A stretch of DNA of 64,000 nucleotides from an uncultured Sphingomonadaceae bacterium (GTDB lineage: Bacteria > Pseudomonadota > Alphaproteobacteria > Sphingomonadales > Sphingomonadaceae): assembly GCA_947494305.1 (NCBI GenBank), contig CANLUL010000001.1:1426001-1490000 (forward strand), in the 5' to 3' direction. Below are positions 1-64,000 of the stretch, one piece after another. A program made the translations under genes and the position numbers. The stretch's first letter is position 1, and each line of letters opens with the position of its first letter. The notes beneath the pieces were generated by a model that did no database searches, had not been told where the DNA came from, and saw only the letters and a list, made by a program, of their open reading frames with translations.

Positions 1-1
1 C

Positions 2-256
2 CGGCCGCGTGAAATGGATGTCGCGATCAGCGGTTTGGCAAACGCAACAATGTGGGAGGGCGGGACTACTCGGCCAGATCAACAGACAACATTGCGCATC
101 AAAGTGCCGGCCGACACGGTTGCCAAGTTAAAGCTTTTTATCGCAACACCAGAATCCACTTCCGAACGTGATGAATTCGAAATGACGGTACAAGGCGTTG
201 ATGATGAAGCACCGACCGACACCGAAGAACTATTTTTCGAACGTCCGAAAAACTGA
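2..256 (+). CDS. ccoG: Cytochrome c oxidase accessory protein CcoG/FixG, C-terminal fragment (5' end outside window)
   Basis: Frame is open from the window edge; C-terminal Ig-like FixG-type sequence; directly followed by ccoH-ccoI-ccoS. Confidence 0.8.
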   Translation, partial: RPREMDVAISGLANATMWEGGTTRPDQQTTLRIKVPADTVAKLKLFIATPESTSERDEFEMTVQGVDDEAPTDTEELFFERPKN

Positions 257-270
257 TTGAGGATCGAAAC

Positions 271-738
271 ATGCAGAAAACAAAGAAAAAGATTACTGGC
301 TTTCATGTTACACTGATGTTCATGGCCTTTTTTGGGGTGATCATGGCAGTTAATTTTCTGATGGCGAGCCTGGCATTAGGCTCCTTTAGCGGGACGGTGG
401 TCGATAACAGCTATGTTGCCAGCCAGAAATACAATGAATGGTTGGAAGAAAGTAGGCAGGAAGCCGCTCATGGTTGGATTGTTGGCGAACCAAAACGTAC
501 AGATGACAAGCTACAACTATCTGTCTTGGACGCCGAAGGTGCAGCGCTGTCCGATCCCAAAATTTCCGCTATTGCTTATCACCCAGTCGGCCAGACGGAG
601 GCCATCAACCTGACCTTTACAGAAAACGCCGGTGGACTGTATCAAAGCAATGAAGCGCTACCTGCTGGTCGATGGAAACTGAAGATTTCTATCTCAGAAG
701 ATGTTCGCAACCTTGATATGGTAAGCGAAATCAAGTGA
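271..738 (+). CDS. ccoH: FixH/CcoH family protein
   Basis: 155 aa, N-terminal TM segment, position between ccoG and ccoI. Confidence 0.85.
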   Translation: MQKTKKKITGFHVTLMFMAFFGVIMAVNFLMASLALGSFSGTVVDNSYVASQKYNEWLEESRQEAAHGWIVGEPKRTDDKLQLSVLDAEGAALSDPKISAIAYHPVGQTEAINLTFTENAGGLYQSNEALPAGRWKLKISISEDVRNLDMVSEIK

Positions 739-2864
739 ACGCTTCAGTTGCTCTCGATGATCTGAAGACGGCTGAGACTTCAGAGGATAGCCGCTTCGCC
801 GTTCCCACGATGCGCTGCGCTGGCTGTATCTCAAAAATCGAACGAGGGCTTGCAGATCTACCAGGTGTAATTCACGCTCGTGTGAATTTCTCGACCAAGC
901 AAGTCGCTGTTTCACACACACCCGAACTCACTGAAGACAAGTTAAAAGGCGCCATTGGTTTGTTAGGATTTGAGGCTCAAATACTAGCCGATAATCCTCT
1001 CTCGGAAGATCGTGGTGACACCAAGAGATTGCTTCGTGCAGTGGCGGTCGCTGGCTTTGGCATGATGAACATCATGCTGTTGTCCGTCAGCGTCTGGTCT
1101 GGTGCAATAGGCGTTACCAAGGACCTATTCCACTGGCTTTCAGCGCTAATTGCTATTCCGGTAATCGCTTACTCGGGTCGTCCATTTTTTGCATCTGCCG
1201 CAATGGCACTGCGCTATATGCGCACCAACATGGATGTACCAATCAGCATTGGGATTATTCTCGCCACTGGTCTCAGTTTATACGAAACCGCGACCAGTGG
1301 GCCGCATGCGTATTTTGACGGTGTGGTTATGCTCATCTTTTTCCTGCTCGCTGGCCGCGTACTTGACGGAATGATGCGTGACCGGGCTCGCGAGGGCATT
1401 TCAGCTTTATTGAAGCAAACAGCATCAGGAGCCATGATAATTCAGTCCGACGGTACTACCGTTTGGACGAAGGCGGGAGAAATCGAAGCCGGGATGCTGA
1501 TGCAGGTGGCCGCAGGAGATAATCTTGCTGCCGATGGTATCATCATTGAGGGTCGCAGCGGTTTTGATTTCTCCATGCTGACAGGAGAAAGTGATCCACA
1601 AAACCGTTCCGTTGATGATGAAGTTCTTGCCGGAACAACCAACCTAACTGCTCCCGTTAAAGTTCGCGTAACCGCTGCGGGTAAAGATACAAGCATTTCT
1701 GACATCGCCCGATTGATGGATGAGGCAGGTCAGCACCGGTCATTCCACGTGCGTGTTGCCGATCGTGCAGCTCGCTATTATGCCCCTGCGGTACATTGCC
1801 TTGCCCTGCTTGCGTTTGTTGGTTGGATGCTCGCCGGCGTAGGTTGGCATCAGGCATTACTTATTTCTGTCGCCGTTCTCATTATCACCTGCCCCTGCGC
1901 ACTCGGCTTAGCTGTTCCTGCCGCACAGGTGGTTGCCTCAGGTGCCCTGATGCGAAAAGGAGTTTTGGTCAAGGATGGCAGCGCGTTAGAACGTTTGGCC
2001 GAAGCAGATCGCGTCATTTTGGATAAAACTGGAACTGTCACCATGGGACATCCCGTTCCAACGAATTTATCACTGCTATCCGACGATCAAAAGTCAGTTG
2101 CACTGGCGTTGGCACAGTCAAGCAATCACCCTATCAGCAAAGCTATTGCAAAATCACTCATCGCCAAAGACATCTTACCAGCAAAAATTGATTCTGTAAT
2201 CGAGACCGCCGGTGAAGGTGTTTCTGCAAACTGGAATAGCGTTGGGGTATCGCTCACTCGCCCCCAAAAGGGCGGTAATGGCTCGGCCACCCAATTGACT
2301 ATGGGCAATATCGCGCAAAGGATCACTCTTACCGACGAAATCCGCCCGGACGCGGAAGCGGTAGTTGAGAGTCTTTCCGAACTTGGTCTACCGGCCTCTT
2401 TGCTCTCGGGTGACAGTATGGAGGCGGTGACGCCTGTTGCACTCCAACTCGGAGTCTTGGCGCAGGCCAATGCAAAACCCGAAGATAAAGTCGACACAAT
2501 TAAACGTCTCAGCAAACAAGGGGATAAGGTATTGATGGTTGGCGATGGCCTAAATGACGGCCCTGCCCTCGCCGCTGCACATGTCTCAATTGCTCCCGGG
2601 TCGGCTAGCGATGTCGGACAACAGGCCGCAGATGCTGTTTTCACCAGTGACAGCCTGATGCCGGTTGCACTCGCAGTCAAAGTCGCCCGCCGCACGATGC
2701 AAACAGTTCGTCAGAATTTCGGATTGGCAATTGGGTACAACATTTTAGCGGTGCCACTGGCTTTGTCTGGCATGGTCACTCCGTTGATTGCGGCCATAGC
2801 TATGTCAACATCCTCACTCATCGTGGTCGGCAACGCTTTGCGCCTCTATGGAGCAGCAAAATGA
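735..2864 (+). CDS. ccoI: Copper-transporting P-type ATPase CcoI/FixI
   Basis: MRCAGC metal-binding motif, CPC in TM region (ITCPCALGLA), DKTGT, GDGLNDGPAL; overlaps ccoH end. Confidence 0.92.
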   Translation: MNASVALDDLKTAETSEDSRFAVPTMRCAGCISKIERGLADLPGVIHARVNFSTKQVAVSHTPELTEDKLKGAIGLLGFEAQILADNPLSEDRGDTKRLLRAVAVAGFGMMNIMLLSVSVWSGAIGVTKDLFHWLSALIAIPVIAYSGRPFFASAAMALRYMRTNMDVPISIGIILATGLSLYETATSGPHAYFDGVVMLIFFLLAGRVLDGMMRDRAREGISALLKQTASGAMIIQSDGTTVWTKAGEIEAGMLMQVAAGDNLAADGIIIEGRSGFDFSMLTGESDPQNRSVDDEVLAGTTNLTAPVKVRVTAAGKDTSISDIARLMDEAGQHRSFHVRVADRAARYYAPAVHCLALLAFVGWMLAGVGWHQALLISVAVLIITCPCALGLAVPAAQVVASGALMRKGVLVKDGSALERLAEADRVILDKTGTVTMGHPVPTNLSLLSDDQKSVALALAQSSNHPISKAIAKSLIAKDILPAKIDSVIETAGEGVSANWNSVGVSLTRPQKGGNGSATQLTMGNIAQRITLTDEIRPDAEAVVESLSELGLPASLLSGDSMEAVTPVALQLGVLAQANAKPEDKVDTIKRLSKQGDKVLMVGDGLNDGPALAAAHVSIAPGSASDVGQQAADAVFTSDSLMPVALAVKVARRTMQTVRQNFGLAIGYNILAVPLALSGMVTPLIAAIAMSTSSLIVVGNALRLYGAAK

Positions 2865-3028
2865 GTGGTTTGGCTGTGCTGATCCCGATCGCCTTACTCA
2901 TGGGACTTTGCGGCCTTGGTTTTTTCTTCTGGGCGATGCGTAACGATCAATTTGAAGATCTAGAAGGCGCAGCACTCCGCGTCCTTATCGAAGATGAAAA
3001 GGAGGTCGGTGATGATCAAGAAGTTTAG
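2861..3028 (+). CDS. ccoS: cbb3-type cytochrome oxidase assembly protein CcoS (55 aa; missing from ORF track)
   Basis: ATGA overlap with ccoI; MSGLAVLIPIALLMGLCGLGFFFWAMRNDQFEDLEGAALRVL... with the typical FFWAxRxxQFxDLExxA signature. Confidence 0.93.
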   Translation: MSGLAVLIPIALLMGLCGLGFFFWAMRNDQFEDLEGAALRVLIEDEKEVGDDQEV

Positions 3029-3263
3029 GTGTATTGGACTGTCCTCCTTACCTGTCATTACCGCATCTGTGATGCTTGCAATCATCCCGACAGCCCCGGC
3101 TAGTGGAATGATGATGATAGAAATATGTGATCCGGACGGTCAAATCCGGACGATATCCATTCCCATAGAACAGGAAGATGGCCGGGATCCAAATTGCGCG
3201 AAGCCCTGCCACGCCTGCCTATCCCGAAAGGCGGCAGGCAAACAGGGCTCTAGATCGATCTAG
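3012..3263 (+). CDS. Small exported hypothetical protein with CxxxCHxC motif, translationally coupled to ccoS
   Basis: ATG at 3012 with GGAGG just upstream, overlapping the ccoS end; signal-peptide-like N terminus; NCAKPCHACLSRK near the C terminus. Confidence 0.6.
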   Translation: MIKKFRCIGLSSLPVITASVMLAIIPTAPASGMMMIEICDPDGQIRTISIPIEQEDGRDPNCAKPCHACLSRKAAGKQGSRSI

Positions 3264-4069
3264 TGCGCAAGTATCAGTGGTAACTTACTTTTGAAGATCT
3301 GATCACGAGTGACACCGCCCATCAATGTTTCACGTAATCGTGATTTTCCATAAGCACCCATTATAATCGCTGACGCATCTTTCTCATTTGCGAACTCCTC
3401 AATCCTTTCGGCGACGTTGCGTTTTCCGCCTTCCAGTTGATGTAATTCTGATGAGATGTTGTGACGCGACAAATAGGCAGACGCATCTAGATTGGGGAGA
3501 TCAAGGCCCTCATCAACCGACACGACGTGCACTGACGATGCCAACTTCATCATGGGCAGCGTTAACCGGATCGCCAACGAAGCTTCTTTTGAGCCGTTCC
3601 ATGCTACCACTATAGGTTTACCGGCTTCAAACGATTCAGCGTCCGTCGGGACAACTAGTGTCGCAGCGTGTGCATGAATGGCAACTTCTCCAGCAATAGG
3701 TTGTGGATCCCGGTCATCAGTCATTTTTTTGGGTGCTTGGCTAAGAATAAGCAGATCAGCTAGTCCACTTTGCTCAACCATTAGTCGGGCGGCATCACCC
3801 AGACCTACCTGCCAATCCCATTGAATATCTTCCGACCCAAGCTCTGCTTCGATTTTTGCGCGAAACTGTCGTTCAACTTCCTGCATGTCACCGAAATTGA
3901 GATCAGCAACAAAATGCCCAGCAGTTGGCGCATAGGCCATCGGTGGGATCTGTATGGAAGGCTGCAGAAAAGTAATATGTGCTTGATGCGCTCGTGCAAT
4001 ATCAAGAGCAATATTCAAACGGGAATCAAATCCCGTATCATCAGAGGTGTGCAAGAGAATAGATTTCAT
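3260..4069 (-). CDS. Universal stress protein (tandem USP domains)
   Basis: MKSILLHTSDDTGFDSRLNIALDIARAH... and C-terminal SAIIMGAYGKSRLRETLMGGVT; ATG at 4069 preferred over the longer ORF start. Confidence 0.85.
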   Translation of the reverse strand: MKSILLHTSDDTGFDSRLNIALDIARAHQAHITFLQPSIQIPPMAYAPTAGHFVADLNFGDMQEVERQFRAKIEAELGSEDIQWDWQVGLGDAARLMVEQSGLADLLILSQAPKKMTDDRDPQPIAGEVAIHAHAATLVVPTDAESFEAGKPIVVAWNGSKEASLAIRLTLPMMKLASSVHVVSVDEGLDLPNLDASAYLSRHNISSELHQLEGGKRNVAERIEEFANEKDASAIIMGAYGKSRLRETLMGGVTRDQIFKSKLPLILAH

Positions 4070-4122
4070 CGGGGATCTCCTTTTTATATTCGTTATAGGA
4101 ACATGAAATCGAACCAGTTGCA

Positions 4123-4136
4123 TTGATTTGGCTCAA
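4123..4136. promoter_or_regulatory. FNR/FixK-like box TTGATTTGGCTCAA upstream of the USP gene
   Basis: 9/10 match to TTGAT-N4-ATCAA; on minus strand a TATAAC -10-like hexamer follows after 25 nt. Confidence 0.5.
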
Positions 4137-4420
4137 CAAATGCTAAATCAACTCGCATTCAGCCCAAACGAATTTTATTCAAAAACCCAGTCCAGTGGAA
4201 AGGTTCACTTCACCTTAGACTAAAGAGAATATGCCATAAATATTGAAGAAGTTACACGATGTTTTCATCAATTTCTGGCAGGAACCCAAAGAGAGATTTC
4301 TTAAGGGATGACCGAAATTCAGAAGACTTGACCATCCAAGATGATCTCGCCAGAAGCCAGATAGACTATCGTACTGACCGATGTTAAAATCGATCATAAT
4401 ATTGATCACAAAGGATTGCT

Positions 4421-5725
4421 ATGAAAATTGCGATGATAGGGGCCGGTTATGTTGGATTGGTCTCCGGAGCTTGTTTTGCCGATTTCGGTCATGAAGTCGT
4501 CTGCGTTGATAAGGACGCAAGCAAAATAGAGAAACTGCGACAGAATGTAATGCCGATTTATGAGCCTGGATTGGCCAGCATTGTCAAACGCAATGTTGAA
4601 GGTGAACGCCTTTCTTTTTCTACAGAATTGGCAGAATCGTTGGAAGGTTGCGATGCTGTGTTTATAGCTGTTGGCACACCATCCAGACGTGGAGACGGGC
4701 ATGCCGACCTCAGCTATGTCTACGCGGCAACAGAAGAAATTGCAGAGTCTATCACTAAGCCAATTGTTGTAGTGACCAAATCAACAGTACCGGTAGGCAC
4801 AGGCGATGAGGTTGAACTCATTCTCTCTAAAAAGCTGAACAGCGATCAATTTGCCGTTGTTTCTAATCCAGAATTTCTTCGCGAAGGCGCCGCTATTGAC
4901 GATTTCAAGAGACCGGATCGAATAGTCATTGGAACCGAGGACGACCGCGCACGCGCGGTGATGAGTGAGATCTATCGCCCGCTCTTTCTCAATGAATCGC
5001 CGCTCTTGTTCACAGGACGGCGCACTGCGGAACTAATCAAGTATGCCGCGAATGCTTTTCTCGCTACAAAAATTACGTTTATCAACGAAATATCGGATCT
5101 TTGCGAAAAAGTTGGTGCAGATGTACAGGAAGTTTCGCGCGGAATTGGATTGGATAATCGGATTGGTGCAAAGTTTCTTCACGCTGGACCTGGATATGGC
5201 GGAAGCTGCTTCCCGAAAGATACTCTCGCGCTGATGAAAACGGCGCAGGATAATGAAAGTCCGCTCAGGATTGTTGAGGCTGTTGTTCAAGTAAATGATC
5301 AACGCAAAAGAGCCATGGGCCGCAAGGTTATTCAAGCCATGTCCGGCAGCGTTCGCGACAAAAAGATCGCATTGTTTGGCCTGACATTCAAACCCAATAC
5401 CGATGATATGCGTGATGCGCCCTCGATTGCTATTGCCCAAACTTTGATCGATGCTGGCGCAAATGTAACGGCCTACGATCCCGAAGGTATGGAACTGGCG
5501 AAAGATATTATGCCAGCGGTAGAAATGATGGAAAGTAGCTATCAAGCAGCTACCGAAGCGGACGGTGTGGTAATCGTAACAGAATGGGATGCATTCCGCG
5601 CCCTCGATCTAAAAAAGCTATCGGGGCTAATGACTGGCAAAGCTCTAATCGATTTAAGGAACATATACGATCCACAAGATGTAGCAAAATCCGGGCTTGA
5701 GTATACCAGTGTTGGACGAGCCTAA
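4421..5725 (+). CDS. ugd: UDP-glucose 6-dehydrogenase
   Basis: GAGYVGLVSGACFADFGHEV N terminus; GPGYGGSCFPKDTLAL active site. Confidence 0.93.
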   Translation: MKIAMIGAGYVGLVSGACFADFGHEVVCVDKDASKIEKLRQNVMPIYEPGLASIVKRNVEGERLSFSTELAESLEGCDAVFIAVGTPSRRGDGHADLSYVYAATEEIAESITKPIVVVTKSTVPVGTGDEVELILSKKLNSDQFAVVSNPEFLREGAAIDDFKRPDRIVIGTEDDRARAVMSEIYRPLFLNESPLLFTGRRTAELIKYAANAFLATKITFINEISDLCEKVGADVQEVSRGIGLDNRIGAKFLHAGPGYGGSCFPKDTLALMKTAQDNESPLRIVEAVVQVNDQRKRAMGRKVIQAMSGSVRDKKIALFGLTFKPNTDDMRDAPSIAIAQTLIDAGANVTAYDPEGMELAKDIMPAVEMMESSYQAATEADGVVIVTEWDAFRALDLKKLSGLMTGKALIDLRNIYDPQDVAKSGLEYTSVGRA

Positions 5726-5742
5726 ACCATGTTGAGTAAGAT

Positions 5743-6546
5743 ATGAAGCTCCGCAAAAAGACGGTGGCCAAACCTTGGGGGCAACGGGTGTTGCCGGACA
5801 TCTTCGGTGGAGAACGGACTAAGAGTATCGGCGAAATCTGGTTTCAACCTCCGGCATCCGTTACGCCCGCTCTGATGGTTAAGTATCTTTTCACCAGCGA
5901 GAAACTATCAATTCAAGTCCATCCTGATAATCGAATGGCGCGCAATGCGGGATTGCCAAGCGGAAAAGATGAATGCTGGCTGGTTTTGGACGCCGAAGCA
6001 GATGCTGTGCTTGGCATTGGTCCCAAAACAAAAGCCAGTGATGCGAAACTTCGAGCCGCTGCGGCACTAGGAGAGATTGAGAATCTGATAGACTGGAAAC
6101 CCGTAAAACCAGGCGATTTCTATTACATCCCTGCGGGAACCGTTCATGCAATTGGGCCTGGACTTCAGTTGCTTGAGATTCAACAAAATGTCGATGTAAC
6201 CTATCGACTTTATGACTATGGTCGGCCGAGAGAGTTGCATCTGGATGATGCCATCGCTGCGGCGAAAGCCGAACCATATCGGATGAAGTTTCACCAGCAT
6301 GTTGATCCAGATACAAGCATGCCAATATCAGATGGCCCGTATTTTCGAACATTTCAGGTTATTGGTCCAGATATTGATGTAATCTCAAATGTTCCGGCCT
6401 CGGAATGGCAGGTTATTCCGTTGCAAGGTTCCGTCAAAGTTCGCGGAAAGCTAATCAAGGCCGGCGAATGCGGCCTCTGCACATCTGCATCGGAAATCAA
6501 CCTTTCTAAAAACGAGAAATGCATCATTGCCACAAACATGAAGTAA
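5743..6546 (+). CDS. manA: Mannose-6-phosphate isomerase, class I
   Basis: KPWG, SIQVHPDN, FYYIPAGTVHAIGPGLQLLEIQQNVDVTYRLYDYGR. Confidence 0.88.
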   Translation: MKLRKKTVAKPWGQRVLPDIFGGERTKSIGEIWFQPPASVTPALMVKYLFTSEKLSIQVHPDNRMARNAGLPSGKDECWLVLDAEADAVLGIGPKTKASDAKLRAAAALGEIENLIDWKPVKPGDFYYIPAGTVHAIGPGLQLLEIQQNVDVTYRLYDYGRPRELHLDDAIAAAKAEPYRMKFHQHVDPDTSMPISDGPYFRTFQVIGPDIDVISNVPASEWQVIPLQGSVKVRGKLIKAGECGLCTSASEINLSKNEKCIIATNMK

Positions 6547-6556
6547 GGACTTCTAA

Positions 6557-7630
6557 ATGAGCTCCAACAACGATCTTGTTATACCAACCATTTTATCAGG
6601 TGGATCAGGAACACGGTTGTGGCCGCTTTCCAATGATCAGCACCCCAAACAGTTTCTCAATCTGATTGGCCCCATGAGCATGTTTCAACTTACTCTGGAC
6701 CGATGCAAGCAATCCGAATTGTTTGATTTGCCCATCGTCGTGGGGGGGACAAAGCATGCCGATTTAGCGGAAGAACAATTGACCGAAATTGGCGCCCAAG
6801 CGCAGGCAATGATTCTGGAACCGTGCGCGCGCAACACAGCCCCAGCGATTGCACTTGCCGCCTTGGCTTGCGAAAAACCAAACGCGTTGATGCTGGTGAT
6901 GCCAAGTGATCATTTGATCAAAAATATAGATGCCTTTCAGGCTGCTGTAACTGCATCACTACCCATCGCAAAAGCGCGTTGGATGGTCACATTTGGTGTG
7001 GAACCGACGGCTCCGGAAACCGGCTATGGGTATATCGAACAAGGGGAACAGATTATCGGCAGCGCGCGAAGCTTTTCCGCAAAAACTTTCGTCGAGAAAC
7101 CAAATTTACAAAATGCTGAAAAGATGCTCGATGCAGGCGGGTTTCACTGGAATGCAGGTATTTTTCTATTCCGAGCCGATGTCTATCTGGATGCAATGAA
7201 AAAACATGCTCCAGAGATGCTGGCCGCGGTGACCGGTTCTATGGAGAAGGCCCGCCGGGACGGGTCAAGGATATTCCCGGATGAAGACTGTTTTGCAAAT
7301 GCACCTTCTGACTCCATTGACTATGCGGTTATGGAGAAGGCAGAAAAAGTGGCCGTTACGCCAATGAGAGCCGAATGGTCTGACGTTGGCAGTTGGGATT
7401 CCCTCTATGAAATTACTCAAAAGGACAGCGATCAAAACGCTTTGACGGGTAGTGTCGGAACAATGAAATCCAATCGAAATTTGATTCATGCGAAGGATGT
7501 CACCGTCAGAACTTATGGTGTTGAAGATTTGATAATTGTTGCCCAAGACAATGAGGTAATGGTCATTAGGCGCGGTGAATCGCAGCATGTTAAAGAAATT
7601 GTGGATTTGGCTCTAAAAGACACCGAGTGA
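6557..7630 (+). CDS. manC: Mannose-1-phosphate guanylyltransferase
   Basis: ILSGGSGTRLWPLSNDQHPKQFL, FVEKPN, WSDVGSWDSLYE motifs. Confidence 0.9.
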   Translation: MSSNNDLVIPTILSGGSGTRLWPLSNDQHPKQFLNLIGPMSMFQLTLDRCKQSELFDLPIVVGGTKHADLAEEQLTEIGAQAQAMILEPCARNTAPAIALAALACEKPNALMLVMPSDHLIKNIDAFQAAVTASLPIAKARWMVTFGVEPTAPETGYGYIEQGEQIIGSARSFSAKTFVEKPNLQNAEKMLDAGGFHWNAGIFLFRADVYLDAMKKHAPEMLAAVTGSMEKARRDGSRIFPDEDCFANAPSDSIDYAVMEKAEKVAVTPMRAEWSDVGSWDSLYEITQKDSDQNALTGSVGTMKSNRNLIHAKDVTVRTYGVEDLIIVAQDNEVMVIRRGESQHVKEIVDLALKDTE

Positions 7631-7784
7631 CAATTCATTACAGCTCTCGCTCACCTTTCCGATCACTGGTAAACGGTCAGATAAAATATGCTAATTCGCT
7701 ACTCGAGTTATTTGATGAAAATCGATCAAAAAGGAATATTTAACCTTCTTTTGGTTTATTATCCTCATTACCGGGGAAAACCTT

Positions 7785-8090
7785 ATGCATCTATTTACTG
7801 ACCATCCAGCCGAAGCGGGAGAAAGCTATGCGCAACATATGCGATATGCGGGTTCCGTAGGCATTCAAATGATTGTTGCTGGTATTGCATGCACAATTCA
7901 TGGGTTACTGCCATTTCTTTTCAAATCCAATGGCTCAAACGCAATTGCAGAACTACACAGTCTAATGATGAAAAAGCGCAACTCGACATATGTCAAACAA
8001 CTTGAAATAGCAGAAAACTCAGTTCAGACACCGGACGGTAGCGAGGAAAAAAGACAAATACCCTTAGCGAACCTGGACAGGGCGGCTTAA
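7785..8090 (+). CDS. DUF6356-like small membrane protein
   Basis: MHLFTDHPAEAGESYAQHM...GLLPFLFKSNGS resembles small sphingomonad DUF6356 proteins (from memory). Confidence 0.6.
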   Translation: MHLFTDHPAEAGESYAQHMRYAGSVGIQMIVAGIACTIHGLLPFLFKSNGSNAIAELHSLMMKKRNSTYVKQLEIAENSVQTPDGSEEKRQIPLANLDRAA

Positions 8091-8200
8091 ATACTGACTT
8101 GTTTTGACAAAAATCCATTCATTCGTTCCTTAATCGAAAATTAACCATAACAGCCGATCAAGGCTTCCTCAGCATTAAAAAGACATGAGGACCAGGCCGG

Positions 8201-9424
8201 ATGCCAAAGTTTGCGTTGACGGGCACATATTCTGCTCAAAACAAAGGTGACGCAGCGATGCAAGTGAGTACTGCTGCATCTCTAAGCAAGTTCGGCGCAA
8301 ATATTGCCATTCTGGCTCCCTTTGTCGAAAAGGATGAATCCAAATATGCGCCTTTAGAAGTCATTTACTGTGATCGAAGAAAACTGATACGATCAACCCT
8401 CAATATTGCTGCTATCGCCATTGGAAATCTGTTAACAAAGCGTTCGAGCGAGCCACATACTGCGAAAAACTGTGTAGAGCATACAGCAAACAGTGATCTG
8501 GTTATTGATCTAAGTGGAGATATGCTGACCGAGGACTATGGTCCCCACGTTGCCTATTCACACTATTTGCCTATTCTACGGGCCCTAGTGCTTAGAAAGC
8601 CATATTTTATTTGCGCCCAATCGATTGGACCTTTTTCACTCACAAAACCAATCGCAAGGTTTCTGCTGAACCGGGCAGCGGCAATCACAGTGCGTGACGA
8701 AATCTCGCTCGAATATCTGAAGAGCATCGGCATCCGACAAGATCACCTCAAACAGACGGCTGACATGGCTTTCCTACTACCGGCTGAAGTGGGCAATTGT
8801 GCTACAAGTTGGGAAACTTTGGGATTGGATGCGAAGAAAGATACACTAGGCGTATCGGTCAGCAGGCTGGTTGCCGACAAATTTGACAAACAGGTTGGTA
8901 AAAAAGGGGCCTTTGTCGAGCTTGTCGCAAAAACCGTAAATCACATCGCATTGAAACATGATCTACAAGTTCTTTTCACTCCGCATGTCACTGGGCCAAC
9001 AGATATCAAGGATGATCGGATTATTTCTCGTGACGTTCAAAAAGATCTGGCTGCAGAGATAGTCTCGGCAGTTATTGAGGAGGATTTACCGCCTCAGGGA
9101 TTGAAATACTTCATTGCAAAATGCTGCATGATGGTTGGTACTAGAATGCACGCGAACATCGGAGCGCTCTCTTCTCATGTTCCGGTAGTAGCAATTTCCT
9201 ATAGCCACAAAACGCCAGGGATCATGCGTGCTTGTGGTGTTGAAAACTATGTCGTGGATTTTCCAGATCTGACATTTGAAATGCTGAGCGAACGAGCGGA
9301 CAATGCCTATCAGAATCGTGAAGCACTAACGGCGCGGCTGAAAGTTGCCGTGGCCATGCAACGTGAGAAAGCCAAAGAAAATGTGGAAATTGCTATGCAG
9401 ATTGCGAGAGGTGAACTTCACTAA
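8201..9424 (+). CDS. Polysaccharide pyruvyl transferase family protein
   Basis: FALTGTYSAQNKGDAAM N terminus, AQSIGPF, VRDEIS, GTRMHANIGALSSHVPVVAISYSHKTPGIM. Confidence 0.85.
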   Translation: MPKFALTGTYSAQNKGDAAMQVSTAASLSKFGANIAILAPFVEKDESKYAPLEVIYCDRRKLIRSTLNIAAIAIGNLLTKRSSEPHTAKNCVEHTANSDLVIDLSGDMLTEDYGPHVAYSHYLPILRALVLRKPYFICAQSIGPFSLTKPIARFLLNRAAAITVRDEISLEYLKSIGIRQDHLKQTADMAFLLPAEVGNCATSWETLGLDAKKDTLGVSVSRLVADKFDKQVGKKGAFVELVAKTVNHIALKHDLQVLFTPHVTGPTDIKDDRIISRDVQKDLAAEIVSAVIEEDLPPQGLKYFIAKCCMMVGTRMHANIGALSSHVPVVAISYSHKTPGIMRACGVENYVVDFPDLTFEMLSERADNAYQNREALTARLKVAVAMQREKAKENVEIAMQIARGELH

Positions 9425-9425
9425 G

Positions 9426-11330
9426 CTATTTTACCAAAGTCGCAAACTGCGCATAGGTCATCAACAGTGCCAAAGCGTGGGTCGTCAAAGCATCAGAAGA
9501 AATGTAACGACGATAGAATTTGTCCATCGCTTTGTCTTTGAGCAGATACTCAACATATTTTTTATCGGTCTCAAAAGGCAGTCCGGCTAGTTTTTCTCTA
9601 AACTGGCTCTGAAGTTGTCCCAAATACCAGTCATCGACTGGTCCATCGACTGCTGAAATTTTCTTTTGATAAATGATTTCAGGCGGCAACAATCCTTTTT
9701 CCTCGCACATTTTAAACAGTAAATATTTTCCATTGTAGCCGTCATTGGAGTCTTTGGGTCGCAGATATTTGTCAGGAATGGACATCGCAAACCGCTTCAT
9801 ACCGGTGTGCAAATAAGGCGAGTTAATAACGACATCGGTACTATCTGAACTGCCTGCCAATTTTGATCGATTGGGAGAAAGAGCATTTTTTGCGCTATAG
9901 GCCAGCCGATCCATCGACAGGTCTGCTAAAGGCGCGGCCAGTTCCCGCAAAATCTTTTCATTCCGTTCGACAATTTTATCAACATTGCCTTTTTTTAGAC
10001 GTGCAACTGAATTTTCATCCATCACACGAAAAGTGGAATAACCTCTTTCTGGCATTTTTCTTCCCATGGATCGGATCGAATTCAGCAGAAGTGTATATGG
10101 ACGACCAGCCGCGAACTCGGTTGGATTGTTATTCAGAGTCTTGGTTAGAAAACTCACTATAGAGGGACTGAGGTGGCCAGATTTGTCGAGGAAACTGGCG
10201 AAGATATGGGTTCGCGGATACCCCAGAAAAGTACCGTCACAACCATCACCAGAATAGACATGTTTAAATCCCCTCTCGCGGATGGCATCGCAAAGTATTT
10301 GGGTCTGGATGACATAATTGGGCCAATTGGTCGGAAAATTGAAGGTCCACGGATAACGTTCAATTCCCTCGCTAATTTTTTCGGAAGTGATCGGAATCCA
10401 GTGATGCTTGATTCCGAGAAAATCAGCTAGAGTGTCGGTGTGTGGTTGATTAAAATCACTATCTTCGTAGTAAAATGAGAATGTCTCAACCTCCTTGCCA
10501 AGACGGTGCAGCACGGAGGCAGTCAATGCAGAATCCGCCCCTCCTAACAGCACTGCGACCTTATTGTCTAAGGCAAGCTGCTGCTTGGTGGCGAGCATGA
10601 AGGCATCGTAAAGCGCGTTAATCGCATTTTTTTCGCTTGAGAATATTGTTTCCAGATTTGCAGTAACTTCTTCCCAAGGATCATCGTGATCAACGTTAGC
10701 AACGGAAAAACAACCATCTTCAAAAGTTGCAATAGCACCGGGACCCAAATATTTGACTTCATTGAACATCGTTTTTTGATGTGGATAGTATCCATAGCAA
10801 AGAAAGAAATCTTCCAAATCTTTGTTGATAGTAATATCTGGACAACTTGATCCGAGTATCGCCATATTCGTAGAGAAATAGAGAGACTTGTTATCAACCG
10901 TGTAAAAGATCGTCCGGATACCAGTCGGATCGGTGACAAAAACCAGTCGATCCTTTGCAGCGTCCTGGATCACGATCGCATATTGACCGATTAATCCGTT
11001 GGCAAAATCATCTCCCAGTTTCAAATAGCGATCAAGAATATAGCTTGCTGTTTTGTTAGCGGAGTCCATGGGGGATCCGTCCGGGAAGTCTGGCGTCGGT
11101 TCGTTGAGACAACCCAAAAGAGCCACAGCAACGTTCTTTTCAGAATTTTCGGCATATCCAAGTGCGACACTATCCGCTCCCGCACCGACCTGCAGTCGCT
11201 GAGAGGAACCATCTATTTCCTTACCCACATCAAGAGATCTTGGTTCAATCTGATATTGTTTTCTAACATGGTCGCTCAGTTTGCCAATAGTTTCATCGAT
11301 AGAACCAGCGCCGCCAATTATGATATTCAT
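9426..11330 (-). CDS. Asparagine-synthetase-like protein (AsnB superfamily)
   Basis: Ntn-amidotransferase-like N domain lacking Cys2 plus Asn_synthase domain with LLGGADSALTA (PP-loop-like). Confidence 0.75.
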   Translation of the reverse strand: MNIIIGGAGSIDETIGKLSDHVRKQYQIEPRSLDVGKEIDGSSQRLQVGAGADSVALGYAENSEKNVAVALLGCLNEPTPDFPDGSPMDSANKTASYILDRYLKLGDDFANGLIGQYAIVIQDAAKDRLVFVTDPTGIRTIFYTVDNKSLYFSTNMAILGSSCPDITINKDLEDFFLCYGYYPHQKTMFNEVKYLGPGAIATFEDGCFSVANVDHDDPWEEVTANLETIFSSEKNAINALYDAFMLATKQQLALDNKVAVLLGGADSALTASVLHRLGKEVETFSFYYEDSDFNQPHTDTLADFLGIKHHWIPITSEKISEGIERYPWTFNFPTNWPNYVIQTQILCDAIRERGFKHVYSGDGCDGTFLGYPRTHIFASFLDKSGHLSPSIVSFLTKTLNNNPTEFAAGRPYTLLLNSIRSMGRKMPERGYSTFRVMDENSVARLKKGNVDKIVERNEKILRELAAPLADLSMDRLAYSAKNALSPNRSKLAGSSDSTDVVINSPYLHTGMKRFAMSIPDKYLRPKDSNDGYNGKYLLFKMCEEKGLLPPEIIYQKKISAVDGPVDDWYLGQLQSQFREKLAGLPFETDKKYVEYLLKDKAMDKFYRRYISSDALTTHALALLMTYAQFATLVK

Positions 11331-11358
11331 TTACATCTCCATGCGATTCGACTGGATA

Positions 11359-12012
11359 TCAAGATTGACTGATCCCCTGAATAGCTTTGCTGGTTCGACT
11401 TGGCGATAGTATAAATATATGACTCGGAAAAAACGGTCGCATCAATTTCAAAAGCGATGCTGGAATATATTTTGCCCATTTAACTTCACCTTCAAAATCT
11501 TCTGGTCGGCTTGCAACGGCGACACCATATTCCTTTCCGACAAAACCACATTGCTGGATCATTGGTCCCATATCGGCATATTTCAATACCATCTCGTTGC
11601 CGACATGCCCTTCCATTATCGGCGATGATTTATTGGGTGTGGCAAGATATGCGCAACCATTCGATTTCAAAACGCGGAGAATCTCTTTTAAGTGCAATTG
11701 CTGGTCAGAGACATGCTCAATGACATGATTTGAAATGACGACATCAAATTCATTATCCTCGAAAGGCAATATCTCATTGCTTACCAGGTGAAAAGTATAA
11801 CGCTTATCGTCATTCTTACGATGATCTGTTACATCCACACCCGAATGGACATTCGTTTCGGAGAAAAATTCCGAGATTCCGCCATTGCCGCAGCCAATAT
11901 CGAGCGTTCGTTTTCCCGTAATTGCGCCACCACAGTGATCAGCCAAGATAGCGTGAATAGATCGCGCCTTTTTGAAGCGATCCAACTTTATGACTGAACC
12001 ACGTCCCCTCAT
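11359..12012 (-). CDS. Class I SAM-dependent methyltransferase
   Basis: LDIGCGNGGISEFF, FDVVISNHVIEHV. Confidence 0.85.
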   Translation of the reverse strand: MRGRGSVIKLDRFKKARSIHAILADHCGGAITGKRTLDIGCGNGGISEFFSETNVHSGVDVTDHRKNDDKRYTFHLVSNEILPFEDNEFDVVISNHVIEHVSDQQLHLKEILRVLKSNGCAYLATPNKSSPIMEGHVGNEMVLKYADMGPMIQQCGFVGKEYGVAVASRPEDFEGEVKWAKYIPASLLKLMRPFFPSHIFILSPSRTSKAIQGISQS

Positions 12013-13058
12013 GATGCGATATTCCTTTTCAAACCTGTCTCTCGTTTCCGATCGCCCGACTTTCTAAAAAATCCATACATTTCAAAAATCGCTCCAATCC
12101 CGGCCATTGCGAGTTGAAGTCCGAAATTGGCGAAGGAAAACGCAATAGCCGCCTGCATATCAATTCCGTATAGTGCTAGCAATCCGGCAAAACCCAATTC
12201 GCGCAAACCGATCCCGGCGACCGAAATAGGGATAAGCGTCAGCATGAATACCAGCGATCGTATCCAGATCAGCGCAACAAAAGATATAGCAATACCAAGT
12301 GCACTAGCAACAATATAGGAACTGGTTACAAATAGCAGAAACGCTCCGGCAGAAATGACAGCGATGCGCAATATGATGGATTTATTCAAATCGCGAAAAG
12401 CAGTCACGACTTCCACGAGCTTTGTGAGTTTTAGGCCAATAAACTGCGGCAATACGCGCTTCATCTTCGGCAGCAACCAGTCGAGTTTTTCCGCCGCCCA
12501 GTGTGACAAAAATGGCGCCAGAAGTAACAGTGCAATAACTGACATAGCGAGAGTCAAAAGCAGCAAGGCATCTGCTTCTTCGCCGATCTTCTGACGCTCA
12601 ATCAACAAGGCGCCAAAAGCAAACAGGCACATTGTTGCAATCTGAACAACTCGCTCAAACACCAGCAACGCAAACGCTTTGCCGGATAGTGAACCGCCGC
12701 TATAGCGCCGCCAGCGTAGCCAAATCGATACGATCCTCGGCATGATGATCACATAGAACCGGATAGCAAAATTCAATACGATCAACTGCCTGAGATTTAG
12801 TGGGATTTTTGAAATTTCCAGCGCGTATCTGGTGATGACGGCGGGCAGGATGATGGTTCCCAACGTCCCGCAGATAAAAGCCACTAATAGCAGTGCCGGA
12901 TCGAGAGCAGAAATCGCTGCAAAAGGTTGCTGAAAATCGATTAGGTAGAAGCAAAAAAGCAGCAATCCTGCGCTCACCGCGATTTTCGCGGCAAAGACCA
13001 ACTTGTCCCGCGTAGAAACCGCTCTTGGCGTAGATGATGATGCGCTAGCCTGCGTCAT
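12009..13058 (-). CDS. Flippase-like / lysylphosphatidylglycerol synthase TM-region family protein
   Basis: Polytopic membrane protein, ~8 TM; VSVAGIGLRELGFAGLLALYG motif of UPF0104/LPG_synthase_TM. Confidence 0.78.
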   Translation of the reverse strand: MTQASASSSTPRAVSTRDKLVFAAKIAVSAGLLLFCFYLIDFQQPFAAISALDPALLLVAFICGTLGTIILPAVITRYALEISKIPLNLRQLIVLNFAIRFYVIIMPRIVSIWLRWRRYSGGSLSGKAFALLVFERVVQIATMCLFAFGALLIERQKIGEEADALLLLTLAMSVIALLLLAPFLSHWAAEKLDWLLPKMKRVLPQFIGLKLTKLVEVVTAFRDLNKSIILRIAVISAGAFLLFVTSSYIVASALGIAISFVALIWIRSLVFMLTLIPISVAGIGLRELGFAGLLALYGIDMQAAIAFSFANFGLQLAMAGIGAIFEMYGFFRKSGDRKRETGLKRNIAS

Positions 13059-13159
13059 TGTCGATCTATCTGCTTACCACCATTTTCATCCATTTTCATG
13101 GTGCCACGCACCGCTTAAACCCTGGATAGACTTGATTAACCATATTGTCCTAATAGAGT

Positions 13160-14272
13160 ATGACCATGGCCAAAATAACTGTTTTGGGCCCGGTGTCACC
13201 GTTTCGCGGAGGCATTGCGCGCCACACCACCCGTTTGGCCAGAGAATTGGCGGAAAACGGCGGCCATGAGGTTACAATCTTCAGTTTCTCGAGCCTGTAT
13301 CCAAAATTGCTTTATCCGGGACAAGATGACCGCGATCCTAATGCTAAGGCTCCCGATTTTGCGCCAACCATTTTCTCTCTAAGTAGCGTCAATCCGTTTA
13401 GCTGGAGCAAGACTGCCAGTGCTATAGCCGACAGCAGACCAGACCTGGTTGTGATACCCGCATGGACGTTTTTCGTGGCACCCGCCCTTGGCTGGATTGC
13501 GAAAAAATTGCGGAACAAGGGAAACAAGATCGTCCAGGTCGTCCACAATGCTTCCGATCATGAAAGTGCCGGTTGGAAAACTGGTCTCATGCGATCACAA
13601 CTGAAGCAGGCAACAGCATTTGTTACACATAATGATCAGATTGCGGACGCTATTCAGTCCTTGTTAGGCAAGGCCCATATCGCCGTCAGTCCACACCCCA
13701 TATACGACGATTATCCGGAACCGACCGGCGATCTCCAACCCAAAGCAGCTTTGGAATTGTTATTCTTCGGTTTGGTGCGCCACTACAAGGGTCTGGATAT
13801 CGCAATACGCGCGTTGGCAACCTCTGAATTGGATGACGTGCGGCTGACTGTTGCCGGCGAATTTTGGGAAGATGAAGCAGAAACGAGAGCACTGGTCGAA
13901 AAATTGGGCTTGAATGAAAGAGTTGAATTCCACGCGCGCTATGTTTCCGACCAAGAGGCAGCGAATCTATTTCAGCGCGCTGATGCAACCATTCTACCCT
14001 ATCGTAGTGCAACAGGTTCAGGTGTTGTTGCGCTGGCTCAAAATTATGCCTGCCCAATGATCGCCAGCGATATTGATGGGCTGAATGATGCTGTGAGGTC
14101 GGGCATAAATGGCTGGCTGTTTCCGTCAGAAGACGTAACAGCACTTGGCAGCATTTTGACCGAAGAAGTTACCCGAAACACCGCGGGGAATTTGGCAAAA
14201 GCGATGCAGGTCGAAAAGCAAAACCTAGGCTGGGATAAATTTGCAGACGTAGTTCTAAGCGCTACCGACTAA
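13160..14272 (+). CDS. Glycosyltransferase family 4 (GT-B)
   Basis: VLGPVSPFRGGIARHTTRLARELA; LLFFGLVRHYKGLDIAIRAL; ATILPYRSATGSGVVALA. Confidence 0.85.
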   Translation: MTMAKITVLGPVSPFRGGIARHTTRLARELAENGGHEVTIFSFSSLYPKLLYPGQDDRDPNAKAPDFAPTIFSLSSVNPFSWSKTASAIADSRPDLVVIPAWTFFVAPALGWIAKKLRNKGNKIVQVVHNASDHESAGWKTGLMRSQLKQATAFVTHNDQIADAIQSLLGKAHIAVSPHPIYDDYPEPTGDLQPKAALELLFFGLVRHYKGLDIAIRALATSELDDVRLTVAGEFWEDEAETRALVEKLGLNERVEFHARYVSDQEAANLFQRADATILPYRSATGSGVVALAQNYACPMIASDIDGLNDAVRSGINGWLFPSEDVTALGSILTEEVTRNTAGNLAKAMQVEKQNLGWDKFADVVLSATD

Positions 14273-14280
14273 TCTAATCC

Positions 14281-15969
14281 TCAAAACCCGCCGGCAATCG
14301 AACCTGCGGGAAAATTCTTCGGCAATTCAGGCACATGATCAAGCGCCCATAGCTTAACGCACCCATCCTGTTGGTTTTCAATTTGGTGTGTCCCCGCTTG
14401 CAGCGGTATTGTTTCGCCATCAGCAACGACCTGACCGCCCAAAATAATATTACCGCCATCAACCGTGTAAGAACCACTGCGATATATGGGAACGCTACGC
14501 TGATCTGCCTTGGAACAAACTTGTCGACCCAGAATATAGATCGTATCGCTATGCTTCAGGAAATTATCCTTCAGTGACCGAACATCACGTTCAGGCAACA
14601 TCTGAATTGTTCCATCGCCATTAAACACTAGGTCAAGCGCATCCCCGGTTGCGATCAGGAAAGCGATTTGGCCTGTTTCGATATCCTTGGCAAACTGTCC
14701 GCCACGTTCTTTTAGATAGCGTCGCAAACCAACCCCGGAAATCAAGCCTGGAATTTGTCTCGGATAGTGCGGTACGTAGCTGGAATAGGATAGATAAGTT
14801 GTTGGCTCAGGAAACAACCGTTCAGCTTCAGCTATTGTGGCTCGTTGCCGTTCCAACGTGCCATAAGGTTCGTTCACCAACAACAGTATCGGTCCAAACA
14901 TTGCCAGTGCTGTGACTCCCAATTGTCCATATCGTTCGGTCAGCTTCGAAAGCACTGGGGCTATCGCAACGCAGATGGGCGGTAGGAGAAATGTAAAGAA
15001 ATAGGGAAAAGTATTTCGATAAAACAGAATGCAAAGCAGCGGAGCACAAAGTCCGATCAGCAATATTCTGGATTCGACAGGCAGTTTGCGTGCCGCAGGA
15101 ACCAGCAAAATGAGTCCAACAGTAACCAACGGTGCGAAAACCATCTGGGCGAAGACAAAGCGTATCATTTCAAACTCGAAGAAGTGCAGAAAAATGTCCA
15201 TGTACCGGTTTACGCTTGCACCCTGTCCGGTACCGGTTGGCAGAAAGGCCGCGTGGGTTCCGACAATCACCAAAAAAGACAACAATGCCGCTACCACGAT
15301 AGCAACGCATCTTTTGATCACAGTTAGCTTGGCCTCCTGCTGTTGACGCCACCACAATATGGCCAGAGCAGCGAAACAGGGCGCATAGAAAATGCTTTTT
15401 ATCGTCATCGCCCCAGCAAATCCGATCAAAATGCCGGCGAATATGATCCGCCGCCACGTAATCGATCCAATACCTAACAAGCAAAGGGCACCCATCAGCG
15501 CTGCAGCAGCTACCGGATCTGGCCGATAGCTGAAGCCGTTTGTAAAGACATAACCAGCGGTCAAATAAGCAAGGCCGCAAAGCAAAGCTGTCTCAAATTT
15601 TACGAGTTTTCTGGCAAGCGTAACAACACCAGCAGCTGTGATAAAAAAGCAACCTAACATCGCTAGGCGAGCCACCTGAATCTGTTCAATCACATCCTCA
15701 GACGCCAGCATTGTCCAGCCAAACAGTCGCACATGAAGGGACTGCAGGCTTTTGCCGAAGCGGCCATCCTCCAAGGCATAGATTTGACCATAGTGGAGAA
15801 ACTCATCCCAGTTGATCGCCTTTTGGAATATCAACCAAATCTGGGTGATAACCACAAATAGAATGATCCCAGCAAGAAGGCGCACTCCATCGCTAGTAAA
15901 AACACTATCACGAGATGGTTTTTCAGAATCAGTGAGGACCGAATTCTGGGTCGACATATCAAACGGCAC
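14281..15969 (-). CDS. Integral membrane glycosyltransferase-like protein (GT-C/ArnT-like)
   Basis: Polytopic; WDEFLHYGQI (acidic motif in first loop); located with other GT genes. Confidence 0.6.
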   Translation of the reverse strand: MPFDMSTQNSVLTDSEKPSRDSVFTSDGVRLLAGIILFVVITQIWLIFQKAINWDEFLHYGQIYALEDGRFGKSLQSLHVRLFGWTMLASEDVIEQIQVARLAMLGCFFITAAGVVTLARKLVKFETALLCGLAYLTAGYVFTNGFSYRPDPVAAAALMGALCLLGIGSITWRRIIFAGILIGFAGAMTIKSIFYAPCFAALAILWWRQQQEAKLTVIKRCVAIVVAALLSFLVIVGTHAAFLPTGTGQGASVNRYMDIFLHFFEFEMIRFVFAQMVFAPLVTVGLILLVPAARKLPVESRILLIGLCAPLLCILFYRNTFPYFFTFLLPPICVAIAPVLSKLTERYGQLGVTALAMFGPILLLVNEPYGTLERQRATIAEAERLFPEPTTYLSYSSYVPHYPRQIPGLISGVGLRRYLKERGGQFAKDIETGQIAFLIATGDALDLVFNGDGTIQMLPERDVRSLKDNFLKHSDTIYILGRQVCSKADQRSVPIYRSGSYTVDGGNIILGGQVVADGETIPLQAGTHQIENQQDGCVKLWALDHVPELPKNFPAGSIAGGF

Positions 15970-16951
15970 GGATGTCTTTGCTTTCAGCCTCAGGCACGTC
16001 GTCGCGTGAAGCTAGCGCATCCTCTACATGACGCAATCGTTCCAGCGTTTGTTCGAGAAGTTGTCGGTTGCGTCCTACCAAATCCGCTACCGCACCAAAC
16101 ATGGTTGCGATGATGCCAAGTGTCAGCAACGAACCGCCAATGACAAGTGATTGAATGTGGCCACTACCCTGTCCAATCATAAAGAAATACAAGAAACGTA
16201 AAATCGGTATAGCGCCAATCAATGCAGCGATTCCGCCAGCAACCACAAAAACCTTTAACGGATTATACATCGCATAGGCGCGGATCATTGTCGCACACTG
16301 GTTCATGATAAATTGCGGGATGGATGTGAATAGACGTGAAGGTCGCACCGCACCGTTGGTGCGCACCGGAACAGAAACTATTGACATCCGCTTGCGGCCC
16401 GCCTGAATTAACATTTCCGTCGTATAGGAAAAGCTGGATGTAATATTTATTTTTTGAGCTGCAGCACGGCTAACGGCACGAAAGCCGCTCACGGCATCAG
16501 TTATGTCAGTATTTGATAGCTTTTTGACAGTTGCGCTTCCCAGTCTTTGCAGCAAACGCTTAAACTTCCCGAAATGTTCGTTGTCGCGAACTCCTCGATC
16601 ACCAATGACAACGTCCGCATCACCAGCTAGTACCGGCCTCACCAGCTTCCCGATATCCTGACCTTCATATTGATTATCGGCATCTGTATTGACGATTATG
16701 TCAGCGCCTTCCGCCAACGCTTTATTGATACCCGATTGAAATGCGGCCGCGAGACCCCGGTTGGTCCTATGTCGCAAGATGTGATGGACTCCAAATCGCT
16801 TCGCAACGTCGCTGGTATTGTCGCTGCTGCCATCATCAATCACCAAAATTTCGATGGTATCAATACCCTCAATCTGTCGTGGCAAAGCCACCAATGTTTC
16901 AGGCAGACTCTCGGCTTCGTTAAAACAGGGTATCTGTATGATCAACTTCAT
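15959..16951 (-). CDS. Glycosyltransferase family 2
   Basis: IIQIPCFNEAESLPETLVALP, VIDDGSSDNT, NTDADNQYEGQDI, C-terminal TM helices. Confidence 0.88.
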   Translation of the reverse strand: MKLIIQIPCFNEAESLPETLVALPRQIEGIDTIEILVIDDGSSDNTSDVAKRFGVHHILRHRTNRGLAAAFQSGINKALAEGADIIVNTDADNQYEGQDIGKLVRPVLAGDADVVIGDRGVRDNEHFGKFKRLLQRLGSATVKKLSNTDITDAVSGFRAVSRAAAQKINITSSFSYTTEMLIQAGRKRMSIVSVPVRTNGAVRPSRLFTSIPQFIMNQCATMIRAYAMYNPLKVFVVAGGIAALIGAIPILRFLYFFMIGQGSGHIQSLVIGGSLLTLGIIATMFGAVADLVGRNRQLLEQTLERLRHVEDALASRDDVPEAESKDIRAV

Positions 16952-16993
16952 CGACCAAAACTTCCTTTTTGAACCCTGAAGATCATTGATATC

Positions 16994-17022
16994 AAGGCAA
17001 TCGTAACTGTTAAAATTGCCTT
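16994..17022. promoter_or_regulatory. Inverted repeat AAGGCAAT-N13-ATTGCCTT in a divergent promoter region
   Basis: Perfect 8-bp arms between GT2 (-) and CitE (+). Confidence 0.45.
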
Positions 17023-17088
17023 AAGCTGACATGGTTAACAAAAGGTAACAACATCACTGTAAAACTTCCTTTGCCGCCAGATTGAGAG

Positions 17089-17982
17089 ATGTTACCAAGC
17101 GGCATGACAGACGCAAACCATCGCCCCCGCCGTTCCTGCCTTTATATGCCTGCATCGAACGAGCGGGCTTTGACAAAGGCACAAACTCTGCCGGCGGATA
17201 CTATTGTATTCGACCTTGAGGATGCAGTTGCTCCAGAAGCCAAAGAAAAGGCCCGCGATAATGCCTGTGCGGCCGTGCAATCCGGTGCTTATGGAAAGCG
17301 AGAACTGGTGGTCCGGGTCAATGCCTCAAACACACCTTGGTTTGAAAAAGATATAGAACAAGCCTGCGCATGCCGCGCAGATGCTATTCTTGTTCCCAAA
17401 ATCACTAGTCCTGAAAGCATTGAAAAGATTAGCGCCAAAATGGATCAATATGATCACTCATCCAAAACGCAGCTATGGGCGATGATTGAAATGCCAATTG
17501 CCATTCTTCACATTGCGGACATCGCGGCAAAGAGTAATTCTACTAGATTGGCGACCTTTGTTATGGGCTTCAATGATCTCGCAAAGGAAATGCGAGCCGA
17601 ACAGGATCGTCAACTGTTCACGCCAGCCATGGCTCAAACCATAATGGCGGCACGCGCCTATGACTTGAGTGTCCTTGATAGCGTGTACAATGATTTTAAA
17701 GATCCCGATGGCCTCGTCGTTGAATGCGAACAAGCTCGAAGATACGGGTTTGACGGTAAGACGCTCATTCATCCCTCGCAAATTGAAATCGCAAACAAGG
17801 CTTTTGCGCCGAGCGCAGAGAAAGTTGCCGAGGCGAAAACAATCGTCGCGGCATTTGATGATCCTGCCAATGCTGGAAAGGGCGTGATTGTGGTTGATGG
17901 AAAAATGACTGAAATTCTGCACCGCAATCAAGCAATTCAAACCTTGGCAATGGCCAATGCCATAGCGTCTATGGAAGGTTGA
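17089..17982 (+). CDS. HpcH/HpaI aldolase/citrate lyase family CoA ester lyase (CitE-like)
   Basis: RSCLYMPASNERALTKAQTLPADTIVFDLEDAVAPEAKEKAR; GFDGKTLIHPSQI. Confidence 0.9.
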   Translation: MLPSGMTDANHRPRRSCLYMPASNERALTKAQTLPADTIVFDLEDAVAPEAKEKARDNACAAVQSGAYGKRELVVRVNASNTPWFEKDIEQACACRADAILVPKITSPESIEKISAKMDQYDHSSKTQLWAMIEMPIAILHIADIAAKSNSTRLATFVMGFNDLAKEMRAEQDRQLFTPAMAQTIMAARAYDLSVLDSVYNDFKDPDGLVVECEQARRYGFDGKTLIHPSQIEIANKAFAPSAEKVAEAKTIVAAFDDPANAGKGVIVVDGKMTEILHRNQAIQTLAMANAIASMEG

Positions 17983-18015
17983 ATCATTCAAACTCGACAA
18001 ACCGACCGGTTCTGG

Positions 18016-18033
18016 TTTAATTGATCAATTGAA
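18016..18033. promoter_or_regulatory. Candidate operator TTTAATTG-AT-CAATTGAA
   Basis: Near-perfect palindrome (8 of 9 pairs) 44 bp upstream of the aldehyde dehydrogenase ATG; same pattern at 39275 and 41687. Confidence 0.5.
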
Positions 18034-18077
18034 ATAAAATATTCGGGCGCAAACCGCCTCTGAACAGGAGACGATAG

Positions 18078-19532
18078 ATGGAAGCTTTGGAAGCTGCTGC
18101 TGGCGAAGTCAGCAAAGAAGAAATGATGAAATTGTTCGATGCACAGCGCGCGGCTTTTCATAAAGAACTGCCCGTCAGTTATGAAACGCGCATGGATAGG
18201 ATCAATCGTACCGCACAGATGATCCTCGACAATCAGGATGCATTATGTGAAGCGGTTTCCAATGATTTTGGTCATCGTAGCAGCGTGCAAACGGTAATGA
18301 CCGACCTGATGTCGGTTGTTGGCCATGCCAAAGATCACAAGAAAAACCTGAAAAAATGGATGCGGCCGGAAAAAAGGAAAATTGATTTCCCGCTTAACCT
18401 GATGGGTGCCAGCGGCCAGGTGGAGTATCAACCCAAAGGTGTCGTTGGCGTTATCTCTCCTTGGAATTTCCCTGTAAACCTCGCCTTTGATCCAGCCATT
18501 GGTGCCTTTGGCGCTGGCAACCGGGTGATCATCAAATTTTCCGAATTCACACCAGAGACCGGCGAGCTTTGCAAAAAGCTGGTCGCTAAGTACTTCTCTC
18601 CGGAGGAGCTGGTTGTTATCACCGGTGGCCCGGAAACCGGAAAGGCGTTTTCAGAAATTCCATGGGATCACCTGATTTTCACCGGAGGTGGTAGTATTGC
18701 CAAGCATGTTATGGCGGCTGCGGCTCAGAATTTGACACCCGTGACGTTAGAACTGGGTGGAAAGTCCCCCACCATCATCGGTCCAGACGCTGATGTACAG
18801 AAATCCACACAACGTATTGCGATGGGTAAGATGATGAATGCCGGACAAATTTGTCTGGCACCCGATTACCTCATGGTTCCGCAGGACAAGGAAGAGGCCG
18901 TTGTTAATGGCATCACTTCGAGTGCAGCGGAGCAATATCCGACATTGATTTCCAACGATGATTATACATCGGTCATCAATGCACGTCACAAAGAACGGCT
19001 TCAGGGCCTAATCGACGATGCGGTAGAGAAAGGTGCCAAACAAACGGTAGTCAATCCTGCAGATGAGGATTTCGGCAATACCAACAGCAACAAAATGCCG
19101 CTTACCGTCCTACAAAACGTCAATGACGATATGCGCGTGATGCAGGAAGAAATTTTTGGTCCTGTGCTTCCGGTAAAAACATATAACAACCTTGATGAAG
19201 TCGTTGATTATGTGAATGAAAATGATCGTCCGCTAGGCCTTTACTATTTTGGCGAAACCGAAAGTGACAAGCGCAAAGTGTTGGATAAGACAATCTCCGG
19301 CGGCGTGACCGTGAATGATGTTATTTTCCATATCGCGCAGCATGATCTACCCTTTGGTGGCGTTGGTCCTTCTGGCATGGGTGCGTACACCGGCCCGGAC
19401 GGATTCAAAGAGTTTAGCCATGCCAAGGCCATCTATCGCCAACCCAAAATCAATGTTGCCAAGCTGGCCGGCTTTTTGCCTCCCTATGGTGAAGGGACAC
19501 AGAAAACGATCAAATCCCAGATGAAACTATAG
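18078..19532 (+). CDS. Coniferyl aldehyde dehydrogenase family protein
   Basis: VISPWNFPVNLAFDP, LELGGKSP, MNAGQICLAPDY motifs. Confidence 0.88.
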   Translation: MEALEAAAGEVSKEEMMKLFDAQRAAFHKELPVSYETRMDRINRTAQMILDNQDALCEAVSNDFGHRSSVQTVMTDLMSVVGHAKDHKKNLKKWMRPEKRKIDFPLNLMGASGQVEYQPKGVVGVISPWNFPVNLAFDPAIGAFGAGNRVIIKFSEFTPETGELCKKLVAKYFSPEELVVITGGPETGKAFSEIPWDHLIFTGGGSIAKHVMAAAAQNLTPVTLELGGKSPTIIGPDADVQKSTQRIAMGKMMNAGQICLAPDYLMVPQDKEEAVVNGITSSAAEQYPTLISNDDYTSVINARHKERLQGLIDDAVEKGAKQTVVNPADEDFGNTNSNKMPLTVLQNVNDDMRVMQEEIFGPVLPVKTYNNLDEVVDYVNENDRPLGLYYFGETESDKRKVLDKTISGGVTVNDVIFHIAQHDLPFGGVGPSGMGAYTGPDGFKEFSHAKAIYRQPKINVAKLAGFLPPYGEGTQKTIKSQMKL

Positions 19533-19544
19533 GTCACAACCTTA

Positions 19545-20714
19545 ATGTCCAACTTTCCGCTAGCGGGACTAAAAGTCCTTGATTTCTCACGTGTTGTTGC
19601 CGGACCCTATGCAACCCGGATGATGTCCGATTTGGGCGCAGAAGTGCTAAAGGTCGAACCTCCGGAAGGAGATGTTACCCGCAAACTATATACAGAAAAA
19701 GGCAAAGCCAGCGGTTATTACCAACAACTCAATATTGGCAAACGTAACATCAGTGTCGATTTGAAAGCGGACGGTGCAAGAGAATTAATCCATAAACTGG
19801 TCGCCGAGGCTGACATTGTGGTTGAAAATTTTCGTCCCGGTGTGATGGACAAATTTGGCGTTGGCTGGGACGACCTTTCCAAAGTAAATCCCCGCCTCGT
19901 AATGCTGTCCATTTCTGGATATGGTCAAGACGGACCGGAACGCAAGAAAGCGGCCTATGCCCCTGTGTTGCATGCCGAAGTTGGACTGATAGCGCGCCAG
20001 GCCGAAATGAGCAGAGGCCATCCCACTGATATCCAATTTGCAATGGCCGACAGTTACAGCTCTCTCCACGGAATTATCGGGATCCTATCCGCGTTGCGAG
20101 TATTGGATCAAACAGGAGAAGGCCAGCATATCGATCTGGCGATGCTGAATGTGCTGCACTCGGCCGACGACTACGCGCATTTTGCGCTAGACGATCAATG
20201 GCCCAAACAACCGGAAACACTGGTTTGGGAGGCACCGGAGGATCGTCAAATCTTGATAACCGGCGACATGAAATGGATGTGGATCATGTTTTCTACTCAG
20301 GACGGTTTGCCAGATCCTACACCGGAAGGTGCTGATATTCCAACCAAAGTCCGAATGCGGCGGGAAGCGATGGAAGATCATATCCGCTCCCATGAGAGTT
20401 TCGAAGCTTTGACAGAGACTCTGGATCGCCTCAATCTCGCTTGGGGAGAAGTGCATCCCTTTGGTCCGGCGGTCTACGAACAACCCAGCATTGATCACCT
20501 GGGAACGGTGGTAGATGTCACCGACGAAAATGGAAACGCCCGGCGCACAGTGCAATCGCCCTATCGATTTTCAAAATCGAAAAGCGGGATCGACAGCAAC
20601 TCCAAAACGCTGAAACGCGGCGCTGAAAATGTCGCCGCGCTTCAGGATTGGTTGGGAATGGATGAAGCCGCAATCAACGCCCTTTTAGAAACAAAGGCGC
20701 TGATTGCAGAATAA
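19545..20714 (+). CDS. CaiB/BaiF CoA-transferase family protein
   Basis: LAGLKVLDFSRVVAGPYATRMMSDLGAEVLKVEPPEGDVTR; VVENFRPGVMDKFG. Confidence 0.92.
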   Translation: MSNFPLAGLKVLDFSRVVAGPYATRMMSDLGAEVLKVEPPEGDVTRKLYTEKGKASGYYQQLNIGKRNISVDLKADGARELIHKLVAEADIVVENFRPGVMDKFGVGWDDLSKVNPRLVMLSISGYGQDGPERKKAAYAPVLHAEVGLIARQAEMSRGHPTDIQFAMADSYSSLHGIIGILSALRVLDQTGEGQHIDLAMLNVLHSADDYAHFALDDQWPKQPETLVWEAPEDRQILITGDMKWMWIMFSTQDGLPDPTPEGADIPTKVRMRREAMEDHIRSHESFEALTETLDRLNLAWGEVHPFGPAVYEQPSIDHLGTVVDVTDENGNARRTVQSPYRFSKSKSGIDSNSKTLKRGAENVAALQDWLGMDEAAINALLETKALIAE

Positions 20715-22094
20715 TCAAGCGTCTGACTTGCTTTTTTGACGACGCTTGAAGGATTTAGAAGCGTTGTTCCAATGCTTTGGCCCGCCCTTTTTCGGACCGC
20801 CAGTGCGTTCTCCACTACCGGGACCACCACGACGATTACCGCCGCCGGGACGCCCTTTGCGCGCGCTATGTTTGTTGTTTCGGCCGCCTGTTGGCTTTGC
20901 GCCATAACGCTTTGGTTTTTGACCATAAATTCTTGGCGCCACTTCTTCACGAGGCGGTTCGTCATAGCCTTCAGGTAAGGCAATTACTTCGGGTTTTACT
21001 CCGGTCAATTTCACCACATCGCGCAAGAACTGACGTTCATCGGGTGCAACCAGTGAATAGGAAATACCACTTGCCCCTGCCCGCGCTGTCCGGCCGATAC
21101 GGTGAACATATTGCTCGGAAACATTGGGCATATCAAAGTTGATGACATGGGTAATACCGTCAACATCAATACCGCGCGCAGCGATATCGGTAGCGACTAG
21201 AATATTGATCTTACCTTTCTTAAAGTCACCCAAAGCCCGCTCGCGCTGTGGTTGGCTTTTGTTTCCGTGGATCGCTGCTGAATGAATTCCAACTGCGTTC
21301 AGGTTTTTCACAACCTTATCCGCGCCATGTTTGGTCTGGGTAAAGACCAGCATATGATCGGGATTTTCTTTATTGATAAAGTCTTTTAAGAGACGCTGCT
21401 TATCATCTTGATTAATATATGTTACTTTCTGATCAACACGTTCGGCAGTTGTCGATTGCGGAGCAACTGAAACCTGGACCGGGTTGGTCAAAAACTGGTC
21501 GGCCAATTGTGAAATGGTTTTGGGCATCGTCGCCGAGAAGAACAGGCTCTGACGCTTCTTTGGCAACATGGGTACGATTTTCTTCAGCGGTACGATAAAG
21601 CCCAGATCAAGCATCTGATCCGCTTCGTCGAGCACCAGTATTTCCACTTTTTCAAGCGTCAGGCAGCGCTGATCGATGAGATCGAGCAGACGACCTGGCG
21701 TGGCTACAAGCACATCTACGCCCTTTGCCAATATGCGTTTTTGCCGGTTGATCGGCACACCACCAAAAGCCGATGTGACATACATGCCAAGGCCTTTTGA
21801 ATAACCGGTCATGCTATCCGCGATTTGCCGAGCCAGTTCACGTGTCGGCGCCAGTACCAACATCCGGCATTCATTGCGGCCGGGGCGTCGTTTGTTCGCC
21901 AACAGATGATGAATGGCAGGCAAGGAAAAGGCAGCGGTTTTCCCCGTACCTGTCTGTGCAATGCCGAGAATGTCTTTGCCTTCCAGTGCCGGCGGGATTG
22001 CCTGTTGCTGGATGGGAGACGGGGTTGTGTAACCGCTTTCGATCACACGTTTTTTAATTGGTTCCGCCAATGCGAAATCAGAGAATTTGGTCAA
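20715..22094 (-). CDS. DEAD/DEAH-box RNA helicase (RhlE-like)
   Basis: AQTGTGKTAAF, VLDEADQMLDLGF, SATMP, HRIGRTARAG; basic Gly-rich tail. Confidence 0.93.
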   Translation of the reverse strand: MTKFSDFALAEPIKKRVIESGYTTPSPIQQQAIPPALEGKDILGIAQTGTGKTAAFSLPAIHHLLANKRRPGRNECRMLVLAPTRELARQIADSMTGYSKGLGMYVTSAFGGVPINRQKRILAKGVDVLVATPGRLLDLIDQRCLTLEKVEILVLDEADQMLDLGFIVPLKKIVPMLPKKRQSLFFSATMPKTISQLADQFLTNPVQVSVAPQSTTAERVDQKVTYINQDDKQRLLKDFINKENPDHMLVFTQTKHGADKVVKNLNAVGIHSAAIHGNKSQPQRERALGDFKKGKINILVATDIAARGIDVDGITHVINFDMPNVSEQYVHRIGRTARAGASGISYSLVAPDERQFLRDVVKLTGVKPEVIALPEGYDEPPREEVAPRIYGQKPKRYGAKPTGGRNNKHSARKGRPGGGNRRGGPGSGERTGGPKKGGPKHWNNASKSFKRRQKSKSDA

Positions 22095-22378
22095 GAATAA
22101 TACCTTATAATAAGCAGCCTCGGCGCAGATTCATCCTGTTGGATGCTGCGAAAAGGGCAAGTCGTTAAGACGACCCGCGTGATCAGGCTGCCGGAAATGT
22201 TGAGCAGATCGCGATGCTGCCGAAGATGGCCTCTACATTTGGAAGCCGCTTCTCACGCTAGCGCATCGCAAGACGAACAATTTCGCCTTTGCTGCGCTGC
22301 AACATATAGAGATTGCTTGGAAAGTCAAGGATTGTGTCTAAAGTGCACAACATTATTTCAAGAAGGACAAATATTGTC

Positions 22379-24166
22379 ATGCGCCCACTGCTCATCACTG
22401 CTCTCGCCTCAACTGCATTGTTGGCCACTCCTGCTCAGGCTGAAGACAAAGCTGTTGAGAAACCCGCTCTCGAAATTGGTGCGGGCGGAAGACCAGTGGG
22501 ACAGGCTTGGTCCCGTAGTCCGGTAATTGCGCAAAATGGAATGGCGGCCACAGCGCATCCGCTCGCCAGCCAAATTGCCATCGACATTCTCAAAAAAGGT
22601 GGCAGCGCAGTCGATGCGGCCATTGCAGCCAATGCTGCACTTGGCCTGATGGAACCAACGGGCAATGGCATTGGCGGCGATCTGTTCGCTATTGTCTGGG
22701 ATCCGAAGACTCAGAAGCTCTATGGTCTCAACGCTTCCGGGCGCAGCCCCAAGGGACGCGATCTGGAAAAGCTGAAAAAGCAACTGGGTGATGCAGACTC
22801 CCTGCCCCCATTTGGTCATTTGCCGGTAACAGTCCCCGGCACGGTCGATGGATGGTTTGAGCTGCATGGTGAATTCGGCAAACTGTCTATGACAGATATC
22901 CTGCAACCGACGATTGACTATGCACGCAATGGTCACCCGGTTGCTCCTGTGATTGGCGAGTATTTCCGGCGCAACCTGGCCCGGTTCGAGGAATTTGAAA
23001 ACACTATCACAGAATTCAAAAATGCACGCACCACTTGGTTTGCTGACGGCGCTCCCAAGGCTGGAGAGGTTTTCAAAAATCCCGACCTGGCCAACACCCT
23101 TGATCAAATCGCAAAGGGAGGCCGTACCGCGTTCTATGATGGCCCACTGACCGAAGTCATGGACGCCTATTTCAAGCGGATAGGCGGTGATTTGCGCTAT
23201 GACGATTTTGTCGAACATGAGAGCGAGTGGGTACAGGTTGGCTGTGTAAGCTATCGCAAAGGCTATGAAATGTGCCAGCTGCCGCCCAATACGCAGGGCT
23301 ATGCGGCGCTTCAGATGACGAACATCCTCAAAAATGTCGACCTCACACAGTGGCCGCGCGGCTCGGCCGAGGTGCTGCACTATATTACCGAAGCCAAGCG
23401 GTTGGCGTTTGAAGATGTTGCGCGTTTCTATGCCGATCCCAAATTTTCCGAAGCTCCGCTCGATTGGCTGCTCAGCGATGAATATGGCAAGCAGCGGTTC
23501 GCTCTTATTGATCCGGCAAAAGCATCGCCCGAATTCAAGCCGGGTGATCCGAAAATCGAGGGCGATGGAGATACCACCTATCTGACTGTTGCCGATAAGG
23601 ATGGCATGATGGTCAGCCTGATTCAGTCCAACTATCGCGGTATGGGTAGCGGGTTGGTAGCCGATGGACTGGGCTTCATGTTTCAGGATCGCGGTGAACT
23701 ATTCTCGCTCGATCCGAACCATCCCAATGTCTATGCACCAGGTAAGCGACCCTTCCACACAATTATTCCTGCCTTCCTCAAGAAAGATGGCAAACCCTTT
23801 ATGTCCTTCGGCCTGATGGGCGGCGCGATGCAACCACAGGGGCATATACAGGTGATGATCAACATGGTGGACTACGGCATGAATGTGCAGGAAGCTGGTG
23901 ATGCCGCGAGGCTGAACCATGCGGGCGGTCGCAGTCCAACAGATGATTTGCAGGGTACAGGCGCTGACCTGCTCGGAACGCTTAGCGTCGAACCTGGAAT
24001 TTCGAACGCTACCGTCGAAAAACTGAAAGCCATGGGCCACAATGTAAAAGTCGTGACCAATGGCATCATGTTTGGTGGCTATCAGGCGATAACGCGAGAT
24101 CCCGAAACCGGCGTCTATACTGGTGCGACCGAAATGCGGAAAGACGGTCAGGCTATTGGTTATTAG
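22379..24166 (+). CDS. Gamma-glutamyltransferase family protein (exported)
   Basis: Signal peptide at ATG 22379; GGSAVDAAIAANAALGLMEPTGNGIGGDLFAIVWD; GDTTYLTVADKDGMMVSLIQS. Confidence 0.9.
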   Translation: MRPLLITALASTALLATPAQAEDKAVEKPALEIGAGGRPVGQAWSRSPVIAQNGMAATAHPLASQIAIDILKKGGSAVDAAIAANAALGLMEPTGNGIGGDLFAIVWDPKTQKLYGLNASGRSPKGRDLEKLKKQLGDADSLPPFGHLPVTVPGTVDGWFELHGEFGKLSMTDILQPTIDYARNGHPVAPVIGEYFRRNLARFEEFENTITEFKNARTTWFADGAPKAGEVFKNPDLANTLDQIAKGGRTAFYDGPLTEVMDAYFKRIGGDLRYDDFVEHESEWVQVGCVSYRKGYEMCQLPPNTQGYAALQMTNILKNVDLTQWPRGSAEVLHYITEAKRLAFEDVARFYADPKFSEAPLDWLLSDEYGKQRFALIDPAKASPEFKPGDPKIEGDGDTTYLTVADKDGMMVSLIQSNYRGMGSGLVADGLGFMFQDRGELFSLDPNHPNVYAPGKRPFHTIIPAFLKKDGKPFMSFGLMGGAMQPQGHIQVMINMVDYGMNVQEAGDAARLNHAGGRSPTDDLQGTGADLLGTLSVEPGISNATVEKLKAMGHNVKVVTNGIMFGGYQAITRDPETGVYTGATEMRKDGQAIGY

Positions 24167-24999
24167 CGCAATCGATCCGCATGCCAGCGGAGATGGTTGT
24201 CCATAAAGCTGGATATAAAGTTATAGCTGTGATCATGATCAGGGCGCATATTCAATTCCATTTCGATTCCTGCTGTTTTACAGGCCTCTGAAAGCAGTTC
24301 GGGCTGTAACTGCTCCTCTAGAAAATTGTCGGCCATTCCCTGGTCCACCAGAATGTCTGGGACGCGCGCGCCATCGGCGATTAACGCGCAGGAATCATAT
24401 TTCCGCCAATCCTCGCGATTATTCCCAAGATATTGGTCCAGCGCTTTTTGTCCCCATGGAACGGTTGATGGAGATACTATCGGTGCGAAAGCAGAGACGC
24501 TTTTGAACCGATCAGGATTGCGCAGAGCGATTGTTAGTGCTCCGTGGCCGCCCATGCTGTGACCGAATATACCTTGCCGTGTCATATCGACTGGAAACTG
24601 TTCGGTGATTAACTCCGGTAGCTCCTGTTCAATATAGCTGCGCATCTGGAAATGTTCGGCCCAGGGACTTTCGGTCGCATCGACATAGAAGCCCGCGCCC
24701 TGTCCCATATCATAGGATGGATCGTCCGGAACATTCGTTCCTCTCGGAGAGGTATCGGGACAGATGATAATCAATCCCAATTCGCTGGCCAGTCTCCGAT
24801 ATTCTCCTTTTTCCATGACATTGGCATGGGTACAAGTCAGGCCTGACAGATACCAGAGCAGTGGCAGTTTTGCTCCGTCATCATGGTCGGGTACAAAAAC
24901 GGCGAATGTCATATCTGTACCCGTCACGGCGGAAGCATGGCTGTAAACGCCCTGCACTCCGCCGTGGCTGCGATTTTCAGATATGACATCCATATTCAA
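24163..24999 (-). CDS. fghA: S-formylglutathione hydrolase
   Basis: FGHSMGGHGALTIALRNPDRFKSVSAFAPI; LLWYLSGLTCTHANVMEKGEYRR; next to class III ADH. Confidence 0.92.
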   Translation of the reverse strand: MNMDVISENRSHGGVQGVYSHASAVTGTDMTFAVFVPDHDDGAKLPLLWYLSGLTCTHANVMEKGEYRRLASELGLIIICPDTSPRGTNVPDDPSYDMGQGAGFYVDATESPWAEHFQMRSYIEQELPELITEQFPVDMTRQGIFGHSMGGHGALTIALRNPDRFKSVSAFAPIVSPSTVPWGQKALDQYLGNNREDWRKYDSCALIADGARVPDILVDQGMADNFLEEQLQPELLSEACKTAGIEMELNMRPDHDHSYNFISSFMDNHLRWHADRLR

Positions 25000-25389
25000 T
25001 TAGCCCGGACGATGGATCGCACAGAGTTTGTTTCCATCGGGATCACGGACGTAGGAAAGATGCATGGGGCCCATGCTGCTCTCGCGCTTTCCTGGAGGAT
25101 CTTCGATCGAGGTTCCGCCGTTGGCTACTCCAACATCGTGGAATTCCTTCACCTGTTCCGGTGAATCGCAGGCGAAACCGATAGTTCCGCCATTGGCAGC
25201 AGTGGCCGGGCTTCCATCGATTGGTTCCGAAACCGAAAATGTGCCGCCATTGGCCATATAGAATAGCCGTGTTGTGCCGTCCTTGACATCAACCATGGGT
25301 TCTCCCGCACCAAAAACACCCAGCAGCGCATTGTAAAAGCTCTTGGATTTTTCGATATCGTTGGAACCGACCATTATGTGACTGAACAT
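25000..25389 (-). CDS. VOC/glyoxalase family protein
   Basis: MFSHIMVGSNDIEKSKSFYNALLGVFGAGEP; SYVRDPDGNKLCAIHR. Confidence 0.88.
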   Translation of the reverse strand: MFSHIMVGSNDIEKSKSFYNALLGVFGAGEPMVDVKDGTTRLFYMANGGTFSVSEPIDGSPATAANGGTIGFACDSPEQVKEFHDVGVANGGTSIEDPPGKRESSMGPMHLSYVRDPDGNKLCAIHRPG

Positions 25390-25410
25390 ATTTTTCTCCT
25401 CTTTTGTTTT

Positions 25411-26520
25411 TTAGTAAACCACAACGCTGCGAATGCTCTCACCCGCATGCATTAAATCAAAACCTTTGTTGATTTCTTCCAGTGACAATGTGTGTGTTAT
25501 CATGGGATCAATCTCAATCTTGCCATTCATATACCAGTCGACAATTTTCGGTATATCGGTCCGTCCTCGCGCACCACCAAAGGCGGTTCCCTTCCAGACA
25601 CGGCCGGTGACCAATTGAAACGGTCTGGTCGCAATCTCCTTACCAGCTTCCGCGACACCGATGATTATGCTTTCACCCCATCCACGGTGACAAGCCTCCA
25701 GCGCAGTACGCATCACATCGGTATTACCGGTGCAATCAAATGTATAATCGGCACCACCATCGGTCATCGCAACCAGATGCGCGACAATATCTTCGGACAC
25801 ATCCTTCGGATTGACGAAATCTGTCATCCCGAATTTACGCCCCCACTCTTCGCGATCATTATTGATATCGACACCAATAATCTTGTTCGCACCAACCATC
25901 TTTGCGCCCTGAATAACATTGAGGCCAATGCCGCCCAGGCCAAAGACAATAACATTCGCGCCTGCTTCGACATCAGCGGTGTTGATGACGGCCCCAACGC
26001 CCGTGGTTACACCACATCCCGTGTAACAGGCCGACTGGAACGGCGCATCATCGCGAATTTTCGCTGCAGCAATCTCCGGGATCACAACAAAATTGGAAAA
26101 GGTCGAGCAACCCATATAGTGGTATATGGCCTCGCCTTTATAAGACATGCGACTGGTACCGTTGGGCATCAAGCCCTGCCCCTGTGTATCGCGAATAGCG
26201 GTACATAAATTGGTTTTCCCGGACAGACAGCTTTTGCACTGACGACATTCCGGGATATAGGCGGGAACGACATGATCATCGGGAGTGACAGAGGTAACTC
26301 CCGCACCGATTTCTCTTACAATACCGGCACCCTCATGCCCCAATACGCTAGGAAATTTGCCCTCGCTGTCCAACCCATCAAGCGTGTAGGCATCGGTATG
26401 GCAAATTCCGGTCGCCATGATTTCGACGAGCACTTCGCCTTCTTGAGGTCCCTCCAAGTCTAGCTCGACAATCTCGAGTGGTTTCTTCGCTTCAAAGGCA
26501 ACCGCGGCACGGGTCTTCAT
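25411..26520 (-). CDS. S-(hydroxymethyl)glutathione dehydrogenase / class III alcohol dehydrogenase
   Basis: ATGICHTDAYTLDG; VLGHEGAGIVREIG; YTGCGVTTGVGAVINTADVEAGANVIVFGLGGIGLNVIQGAKM. Confidence 0.94.
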   Translation of the reverse strand: MKTRAAVAFEAKKPLEIVELDLEGPQEGEVLVEIMATGICHTDAYTLDGLDSEGKFPSVLGHEGAGIVREIGAGVTSVTPDDHVVPAYIPECRQCKSCLSGKTNLCTAIRDTQGQGLMPNGTSRMSYKGEAIYHYMGCSTFSNFVVIPEIAAAKIRDDAPFQSACYTGCGVTTGVGAVINTADVEAGANVIVFGLGGIGLNVIQGAKMVGANKIIGVDINNDREEWGRKFGMTDFVNPKDVSEDIVAHLVAMTDGGADYTFDCTGNTDVMRTALEACHRGWGESIIIGVAEAGKEIATRPFQLVTGRVWKGTAFGGARGRTDIPKIVDWYMNGKIEIDPMITHTLSLEEINKGFDLMHAGESIRSVVVY

Positions 26521-26583
26521 CGAATCTTTCCTTTCAATTGCAGACTAAAACTGATTGAAACATATTGCAGCCATATTCAATCA

Positions 26584-27144
26584 TTGAACGGGATCGACAT
26601 GAAAAAACTTTTGATATTGTCCGCAATTGCATCCACTCTATTTACCAGCGCAGCATCTGCGCAGCTCGCTGGATTTGAAACGGGCCCGGTATTTGAAAAT
26701 TTCGGCCCCAAGGCATCAGTTGAAACGGATGTTGCTATTCCGGAAAAGACCGTCTTCAAAATTGCTTTTGACGTGAAAGACAAAGCAAAGCCGGGCAAGC
26801 TCAATCGATCTTTTGAAAGCGCCGCACGATTTATCAATATGCATGTCGCAGCGGGTGTTCCAAATGAGAACATCAAACTGGTGGTCGTCGTGCACGGTGG
26901 CGCCGCTGTCGATCTGACCCATGACAGTTTTTACAAAAACAAAAATGATGGTGCATCCAATCCCAGCGCTTCCGCCATTGCCGAAATGCGAAAAAATGGA
27001 GTGGAATTCCATTTATGCGGACAAAGTGCCGCAGCCTATAAGATCAATAATGCCGATCTGCTTCCCGGTGTTAAAATGTCTTTGTCGGCTATGACCTCAC
27101 ACGCGCTGCTTCAACAGGAAGGCTACACGCTCAATCCCTTTTAG
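26584..27144 (+). CDS. Exported DsrE-family protein
   Basis: Signal peptide; KLVVVVHGGAAVDLTHD...GVEFHLCGQSAAAYKI...LPGVKMSLSAMTSHALLQQEGY. Confidence 0.78.
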   Translation: MNGIDMKKLLILSAIASTLFTSAASAQLAGFETGPVFENFGPKASVETDVAIPEKTVFKIAFDVKDKAKPGKLNRSFESAARFINMHVAAGVPNENIKLVVVVHGGAAVDLTHDSFYKNKNDGASNPSASAIAEMRKNGVEFHLCGQSAAAYKINNADLLPGVKMSLSAMTSHALLQQEGYTLNPF

Positions 27145-28328
27145 GCATGGAGGGTCGGAATAGCACAATTCCAAACAGTTTTGTGCAATCCTGCAAGCCG
27201 GCCAAAGCGCTGCAATTCGGCCTCCAGCTTTTCCTGCCTTTTGCGCGACCATCTGACTTTCGGTTCTTGCCAGATATTGTGCACAATCAATTGCCCAGTG
27301 TTGCGATCACCCTTTAACTCCACTCGCCCGACAAAACGATCAGCCTCAAGCAATGGGTAGACATAGTAGCCCCATTTTCGCTTTGCGGGCGGCACGAACA
27401 TTTCGTTGCGATATTCAAAGCCAAACAGGCGCTGCAAACGATCACGATCACGGATAACCGGATCAAATGGATTGAGAATACGCAAGCGCGACGATGGCTT
27501 TTTCAAACGTGCGAGTCTTTGTTCGATGTCGTCATGTGCATAGACCTCAAAAGTCCGACGATCCGATGCGTCTATCGAAAGGGAAACCAGGTTCTTTTTA
27601 TTGCTCTCAACCCAAAACTTAGCTTCTTTCGCGTCCATCGCCGCCCAGAAGCGTTGGACATCACCTTGTGATCCAAAGCCCAACCGATCAAGCGCATTGC
27701 GACATAGCCAATCAATATCCAAAGCATCGTCAGAGTCAGAATCACGCAATCGACTAGGAATCACACGTTCGGTCAGGTCATAAAATTTGACAAAATTCTC
27801 ACGGTGGGAGGTGGATAGCTCACCCGCGTACCACATATGATCAAGCGCCTTTTTGTGCGGTGGCCGAGCCCACATCTCTTTTTTGCCTTCAATCTTCGTA
27901 TCAAAGGCATGGGTGGAAAGCGGACCTTCATCTGCGATACGTTGCTTGATCGCCACTACTTCCTTTTGATTCAACGGGTGCTTGTACCAATCAGATCGCG
28001 ATGTCCTTTCACCCAACCGTCTAAACTGCCTTGACCATTTGGGGTAAAATTCAATCGGAATGACGGAGGCATCATGGGTAAAATGTTCGAAGACCGTTCT
28101 TTGCCCCATGTAGAGCTTGCCCAGCATTGGCTCTCGATAATTTTGATTGCGGCTCCAGAGAATATGATGATGCGCCCGCACCACGTTCTGGATCGTATCA
28201 AGCTGCACGAAACCAAGCTTCCTGATGACCTCTGTCAGATCAAGCGGACCGGTCGGTGTCCCGGACAATCCCTGAGCATCGAGCCAGAGCCAGCGTGCTT
28301 GCCGGTTGCTGATCCGTAACGTCGTCAC
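27141..28328 (-). CDS. YcaQ/AlkZ-like winged-helix DNA glycosylase family protein
   Basis: ISNRQARWLWLDAQGL; GFVQLDTIQNVVRAHHHILWSR; NPFDPVIRDRDRLQRLFGFEYRNEMFVP. Confidence 0.82.
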   Translation of the reverse strand: MTTLRISNRQARWLWLDAQGLSGTPTGPLDLTEVIRKLGFVQLDTIQNVVRAHHHILWSRNQNYREPMLGKLYMGQRTVFEHFTHDASVIPIEFYPKWSRQFRRLGERTSRSDWYKHPLNQKEVVAIKQRIADEGPLSTHAFDTKIEGKKEMWARPPHKKALDHMWYAGELSTSHRENFVKFYDLTERVIPSRLRDSDSDDALDIDWLCRNALDRLGFGSQGDVQRFWAAMDAKEAKFWVESNKKNLVSLSIDASDRRTFEVYAHDDIEQRLARLKKPSSRLRILNPFDPVIRDRDRLQRLFGFEYRNEMFVPPAKRKWGYYVYPLLEADRFVGRVELKGDRNTGQLIVHNIWQEPKVRWSRKRQEKLEAELQRFGRLAGLHKTVWNCAIPTLHA

Positions 28329-29713
28329 AGCCGTTGCAATATGCCTTCCGCAAAGCTGCGTAGGCTGTCATCTCGTGCGCCCATAATTACGATCCGGTCT
28401 CCAGGTTTGGCTATATTGACAATATGATCACCACAGGCTTCGCGGTCCGCAATATGGGTTGCTTTGCCTCCAGCAGCCCGTACCGCATCAGTTATACTGT
28501 TGCTTCCAATGCTGCGGTCCACGGTACCTCCAAAGTAAACCGGATCACACAAGATCACGCGATCATCACCATCAAGAAGCTCAGCAAAAGTTTCCGCCAA
28601 TTCCGCTCCCATTTTGTGAATGGGACCAAAACCATGCGGTTGAAAAAAGGCTATGACCCGACCGGGGAACGCTTTCAGTGTTTTCAACGTCGCGCCGATT
28701 TTATCCGGGTTATGTCCGAAATCATCAATCACACTGACGTCATTTTGCGAGCCTACAATATCAAATCTGCGAGCCAACCCGGTGAAACTGGCAAGTGCCT
28801 TTACGCTGTCTTCAACGCGGACCCCCGCTGCCGATGCCGCAGCAATGGCAGCTAGCGCATTGGCAATATTGTGCAAACCGGGAACCAGTAGTTCGGCGCG
28901 ATGCACTTGGTTGTCTGCATGGACCGTAAACGTGCTGCCAAGCGGTGCTTCTTCCACATCAGACAAGCGATAATGCGCATTGCTCGCAAATCCGAAACTG
29001 ATATCGTTGGACAAATCCAGTGTCCCGACCAGCGCAACAGTTTCGGCATCATCTGCATTCCACACGGCAACCTTGGATTTCTTAGCAAAGTCGCCAAAAA
29101 GCTGACGCAATTCTTCCAGGCTTTTATGATCGAGACTGATATTATTCAGCACTGCAATTTCCGGATCGAACAAAGCGATAGATCCGTCACTTTCATCCAC
29201 CTCGCTGACCATGATTTCACCCTGCCCGACACGCGAGCTGGCGAAGGGCGCATTATCGCCAGCAAAATTCTTCATCACCGCGCCGTTCATGATGGTTGGA
29301 TCAAGACCGGCGTCGGTCAATATCCAGCCAATCATTCCGGTGACAGTAGACTTACCGCTAGTGCCGCCCACTGCGATACTGCGTTTGGTTGCATTAAAGA
29401 TATCTGCCAGCAATTCCGCGCGTGTCATCCGCTTGCAACCCAGATCATTTGCGCGCGCTATATCGGGTACGCTGTCCTCGATAGCGGCCGATGCAATCAA
29501 AATCTGTCCACCGGAGTGCAAACCGCTGCCATCTTGCGGAAACAATCCGATGCCTTTTTCTTGCAGCCACTCAAACTTGGCCGCCAACCGTCCCTGATCC
29601 AGCGCTCGGTCCGAACCGGAAACGGTCGCACCATGTTCTCTGAGGATCATCGCGAGCGGGAGCATCCCCGAACCACCGATACCGCAAAAATAATATGATT
29701 TGTCTTCACTCAT
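28325..29713 (-). CDS. Mur ligase family protein, MurC/Mpl-like
   Basis: YYFCGIGGSGMLPLAMILREHGATVSGSDRA; VGGTSGKSTVTGMI; not in a dcw cluster. Confidence 0.82.
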   Translation of the reverse strand: MSEDKSYYFCGIGGSGMLPLAMILREHGATVSGSDRALDQGRLAAKFEWLQEKGIGLFPQDGSGLHSGGQILIASAAIEDSVPDIARANDLGCKRMTRAELLADIFNATKRSIAVGGTSGKSTVTGMIGWILTDAGLDPTIMNGAVMKNFAGDNAPFASSRVGQGEIMVSEVDESDGSIALFDPEIAVLNNISLDHKSLEELRQLFGDFAKKSKVAVWNADDAETVALVGTLDLSNDISFGFASNAHYRLSDVEEAPLGSTFTVHADNQVHRAELLVPGLHNIANALAAIAAASAAGVRVEDSVKALASFTGLARRFDIVGSQNDVSVIDDFGHNPDKIGATLKTLKAFPGRVIAFFQPHGFGPIHKMGAELAETFAELLDGDDRVILCDPVYFGGTVDRSIGSNSITDAVRAAGGKATHIADREACGDHIVNIAKPGDRIVIMGARDDSLRSFAEGILQRL

Positions 29714-29770
29714 TCAACACCGCTATTGCGTCGCGATGAATTTGGCAATTGCCTGACGAGGAAAATTCAC

Positions 29771-30604
29771 ATGAAACGGAAACGGATTGGTATTTGCGCA
29801 CCATCAACGCCCATTTCCAGGGAAGATGCAGATCAGGTGACTGCGCTTGCAGCCAGGACACATCCAGACGCAGAGTTGATTTTCTCTGAACAATGTTTTG
29901 CAAGCGCTGGTCATTTTGCCGGTGATGATCACCTCCGTTGCAAAAGTTTTGTGCAAATGGCAAATGATCCCACATTGGATGCCATCTGGTTTGCGCGTGG
30001 CGGTTATGGTGCGGTACGGATAGCAGAAGAAGCGTTGACCCAACTTAAAGCACCCGCATATGCTAAACTATATATGGGATATAGTGACGCCGGATATCTG
30101 CTCGCGGGCCTCTATAAAGCCGGTATCGGGCAGCAAGCGCATGGCCCCATGCCGATTGACATCAAACGCGATAACGGTGAAAAAGCGGTCGAACGCGCAT
30201 TAAATCGGATTGTTTCCAACGAATCGATGTCGCTTGAGCGGCACATCGAAAAAGGTGAGAAATATGCGGCTTTCAACCTGACCACATTAACAATGCTTGC
30301 AGGCACCTCTCTGATGCCGGACTTTACAGACCATATCCTGATGATTGAGGAAGTCTCGGAATATCTCTATTCATTTGATCGGGCCATGTTCAGCATAACC
30401 AACCATTTGGCAGGAGTTGACCTTAAGGGACTGCGACTTGGCCAGGTTACGGATATACCTGAAAACGACAGGCCATTTGGGCAAACCGAACAGGAAATCA
30501 CCCGCTATTGGTGTGATCGTCATCGGATACACTACTTAGGCAGGGCAAAAATCGGACACGATGCAAGCAATTATATCGTACCGTTCGGGCAAATTACCTT
30601 CTGA
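29771..30604 (+). CDS. LD-carboxypeptidase (S66 family)
   Basis: RIGICAPSTPISREDAD; DAIWFARGGYGAVRIAEE; MGYSDAGYLLAGLYKAG; LMIEEVSEYLYSFDRAMF. Confidence 0.87.
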   Translation: MKRKRIGICAPSTPISREDADQVTALAARTHPDAELIFSEQCFASAGHFAGDDHLRCKSFVQMANDPTLDAIWFARGGYGAVRIAEEALTQLKAPAYAKLYMGYSDAGYLLAGLYKAGIGQQAHGPMPIDIKRDNGEKAVERALNRIVSNESMSLERHIEKGEKYAAFNLTTLTMLAGTSLMPDFTDHILMIEEVSEYLYSFDRAMFSITNHLAGVDLKGLRLGQVTDIPENDRPFGQTEQEITRYWCDRHRIHYLGRAKIGHDASNYIVPFGQITF

Positions 30605-30673
30605 TCTGGAATATCGGGTTTTCGATTCAGATCATCTGACTATTTTCCGCGCTTACCAGCGCGATTGCCCACG

Positions 30674-33034
30674 ATGGTTAACGCTATGTTTACTCTACTC
30701 GGTTATCCGAAATTTATGTACGCGTTTCTTCAGAGAAAAATATTCGCAAGCTTTTTGCTTCTCGCGCTATCAGTGGGCAGTTGGTATGCTTCTGAAAACC
30801 GGTGGCTGGAAGATTATGAATTGCTGGCACAGGCTCAGCTGTCGAAATTTCGATCAACCGAATTGTCTCGGGATATTGTCGTTGTCGGCTTAGATGACAA
30901 AAGCTATCGGGAAAACCCTCAGTGGCCATGGCCACGTAGTGATCACGCCCAAATTGTAGATCATCTAAATGACTATGGTGTGGAACGAATTTTCTTTGAC
31001 ATTTACTTTCCAAAACCATCAACTGAAATTGAAGATGCTGAACTGAGTAGGGCATTCTCACAGAGCACATCATCCATTTTCCTGCCAGCGATCATCGATG
31101 AAAATGAAGATGGCACTCTTTACAAGACGGAACAATACGAACGTTTTGTAAAACATGCGAAGGAAGTAGATATAGGCTTGCTGGTATCCAAGCAAAGACA
31201 TGTTGTCGCCGCTCCCTATAGAGTCCAGATAGATGGAGAAGTCTATAATTCTTTCGCATCCGAAATTACAGGCCGTGTTGGACCTCTTAATGAATGGTAT
31301 CCCTTAGATTATGCCTATGACTGGAAATCTGTTCCTACCTATAGCGCGATTGATGTTCTAAACGGAAATGTACAACCGGAAGAGCTAAAGGGAAAAACCG
31401 TCCTATACGGCTATTATAGTTTGGACTTTGGCGACGTGTTTTCCGATCCTACTGGACAGGACATTCCCGGAATGGCTGCTCACGCTATTGGAGCAAATGT
31501 CCTACTAAACGGCATCCCCTCGGTAGTTGGAAAGTGGGTACCAATATCAATTGTTGCGATTTTTTGTTTGATCGGCACCTGGTTTCTGAACTCGCGAACA
31601 GCCTTTGTAATTACCTCAGGATTCATTCCGTCGTTGCTTCTCGTATCGATTGGGCTACGCGCTGAGTCAGTTTATATCGAGATTCTTCCGGCTCTGAGCA
31701 TTCTCATAGCAAGCTGTGTTTATTTTCGCGCTTCAATTTACCAGAGTCAAATCGATGCGGGCAGAAGAGTACATCGGGAAAGCGGATTGCCCAACCTTCA
31801 GGCGTTTCTTGAAGACCAGAATAGTTCAAAGAAGTCTGCCATAATTTCTATCAATTTTGATGGATATGATTTGGTTAGGAGATCGCTATCAAACAGCCAA
31901 TTGCAGACATTATTGGATCAGATTCGAACAAGACTTTCTATCATTTCCAATGATATATACCAAGGTACAGATGGTTCGCTGTATTTTGCGATAGAAACCC
32001 TTGAGGAAAAAGACATTGTCGATTCTCTTCAAGGGTTAAAGATGTTTTTTGTCAATCCAATCGCTTTGGATGGTCACATGATCGCCCTCAAGCCTGCTTT
32101 TGGTTATGATATCGAACCAAGTGAAGAACTCTCAGAGCGCGCTAGTCATGCGTTGGTTGCATCCTGTCATGCACAGATTACTTCGCAGAAAATTGTACGC
32201 TTTGACTCTATTCTGCTTGATGAAGAGAAAAAACACCTTTCGATGCAAAGCACAATTAAACGGGCTATGGATCAAAGAGAACTGGAAGTTTATGTTCAAC
32301 CTCAGGTAGATATCGCAACCGGTTGGACTAAATCCGGCGAAGCTCTAATTCGATGGAACGATCCTTTACGAGGGGTAATCTCTCCGGGCGAATTTATGCC
32401 GATTATCGAGAATACTCCGCTCATTGGAAATCTAACGCTTCATATTATTAAGCTAGCGATATCGGCTTTGGATGATGTACTCCCCTTGGCAAATGATTTC
32501 AAAATTTCAATCAATGTTCCTCCTTCGCTTATGACTGATAGTGAGTTTACAGATCAGGCATTTGACATAATCGACAATTCGGAAATTCCCAATTCTGCCG
32601 TTGTTTTGGAAATAACAGAGCGCGGAATGCTATTTGACAAAGATATCGCCAAGCAAGAAATGCAGCGGTTTGTCGATGCTGACATTGAATTTTCGATAGA
32701 TGATTTTGGAACGGCTAATTCCAACATCGAAATCTTGCGTTCCATCCCCGCATCTGAACTAAAGATTGACCAATCCTTCATCAGCGGACTGACACAATCC
32801 ACGAAGGATCAAGCCTTGGTCGAATCGATCATAAACATGGCGCACGGGTTGAATTACATCGTGGTTGCAGAAGGTGTAGAAGACCAAGAAATATTGGATT
32901 TGTTAACTATTTTGAATTGCGATAAAGTTCAAGGCTATCACATCGCTAAGCCTTTAAAAATAAAAGATTTTACTGGATATCTCATAAGGGAGTTTCTGCA
33001 TAAAAGAGGTATGGATCACCCCAAATATGGTTAA
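30674..33034 (+). CDS. CHASE2 - degenerate GGDEF - EAL domain protein (candidate c-di-GMP phosphodiesterase)
   Basis: CHASE2-like N half (VVVGLDDKSYRENPQWPWPRSDHAQIVDHL), 3 TM, SGEALIRWNDP EAL motif, ITERGMLFD, DDFGTANSN, VAEGVED. Confidence 0.88.
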   Translation: MVNAMFTLLGYPKFMYAFLQRKIFASFLLLALSVGSWYASENRWLEDYELLAQAQLSKFRSTELSRDIVVVGLDDKSYRENPQWPWPRSDHAQIVDHLNDYGVERIFFDIYFPKPSTEIEDAELSRAFSQSTSSIFLPAIIDENEDGTLYKTEQYERFVKHAKEVDIGLLVSKQRHVVAAPYRVQIDGEVYNSFASEITGRVGPLNEWYPLDYAYDWKSVPTYSAIDVLNGNVQPEELKGKTVLYGYYSLDFGDVFSDPTGQDIPGMAAHAIGANVLLNGIPSVVGKWVPISIVAIFCLIGTWFLNSRTAFVITSGFIPSLLLVSIGLRAESVYIEILPALSILIASCVYFRASIYQSQIDAGRRVHRESGLPNLQAFLEDQNSSKKSAIISINFDGYDLVRRSLSNSQLQTLLDQIRTRLSIISNDIYQGTDGSLYFAIETLEEKDIVDSLQGLKMFFVNPIALDGHMIALKPAFGYDIEPSEELSERASHALVASCHAQITSQKIVRFDSILLDEEKKHLSMQSTIKRAMDQRELEVYVQPQVDIATGWTKSGEALIRWNDPLRGVISPGEFMPIIENTPLIGNLTLHIIKLAISALDDVLPLANDFKISINVPPSLMTDSEFTDQAFDIIDNSEIPNSAVVLEITERGMLFDKDIAKQEMQRFVDADIEFSIDDFGTANSNIEILRSIPASELKIDQSFISGLTQSTKDQALVESIINMAHGLNYIVVAEGVEDQEILDLLTILNCDKVQGYHIAKPLKIKDFTGYLIREFLHKRGMDHPKYG

Positions 33035-33100
33035 TTCTTGTAAAGGACATAAATTATGCTATTGTTAACCAGTTAATTTAAGTAACAGTAGAGGTTAACA

Positions 33101-33163
33101 ATGATTGAATGGCTACTAGAAGTACTATTTGGCCGTCGTCACAAAGGTGGCGGACCAGGCTAG
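33101..33163 (+). CDS. Candidate 20-aa microprotein MIEWLLEVLFGRRHKGGGPG
   Basis: GAGG SD-like 5 nt upstream of ATG, TTGTAA-N16-TATTGT promoter-like sequence upstream, intrinsic terminator 20 nt downstream. Confidence 0.5.
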   Translation: MIEWLLEVLFGRRHKGGGPG

Positions 33164-33183
33164 ATTACTAGCAACTAGGATTG

Positions 33184-33213
33184 AAAAAAAGGGCGCTTTT
33201 GTGCCCTTTTTTA
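33184..33213. terminator. Intrinsic terminator (A7-GGGCGC-TTTT-GTGCCC-T6)
   Basis: GC stem flanked by A and T tracts. Confidence 0.85.
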
Positions 33214-33402
33214 TTTGTATTACAAATAGTTGCCATCAAATTTGATGCGTAGCAACTTTTTCAATTTAGGAGAAATGTCTATTCAAGGATCGTCTGACAT
33301 AGACAGGCGTGTTTATCTTTTAGGTCTGTTTTCCCTAAGAATCCAAATTTGTTCAGTTCAAAGGGTGTCGATTCGAGTAATTCTGCAGAATATAGTGGAA
33401 AT

Positions 33403-33440
33403 CCAAGAAAACCCGGCGGTCGGGTCGCATTAACCGCCGG
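33403..33440 (-). terminator. Intrinsic terminator
   Basis: Perfect 8-bp GC stem followed on minus strand by GTTTTCTT. Confidence 0.7.
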
Positions 33441-33590
33441 ATCCTCCAGAGGAATAGCTCCATTGGAACAGAAGTTTGGGAAACTGTTCCTTTGAAGTCT
33501 GGTGCGAAGTCGTCTGCGTGACGGCGAACGACCTCGCGAAACAACCAATGCACGATTCGCATCCAATGGAATGTGATCAAGGTCACGGGT
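33403..33590 (-). ncRNA. Candidate structured sRNA ending in an intrinsic terminator
   Basis: Minus strand: 10-bp hairpin GCGAGGTCGT/ACGACTTCGC (one G-U), GGAACAG/CTGTTCC hairpin, long-range CCATTGGA/TCCAATGG, then CCGGCGGT-N12-ACCGCCGG-GTTTTCTT. Confidence 0.45.
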
Positions 33591-33760
33591 TGAGAAAGTT
33601 TTTAGATTGTGCGGTTTGATCGATTTAAAGACTCAACGCTGGTATGCTGTCTTCACTATCTTCGATTTGTCATCACCCGAAACAGAAACTGCTATGATGG
33701 ATGGCGAAAACCAATAAGCTATCCAAGTGTGATCAAGGATTTTAGCACAGTAATTTCACC

Positions 33761-33800
33761 TAAAACGAAAAACGGGAGCTCATCCGAAGATAAGCTCCCG
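33761..33800 (-). terminator. Intrinsic terminator with cUUCGg tetraloop
   Basis: 12-bp stem (one T-G) closing a UUCG loop, followed on minus strand by TTTTTCGTTTT. Confidence 0.88.
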
Positions 33801-34030
33801 CTGCGCCTCACTTGGGGCCGCTTTCCGCTTGCGCTTCCGGCTTCCGCTTCTTTGGCGTCGGGTTTCCGGGCCAGTATCTGTTTTCTGTTCTCCACATTTC
33901 GGCTTGCGCTTCGATGCTTCGGTTTCCAACACATGCTGGTCCAGTCACCTGATGATTGCTGTCTCTCTGTTCCATTCCGGCCGAAGCCTTCACTTTCCAG
34001 TCTTCTTTCAACCATCCATTGAAAGATCAT
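33761..34030 (-). ncRNA. Candidate structured ncRNA (or short mRNA) ending in a very strong intrinsic terminator
   Basis: Minus strand: GGCTTCGGCC hairpin, two GAAGCGCAAGC motifs, terminal CGGGAGCTTATC-TTCG-GATGAGCTCCCG-TTTTTCGTTTT; a 67-codon ORF from TTG 34011 is an alternative. Confidence 0.4.
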
Positions 34031-34192
34031 TCTATCATATTTGCATATAACAAATTGGTCGTTTCAATCATCTTTGTGCTTTTATCTCTCCCCAACGGGT
34101 CATTGCTGACTGGTCGCCGGTTGTAAGCAAATGCCTTCCGATGAATTGGTTATGACTCGAAGGTCCGAGTCGGACCTAGTAGAAAAACCCGA

Positions 34193-34249
34193 GTTATCCA
34201 CAGGCAATGAAGTTAGCGGTGGAAAAACCAGGGGGATGTGGTGGATAAC
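34193..34249. repeat. 9-bp inverted repeat GTTATCCAC...GTGGATAAC (contains one exact DnaA-box-like TTATCCACA)
   Basis: Arms at 34193-34201 and 34241-34249; separate palindrome GGTCCGAGTCGGACC at 34162-34176. Confidence 0.6.
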
Positions 34250-34275
34250 AATTATGATCGGGAAGTTTTTCGAAA

Positions 34276-34369
34276 GTCCGGCCCCACTTGATCGGGAGGG
34301 GATAGTAAGGGGACCGGACCATCGAAACGATCCCGGCATCTTGGGAGGAGGATGCGCGCCGGGGTCGTT
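34276..34369 (-). ncRNA. Tandem hairpins with C-rich anti-SD loops (candidate sRNA / 3'UTR element)
   Basis: Minus-strand loops CUCCUCCCAA (34341-34350) and ...CCCCUCCC... (within 34286-34308), each closed by a 10-12 bp GC-rich stem. Confidence 0.5.
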
Positions 34370-34380
34370 AAACTAATGCC

Positions 34381-34455
34381 TTAAACCTGAACTGTATTCA
34401 GCAAGATGATGCTGCTCATGCTCAGGGCGGCAACTATATTGAAAAGCGTCTTCAT
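34381..34455 (-). CDS. Candidate 24-aa hydrophobic microprotein MKTLFNIVAALSMSSIILLNTVQV
   Basis: Strong SD AAAAGGAGAAATCCC-ATG; single hydrophobic segment; below the ORF track cutoff. Confidence 0.55.
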   Translation of the reverse strand: MKTLFNIVAALSMSSIILLNTVQV

Positions 34456-34632
34456 GGGATTTCTCCTTTTGATTAACGCCAGTCAAACATTCCTTTTCCT
34501 GTTCACTTGTTATGGTGAAATGGTCTTCAAACAGTTAAGTTTCAATTGAAAACGGAGTTCAATGAGTTGCATTATTTGCAAGCGCTGAAAACGGCCTACA
34601 AAGAGTCATTCTTAGCTAAGAGCTTGATTTAT

Positions 34633-35316
34633 CTAGAATATGCCCTTGAGCAGCTTTTTTCCACGGTCCAACGGATTGCGGCGGAAGTTTGACTCTTCCC
34701 GTCCAATATAGGTGAATATGCCATCCATGGCCTGATCCTTGACGCTGTCGGTCAGTCTATCCCGGGAAATATCCATACCGCCCAATCGCGCGAGAGAAGA
34801 GATCGATCCCAGCCGTTCTACCTGTTTAAAGGCACCAAGATCACCCAAGGCGGATTCAATTAAAGGACGCACCTTGTTGCCCAATTCTACACCGGCCGTT
34901 TTTCGGAGATATTGTGAACCAGCCGTATCGCCTCCGGTCACTATTCCAAGCCCGTCGGTCAGCGTCAAACCGTCAATCGCCGAACGAAAAACCGGTTTGG
35001 CGGTCAATGCCGCCTGCCCAGCTGCGCTGTTCAACGTACGCGTAATATCTCCCGTCAATCCGGCTTTGCTTGTAAAACGCAATATTTTGGTCGCTCGTTT
35101 CAATGGTCCTGGCAACAAGATACGGACGGCCTTATCCGCATAAAAGGCGCCAGGCTCCCCAAGCTTGTCCAAAGCATTATCCGAAGCGTTTCCAAGCAAG
35201 CTCTTTAGCCCCTTAGACTGCGCAAAAGCCGGTTGTGCGATGAACGGAACCGTTCCCATCCCACTCAGGATAATACCCGATTTCAAAAAAACTCTTCTGC
35301 TGGTTTCATGTGTCAT
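34633..35316 (-). CDS. DUF4197 domain-containing exported protein
   Basis: Tat-like signal (SRRVFLKSG), GLKSLLGNASDNALDKL, KDQAMDGIFTYIGREESNFRRNP. Confidence 0.85.
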   Translation of the reverse strand: MTHETSRRVFLKSGIILSGMGTVPFIAQPAFAQSKGLKSLLGNASDNALDKLGEPGAFYADKAVRILLPGPLKRATKILRFTSKAGLTGDITRTLNSAAGQAALTAKPVFRSAIDGLTLTDGLGIVTGGDTAGSQYLRKTAGVELGNKVRPLIESALGDLGAFKQVERLGSISSLARLGGMDISRDRLTDSVKDQAMDGIFTYIGREESNFRRNPLDRGKKLLKGIF

Positions 35317-35420
35317 AATCCGCTCCCTTGCTTTGGCATGATCTTATCATACCAGCTTGGCGCGAAACTGAACAGTTCCAACAGATTAGGTAAATTCCAG
35401 TAACTTATGGACTGGGAAAT

Positions 35421-35942
35421 TTACTTTGCTTCAGAAAACTCCAGCTTACCTTTGGTTTCATCCGCCGAAACTTCTGATAGCTCCAGAGAAAATGGATCAC
35501 CCTCATCCGTTGTACCGGACAAGTTATTGCCATCTTTTGTCATTTCGAACTGTTCATCGGTCATTTTGGATTCAAACCAGTCTGACAGCTCGTCAGCATC
35601 CGTTGGAGAGACAAAACTGACGGTAACCTTGCCACCCTCCCCTTTCTGATCCTCGATATCGAAATTGGTGATCTTCGACCCAGGATAGAGCTGGACATTG
35701 TTCAAATCGAAATCATCGCTATCCAGTTTGATTTCAGGGAGATTGACATCCATTGAAAAGCCATCGGCCTTGATGGAGAATTTGCTGTCCTCTCCTTTGC
35801 CGCCAATTTTGATTTTTTCAGACTCTTCTGCTGAATCATCGCTCAAATCGATCGATATACTGGAGCCTTCATCCTCTGATTTACTGCACGCAGAAAGAAC
35901 CAGCGGAAAGGCTGCGACGACGGCGATAAACTGCTTATTCAT
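35421..35942 (-). CDS. Hypothetical lipoprotein
   Basis: MNKQFIAVVAAFPLVLSACSKSEDEG lipobox; GGAG SD upstream of ATG 35942. Confidence 0.75.
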   Translation of the reverse strand: MNKQFIAVVAAFPLVLSACSKSEDEGSSISIDLSDDSAEESEKIKIGGKGEDSKFSIKADGFSMDVNLPEIKLDSDDFDLNNVQLYPGSKITNFDIEDQKGEGGKVTVSFVSPTDADELSDWFESKMTDEQFEMTKDGNNLSGTTDEGDPFSLELSEVSADETKGKLEFSEAK

Positions 35943-35947
35943 TTTCA

Positions 35948-35998
35948 ATCTCCAGACTGTATTATTCATATAATACAGTCTGGAGATATTGAGGTCAA
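35948..35998 (-). promoter_or_regulatory. Promoter with 18-bp-arm palindromic operator upstream of lipoprotein gene
   Basis: ATCTCCAGACTGTATTAT-TCAT-ATAATACAGTCTGGAGAT (35948-35987); minus strand TTGACC-N17-TATTAT. Confidence 0.75.
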
Positions 35999-36004
35999 GC
36001 TTGA

Positions 36005-36799
36005 TTAGGCAGGGTCAATTCCTGCACCTGGATTGGCAGCATTTACCACGCCGCCATCTACGGGCAATGTCGAACCAATGACGTAGTCACCGGCGGAACT
36101 CGCCAAGAAAACAGCTGCCGAGGCCATGTCTTCTGCGCGACCAATGCGGCGGGCGGGAATTCCGGGAGCCACCGCGTCGCCGTGATCTCGCGCCGCCTTG
36201 TTCATTGTGGAAGCAAAAGCTCCCGGAGCAATGCCGGTCATGATAATATCTTCCTGCACCAGCTTGGATGCCATTTTGCGGGTCAGGTGAATGACCGCTG
36301 CCTTGGACGCCTGATAGCTGTAAGTCTCCCACGGATTGACTTTCAGTCCATCTATGGATGCGATATTTATGACCTTTGCTGGCTGCTCAAAACTAGCGGC
36401 TGCCTTTAACTGCGGATGGAGCGCCTGCGTCAAAAAGAACAATCCTTTGACATTAGTGTCCATCACCTTGTCCCAGCCACCTTCCGGAAAATCCAGATAT
36501 TCGGTCCCCCAGGCGACACCAGCATTGTTGACGAGTATGTCCAGCTTCTCTTCGCGGGATGCGATCTCGGCAGCCAAAGCCTTGCAGCCCTCAACGGTTG
36601 AAATGTCTCCCTGGATATAGATGCAGTTATCACCGAATTCAGCAGCGGCAGCTTCACCCTGATCGGCTTTTCGGCCTGAGATATAGACTTTAGCGCCTTG
36701 TGCCAGGAACCCCTCAGTGATCATTGCTCCGATGCCGCGTTGACCGCCAGTGACGAGCGCAACGCGCCCTTCGAGGGAAAAGAGTTTGTTGAAATCCAT
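36005..36799 (-). CDS. SDR family oxidoreductase
   Basis: ALVTGGQRGIGAMITEGF, NNAGVAWG, YQASKAAV. Confidence 0.92.
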   Translation of the reverse strand: MDFNKLFSLEGRVALVTGGQRGIGAMITEGFLAQGAKVYISGRKADQGEAAAAEFGDNCIYIQGDISTVEGCKALAAEIASREEKLDILVNNAGVAWGTEYLDFPEGGWDKVMDTNVKGLFFLTQALHPQLKAAASFEQPAKVINIASIDGLKVNPWETYSYQASKAAVIHLTRKMASKLVQEDIIMTGIAPGAFASTMNKAARDHGDAVAPGIPARRIGRAEDMASAAVFLASSAGDYVIGSTLPVDGGVVNAANPGAGIDPA

Positions 36800-36813
36800 T
36801 ATATTGCTTCCTT

Positions 36814-37950
36814 CTAGTATCCGTGCATCTCGGCGACGAGATTGGTGTGATAATTGGCATCGCCCATAAATTCGGCCAGGGCGCGATCACGCTTCATATA
36901 GAGACCAATATCATATTCGTCGGTCATGCCAACGCCGCCGTGCATTTGAACACCTTCCTTGACCGATAACGCCGCTGCTTTGCCCGCTTTCGCTTTAGCC
37001 ACCGAAATCATCAGTTCAGCTTTGTCAGAGCCTTCATCGAGCATCTGCTGCGCTTTCAAGACGGTGGCTCGCGCGACTTCCATTTCGCTGTAAAGGTGCG
37101 ACAGGCGATGTTGGAGCGCCTGGAATGTACCGATAATTTTATCAAACTGTTTCCGGCCTTTTACATAATCAATCGTGATATCCATTGATCCAGCACCAAC
37201 GCCAACGGTTTCAGCCGCAGAACCCGCCCGGCCTGCGTTGAGCATCCGTTTTAACACGGCATCGCCTTCATCCACTTCACCGATCACAGCATCCGCATCG
37301 ACAATCACGCCATCAAATTCGACATGCGCAGCGACGGCACTGTCTACCAGACGGACACTGTTGCGCGACAGGCCATCCGAACTGGTATCGACGGCAAACA
37401 GAGTCAATCCTTTGTCGTCACCGGCACTACCGCTGGTCCGGGCGGCAACGATCAATGTGTCGGCGGAACCACCCTGCACTACGAATTGCTTTTTGCCATC
37501 CAATTTGAAACCATTGCCTTCACGCGTGGCCGCCATACTAATTTGGTCGGGACGATGCTTCGCACCTTCATCAATTGCTACAGCCAAAACACTGTCACCC
37601 GACAATATGCCTGGAAAATATTTCTCGCGCATCGCCTGTCCGCCCGCATTCAATGCTTCAACACCTGCAACTGCAGTAGTCAGGAATGGCGATGGCGTAA
37701 GGTTCCGGCCAATTTGCTCCAGCACCACGCCGGCTTCAACATGGCCAAGCCCCAAACCGCCTTCGTCTTCCGAAATCAATATTCCGGTAAAACCCATCTC
37801 GGCAAATTTCTTCCATAGGTCATGAGAGAAACCATCTTTGCAATTCTTGTCACGGAATTCGCGGAAATGCGCGACATCGCCCTCACCTTTCATAAAGTCG
37901 GCGGCGCTATCTTGCAGCATTTGTTGATCTTCGTTTAGAAATAGTGGCAT
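36814..37950 (-). CDS. Acyl-CoA dehydrogenase family protein
   Basis: ISEDEGGLGLGHVEAGVVLEQIG; FDKIIGTFQALQHRLS; MHGGVGMTDEYDIGLYMKR. Confidence 0.9.
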   Translation of the reverse strand: MPLFLNEDQQMLQDSAADFMKGEGDVAHFREFRDKNCKDGFSHDLWKKFAEMGFTGILISEDEGGLGLGHVEAGVVLEQIGRNLTPSPFLTTAVAGVEALNAGGQAMREKYFPGILSGDSVLAVAIDEGAKHRPDQISMAATREGNGFKLDGKKQFVVQGGSADTLIVAARTSGSAGDDKGLTLFAVDTSSDGLSRNSVRLVDSAVAAHVEFDGVIVDADAVIGEVDEGDAVLKRMLNAGRAGSAAETVGVGAGSMDITIDYVKGRKQFDKIIGTFQALQHRLSHLYSEMEVARATVLKAQQMLDEGSDKAELMISVAKAKAGKAAALSVKEGVQMHGGVGMTDEYDIGLYMKRDRALAEFMGDANYHTNLVAEMHGY

Positions 37951-37967
37951 TTAAATATTCTCCTGCT

Positions 37968-38058
37968 TGTCATCCCGGACTTGATCCGAGGCCCGTCTCG
38001 AATGAAGTCGCGAAGCGACCTATTCTTGCGCTGGGTTCCCGCCGTCGCAGGAATGACA
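37968..38058. repeat. Intergenic palindromic repeat-like element (TGTCATCCCGGACTTGATCCGAGG...GGGTTCCCGCCGTCGCAGGAATGACA)
   Basis: TGTCAT...ATGACA ends, internal GTCGC-GAA-GCGAC hairpin; resembles dispersed sphingomonad intergenic repeats (from memory). Confidence 0.6.
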
Positions 38059-38068
38059 GAATTGTTCT

Positions 38069-39262
38069 TTAAGCTCCGGGCAGTTGCAATATCTGCTTGG
38101 AAACGACGTTGAGCATCACTTCGCTAGTGCCGCCCTCAATGCTGTTCGCTTTGGTACGCAGCCAGTCGCGCGCGGTTAGGCCGCCATTGGTGGCTTCGCT
38201 TTCCCATTCGAGCACTTCACTGCCACCAGCCGTCATGATCAATTCATAGCGACTTTTGTTCAGTTCTGTTCCCACATATTTCATCATATTGGGTTGTGCC
38301 GGATGGCAGAGACCCGCTTTAAAGGTATCGCCAAAGCGTTCGGCCATCGCACGAAATGCGAGTAATTCGATATCAATATCGGCCAAATCAGCACGCAACA
38401 TCGGATCGTCCAAGCGTCCCATTTCGTCACGGCCAATTTGATCGGCAAATTTGGCGCCGAGCGATCCACCGCCCGATCCGCCTTGTCCGGAGATCATGCT
38501 GCGTTCGTGACCCAACAGATATTTGGCAACGTCCCAGCCTTTATTTTCTTCATAAACGACAGAAGAAATGCCGTCGCCATAGGATTTCGGAACTTTCACA
38601 TCATCAAAGAAAGTCTCGCAAAAAGGCGAGGCGCCGGAGATCAGTTTAATCGGTTTGGTAGTCACACCTTCGCTCGCCATGTCAAATAGCAGGAATGTGA
38701 TACCTTTATGTTTCTCATTCTTGTCGGTCCGCGTCAGGCAGAAGATCCAGTCGGCCTTGTCTGCATAGCTGGTCCAGATTTTCTGGCCATTCACAACATA
38801 GTGATCACCTTGATCAATGGCACTGGTTTGGAGAGAAGCCAAATCTGATCCTGATCCGGGTTCAGAATAGCCCTGACACCAACGAATTTCTCCGCGCGCA
38901 ATCTGTGGAAGGAAGTGCTTCTTTTGCTCTTCCGTGCCAAATTGCAGCAATGCGGGACCAAGCATCCAGATGCCAAAGCTTGACAGTGGTGAGCGGCATT
39001 TCAAACGCCCCATTTCCTGGCCCAGAACTTTGGCCTCGGCTCGGGACAGTCCGCCGCCGCCATATTCTTTTGGCCAATCGGGAACGGTCCAGCCTTTTTC
39101 GGCCATGATGTCCATCCACTCTTTTTGACCAGGCTTGTATGTGGGATTGCGACCACCCCAACAGGCATCGCTTTCATCTACAACAGGCTCGCGCATCTCA
39201 GGCGGACAGTTGGCTTCCAGCCAAGCAGCCGTCTCTGCACGGAAAGTTTCAATATCGGACAT
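38069..39262 (-). CDS. Acyl-CoA dehydrogenase family protein
   Basis: WCQGYSEPGSGSDLASLQTSA; SNSIEGGTSEVMLNVVSKQIL. Confidence 0.92.
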   Translation of the reverse strand: MSDIETFRAETAAWLEANCPPEMREPVVDESDACWGGRNPTYKPGQKEWMDIMAEKGWTVPDWPKEYGGGGLSRAEAKVLGQEMGRLKCRSPLSSFGIWMLGPALLQFGTEEQKKHFLPQIARGEIRWCQGYSEPGSGSDLASLQTSAIDQGDHYVVNGQKIWTSYADKADWIFCLTRTDKNEKHKGITFLLFDMASEGVTTKPIKLISGASPFCETFFDDVKVPKSYGDGISSVVYEENKGWDVAKYLLGHERSMISGQGGSGGGSLGAKFADQIGRDEMGRLDDPMLRADLADIDIELLAFRAMAERFGDTFKAGLCHPAQPNMMKYVGTELNKSRYELIMTAGGSEVLEWESEATNGGLTARDWLRTKANSIEGGTSEVMLNVVSKQILQLPGA

Positions 39263-39274
39263 GACGATTTTCCT

Positions 39275-39292
39275 TTTAATTGCTCAATTAAA
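39275..39292. promoter_or_regulatory. Candidate operator TTTAATTG-CT-CAATTAAA
   Basis: Perfect 8-bp arms, 2-nt spacer; on minus strand TTGTCA-N18-TTTAAT promoter overlaps the palindrome. Confidence 0.6.
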
Positions 39293-39361
39293 GTTGGACT
39301 ATCATAAAAATGACAACGGGTTCAATGATTCCCTTTGCAAAAATAAATTGGAGGACAGGAT

Positions 39362-40198
39362 ATGCGTTTCGAAGGCAAAACTGCGGTTATAACTGGTGGA
39401 TCGTCGGGAATAGGGCGTGGTACGGTTGATCTGTTTCTTCGAGAAGGCGCAACCGTAGTCATGGGTGATATCGATGACGCAGAAGGGTCGGCGATGATGG
39501 CATCACTGGGTGAAGCGTTTCACTTTATCAAATGTGATGTGACACAAGAAGACCAGGTCAAAGCATTGATGGACGGAGCCGCCGAAAAAACCGGCGGTCT
39601 AGATATTGTGTTTAACAATGCCGGTTCTGGTGGCCCCCGTGATCCGATTGACGAGATTAGTGGTGATGACTGGGATTTTGCGATGGCTCTATTGCTCAAA
39701 TCCGTTGCCATGGGCATCCGCCATGCAGCGCCACATATGAAGAAGCGAGGCGGAGGTGCTATCGTCAATACTAGCTCAATCTGCGCGCTCCATGGAGGAT
39801 ATGGCCCTATTGCCTATTCCACCGCCAAGGCCGGTGTGCTGCAACTGACCAAGATTGCAGCAGCGGAACTGGCGCAATATAACATCCGGGTGAATGCGAT
39901 TTGCCCCGGCTTCATCCAAACCAATATATTCGCCACGACTTTGGGTGCCAACGAAGAACAAAAGGCGCAGATTAACACGGCCCTTGGTCAGTTGGGCGCG
40001 ATGGCACAACCGGTAGCCCGTCCTGGCATCCCGCAAGACATTGCAGAAGCCTGTGCCTATCTAGCCAGCGATGCGGCAGGATTTGTGACCGGGACCAAGA
40101 TTTTGGTCGATGGTGGTATCATGACCGGTACCCAGAGCAGCTGGGATCCGGAAGCGCCGGGAATGCTCGATGCAATGCTTCCAGAGGAGCTGCGATGA
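39362..40198 (+). CDS. SDR family oxidoreductase
   Basis: AVITGGSSGIGRGTVDLF, FNNAGSGG, YSTAKAGVLQL. Confidence 0.92.
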   Translation: MRFEGKTAVITGGSSGIGRGTVDLFLREGATVVMGDIDDAEGSAMMASLGEAFHFIKCDVTQEDQVKALMDGAAEKTGGLDIVFNNAGSGGPRDPIDEISGDDWDFAMALLLKSVAMGIRHAAPHMKKRGGGAIVNTSSICALHGGYGPIAYSTAKAGVLQLTKIAAAELAQYNIRVNAICPGFIQTNIFATTLGANEEQKAQINTALGQLGAMAQPVARPGIPQDIAEACAYLASDAAGFVTGTKILVDGGIMTGTQSSWDPEAPGMLDAMLPEELR

Positions 40199-41616
40199 GC
40201 ATAAATAGCGATCCGCTGCCAACCAGGACCAAGGCACTTTATGGTTTCGGCTCCGTCGCCTACGGTATCAAGGACAATGGCTTCGCCACCTTCCTGCTAT
40301 TCTATTATAATCAGGTCATCGGCATGCGCGCCGATCTTGTCAGCCTGGCGATCGCACTGGCCCTTATCATCGACGCATTTATCGATCCCATCATCGGACA
40401 GATGACTGATCGAACGCGCACCAAAATTGGCCGGCGCCATCCCTGGCTTTATATATCCGCCATTCCGATTTGTATAACCTGGCTGCTACTCTGGCATCCG
40501 CCAGAGGCGAGCGAGATGGTACAATTCTTTTATTTGCTCGCCTTGGCCATACTTGTTCGACTTTCTTTGTCGCTAAATGAAGTCCCTGCCCTTGCATTGC
40601 TTCCCGAATTGTCGACCGACTATCATGATCGTACCAGTATCACGCGCTATCGTTATCTATTCGGTTGGGCCAGCGGCTTGCTGCTAATGTTCTTCGCCTA
40701 CTCCTATTTGTTGGTTCCAAGTGACGAATATAAAGACGGGCTTCTGAATGCAGATGGATATTCCACCTATGCAATTATTGTTGCTTTTGTAATGGCCTTT
40801 GCAGTTTTGGTGGCGGCAAGAGGGACACATAAACGTATCGTGACAGCCTATCATGCTGCTGGGAAATTACCCGAATCCTCAGAATCGTTGAAAGAAATTT
40901 TTGGCACTTTTCGTTTCCGACCATTCATGTTGCTCATGTTTGCTGGTCTGTTCGCCTACACAAATCAGGGTATAATTTTTGCACTCTCGCCATACCTGCT
41001 CACGCATGTCTGGTTGTTCGGGCAAACCGAACTCGCAATCTATTCCGCAACTCTTTTCATTGCGGCAATATTGGCCTTTGTCATCGTCAACGGCATTTCA
41101 CAACGGTTCGGAAAATCCAGAACAGCCTGTTACATGGTATTAGCATCAATCGTTTTGGGAACGGGGCCATATTGGCTGTATCTCGCTGGCTTGTTCCCTG
41201 CCGTAGGTTCTCCAATTTTGCTGCCTATCTTCCTCACCTTTATCATCTTGGGAACAGCATGCGGAATTTGCACGCTGATATTGACCATGTCGATGATGGC
41301 AGATGTGACCGATGCCTATGAACATCAATATGGCAAGCGTTCAGAAGGTGTGTTTGCATCCGGCGTCTGGTTGATGCAAAAATCAGTGGGAGCGCTTGGG
41401 CTTTTGATGGCAGGCTTGATTGTCGCGATTGTGCAACTTCCCGAGAAAGCGTCTCCCGGTTCCGTTGAGCCTGAAATTGTTACCAATATGGTCTGGATTT
41501 ATGCTTCACTGGCAGTGATCATTGGATCAATTGGCGCCTGGGCCTACACATTATTTCCGATAAGCGAACAAGACCATAGCGATATGGTTTCAAACAAAAA
41601 ACGCGCTGAGGCATAG
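40195..41616 (+). CDS. MFS transporter, GPH (glycoside-pentoside-hexuronide) type
   Basis: KALYGFGSVAYGIKDNGFATFLLFYYNQVIGM, DAFIDPIIGQMTDRTRTKIGRRHPWLY. Confidence 0.9.
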   Translation: MSINSDPLPTRTKALYGFGSVAYGIKDNGFATFLLFYYNQVIGMRADLVSLAIALALIIDAFIDPIIGQMTDRTRTKIGRRHPWLYISAIPICITWLLLWHPPEASEMVQFFYLLALAILVRLSLSLNEVPALALLPELSTDYHDRTSITRYRYLFGWASGLLLMFFAYSYLLVPSDEYKDGLLNADGYSTYAIIVAFVMAFAVLVAARGTHKRIVTAYHAAGKLPESSESLKEIFGTFRFRPFMLLMFAGLFAYTNQGIIFALSPYLLTHVWLFGQTELAIYSATLFIAAILAFVIVNGISQRFGKSRTACYMVLASIVLGTGPYWLYLAGLFPAVGSPILLPIFLTFIILGTACGICTLILTMSMMADVTDAYEHQYGKRSEGVFASGVWLMQKSVGALGLLMAGLIVAIVQLPEKASPGSVEPEIVTNMVWIYASLAVIIGSIGAWAYTLFPISEQDHSDMVSNKKRAEA

Positions 41617-41686
41617 CTGGATGACAATTGCGAAATGGGAAAGTTAGGGAAGTTTCCCTGTGGAAATCGATCAACGGCTCTGCTAG

Positions 41687-41704
41687 TTTAATTGCATAAT
41701 TAAA
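41687..41704. promoter_or_regulatory. Candidate operator TTTAATTG-CA-TAATTAAA
   Basis: 7/8 arm match to the 39275 site, 29 bp upstream of the acyl-CoA dehydrogenase ATG. Confidence 0.5.
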
Positions 41705-41732
41705 TTTGGATACAACAGAAAAGGATTTGGGC

Positions 41733-43034
41733 ATGGACTTCGATCTCACGGAAAAGCAGGAATATTGGCGCAACCGGGTACGCGATCATATTGAGACTCA
41801 CCTGCGCCCGCGTGTTGGAGACTATAAGAAAGAAGATGCTTCAGGAGATCGCTGGAAGGTGATTCAAACGATCGAAGAAGAGAAAGTGAAGGCGAAAGAA
41901 GCCGGCATATGGAATCTTTTCATGCCACCTTCAAACCCAAACCTGCCTCATGTTGACGATACATTTGAGTTTGAAGGTCCGGGCCTGACCAATATGGAAT
42001 ATGCGCTTTGCGCAGAAGAGATGGGGCGTTTGGGTTTCTCCTCTGAGGTGTTTAACTGCTCCGCTCCTGACACCGGCAACATGGAGGTATTTCATCGCTA
42101 CGGAACAATTGAACAGAAAGAACAATATCTGCGGCCCTTGATGAATGGCGAAATTCGTTCAGCCTTTCTAATGACGGAGCCACGGGTTGCTTCTTCTGAT
42201 GCGACCAATATCGAAACCAAGATTGAGCGCGATGGTGACGAATATGTAATCAACGGCCGCAAATGGTGGTCATCGGGTCTTGGCGATCCACGCTGCTCCG
42301 TCGCAATCGTTATGGGTAAAACCCGCTTTGACGGCAGCCGTTATACCCAACAATCACAGATCTTGATGCCAACCGATGCCGAAGGCGTGAACATCATCCG
42401 CCATCTCCCTGTATTTGGCTATGATGATGCACCACATGGCCATATGGAAGTCGAACTCAAAGACGTCCGCGTTCCTGCATCCAATATCATTTTGGGAGAA
42501 GGCCGGGGCTTTGAAATTGCCCAGGGGCGCCTCGGACCCGGACGGATTCATCACTGTATGCGGACCATCGGTGTAGCCGAAGACGCGCTTGAAAAAATGG
42601 TGCGTCGCTTGCAATCACGAGTAGCGTTCGGGAAGACTCTGTCAGAGCACAGCATCTGGGAACAGCGCATTGCCGCAGCCCGCATCGACATCGAAACTAA
42701 CCGTTTGCTCTGCCTAAAAGCCGCAGATATGATGGATAAAGTCGGCAACAAAGTGGCCAAAGCAGAGATCGCTATGATCAAGGTTTCTGCACCAAATATG
42801 GCACTGCGAATTATTGACGATGCAATCCAAGCACACGGCGGCGGCGGTGTTAGTGAAGACTTTGGTCTCGCCAGCGCTTACGCCCATCAACGGACATTGC
42901 GTCTCGCGGACGGCCCCGATGAAGTACACGCTCGCACCATCGCGAAAATCGAGATGGGTAAATATGCAGAAGAAGCACCAGGCAGCAAGATGAAGGAAGA
43001 ACTAACTTCCGGTGATCTCGCAGTTTCACGATAG
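41733..43034 (+). CDS. Acyl-CoA dehydrogenase, ACAD10/11-like
   Basis: [76 protein letters not shown]. Confidence 0.9.
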
Positions 43035-43045
43035 GAGCCAGCCAC

Positions 43046-44131
43046 ATGAAAGCAGCAGTTCTCCGGGAACCCGGCAAGCCACTGACGGTTGAAGAAGTAC
43101 AGATCGACAAGCCCAAGGCACACGAAGTGCTAATCCGCACCGCCGCCTGCGGGCTTTGTCATAGTGACCTGCACTTCATTAACGGAAGCTATCCGCATCC
43201 CCTGCCCGCCATTCCCGGCCACGAAGCGGCAGGAATTGTGGAGGCAGTTGGCGATGAGGTAACCAGCGTAAAGGTCGGTGATGCCGTCGTGTCTTGCCTT
43301 TCCGCCTTTTGTGGGAACTGTGAATTTTGCGTGAGCGGGCGAATGTCACTTTGTCTGGGAGCCGCAACCAGGCGAGGCGTCGATGATGCCCCGCGGATCA
43401 GCCAGGATGGCGAAATCGTGAACCAGATGCTAAATCTGTCCGCCTTTGCCGAACAGATGCTAATCCATGAAAACGCGTGCGTGACCATTGATCCGGAAAT
43501 GCCGCTCGATCGGGCTGCATTAATTGGATGCGCGGTGACGACGGGTGCTGGAACTATCTTCAACGCCTGCAATGTGACACCGGGCGAAACCGTTGCCGTT
43601 GTGGGTTGCGGCGGAGTCGGGCTGGCAACGATCAATGCTGCCAAAATAGCGGGCGCTGGCCGCATCATTGCCGCAGATCCGCTTCCCGAGAAGCGCAAAA
43701 TGGCAATGGAAATGGGTGCAACGGATACAGTCGATGCCACTGCGGATGGGGCAGCTGGAGAGATTGTTGAGATGTCTGGCGGCGGTGTTGACTATGCGGT
43801 TGAAGCCGTTGGACGCCCGCAATCGGCCCAATTGTCTGTGGATGTCCTGAAACGAGGTGGCACGGCAACCATCCTGGGCATGATGCCCTTGGCAGAAAAA
43901 GTCGGCCTTAGTGCAATGGATCTTCTGTCTGGCAAAAAACTGCAGGGCGCGATCATGGGAGGAAACAGGTTCCCGGTCGACATCCCGCGTCTTGTCGATT
44001 TTTACATGAAGGATATGCTGAAGCTTGATGAACTTATTTCCGAGCGTATTCCGCTTGAGCAGGTCAATGAAGGCTTTGCAGCGATGGAAAAAGGCGATAC
44101 CGCCCGTTCTGTCATCGTTTTTGATCAATAG
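43046..44131 (+). CDS. Zn-dependent alcohol dehydrogenase
   Basis: CGLCHSDLHFINGSYPHPLPAIPGHEAAGIVEAVG; CGNCEFCVSGRMSLC; VVGCGGVGLATI. Confidence 0.92.
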   Translation: MKAAVLREPGKPLTVEEVQIDKPKAHEVLIRTAACGLCHSDLHFINGSYPHPLPAIPGHEAAGIVEAVGDEVTSVKVGDAVVSCLSAFCGNCEFCVSGRMSLCLGAATRRGVDDAPRISQDGEIVNQMLNLSAFAEQMLIHENACVTIDPEMPLDRAALIGCAVTTGAGTIFNACNVTPGETVAVVGCGGVGLATINAAKIAGAGRIIAADPLPEKRKMAMEMGATDTVDATADGAAGEIVEMSGGGVDYAVEAVGRPQSAQLSVDVLKRGGTATILGMMPLAEKVGLSAMDLLSGKKLQGAIMGGNRFPVDIPRLVDFYMKDMLKLDELISERIPLEQVNEGFAAMEKGDTARSVIVFDQ

Positions 44132-44143
44132 GAGCCTGTAAAA

Positions 44144-45214
44144 ATGGCAGAAGTCAATCCGCAAGTGGATATGGTCGGTACTATGGACGTGCCGGAAAAA
44201 GACAAGCTGGATGAAGCCAGTCTTACGCAATGGATGGAAGGCAATGTAGAGGGCTTTCAGGGTCCAATCACATTGAGTAAATTCAAGGGCGGGCAATCCA
44301 ATCCCACCTACAAGATAGAAACACCCGGCACGGACTATGTGTTGCGCAAAAAACCGTTCGGGAAATTGCTTCCCTCTGCCCATGCTGTGGACCGGGAATT
44401 CCGTGTCATCGCCGGTCTGCATCCAGCCGGTTACCCAGTTGCAAAACCTTACGGTCTTTGTGACGATGATGATGTGATTGGAACCATGTTCTACATCATG
44501 GGTATGGCCGATGGCAGGACCCTATGGGATGGGACGTTGCCGGACAGCGATCCGGCCGAACGAAAAGCCATATATCATGAGATGATCGATAATCTGGCGC
44601 TATTGCACAGCTATGATCCAACGGAACTCGGCCTGGAAAAGCATGGCAAACCAGGCAATTATTGCGAACGGCAGATCTCTCGCTGGTCACAACAGTATAA
44701 ATTGTCCGAGCTGCAGGAAATTCCGGAAATGGACAATTTGATCGAATGGCTGAACAAGACCATTCCGGAACAAAAGCATTTCAGTATTGTCCATGGCGAT
44801 TATCGTCTCGACAACATGATCTTCGCCAACAACAAGCCGGAAGTGATTGCAGTTCTGGACTGGGAGCTATCAACGCTCGGTGATCCGATTGCCGATTTCG
44901 CCTATTGGTTGATGGCTTATGAGCAGGAACCGGAAGGCCGAAGTGGATTGAAAGGTGTGGATGTTGAAGCTCTTGGCATTCCAACCCGCGACGAAGCCAT
45001 TGCCCGATATTGTGAAAAACTGGGCATCGATGACCTGCCCCCTATGGACTGGTATCTCGCCTATAACCTGTTTCGGATCGCCGCAATTTTGCAGGGCATC
45101 CAGAAACGCGTGGTAGATGGAACCGCGAACAGCGCTGCTGCGGCTGAAATGTCCGATCGCGTAACGCCGTTGGCACAAGCCGGTTGGGAAGCCGCCAAAC
45201 GCGCAGGAGCATAA
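44144..45214 (+). CDS. Phosphotransferase family protein (APH-like, ACAD10/11 kinase type)
   Basis: GGQSNPTYKIETPGTDYVLRKKPFGKLLPSAHAVDREFRV; SIVHGDYRLDNMIF; VLDWELSTLGDPIADFAYW. Confidence 0.92.
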   Translation: MAEVNPQVDMVGTMDVPEKDKLDEASLTQWMEGNVEGFQGPITLSKFKGGQSNPTYKIETPGTDYVLRKKPFGKLLPSAHAVDREFRVIAGLHPAGYPVAKPYGLCDDDDVIGTMFYIMGMADGRTLWDGTLPDSDPAERKAIYHEMIDNLALLHSYDPTELGLEKHGKPGNYCERQISRWSQQYKLSELQEIPEMDNLIEWLNKTIPEQKHFSIVHGDYRLDNMIFANNKPEVIAVLDWELSTLGDPIADFAYWLMAYEQEPEGRSGLKGVDVEALGIPTRDEAIARYCEKLGIDDLPPMDWYLAYNLFRIAAILQGIQKRVVDGTANSAAAAEMSDRVTPLAQAGWEAAKRAGA

Positions 45215-45226
45215 AGGAACCTCACC

Positions 45227-46021
45227 ATGGCCGATCTTAAAGACAAAGTTGCCATCATCACCGGCGCTGGAAGCGGCATTGGAAGGGCTTCGGCTCTGCT
45301 ATTTGCAGAACATGGCGCCAAGGTAATCGCCAGCGATGTCACCGATGATGTAGAAGAGACGGCCAAAGGTTCCGAAGGCAACATAATTGCGATTAAGGCT
45401 GATGCAGGCAGTGAAGGCGATATTGAAATGCTTGTGGAAGCAGCCGAGCAACGCTTTGGCGACTTACATGTCTTTTTCGCCAATGCTGGAATTGGAGGGG
45501 GATTTCAGGGTATATTCGACAGCGATGTTGCCGAGTGGCAGGAAGTGCTGCGGGTTAATCTTATCGGCCCTTTTTTAGCCGCGAAATATGCGGGAAAGGT
45601 TATTGCTGAAAGCGGTCATGGAGGCTCCATCATCTGCACAGCCAGCGTCGCTGGCATCCGCTCAGGCGCGGGTGGCCCTGCCTATAGTGCTTCCAAAGCC
45701 GGCGTTATTAATCTGGTTAAAGTCGCAGCTCAGCAATTTGCGACATCGAACGTGCGATGTAACGCCATTTGTCCAGGAATCACCGAGACTGGCATGACGC
45801 AGTTCATTTATGACAAGGCCCGAGAAAAGGGAAAAGAGGACCGCCTTGGTTATCTCAACCCCTTACGGCGCGGTGCAGCTCCGATCGAGATGGCTGAAGT
45901 TGCTCTATTCCTTGCTTCTGACCGGTCATCCTATGTGAATGGGCAGGCAATTGCCGTTGACGGAGGACTAAGTGCATCGCACCCCGTGACCCGCCAGGAA
46001 TTCGGCCGGACAGCCGTTTAA
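45227..46021 (+). CDS. SDR family oxidoreductase
   Basis: [45 protein letters not shown]. Confidence 0.92.
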
Positions 46022-46066
46022 TTGTGCTTCGACTTTGATCCGAAGCACAATCAACATTTCAAATTA

Positions 46067-46735
46067 TCAATTCGCCAGTGCCAGGTTGCCATTGCCCAGT
46101 TGCACATAGTCAACCCGGCTACCGGTTGCTCCGCATAGGAAATCACTGCTTTGACCACCGGATAAGTTGCCTTCAACTCGCCAGCCAGCGCCATCACGCG
46201 CAACGGCACGAATTTCTGAAACGCGAGCGTTATTCCCAGACTGAACCTCGGCAGCATTGGAACAAGCGTTAATTGCCTGTTCCATCGTTCCGGTTCCACG
46301 GCTGCTTTGCTGATCGCTGCGATTATCATAGCGACTGTCATCACCGCGGTAGTCGCGCTGACGATAATCACGATCTCGACTGTTACGATAGTCCCGGTCC
46401 CGATCTTCATAACGACGGTCACGCTTATTATTGGAAGCAGCACCCGCGATTGCCGCGATACCGCCCAGGATCAATATCCCGGCAACCACATCACCACCGC
46501 TAATTCGTCCTCGACGATGGCGATATCCGCGATATCCGCGGTACCCTCTATAGCCTCGATAACCGCGCCGGCGTTCGGCCTTTTCACTCTCGGCGCTCCA
46601 GGCCAAACTGTTCATATCTATCGGTTGGTTCACTGTAGCAGGGCCAGCGACAGGTGCGGCCATGGCTGGCGTAAAGCCTGTGAAAATCATCGCCGTAGAT
46701 GCGGCTATTGCGGAAGCTGTTTTACGAAATGTCAT
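46067..46735 (-). CDS. Exported hypothetical protein with (GYR)5 tandem repeat and glycine-zipper-like segment
   Basis: Signal peptide; RRRGYRGYRGYRGYRGYRHRRGR; DVVAGILILGGIAAIAG. Confidence 0.7.
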   Translation of the reverse strand: MTFRKTASAIAASTAMIFTGFTPAMAAPVAGPATVNQPIDMNSLAWSAESEKAERRRGYRGYRGYRGYRGYRHRRGRISGGDVVAGILILGGIAAIAGAASNNKRDRRYEDRDRDYRNSRDRDYRQRDYRGDDSRYDNRSDQQSSRGTGTMEQAINACSNAAEVQSGNNARVSEIRAVARDGAGWRVEGNLSGGQSSDFLCGATGSRVDYVQLGNGNLALAN

Positions 46736-46861
46736 ACTCTACACCCCTGTTTGAAATCCCAGATTCTGTGCCCTCGAGTCTGGAATACTACTAAATCTTG
46801 GACAATATATATGAGGCTCAGCCTGTCGCCAGGCTGAACCACTTTTTAGTCTGTCGTAGGA

Positions 46862-47389
46862 TCACCAACGATTGAGCCCCTTGAAACGAATGTCGGAGAC
46901 CCGGCGCCCATCTACAAAACAGGTGAATTTGCCTGTGTCGTAGTTGCTATGACGCCTGTTGTACCCGTTGCGATACTGGCGACCGCGATAGTTATCCTGA
47001 ACCGCAATCCGGCCTTTTACCCGGTACCCGTATCGGGTTCGTTTGACATCACGGATCTCGGTCACATCGGCTCGGCCATATTGACCTGCCCGACGCTCTG
47101 CCTGGCGCACACATTTGTTCACGGCCTTACGCGGACGGATGCGTTGGTTCTGACCATAATTATTGTGCCGTACATAATCACCACGATAGCCACGATCATA
47201 ATTGTTGCTGTAGCGATCCTTTTTACCCGAGGTCAGGATGGCTGCTAGTCCGCCCAGAACGACGGCTCCTGCAATTACCTCACCTGCGCTAATCCCATTG
47301 TCATGACCTTTGGCCATCGCTGGGGTTGCTGAAACGGCCATCGCAGTTGCGGCAGCGGTTCCGACTATTGCTGTTTTAAGAGTCTTCAT
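46862..47389 (-). CDS. Exported basic hypothetical protein, paralogue of 46067-46735
   Basis: MKTLKTAIVGTAAATAMAVSATPAMA signal peptide; SAGEVIAGAVVLGGLAAIL; shared C-terminal architecture. Confidence 0.7.
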   Translation of the reverse strand: MKTLKTAIVGTAAATAMAVSATPAMAKGHDNGISAGEVIAGAVVLGGLAAILTSGKKDRYSNNYDRGYRGDYVRHNNYGQNQRIRPRKAVNKCVRQAERRAGQYGRADVTEIRDVKRTRYGYRVKGRIAVQDNYRGRQYRNGYNRRHSNYDTGKFTCFVDGRRVSDIRFKGLNRW

Positions 47390-47708
47390 GTCCACTTTCC
47401 TTTTAGACTGCAAGGGAACCATTTCCCGAGCTGTGAACATGTTTTAGATGAGTCGCATTGAGCAAAGACTGAACTCACTCGACAGGCGTTGTTCAGGTTA
47501 ATGGCTATTTATATGAACACTGAATATTGTGTAATTTCAATTAATTAGGCCCGACCGTCGCCAATTGCGCCGGCCCAAAGGGTGATTTTCGACAACAATG
47601 CACATGAACTTGATCATGCCGGAAAGCGCTAGGACAATCACTAAGTTGAATACGTGCACAGTTTGCAGATATTGTACGATATTGAAAATCCGTGCTAGTC
47701 TTTTGGGT

Positions 47709-49700
47709 ATGACGATTACCAAAACCCGACTGTTCTTTCTGACAATATTAGTTCTGTCCGCAATTAGCTTTCTGGGTGGATCTGCAATTTGGTCGATGCT
47801 CGGTCTCGCCGATGATCTCACTATCGAAGGAAATGCGGAAATCGTTCGAGCAGATAGTGGTGACCTCGGAACGGGCTGGTCCGCCTACGGCGGCGATCCT
47901 GGCGGGAACCGATATACTGCAGCAACACAGATTAATGCGGATAATGTCGATCAATTAGCCATCGCCTGGACCCATCGTAGCGGATCATTGAACGGCAAAA
48001 GTGAGGAAGACCGAAACAAAAGCGCGCTACAAACAACGCCAATATTGGTTGAAGACTCTCTGGTGTTCTGCACCCAGTTCAACGAGGTCATCGCTGTTGA
48101 CCCAGGAACAGGCGAAGAGAAATGGCGCTACGATCCCGAAGTACCAACCGGCAGCAATCCGGCCAATCAATATACCTGCCGCGGCGTTTCTTTCTGGAAA
48201 GATACGGCAGCGGAAACAGATGCTGTTTGCGCTACACGCTTGTTTACCGGGACCGTTGATGCCCGAGTCATCGCACTTGACGCCAAAACAGGCGAGCCAT
48301 GCGAAGGATTTGCGGATGGAGGCACCAAACGTATCCGACCATCGATATCCCTGCGCTGGCCCGGTGAGTTCCAGATAACGTCGGCACCAGCCATAGTGGG
48401 AGATATCGTAGTAACGGGAACCTCCATCGGCGACAATCTACGAACAGATGCACCCAAGGGCACAGTATTCGCCTTTGATGCACGTACCGGTGAAACGAAA
48501 TGGACTTTTGATCCTCTATCGGGTTCGCCCGACGTTCGCGGTGGTCACAGCAATGTCTGGTCAACCATTGCTGTCGATGAAGCGCGTCAGATGGTCTTCC
48601 TCCCAACCTCCAGCCCCAGCCCGGACTATTATGGCGGCAACCGGCCCGGTGACAATCTATATGCCAATAGTGTGGTTGCTTTAAACGGGGAAACCGGCAC
48701 CGTTGCGTGGCATTTCCAAACTGTACATCACGACGTCTGGGACTATGACATTCCGGCCCAACCAAGCCTGGTCCAAGTCTGGCGTGATGGCAAGGCGCAT
48801 GATGTCGTGGCGCAAGTGACCAAGACGGGTTTCGTTTTTGTACTGGATCGCGATACAGGAAAGCCATTTTTACCGATTGAAGAACGCGCCGTTCCACAGC
48901 AGGGTGAAAAAGGAGAAATGCTCTCGCCAACTCAGCCTTTCCCGGTCAACACCCCGAGCATCGTACCCGATCGACTGGATCCCGCAGATGCCTTCGGGAT
49001 TACCCTCTGGGATAAGCTGGCTTGCAAAGCGCAACTGGAAGACCTTCGGGCAGAAGGGTTGTTCACCCCGCCGACGATTCAAGGAACATTGTCGTTACCG
49101 TTTACCGGCGGTGGAGCCAATTGGGGCAGCGCCGCTTTCGATCCGCGGCGGAATTTGCTGGTGATCAATATGAATAACATCGGACAGTATATGCGCCTTC
49201 AACCCAATACGACCGATAGCAAAAAGGCCAATATGATTAGCGACAATGACGAATTTGCACCAATGGAAGGCGCTCCATATGGCATGAGCCGGGCCATGCT
49301 TTTGTCTCCGCTGGGACTACCCTGTACCCCGCCGCCATGGGGCGTGCTGGCAGGCATTGATTTGGACAGCGGTAAAATCGTCTGGCGCCAAACTTTGGGC
49401 ACAACCGAAGATATTGCGCCTGGTGGACTTGCGTTGAAATTCGGCACACCGGCTTTGGGTGGCCCGATCGTGACAGCCAGTGGATTGATTTTTATTGCCG
49501 GTACAGCGGATGACTATCTTCGCGCTTTCGACGTCACCAATGGCAAGGAGCTATGGAAAGGTCGCCTTCCGGCCGGTGGACAGGCAACACCCATGAGCTA
49601 TGTTTGGAAGGGTCGCCAATATGTCGTCATTGCCGCTGGTGGCGCTTCCAACGCGGGTTCAAAGCTCGGAGATAATATTGTAGCGTTTGCGCTTAACTAG
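47709..49700 (+). CDS. PQQ-dependent membrane-type dehydrogenase (quinoprotein glucose dehydrogenase-like)
   Basis: WSAYGGDPGGNRYTAATQIN; QTTPILVEDSLVFCTQFNEVIAVDPGTGEEKW; HHDVWDYDIPAQPSL. Confidence 0.85.
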   Translation: MTITKTRLFFLTILVLSAISFLGGSAIWSMLGLADDLTIEGNAEIVRADSGDLGTGWSAYGGDPGGNRYTAATQINADNVDQLAIAWTHRSGSLNGKSEEDRNKSALQTTPILVEDSLVFCTQFNEVIAVDPGTGEEKWRYDPEVPTGSNPANQYTCRGVSFWKDTAAETDAVCATRLFTGTVDARVIALDAKTGEPCEGFADGGTKRIRPSISLRWPGEFQITSAPAIVGDIVVTGTSIGDNLRTDAPKGTVFAFDARTGETKWTFDPLSGSPDVRGGHSNVWSTIAVDEARQMVFLPTSSPSPDYYGGNRPGDNLYANSVVALNGETGTVAWHFQTVHHDVWDYDIPAQPSLVQVWRDGKAHDVVAQVTKTGFVFVLDRDTGKPFLPIEERAVPQQGEKGEMLSPTQPFPVNTPSIVPDRLDPADAFGITLWDKLACKAQLEDLRAEGLFTPPTIQGTLSLPFTGGGANWGSAAFDPRRNLLVINMNNIGQYMRLQPNTTDSKKANMISDNDEFAPMEGAPYGMSRAMLLSPLGLPCTPPPWGVLAGIDLDSGKIVWRQTLGTTEDIAPGGLALKFGTPALGGPIVTASGLIFIAGTADDYLRAFDVTNGKELWKGRLPAGGQATPMSYVWKGRQYVVIAAGGASNAGSKLGDNIVAFALN

Positions 49701-49884
49701 CGTTCTGTGCTCAGCCCGCATCCAGCGTTTGTCGAGATGAATAAGACCGATATCATCACTACGATAGGGGTAAAATTTCACTTTTGCGCCGCGATTATTC
49801 TTATTGACGACTGATTCTGAATTTGCAGGACCAGATCAACTCAACATCGCAGAGATAAGAATTGTCTTCGCGAAAACCCGCAAT

Positions 49885-52092
49885 TTACTTCTCCATCATC
49901 AACCCGGTCGCATGTGCCAAAAAGGCATAAATATCTGAATATTCTTCGATCAGCTTATCCGTCGGCTTACCGCTACCATGACCTGCGCGCGATTCAATAC
50001 GGATCAAGTGCGGAGCATCGCCCGTGTCCAGCGCCTGCATTCGGGCAATATATTTGAAGCTATGCCCCGGTACAACACGATCATCAGTGTCTGCTGTCGT
50101 TACCATTAGTGGCGGATAGTCAGTGCCACTCATGATATTGTGGTACGGCGAATATTTGAGCAGATTTCTAAAATCGGCTTCCTTGTTCGGATAGCCATAG
50201 TCATCGACCCAATAGCGCCCCGCTGTAAACTGATCAAACCGCAGCATGTCCATCACTCCGACCGCTGCATGCCCGGCCGCAAAAAGGTCGGGACGTTGAT
50301 TCACTACTGCACCAACCAACAAACCGCCATTGGACCGCCCTTCGATCGCCAATCCGCTCTTTGGCGTGATTCCAATAGAAACCAAATATTCACCAGCTGC
50401 GATAAAGTCATCAAACACATTTTGTTTGTCGTTCAATCGGCCGGCATCGTGCCATTCTTTGCCATATTCACCGCCACCGCGGATGTTAGCTGAGGCAAAG
50501 ACGCCGCCAGCCTTGATCCAGGCCAACCACGCGGGTTTATACTGCGGCAACACGGAAATGTTGAAACCGCCATATCCATAGAGCAATGTTGGCGCACCAT
50601 CAGAGAGATCCATGCCCTTTTTGTGGACCAGGAACATTGGAATTTTGGTACCATCTTTACTCTGATAGAATTGTTGCGTCACCGTGATCAGGCTAGGATC
50701 AAATGGCAACGCCGGTTTGGCCCAAACTGCCGGCTCACCAGCTTCAGAAAAGGCGTAAATGGTTCGCGGGCGGTTAAAACTATCAAAGGCGAAGTAGCCC
50801 GTATCTCCCTTTGCTGAACCGCCAAGGTCATCGACGCGGCCGATGCCGGGCAAGTCAACAAGGCCCAATGGATCGCCGTCCAACGTGAATATTTCCAACC
50901 GGCTTTTTGCGTCGTCAATATAGTTTGCAGCGATCTGCTCACCAACAATTTTCGCTTTTGCTAGCGTCGCGCTATGCTCAGGAGCAACTTCCTCAAAGAC
51001 ATAAGCCATTTCTCCACATGTGGCGGTAGCCGCTAGTGGACCTTCACATGGCACGTCCCGATCTTCCAGTTCCTCGACATTGGTTTTTACGATGCGTCCA
51101 CGCGGAGCATTTTTGTCAGTTTTGAAATACAGCGTATCGCCAATGCCATCGATCAATTCCCAATCATTCTCGAAATTAGCCACCAGTTTGCGCGTTTCGA
51201 GCGTCGGCGCATCGATTTTAATTAACGTGATCGCGTATTTCTCATCGGTTCCAGAGGAGGAACGAATAACAACCCACTCCCGATCTGAAGTGACGCCTGC
51301 TTCATGGCTAAGTTCCGACTGCTCCGGTGTTTCAAATACCTTGAGATCTTTTTCTTGGGATGTGTTTAGTCGATGCAAATGAACGGTGTGATCGGTGGTT
51401 AGTGATTGAAACTCCTCACCTTTTTCAGGTTCTGGAAAGCGGGAATATAAAAAACCAGTATTGCCGGGCATCCATGCCAAACCGGAATATTTCACCCATT
51501 TCACTTCGTCGGGTAAAAGCTTACCGTCTTCGACATTCAAAATTCTCAACGTGCGCCAGTCAGAACCGCCATCCTGAATAGCATAAACAAGGTAACTTCC
51601 ATCCGGTGATGGCTTCCATTCGGCCAATGCTGTTGCACCGTCATCGGACCATGAAGAAGGGTCAATAAGCACACGTTCATCGCCATCCGGCGTATCCTTA
51701 ACGTATAAAATGGATTGGTTCTGCCCCCCACTTTTACGCGTATAAAAATATTTCCCGCCCGCCTGTACCGGAACATCCAGATCATCATAATCGAACAATT
51801 CGGTCATCGAGCCTGTAAAGGCATCGCGTTGTGGCTGGATGGTTTCTAGATACGCGTTTGTGACTTGATTCTGCTCTTCGACCCAAGCCGCCACAGTTTC
51901 ATCTTCACGAACATCGTTTTCCAACCACCGATATGGATCGGATATATACTCACCAAACTGTTCGTCGACGACATCAACGGTGCGTGTTTCCGGATAGGTC
52001 AATTGATTGCTCATATCCTGTTGATTTTCGGCCAGTGCCGGGCCGGAAATGGTCAACCCCATGGCCAATGTTAGCATCGTTACGCAACGCAT
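49885..52092 (-). CDS. Prolyl oligopeptidase family serine peptidase
   Basis: PYRWLEND; LYGYGGFNISVLPQYKPAWLAWIKAGGVFASANIRGGGEYGKEWH; GRSNGGLLVGAVVNQRPDLF; DDRVVPGHSFKY. Confidence 0.94.
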   Translation of the reverse strand: MRCVTMLTLAMGLTISGPALAENQQDMSNQLTYPETRTVDVVDEQFGEYISDPYRWLENDVREDETVAAWVEEQNQVTNAYLETIQPQRDAFTGSMTELFDYDDLDVPVQAGGKYFYTRKSGGQNQSILYVKDTPDGDERVLIDPSSWSDDGATALAEWKPSPDGSYLVYAIQDGGSDWRTLRILNVEDGKLLPDEVKWVKYSGLAWMPGNTGFLYSRFPEPEKGEEFQSLTTDHTVHLHRLNTSQEKDLKVFETPEQSELSHEAGVTSDREWVVIRSSSGTDEKYAITLIKIDAPTLETRKLVANFENDWELIDGIGDTLYFKTDKNAPRGRIVKTNVEELEDRDVPCEGPLAATATCGEMAYVFEEVAPEHSATLAKAKIVGEQIAANYIDDAKSRLEIFTLDGDPLGLVDLPGIGRVDDLGGSAKGDTGYFAFDSFNRPRTIYAFSEAGEPAVWAKPALPFDPSLITVTQQFYQSKDGTKIPMFLVHKKGMDLSDGAPTLLYGYGGFNISVLPQYKPAWLAWIKAGGVFASANIRGGGEYGKEWHDAGRLNDKQNVFDDFIAAGEYLVSIGITPKSGLAIEGRSNGGLLVGAVVNQRPDLFAAGHAAVGVMDMLRFDQFTAGRYWVDDYGYPNKEADFRNLLKYSPYHNIMSGTDYPPLMVTTADTDDRVVPGHSFKYIARMQALDTGDAPHLIRIESRAGHGSGKPTDKLIEEYSDIYAFLAHATGLMMEK

Positions 52093-52110
52093 ATAAACCC
52101 CACATACAAA

Positions 52111-52141
52111 AGAGGCCGCTAGCTTATCGCCGGCGGCCTCT
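52111..52141 (-). terminator. Intrinsic terminator (AGAGGCCGC/GCGGCCTCT then TTTTG on minus strand)
   Basis: Perfect 9-bp stem downstream of the minus-strand 52174-52977 gene. Confidence 0.65.
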
Positions 52142-52173
52142 CATATCAAATGAAACTGTATCGTGAATATGAT

Positions 52174-52977
52174 CTATTCGGCAGGTACGAGTTGTTTCTC
52201 CCCGCAACTCAGCAGGTTAACGAATTTCTCTGCATTAATTGCAACATCGTCTGAACCAATCTGATCAAATGGATCTTCAAGATGGCTCTGGATGTTATCC
52301 AAGCCAACCAGAATGATTGCAAATAGTACAGGCATGACAAACGTTAAACCGGGCACAGCATATTCGGTTGCTTGATAGGCGAAATACGGGCCATAGAGGA
52401 TTGGCAGGAGAACGATGAAGAAGTCACTGAACGCCCGCAATGTCTTGGGCGTGCGATATTGATAGATATGTTTCACGCTTTCAAAGGACACGATCATTTT
52501 GCTGATATATTGGTTGCAACGGGAACATTCTCCGCCGGCCAACCCCTCACCGCGCATACGTTTCACAAACTGAGACAAGTGAGAGAATGAAGCGTAAATG
52601 CGTTTCTCATGCTCGGGCATCTCTTCAATCGATCCCTTAAACATATCCCGGCAGCTGAGCAGCAATTCTGAGAGCACTTGTTCTACCTGCCGCAGACGAT
52701 CATCATTTTGCTCCGGCAACCAGTCCCGTGCAGCAAAATAGAGCGCACGCCCATGAGCCTTGATCGTCCCATAGTCATCGAGCGCATTTTCACGTCGTTT
52801 ATACGCGTGCCCGATAGAGAACACGATGGGAAAAACGATTGCAGTGGAGATCATAGTCAAAGGAAAATCGGCCGCAATCCCAGCCCTCAGGCTGATGAAG
52901 GTCGATAATATCGCCAGCATAACTATTAGCAAGCTCTTCCAGTTCAGGATCAATCCCAGCTGTGAAATCCGTTCCAT
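52174..52977 (-). CDS. Bestrophin-like membrane protein
   Basis: Four TM segments; LDNIQSHLEDPFDQIGSDDVAIN near the C terminus resembles the bestrophin LEDPF region. Confidence 0.6.
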   Translation of the reverse strand: MERISQLGLILNWKSLLIVMLAILSTFISLRAGIAADFPLTMISTAIVFPIVFSIGHAYKRRENALDDYGTIKAHGRALYFAARDWLPEQNDDRLRQVEQVLSELLLSCRDMFKGSIEEMPEHEKRIYASFSHLSQFVKRMRGEGLAGGECSRCNQYISKMIVSFESVKHIYQYRTPKTLRAFSDFFIVLLPILYGPYFAYQATEYAVPGLTFVMPVLFAIILVGLDNIQSHLEDPFDQIGSDDVAINAEKFVNLLSCGEKQLVPAE

Positions 52978-53046
52978 AGTTCCCTCCCACTCAATAGAAA
53001 GGACATAACTCTCAAGGTTTGAGATTTTGTTAACTATGTTTACGGC

Positions 53047-53083
53047 AACAAAAAAGGCCGTTGCAATTGCTTGCCACGGCCTT
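53047..53083 (-). terminator. Intrinsic terminator downstream of rplQ
   Basis: Minus strand AAGGCCGT...ACGGCCTTTTTTG. Confidence 0.85.
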
Positions 53084-53106
53084 CCAATTTTGGTTGCGAA
53101 AGCGGT

Positions 53107-53529
53107 TTACGCTTCCTGAAACTCTTCCACTTCGTTCTGGACTGGACCACTGTCCTGGCCTTTCGCATCGACATCGCGATCAACCAGTTCAATCACAGCC
53201 ATGGCAGCCGCATCACTGTCGCGGAAACCGGCTCTAATGATGCGTGTATAACCGCCACTACGATCGCTGTACCGTGCTGCCAGTACTTCGAACAATTTCT
53301 TTTCCTGAACTTCATCCATCAAACGCGAATGCGCGAGACGACGGTTGGACAGACCACCTTTTTTCGCCAATGTAATCAATTTTTCCAGATACGGGCGCAG
53401 TTCTTTCGCCTTTGGCAACGTGGTTTTGATCTGCTCGTGCTTAATCAGCGCTGCGGACAGGTTTTTCAATAAAGCCTGACGGTGAGCACCGGTCCGCTGC
53501 ATACGGCGGCCCTTCATTCTATGACGCAT
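53107..53529 (-). CDS. rplQ: 50S ribosomal protein L17
   Basis: [56 protein letters not shown]. Confidence 0.97.
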
Positions 53530-53659
53530 GGTAATTCCTTTGTTCGTTATGAGGCCGTATTAGGTACCTCGTAGCAGGCGAATCAAGGGCTCGCCATTCA
53601 ACCCAATATTTGCGGTAGTCGCCGCAGAGCGCGCTCCTAATAGCATTTTCGCTAAAAAG

Positions 53660-54130
53660 TCAACTATTGTCTGGCTCATCTATCGGGATCGCAAAACCCG
53701 ACTTTATCGCACGTATAACGACATTGCTGTTCGCCGTGGCGACAAAACTGTTCGACAATATCCTGTTTTGGATGAAATCGTCATACTCCTCCATCGTTCG
53801 CGCGTTATAAATCATAATGTAGTCTGACTGCCCTGTAACAAAATAAAACTGAACAACTCCCGGTTCCTTAGCAATATCATCAATAAACTTTTGTGCCTCG
53901 ATCTTGTTTTCGCCAGTCAGCCCGACCCGAATTATCATCATCAAAGGTCGGCCCAGCGCAGCCGCATCCAGCAACGCCACTTCTCCCTGAATGACTTTGT
54001 CCTTTCGCAATTGAGACAATCGTCGTAATATCGTGGAAGGCGAAGTATTGCAGATATCGGCCAGTTTTTCCGCGCTTTGGCTGGAGTCTTCCTGAATTGC
54101 GCGCAATATTCGTCGATCCAAAGCATCCAT
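53660..54130 (-). CDS. Lrp/AsnC family transcriptional regulator
   Basis: MDALDRRILRAIQEDSSQSAEKLADICNTSPSTILRRLSQLRKDKVIQGEVALLD. Confidence 0.92.
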   Translation of the reverse strand: MDALDRRILRAIQEDSSQSAEKLADICNTSPSTILRRLSQLRKDKVIQGEVALLDAAALGRPLMMIIRVGLTGENKIEAQKFIDDIAKEPGVVQFYFVTGQSDYIMIYNARTMEEYDDFIQNRILSNSFVATANSNVVIRAIKSGFAIPIDEPDNS

Positions 54131-54248
54131 GATCAATTTCCTTTTTTGGAATCGCGGTGGAATCCACCATAATGTGACGTATTTTGCGCACAACCTGCGT
54201 GAAGGTCAACTAATCTGGGCTCCTTATAAAACAAGAAAGGTGCCTGAA

Positions 54249-55910
54249 ATGAGACTTGAAATTCAATTGATGCTGATCCTTAGTGGTATTTCAATTCCGT
54301 TCCCAACCTTGGCCCAATCCGAGCGTGAAGAAGCGGTTGCCATCGATCAGATCGAAATTCCATCGAACGAAAGCCTATCGCTGGAACAAATTGGTGCTCC
54401 TCTGGCAAGACCATGGTCATTGGCATTTCTACCCGATGGCCGCATGGTGGTTACCGAAAAGCATGGCGGCATTCGCTTGATATCGCCAGATGGTAAGACA
54501 AGTGCTCCGCTTAAGGGAGAGCCACCTAATATTTTTCGCAAAAGCGACAGCGGCCTTTTGGACATTGTTCTTGATCCTGATTTTGCCGCTAACAACATAG
54601 TATATATTGCTTTTGCCGAAGGCGACGAGGCAGCAAATCGAACAGCAATATGGAAAGCCCGTTTAGACAAGACTGGCCTAGAAGAAGGCCGTGTCATCTT
54701 TCGAGTTAACGAACCTAAAAAGGGCCCTAGCCATCCCGGCGGGAGGATGCTTTTTTTACCCGACAATACGTTGCTGCTCAGCATAGGGGATGGATACGAT
54801 CTGGCTGAAAAGGCACAAGATAATGCAAGCCATTTGGGCAAAATCCTGCGATTGACTAGAGATGGCTCTCCTGCACCGGATAACCCTTTCATTCGTCGAC
54901 CCGGATTTGCGCCTGAAATATTCACATTGGGCCACCGAAACATTCAGGGACTTGCATATGATCAGAACACCGACACTATCTGGTCGCACGAACATGGCCC
55001 TCGTGGCGGCGATGAAGTGAATCAAGTGCAAGCCGGTCAAAACTATGCCTGGCCTAGAGCTACATTTGGCATAGACTATGATGGCACCATTGTTTCCGAA
55101 CGAAACCATGAGCAAGGAATGGGTCGTCCGCATTTTTTTTGGTCACCCTCTATAGCGCCTTCGGGGCTCGCAATATATCGGGGAGACAAGTTTCCAAATT
55201 GGGATGGCCATTTTCTGGTGGGCGGTCTGGCAAATCGTGCACTCATCCAACTTGAAATTGGGCGACAAACCGGATTGCTTGTTGAACGCGGAAGATGGCT
55301 ACAGGGATTGAAGGCACGTATCCGGGATGTCCGCGTATCGCCCGATGGGCAGATATATCTGCTGACAGACGAGGATAAAGGACGACTTCTTCGTGTCATT
55401 CCCGAAGCGGAGAAAGACACCGTATCGTTGAACAACAGCCTAAGGCCGCTTGGTTTTTTAATTGGCCAATGGACCGGCGAAACTGTTCTTACACGAGCAG
55501 ATAACACAAATCAGCCGCCAAGCCGCTCCTCGGCCAGAACGCATTGTGCACCGAAACTCCAGGGTAGCTACATCGTCTGCAAAACTCGCTTCACCAACGA
55601 CAACGGAAAATTTCGATCTATCGAGATGCATGTCCATGCAAAGGCAGATGGTGAAAGCTATGATGCACTTGTTTTTAACAGCAATTCACCAATCCAATCA
55701 CCATTTTCACTGAACAGCGGACAAAAGGATGGAGTGTTTACCGGTTACATGTCTGCAACCGTCAACGATCAGCCAGCGCGTGAACGCATTACCATTAAGC
55801 CGTCGCAAGATGGAGCGGAAATAGAATACATCGAATCCTATCAGTATGATACGGATCGAGAAGATAAATGGACGGAAACCTTCAACTGGCAATGGAAAAA
55901 GGTAAGATAA
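54249..55910 (+). CDS. PQQ-dependent sugar dehydrogenase (YliI/soluble GDH-like) with extra C-terminal domain
   Basis: Signal peptide at ATG 54249; RPWSLAFLPDGRMVVTEKHGGIRLI; GHRNIQGLAYDQNTDTIWSHEHGPRGGDEVN; ~150-aa C-terminal extension from RPLGFLIGQWTGE. Confidence 0.85.
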   Translation: MRLEIQLMLILSGISIPFPTLAQSEREEAVAIDQIEIPSNESLSLEQIGAPLARPWSLAFLPDGRMVVTEKHGGIRLISPDGKTSAPLKGEPPNIFRKSDSGLLDIVLDPDFAANNIVYIAFAEGDEAANRTAIWKARLDKTGLEEGRVIFRVNEPKKGPSHPGGRMLFLPDNTLLLSIGDGYDLAEKAQDNASHLGKILRLTRDGSPAPDNPFIRRPGFAPEIFTLGHRNIQGLAYDQNTDTIWSHEHGPRGGDEVNQVQAGQNYAWPRATFGIDYDGTIVSERNHEQGMGRPHFFWSPSIAPSGLAIYRGDKFPNWDGHFLVGGLANRALIQLEIGRQTGLLVERGRWLQGLKARIRDVRVSPDGQIYLLTDEDKGRLLRVIPEAEKDTVSLNNSLRPLGFLIGQWTGETVLTRADNTNQPPSRSSARTHCAPKLQGSYIVCKTRFTNDNGKFRSIEMHVHAKADGESYDALVFNSNSPIQSPFSLNSGQKDGVFTGYMSATVNDQPARERITIKPSQDGAEIEYIESYQYDTDREDKWTETFNWQWKKVR

Positions 55911-55921
55911 GATAGGCGGAT

Positions 55922-55956
55922 AAAAAAAAGGCCGCTCGATTGAGCGGCCTTTTTTT
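55922..55956. terminator. Bidirectional intrinsic terminator between rpoA and the sugar dehydrogenase
   Basis: A8-AGGCCGCTC-GATT-GAGCGGCCT-T7. Confidence 0.92.
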
Positions 55957-55974
55957 GCGAAGATGACTTTGTTG

Positions 55975-57033
55975 TTAGCCCAGCAGTTCCTGCTCAAGCT
56001 TCTTGGCCATCTCTTCGATATTTTCGGGCGGCCATCCTGGAATGTCCATGCCAAGACGCAGACCCATCGAGGACAGCACTTCTTTGATTTCATTCAAAGA
56101 CTTACGGCCAAAGTTCGGGGTGCGTAGCATCTCTGCTTCGGTCTTTTGCACGAGATCGCCAATATAGATGATATTGTCGTTCTTGAGGCAGTTTGCCGAG
56201 CGTACAGAAAGTTCCAATTCGTCCACCTTCTTGAGAAGATAGCGATTGAGCTGGTTCGCATCGCTTTCGGCCTGGCTCTGTTGGGCAGCAACACCGATTG
56301 GCGAAGACACTGCGTCGAGTGCTTCTTCGAAATGTACGAACAACTGCAACTGGTCCTGAAGAATGCGGGCTGCATAAGCAATCGCATCTTCCGGTGTCAC
56401 GGTTCCGTCGGTCTCGATGGTGAGATTCAGCTTGTCAAAGTCGAGCTCTTGACCAACACGTGCATTGTCAATCTTGTAAGATACCTGACGGATTGGCGAA
56501 TAGAGCGAGTCAACCGGGATCAAACCGATCGGCGCATCGGCCGGACGGTTCGCAACCGCAGGAACGTAGCCTTTGCCAACATTCACGGTCAGTTCCATGT
56601 TGAGTGAAGCGCCTTCATCAAGGTGACAGATAACCAGATCCGGATTCATGATCTCCAGGTCGCCGGTCACTGCAATATCACCCGCTTTCACCTGAGCCGG
56701 GCCCGTGACAGAAAGCTGCAAACGCTTGGCTTCTTCGCTTTCCATTTTCAAAGCAATCTGCTTCACGTTCAAAACGATGTCAGTCACGTCTTCGCGAACG
56801 CCTGGTAGCGACGAAAATTCATGCAATGCATTTTCAATTTTGATCGAGGTAACTGCAGCACCCTGAAGCGAAGATAGAAGCACGCGGCGCAACGCGTTAC
56901 CCATGGTAAGACCAAAGCCGCGTTCGAGAGGTTCAGCAACAAATGTAGCTTTGCGCTTGGGGTCTCCGCCGGGTTTGATATCGAGTACGTTGGGCTTCTT
57001 CAGTTCTTGCCAGTTCTTCATATTGACAGTCAT
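55975..57033 (-). CDS. rpoA: DNA-directed RNA polymerase subunit alpha
   Basis: [16 protein letters not shown]...[61 protein letters not shown]. Confidence 0.98.
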
Positions 57034-57136
57034 GGACTTCCCCTGTGGTTTCAAAGAGCGGGTTTGGACGTCGTTACCGCTCTGAATTTAAAAAAGTGAG
57101 ATTGGCCAGCCAGCCCCTCTCAAAACTCGAGCGATG

Positions 57137-57526
57137 TTAGACCCGGCGTCTTTTGGACGGACGGACACCATTATGCGGGATCGGCGTAACATCACGGATC
57201 GATGTGATAGTGAAACCGACTGCCTGAAGTGCACGAAGCGCTGATTCACGGCCTGAGCCGGGTCCCTTCACTTCCACTTCCAAAGTACGCACACCGTGGT
57301 CTGCCGCTTTTTTGCCGGCATCTTCCGCTGCAACCTGCGCCGCATAAGGCGTAGATTTACGGGAGCCTTTAAAGCCCATCATACCAGCAGAAGACCAGCT
57401 TATCGCATTGCCTTGTGCATCGGTGATGGTGACCATCGTGTTGTTAAATGTGGCGTTGACGTGCGCTACGCCTGCCGAAATATTCTTACGTGCGCTCTTT
57501 TTCACACGTTGTGGTTCGCGAGCCAT
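57137..57526 (-). CDS. rpsK: 30S ribosomal protein S11
   Basis: [46 protein letters not shown]. Confidence 0.98.
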
Positions 57527-57574
57527 TTGAAATTCCTACCTAATATCCTGAAAGATAACTGTGCTAAACAGCTC

Positions 57575-57943
57575 TTATTTTTTCTTCCCAGCAATTGCCT
57601 TCGGTTTACCTTTGCGGGTGCGTGCATTGGTGTGCGTACGCTGTCCGCGAACCGGAAGGCCTTTACGATGGCGAAGACCGCGATAACAGGCGAGATCCAT
57701 CAAACGCTTGATGTTCATCGCGGTTTCACGCCGCAAGTCACCTTCAACCGTATGATCCGCGTCAATGGTTTCGCGAATTTGCAAAACTTCCTGATCGGTC
57801 AAATCCTGTACCCGGGTAGCCGGATCGAGTTTCAGTTTTTCAACAATTTCGACCGCTTTCGTGCGTCCGATACCGTGAATGTAGGTAAGCGCAATGATAA
57901 CGCGCTTGTTTGTTGGGATATTTACCCCGGCAATACGTGCCAA
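57575..57943 (-). CDS. rpsM: 30S ribosomal protein S13
   Basis: [30 protein letters not shown]...[26 protein letters not shown]. Confidence 0.98.
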
Positions 57944-58206
57944 TATATTTCTCCATGCTCCACAGAGACCGATTCGTTACGGGCTCTATCTCATCGCTAA
58001 GTCGTTAAAAACAAACCCAAAACGCACAAAACCAGCGCGCACCAAAATGGGTGTTGCCGGTTTAAATCGGTTTCGAATAAAGGGTATTTAGGGCGAGTCT
58101 GTTGGACTGTCAATAGCGGCTTGGCGCAGAATTGCGGGGGTTAGCCGTGATCTTGAACGTCGATGATTTTACACCAAAATAGCTGAACGTCAAAACCTCG
58201 TTTACC

Positions 58207-58515
58207 TTGGTCCGATATACCAGCTGCATGTCGGAATTACAGCGTTCCGAGACCAATCGCCGGGTTGTGCGTCAAATTTGGTTGCTTTGCAGCATTATGA
58301 TGCTTGCCTTTTCTACAGATGGAGCCAGTTTCAACTACAATCCGGTAGATGGCGGCGATGGCACAGACCCGGCAGTGAACCATGTGCGGATATCTCCAGA
58401 TGGATTTATGGCGCCCGATACCGGAACCCGAGCGACCTTATTCACCCTTCGCTTCAGAGGAAAGATTGAATATTACTCTCTCAGTGGCCGCTATGGGCGA
58501 AAAAGCGGACATTAG
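58207..58515 (+). CDS. Hypothetical protein (weak)
   Basis: Open frame with signal/TM-like segment; no recognised family. Confidence 0.3.
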   Translation: MVRYTSCMSELQRSETNRRVVRQIWLLCSIMMLAFSTDGASFNYNPVDGGDGTDPAVNHVRISPDGFMAPDTGTRATLFTLRFRGKIEYYSLSGRYGRKSGH

Positions 58516-58706
58516 GAATATCAAATCAGTCTGTCAGCAAACGACCCAATTGCGGTCGTTACGCTCGTAACCGACGGATACCAAAAGCCGATACTTTGTT
58601 AAACGGATCGGGCGCACAGAGCTTCTAACCAACTTCGTTTCGCTAGCGGTTGAAAGGGGCAAGATGACCGCTATACTATCGCAGATATATTCAGGGGCAA
58701 TGCGTC

Positions 58707-59543
58707 ATGACAAACGGCAGAATATCTGACCAATTGCGTTATATGACTGTACGCATTCTCACCTCATCAAATCAAACGACGGATTGGACCGGAGCAGGGA
58801 CCGGGTTTTTATACTATTTCACGAAAGATGAAAAAACAGCACCGTTGCTTGTGACGAACAAGCACGTCGTCGACGGCGCTGCCATAATCGGACTAAATTT
58901 TCATGTTACTTCCGACAATAACGAAACACCGCTGCCTGGTTCTGGCCGGCTAATTTCATTTGCTGCGAACCAAGTCCCAATTGTTCATCATCCCGATCCA
59001 AATGTTGATTTGGCGGCAATCGCGATTGCACCGATTCACGAACACGCTATCAACAAAGAAGGCTGGCAGCCGTTCATCAAATGCCTCGATAAAACACATC
59101 TACCCACAGCGCAAATGATGGCCGACTTTGGTTCTTTAGAAGACATTGTGATGGTTGGTTATCCGACCGGCATAGTGGACGCGGTCAACAATTTTCCGAT
59201 TGTTCGTAGGGGCATTACGTCGACGCCATACATGGCAGATTACCAAGGTAAGCAGGAATTTCTCGCCGACATTCCTGTCTATGGGGGATCATCCGGCTCA
59301 CCGATTTTCGTAATAAATGAAGGTTCGTACTCCACGGCCAACGCGCTGGTAATGGGAACTCGATTCGCGTTGATCGGTGTTCTTTACGCTGGACATACCG
59401 AAACAATAAAAGGGCAAATTGTAGCAGAACCTGTTCCAACAAACCTCACGCCGGTCGCCAAGGTTACGCACATAATAAACTTGGGATTGTGTATCAAAAG
59501 CGCGTTGATCGAAGACCTTGCAGCTCAAATTCCGGGTTGGTGA
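58707..59543 (+). CDS. Trypsin-like serine peptidase domain protein
   Basis: GAGTGFLYYF, LLVTNKHVVDGA (His), DLAAIAIAP (Asp), VYGGSSGSPIFVI (GxSGSP Ser). Confidence 0.85.
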   Translation: MTNGRISDQLRYMTVRILTSSNQTTDWTGAGTGFLYYFTKDEKTAPLLVTNKHVVDGAAIIGLNFHVTSDNNETPLPGSGRLISFAANQVPIVHHPDPNVDLAAIAIAPIHEHAINKEGWQPFIKCLDKTHLPTAQMMADFGSLEDIVMVGYPTGIVDAVNNFPIVRRGITSTPYMADYQGKQEFLADIPVYGGSSGSPIFVINEGSYSTANALVMGTRFALIGVLYAGHTETIKGQIVAEPVPTNLTPVAKVTHIINLGLCIKSALIEDLAAQIPGW

Positions 59544-59740
59544 TTGTCCAAATCAAAGATGATGCTTGATCGGCCCTTGCGGCGAGTTGACGCAAACGAG
59601 ACTCTGGCAGCTATTGCATCTTTCAGGAATAGAAGTGGTCATTCCGCTTCCACCCCCAGAAACCGCCGTTCTGTCGAGTGAGCGCTAGTGTCGGCTTTCG
59701 GGCAATTACAGACCCGCCAGTCGATAGTACATTTAAAAGA

Positions 59741-59767
59741 AAGGCCAGGAAAACTCCCTGGCCTTTT
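59741..59767. terminator. Intrinsic terminator downstream of gdhA
   Basis: AAGGCCAGG-N7-CCTGGCCTT with T tract. Confidence 0.8.
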
Positions 59768-59791
59768 TTACGTTGAGATCCCGGCTAGAGG

Positions 59792-61147
59792 TTAGACGAC
59801 GCCGTACGCCAGCATCGCATCGGCGACTTTTTTGAAGCCCGCGATATTCGCACCCTTCACATAGTCGACATAGCCATCGCCCTGATCGCCATATTCAACA
59901 CATTTGCCGTGGATGCCTTCCATCAGTTCGGTCAGCATTTCGCCAAGACGCTCATGGTTCCAGCTGATCCGTTCTGCGTTTTGGCTCATTTCGAGACCAG
60001 AAACCGCAACACCGCCAGCATTGGCCGCCTTACCCGGTCCGTACATGATTTTCGCATCATGGAACACATGGACACCTTCTAGGGTCGTGGGCATGTTTGC
60101 GCCTTCGGATACAGCTTGAACGCCATTGTCTACCAACGCCTTGGCTTCGGCTTCGTTCAACTCGTTCTGTGTCGCACAGGGCAGAGCTAGATCGCAAGCG
60201 ACGCTCCATGGGCGATCACCTTCGATATAACTCGCACCGCTAAACTCATCGGCATATTCACTGATCCTACCGCGGCGATTATTTTTGAGATCCTTGACCC
60301 AATCTATCTTCTCTTGGTTGATGCCATCAGGATCGTGGATGAAGCCGCCGCTATCAGACAGAGTCAGGACTTTACCGCCCTGCTTGGTGATTTGTTCGGC
60401 GGCATGAGTAGCCACATTACCCGAACCGGAAATAACGGCGGTTTTCCCTTCAATCGCTTCGCCTTTATGTTTGAGCATATTTTCCATGAAATAGACTGCG
60501 CCGTAACCGGTCGCTTCTGGCCGCATTTGCGAGCCACCATATTCCATACCTTTGCCGGTAAGCACGCCTTCCCAGCGATTGGTGATGCGCTTATACTGAC
60601 CAAACATATAGCCAATCTCACGACCACCCACGCCAATATCGCCTGCAGGCACATCAGTATCCGGGCCAATATGCCGATAGAGTTCGGTCATGAATGACTG
60701 GCAAAAGCGCATGACTTCTGCATCCGACTTACCCTTAGGGTTGAAGTTCGCCCCGCCTTTACCGCCGCCCATCGGAAGACCGGTTAGAGAGTTTTTGAAT
60801 GTCTGTTCAAAAGCCAGGAATTTCAATACGCTTTCGGTAACACTGGGGTGAAAACGAATGCCACCTTTATAGGGGCCAATTGCGTTGTTATTTTGAATTC
60901 GATAGCCACGTTGTACACGGATATTGTGATTATCATCTTCCCAACAAACGCGGAATGAAACGACGCGATCCGGCTCCGCAATACGGCGCAAAATCTGAGC
61001 GCTGTGATATTCTTCCTTGTCGTCGATAAAGGCGTAAATATCTTGCGCAACTTCTTGCACAGCCTGAACAAACTCAGGTTGTCCTGGATTACGCTTCTTC
61101 ACGCCTGCCATAAATGTGTCTAAGTCTACATGATCGGAAACAGCCAT
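59792..61147 (-). CDS. gdhA: NADP-specific glutamate dehydrogenase
   Basis: YKGGIRFHPSVTESVLKFLAFEQTFKNSLTGLPMGGGKGGANFNPKGKSDAEVMRFCQSFMTEL. Confidence 0.97.
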   Translation of the reverse strand: MAVSDHVDLDTFMAGVKKRNPGQPEFVQAVQEVAQDIYAFIDDKEEYHSAQILRRIAEPDRVVSFRVCWEDDNHNIRVQRGYRIQNNNAIGPYKGGIRFHPSVTESVLKFLAFEQTFKNSLTGLPMGGGKGGANFNPKGKSDAEVMRFCQSFMTELYRHIGPDTDVPAGDIGVGGREIGYMFGQYKRITNRWEGVLTGKGMEYGGSQMRPEATGYGAVYFMENMLKHKGEAIEGKTAVISGSGNVATHAAEQITKQGGKVLTLSDSGGFIHDPDGINQEKIDWVKDLKNNRRGRISEYADEFSGASYIEGDRPWSVACDLALPCATQNELNEAEAKALVDNGVQAVSEGANMPTTLEGVHVFHDAKIMYGPGKAANAGGVAVSGLEMSQNAERISWNHERLGEMLTELMEGIHGKCVEYGDQGDGYVDYVKGANIAGFKKVADAMLAYGVV

Positions 61148-61277
61148 CGCCCTACCCCTTCGAGTGAAATGTTTGCGCGCCCGAAATTTGGTAACGACTT
61201 CCTCGAATCGTTATCAATTGCCGTTGACAATAGAAGCAATTGGTAGCGAAGGTAAAGCCTTGATATTCAGACGAATA

Positions 61278-61877
61278 TCAGTTTGCGCTTTCTTCCTCTG
61301 CTACGGTTTCATCGGGCGTCTCTTCTGTGGCTTCTTCCACTTTGAACAAACCAGCGAGCCGGGTTAGCTGTTCACCAATAACACCATCAACAGCGGGCGC
61401 AATTTCAGCCACTGGAAATTCCATGTAGCCGCCTATTTTATAGGTAAAGCGTATTGCTGTCTCTCCATCCTGTGGTTGCATCTGCATGGTCAACGTACCG
61501 ACCACGGCCTCTCCCTGCAGCGGCCCAAGCCCACCGGACATACGCAGCATCTTGTTCTTCTGCGCATAGATGACGCGCATATGCTGCACACTACCATCCG
61601 AAGATTTGATATTGTCTTCACCGGTAGTCCGGATCAATTCACAAAAACATCCGCCCGCTTGCGGAACCAGGTAGAAATTTTCGCCCTTCCCGGTCCAGCT
61701 ATGATCCGGATTCCAGTAACGGGAGGGCACGATCATGGCTTTCCATACATCTTCAGCAGATGCGCTCACCTTAGTCTGGTGACGAACGGTGAAACCATTG
61801 TCAGCGGTATTGGTGACTTCTGCCTGAAGCGGAGCCGCAGTGACCAGCACCGCCAATAAGATTGCTTTCTTGATCAC
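61278..61877 (-). CDS. SRPBCC/START-like exported protein
   Basis: Signal peptide; VRHQTKVSASAEDVWKAMIVPSRYWNPDHSWTGKGENFYL. Confidence 0.72.
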   Translation of the reverse strand: MIKKAILLAVLVTAAPLQAEVTNTADNGFTVRHQTKVSASAEDVWKAMIVPSRYWNPDHSWTGKGENFYLVPQAGGCFCELIRTTGEDNIKSSDGSVQHMRVIYAQKNKMLRMSGGLGPLQGEAVVGTLTMQMQPQDGETAIRFTYKIGGYMEFPVAEIAPAVDGVIGEQLTRLAGLFKVEEATEETPDETVAEEESAN

Positions 61878-61902
61878 CGAGACCTCCCCATCAAATAGTC
61901 AA

Positions 61903-62553
61903 TTAGTCGAGCGATAAAGCGCTTTCAATCGCATTGCTCACATCGTCCATGCTACCCATGCCATCAACTTTCTTCACGATGCCGCGCGCTTCGTAGATTG
62001 GCAGAATCGGCTCCGTTTTCGCCCGATATTCTTTCATCCGGGTGCGAACTGTTTCTTCATTGTCATCGGGGCGACGCTTAAACTGAGATGCGCCGCATGC
62101 ATCACAAACATCTGCCTTTGCAGGTTGCTTGAACGTATCATGATACCCCTCACCGCAATTGCCGCATGTGAAACGGCCAACGATACGTTCAACCAACGCA
62201 TCTTCATCAACTTCCAATTCTACCACATGATCGAGTGCACGATCACGGTTTGCGAGAATTTCATCGAGTGCCACAGCCTGTGCAGCTGTACGCGGATATC
62301 CGTCGAAAATCACACTGGCGCCTGCGCCCAGGTCGTCCAGCTTATCGCCAATAATACCAGAGACGACCTCGTCCGGAACCAGCTCACCAGCATCCATGAG
62401 TGCCTTTGCCTTTAAACCGACTTCGGTGCCGGCCTTTACGGCTGCTCTAAGCATATCTCCGGTAGATAGCTGGACCATCCCATGTTCGTCTTCCAAACGA
62501 GATGCTTGGGTCCCCTTGCCTGCGCCCGGAGGCCCCAACAAAATAATGTCCAT
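61903..62553 (-). CDS. adk: Adenylate kinase (with Cys4 zinc lid)
   Basis: IILLGPPGAGKGTQA; FDGYPRTAAQA; FTCGNCGEGYHDTFKQPAKADVCDACG. Confidence 0.97.
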   Translation of the reverse strand: MDIILLGPPGAGKGTQASRLEDEHGMVQLSTGDMLRAAVKAGTEVGLKAKALMDAGELVPDEVVSGIIGDKLDDLGAGASVIFDGYPRTAAQAVALDEILANRDRALDHVVELEVDEDALVERIVGRFTCGNCGEGYHDTFKQPAKADVCDACGASQFKRRPDDNEETVRTRMKEYRAKTEPILPIYEARGIVKKVDGMGSMDDVSNAIESALSLD

Positions 62554-62609
62554 GTATATGCCCTTACGCCTAGTTCGATTCTCTAATTTAGGGTTAGCGT
62601 GTTCGAGCT

Positions 62610-63983
62610 TTAACGTCTACGGCGACCGCCCTTTAGCTTCGCTTTTTTCAACAAGTCACCATATTGCAGGGCCAATAGATGGCTCTGAATCTGCGTGATG
62701 GTATCCACCGTCACGTTAACAATAATCAATAAGCTGGTGCCGCCCAGAAAGAATAAAGGCAAATTGGTCTGCGCCATCACATATTCTGGAAGCACACAGA
62801 CAAAGGCCAGATAGGCCGCGCCAACAACCGTGATACGCGTCAGCACATAATCGAGATAATCGGCGGTATTCTTGCCAGGACGGATGCCCGGAACAAAGCC
62901 ACCATTTTTCTTCAGATTATCTGCCGTTTCTTCGGGGTTGAACACAACCGCTGTGTAAAAGAAACAGAAGAAGATAATACCCGCAGCATAGAGCCCCATA
63001 TAAAGCGGCTGTCCGTGCGCCAGATACTGGTTGAGCGAGATAATGAAATCGCCCGATGCCGATTCACCCGCTGTCGTATTGCCAGCAAACTGACTGACGG
63101 TCAGCGGCATAAGCAACAAGGAAGATGCAAAGATCGGCGGAATAACACCTGCGGTGTTCACTTTGAGTGGCAAGTGGCTGCGATCAGCCTGCATCACGCC
63201 GTTTTGCGTTGCTCGCTTCGGATATTGAATCAAAACCCGTCGTTGCGCGCGTTCCATGAAACTGATGAACAGAACCAAACCAGCGACCATTACAATCAAG
63301 CCAATAATAGTCAGAGCGCCGATCGAACCTGTACGGCTGCCTTCCATAAGATTTGCCACGAAGGTTGGCATTTGCGCGACAATACCGGCCATAATGATCA
63401 ATGAGATACCATTGCCGATCCCTCGACTGGTAATTTGTTCGCCAAGCCACATCAGGAATAATGTACCGCCGACAAGACTGATAACCGCCCCAATACGGAA
63501 GCCGTATCCGGGATTAATCACAGCTTGCAGGCCAGATTGAGACGCGAAGCCCTCCAGTCCTACAGCAATGAAATACCCCTGGATTGCGGTTAAGCCAACA
63601 GTACCATAGCGGGTATATTGATTGAGTTTCTTACGCCCTGCTTCGCCATCCTTTTTGATAGCGCCCAGAGTTGGCGACAACGCTGCCGCCAATTGCACCA
63701 CAATCGACGCAGTAATATAAGGCATAACGCCAAGCGCGATGAGGCTCATCCGCTCAAGCGAACCACCGGAGAATGTGTTAAAAATATCGAGAACACCGCC
63801 GCGCGTCTGATCATAGAGATCGGCGAGAACAACCGGATCAACACCTGGCAATGGAACAAAGCTCAAAAGCCGGAATATGACGAGCGCGCCGAGAGTAAAC
63901 CAAATGCGTTGGCGCAGCTCAGTGGCTTCACCAAATTTTCCCAGGTTCATATTAGCGCCGAGTTGATTGGCGTTTGATGCCAT
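62610..63983 (-). CDS. secY: Protein translocase subunit SecY
   Basis: LRQRIWFTLGALVIFRLLSFVPLPGVDP; LGVMPYITASIVVQL; RGIGNGISLIIMAGI; FNPEETADNLKKNGGFVPGIRPG. Confidence 0.98.
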   Translation of the reverse strand: MASNANQLGANMNLGKFGEATELRQRIWFTLGALVIFRLLSFVPLPGVDPVVLADLYDQTRGGVLDIFNTFSGGSLERMSLIALGVMPYITASIVVQLAAALSPTLGAIKKDGEAGRKKLNQYTRYGTVGLTAIQGYFIAVGLEGFASQSGLQAVINPGYGFRIGAVISLVGGTLFLMWLGEQITSRGIGNGISLIIMAGIVAQMPTFVANLMEGSRTGSIGALTIIGLIVMVAGLVLFISFMERAQRRVLIQYPKRATQNGVMQADRSHLPLKVNTAGVIPPIFASSLLLMPLTVSQFAGNTTAGESASGDFIISLNQYLAHGQPLYMGLYAAGIIFFCFFYTAVVFNPEETADNLKKNGGFVPGIRPGKNTADYLDYVLTRITVVGAAYLAFVCVLPEYVMAQTNLPLFFLGGTSLLIIVNVTVDTITQIQSHLLALQYGDLLKKAKLKGGRRRR

Positions 63984-64000
63984 ATGTAAACTTCCTTGCC

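Follow-up and report, generated by a model that had tools for sequence, protein, structure and literature searches.

The window analysed here, a stretch of 64,000 nucleotides, carries on its minus strand a short open reading frame (ORF) followed by two hairpins, with a large structured RNA just downstream. The first-pass annotation had described GC-rich stem-loops in tandem on this strand at 34276-34369, 11 nt past the stop codon of a 24-aa ORF. Direct reading of the sequence bears this out, with an 11-nt spacer (34380-34370) between the ORF stop and stem-loop 1. In the order of the minus strand the features are as follows.

34633-35316, minus strand: gene for a DUF4197 protein, the upstream neighbour (Pfam PF13852, E 4.4e-45)
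34566-34581, no strand assigned: palindrome TTGCAAATAATGCAAC, conserved in the 30-locus alignment, a possible regulator site
34518-34545, minus strand: candidate promoter TTGAAAC ... GACCATTT, its spacing constant across the genus in the alignment
34439-34486, minus strand: candidate leader hairpin, UUGA-NN-GGCGUU with AACGCU-UU-UCAA inside the ORF, nearly invariant
34381-34455, minus strand: 24-aa ORF MKTLFNIVAALSMSSIILLNTVQV, hydrophobic, with an AAGGAG Shine-Dalgarno sequence
34326-34369, minus strand: hairpin 1, loop motif CCUCCUCCC at 34351-34343
34276-34319, minus strand: hairpin 2, loop motif CCCCUCCC at 34301-34294
34154-34248, no strand assigned: conserved block, the probable promoter region of the large RNA, with DnaA-box-like TTATCCACC, TTTTCCACC and TGTGGATAA and GANTC sites (GACTC, GAGTC)
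33762-34168, minus strand: large structured noncoding RNA, roughly 400 nt, 18 helices and 92 pairs
33771-33802, minus strand: intrinsic terminator of the large RNA, GGGAGC stem and T-run, with a TTCG loop in many relatives

The DUF4197 gene is also found directly upstream in the relatives inspected (L002 and L066). The ORF is 24 aa long in all 30 aligned loci and begins with M(K/R)TLFN. Its third codon positions are the most variable and its second the least, and substitution rates average 0.12 for dN and 0.58 for dS. The constant length and a dN/dS of about 0.21 show that the ORF is genuine, and it is under purifying selection. Searches with the peptide in Pfam and NCBIfam gave no convincing family match, and the earlier statement that the upstream ORF is not recognisably DUF1127 was correct in that it has no Pfam match.

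The stem of hairpin 1 is present as first described, with one C-A mismatch, but the 10-nt loop assigned to it is not, the predicted loop being larger. The two-hairpin stretch folds with -39.1 kcal/mol (z = -2.7), and 3 of 200 shuffled sequences fold equally well; with the ORF and the leader included the z-score is -4.5 and none of 200 shuffles is as good. Folding by itself is thus moderately above chance, and the decisive argument against chance is evolutionary.

The DNA search covered the source genome and 60 relatives. Of the 33 Parasphingorhabdus (Sphingomonadaceae) genomes, 31 have the hairpin locus, among them all 25 complete ones; the two genomes without it are drafts, 67-80% complete. 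Among the 60 relatives, no locus was found outside the genus at the DNA level. The genus was identified by a pattern scan of named genomes, which matched Parasphingorhabdus flavimaris as well as strains filed under Sphingorhabdus or Sphingomonadales. Across 30 homologous loci 97.8% of the pair cells in the hairpins are standard pairs, and 11 of the 24 pairs have two-sided compensatory changes; in shuffles the number is 2.9, and none of 500 had as many. Controls with slid partners gave 1-9 two-sided pairs, and counted as cells the comparison is 28 for the real pairing against 3 to 15 for the slid ones. The pair cells include 73 G-U and 5 C-A, therefore the minus-strand RNA is the strand that selection sees. 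The hairpins are real minus-strand RNA structures.

A functional plus-strand RNA, whose GGGAGGAGG loops would bind either the 16S anti-Shine-Dalgarno or a protein of the CsrA/RsmA type, is hardly credible: inverted repeats fold on either strand and GGA-bearing loops would be present there, but the G-U excess reflects pairs kept on the minus strand, which also carries the ORF and its Shine-Dalgarno sequence. GGA-bearing loops are the signature of CsrA. Titration of CsrA-like proteins, which the annotation had offered as one function, is unlikely, because the minus-strand loops lack GGA and the triplets would be on the plus strand, disfavoured by the same asymmetry.

In about 27 of the 30 loci, loop 1 retains CUCCUCCC over a stem that varies; L012, L027 and L030 are the exceptions. 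For loop 2, about half of the genus has CCCCUCCC and the rest a AUAUCCCCCUC-like sequence, and this drift means that it is at least not a strict anti-Shine-Dalgarno. The proposal of anti-Shine-Dalgarno loops is supported, with loop 1 strong and the degenerate loop 2 weak. Non-conserved loops and a plus-strand RNA had been named as grounds against it; loop 1 is kept, and the G-U asymmetry favours the minus strand.

A minus-strand ORF and tandem hairpins that are conserved in this way are probably functional. By analogy, the locus is rather likely to be a 3'UTR-type anti-Shine-Dalgarno RNA gene that works like the CcsR/cuckoo or ar14 (NfeR1) RNAs. The ORF, the structure, the coding strand and the conservation are computational results; transcription, processing and target pairing are inferred. 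A single minus-strand transcript would include the ORF of the 24-aa peptide, followed by the two stem-loops in the 3' untranslated part. The hairpins would then be freed or exposed by processing, probably through RNase E, and their C/U-rich loops, chiefly CCUCCUCCC of hairpin 1, would base-pair with the purine-rich ribosome-binding sites on other mRNAs, whose translation would thereby be blocked. An unrelated ORF would replace DUF1127, and one strong loop would be combined with one weak loop. Duplex-energy pairing scores against ribosome-binding sites were unspecific and gave no coherent target set.

The hairpins might have no other role than to end or protect the peptide's mRNA, as terminator and 3' stabiliser, with C/U loops that have no partner. 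In several relatives (e.g. L004, L007, L008 and L016) a T-run comes after hairpin 2, which looks like a terminator there, and its degenerate loop fits such a role; in the source genome no clear terminator follows it. This explanation is unlikely because few parts are as well conserved as loop 1, whereas the loops of plain terminators vary freely. Hairpin 1 moreover has no T-run, and similar loops recur in other 3'UTRs.

Upstream of the ORF, the candidate leader hairpin encloses the Shine-Dalgarno sequence and the start codon, and codons 3 to 6 hardly vary at their third positions. No covariation was found among the aligned loci, the support for the pairing being sequence invariance, and for this reason a translation switch is kept as a candidate. 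The searched part of the source genome has a single copy of the leader block GGAAAAG..ATGTTTGA. An EcfG promoter (GGAAC-N16-CGTT) was considered within it and rejected, since the block reads GGAAAA-N-CGTT; in EcfG promoters of Sphingopyxis the AAC triplet is almost invariant (PMC7083833). The TTGAAAC-GACCATTT element tentatively resembles an RpoH promoter, and a comparable layout, CTTGAA-N14-CACCATAT, lies upstream of lon in the source genome. No RpoH-like layout was seen at groES and dnaK in the same genome, hence the RpoH reading stays tentative. The palindrome, GTTGCA-N5-TGCAAC in relatives, is upstream of this candidate promoter.

These upstream elements bear on the idea that the locus acts through its peptide, a small membrane protein that the leader hairpin may control, with 3' hairpins that regulate their own mRNA through its AAGGAG. 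The peptide is conserved and strictly 24 aa, the nearly invariant leader can enclose the start site, and CUCCU can pair with AAGGAG. The self-pairing would be short, however, 5-6 nt as against the 8-9-nt motif kept in loop 1, and we regard this explanation as quite improbable.

In Rhodobacter sphaeroides, RNase E releases CcsR1-4 from the 3'UTR of the DUF1127 gene ccaF1, which has an RpoHI/RpoHII promoter in front of it, and CcsR-like RNAs of alphaproteobacteria often adjoin short DUF1127 genes (PMC10253847, PMC8625941). The present locus resembles the ccaF1-CcsR operon and other CcsR/cuckoo loci (RF02791; CIN1 loci) in having a small ORF followed by tandem hairpins in one (here presumed) transcript, the CCUCCUCCC loop (here in hairpin 1) and a possible RpoH-type promoter. 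It differs in its unrelated ORF in place of DUF1127, in having two hairpins instead of four RNAs, and in its second loop, which is not CCUCCUCCC, whereas CcsR/cuckoo RNAs carry that motif in each loop. Similar CCUCCUCCC motifs are found in every hairpin loop of SmelA075 and SmelA099 (PMC3927594).

The ar14 family (RF02344, Sinorhizobium) shares tandem hairpins, anti-Shine-Dalgarno loops and variable stems with this locus, but has three hairpins each with CCUCCUCCC, compared with two hairpins and one perfect motif here. Its member NfeR1 uses CCUCCUCCC loops to silence mRNAs and, unlike the RNA described here, has an RpoD-type promoter of its own (PMC10746234). CC1840 (RF01521, Caulobacter) has the same two-hairpin layout and a C-rich loop 1. 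No match to RF00519, the SisA-D/MmgR family, was found at the hairpin locus, and these RNAs are not known to have an ORF-plus-tandem-hairpin layout. SisA-D/MmgR (aR8, suhB) are likewise alphaproteobacterial sRNAs with an anti-Shine-Dalgarno-like 10-mer (PMC12559287).

When all 4227 Rfam models were searched, no family reached its cut-off at the hairpin locus. The sub-threshold matches were CC1840, ar14 and CcsR1 only, all with C-rich anti-Shine-Dalgarno-like loops. CC1840 had the best raw score (20.2 bits, gathering threshold 50), followed by ar14 (19.9 against 58.8); the ar14 cut-off was reached by none of 33 genomes of the genus and also by none of 14 control genomes. The covariance search with a cuckoo model, proposed in the annotation as a check, gave 13.7 bits for CcsR1 against a threshold of 65.3. 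DUF1127 (PF06568) was sought in 21 genomes, from the genus and from sampled families of the order, and found in none; the E. coli control was positive. Without DUF1127 and with scores below the cut-offs, the locus is therefore cuckoo-like in its presumed working, and membership is not established. The original assignment to the CcsR/cuckoo type is thus retained for the small ORF, the tandem hairpins and the anti-Shine-Dalgarno loop, but not for the family itself, given the scores, the missing DUF1127 and loop 2. Classical double CCUCCUCCC tandems gave one match in 201 Sphingomonadaceae genomes, no excess over the reversed control.

Outside the genus, a model of the hairpins (R1) gave only weak matches, at most 26.6 bits. 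A few of these (L036, L038, L043, L044 and L054) are independent hairpins with CUCCUCCC loops, L036, L038, L043 and L054 being from other genera of the order; the remaining ones are terminators or coding sequence.

The large RNA downstream has no reading frame common to all sequences of the genus in the alignment. Its structure was derived with RNAalifold from 20 related sequences, the same alignment on which it is scored. In these, 97.4% of the cells pair, with 155 G-U and 16 C-A cells, and, for a structure scored on its own alignment, two-sided changes occur in 33 of 92 pairs, against 16.0 in shuffles (0 of 500 as many) and 6 to 14 with slid partners. A single sequence folds with z = -3.5. 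Rfam gave nothing beyond chance here even at E = 10, and RNase P RNA is excluded as an identity, as it is encoded at C1:987653 (299.9 bits). A model of the 3' domain matches all 25 complete genomes of the genus with 122-171 bits and none of about 246 genomes from other genera. On the modelled structure, this RNA appears to be a candidate new family, and would add to a short list of large structured RNAs in bacteria whose function is unknown. It was close to the hairpins wherever one examined stretch covered both. The hairpin RNA and the large RNA have a 202-aa antisense ORF between them in L002 and are therefore separate units. Neither GC skew nor box clustering supports a replication origin at the DnaA-box-like block, and the skew places it at neither origin nor terminus.

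Taken together, the two units may form a genus-specific island of two RNA genes, a tentative interpretation that we hold to be quite possible. The hairpin RNA with its 24-aa peptide would have an origin separate from that of the cuckoo loci linked to DUF1127, and the RNA of about 400 nt would found a new family, possibly under cell-cycle control through the DnaA-box-like and GANTC sites. The locus shows the design of a small ORF with anti-Shine-Dalgarno hairpins in a lineage where DUF1127 was not found, which lets one ask whether selection keeps the peptide, the hairpins or their coupling.

Related hairpins are present elsewhere. The whole source genome has 11 CCUCCUCCC sites, several of them in hairpin loops outside genes. 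A census of about 80% of the genome (2.70 of 3.35 Mb) found four further hairpins with a CUCCUCC loop, one intergenic (C1:516033) and three after stop codons. According to the translated sequences, these three follow genes for an ammonium transporter (C1:193897), an EF-hand protein (C1:865561) and a fasciclin-domain protein (C2:351752). The enrichment is modest, with 5 hairpins against 0 to 4 for non-overlapping permuted motifs of the same composition. If several 3'UTRs share a mimic of the ribosome site, translation control by a shared loop may be a network property of the genome. The hairpin in the fasciclin-gene 3'UTR is not conserved at the DNA level. In the ammonium-transporter 3'UTR (C1:193890-194007, plus strand; z = -5.1) the hairpin is accompanied by a second CUCCU stem-loop and by a terminator, and this block is 91-93% identical over about 110 nt in several genomes of the genus, where the coding end no longer aligns. 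It scores 18.7 with the ar14 model in the source genome, below the threshold, and the ar14 match of three relatives is at this same place.
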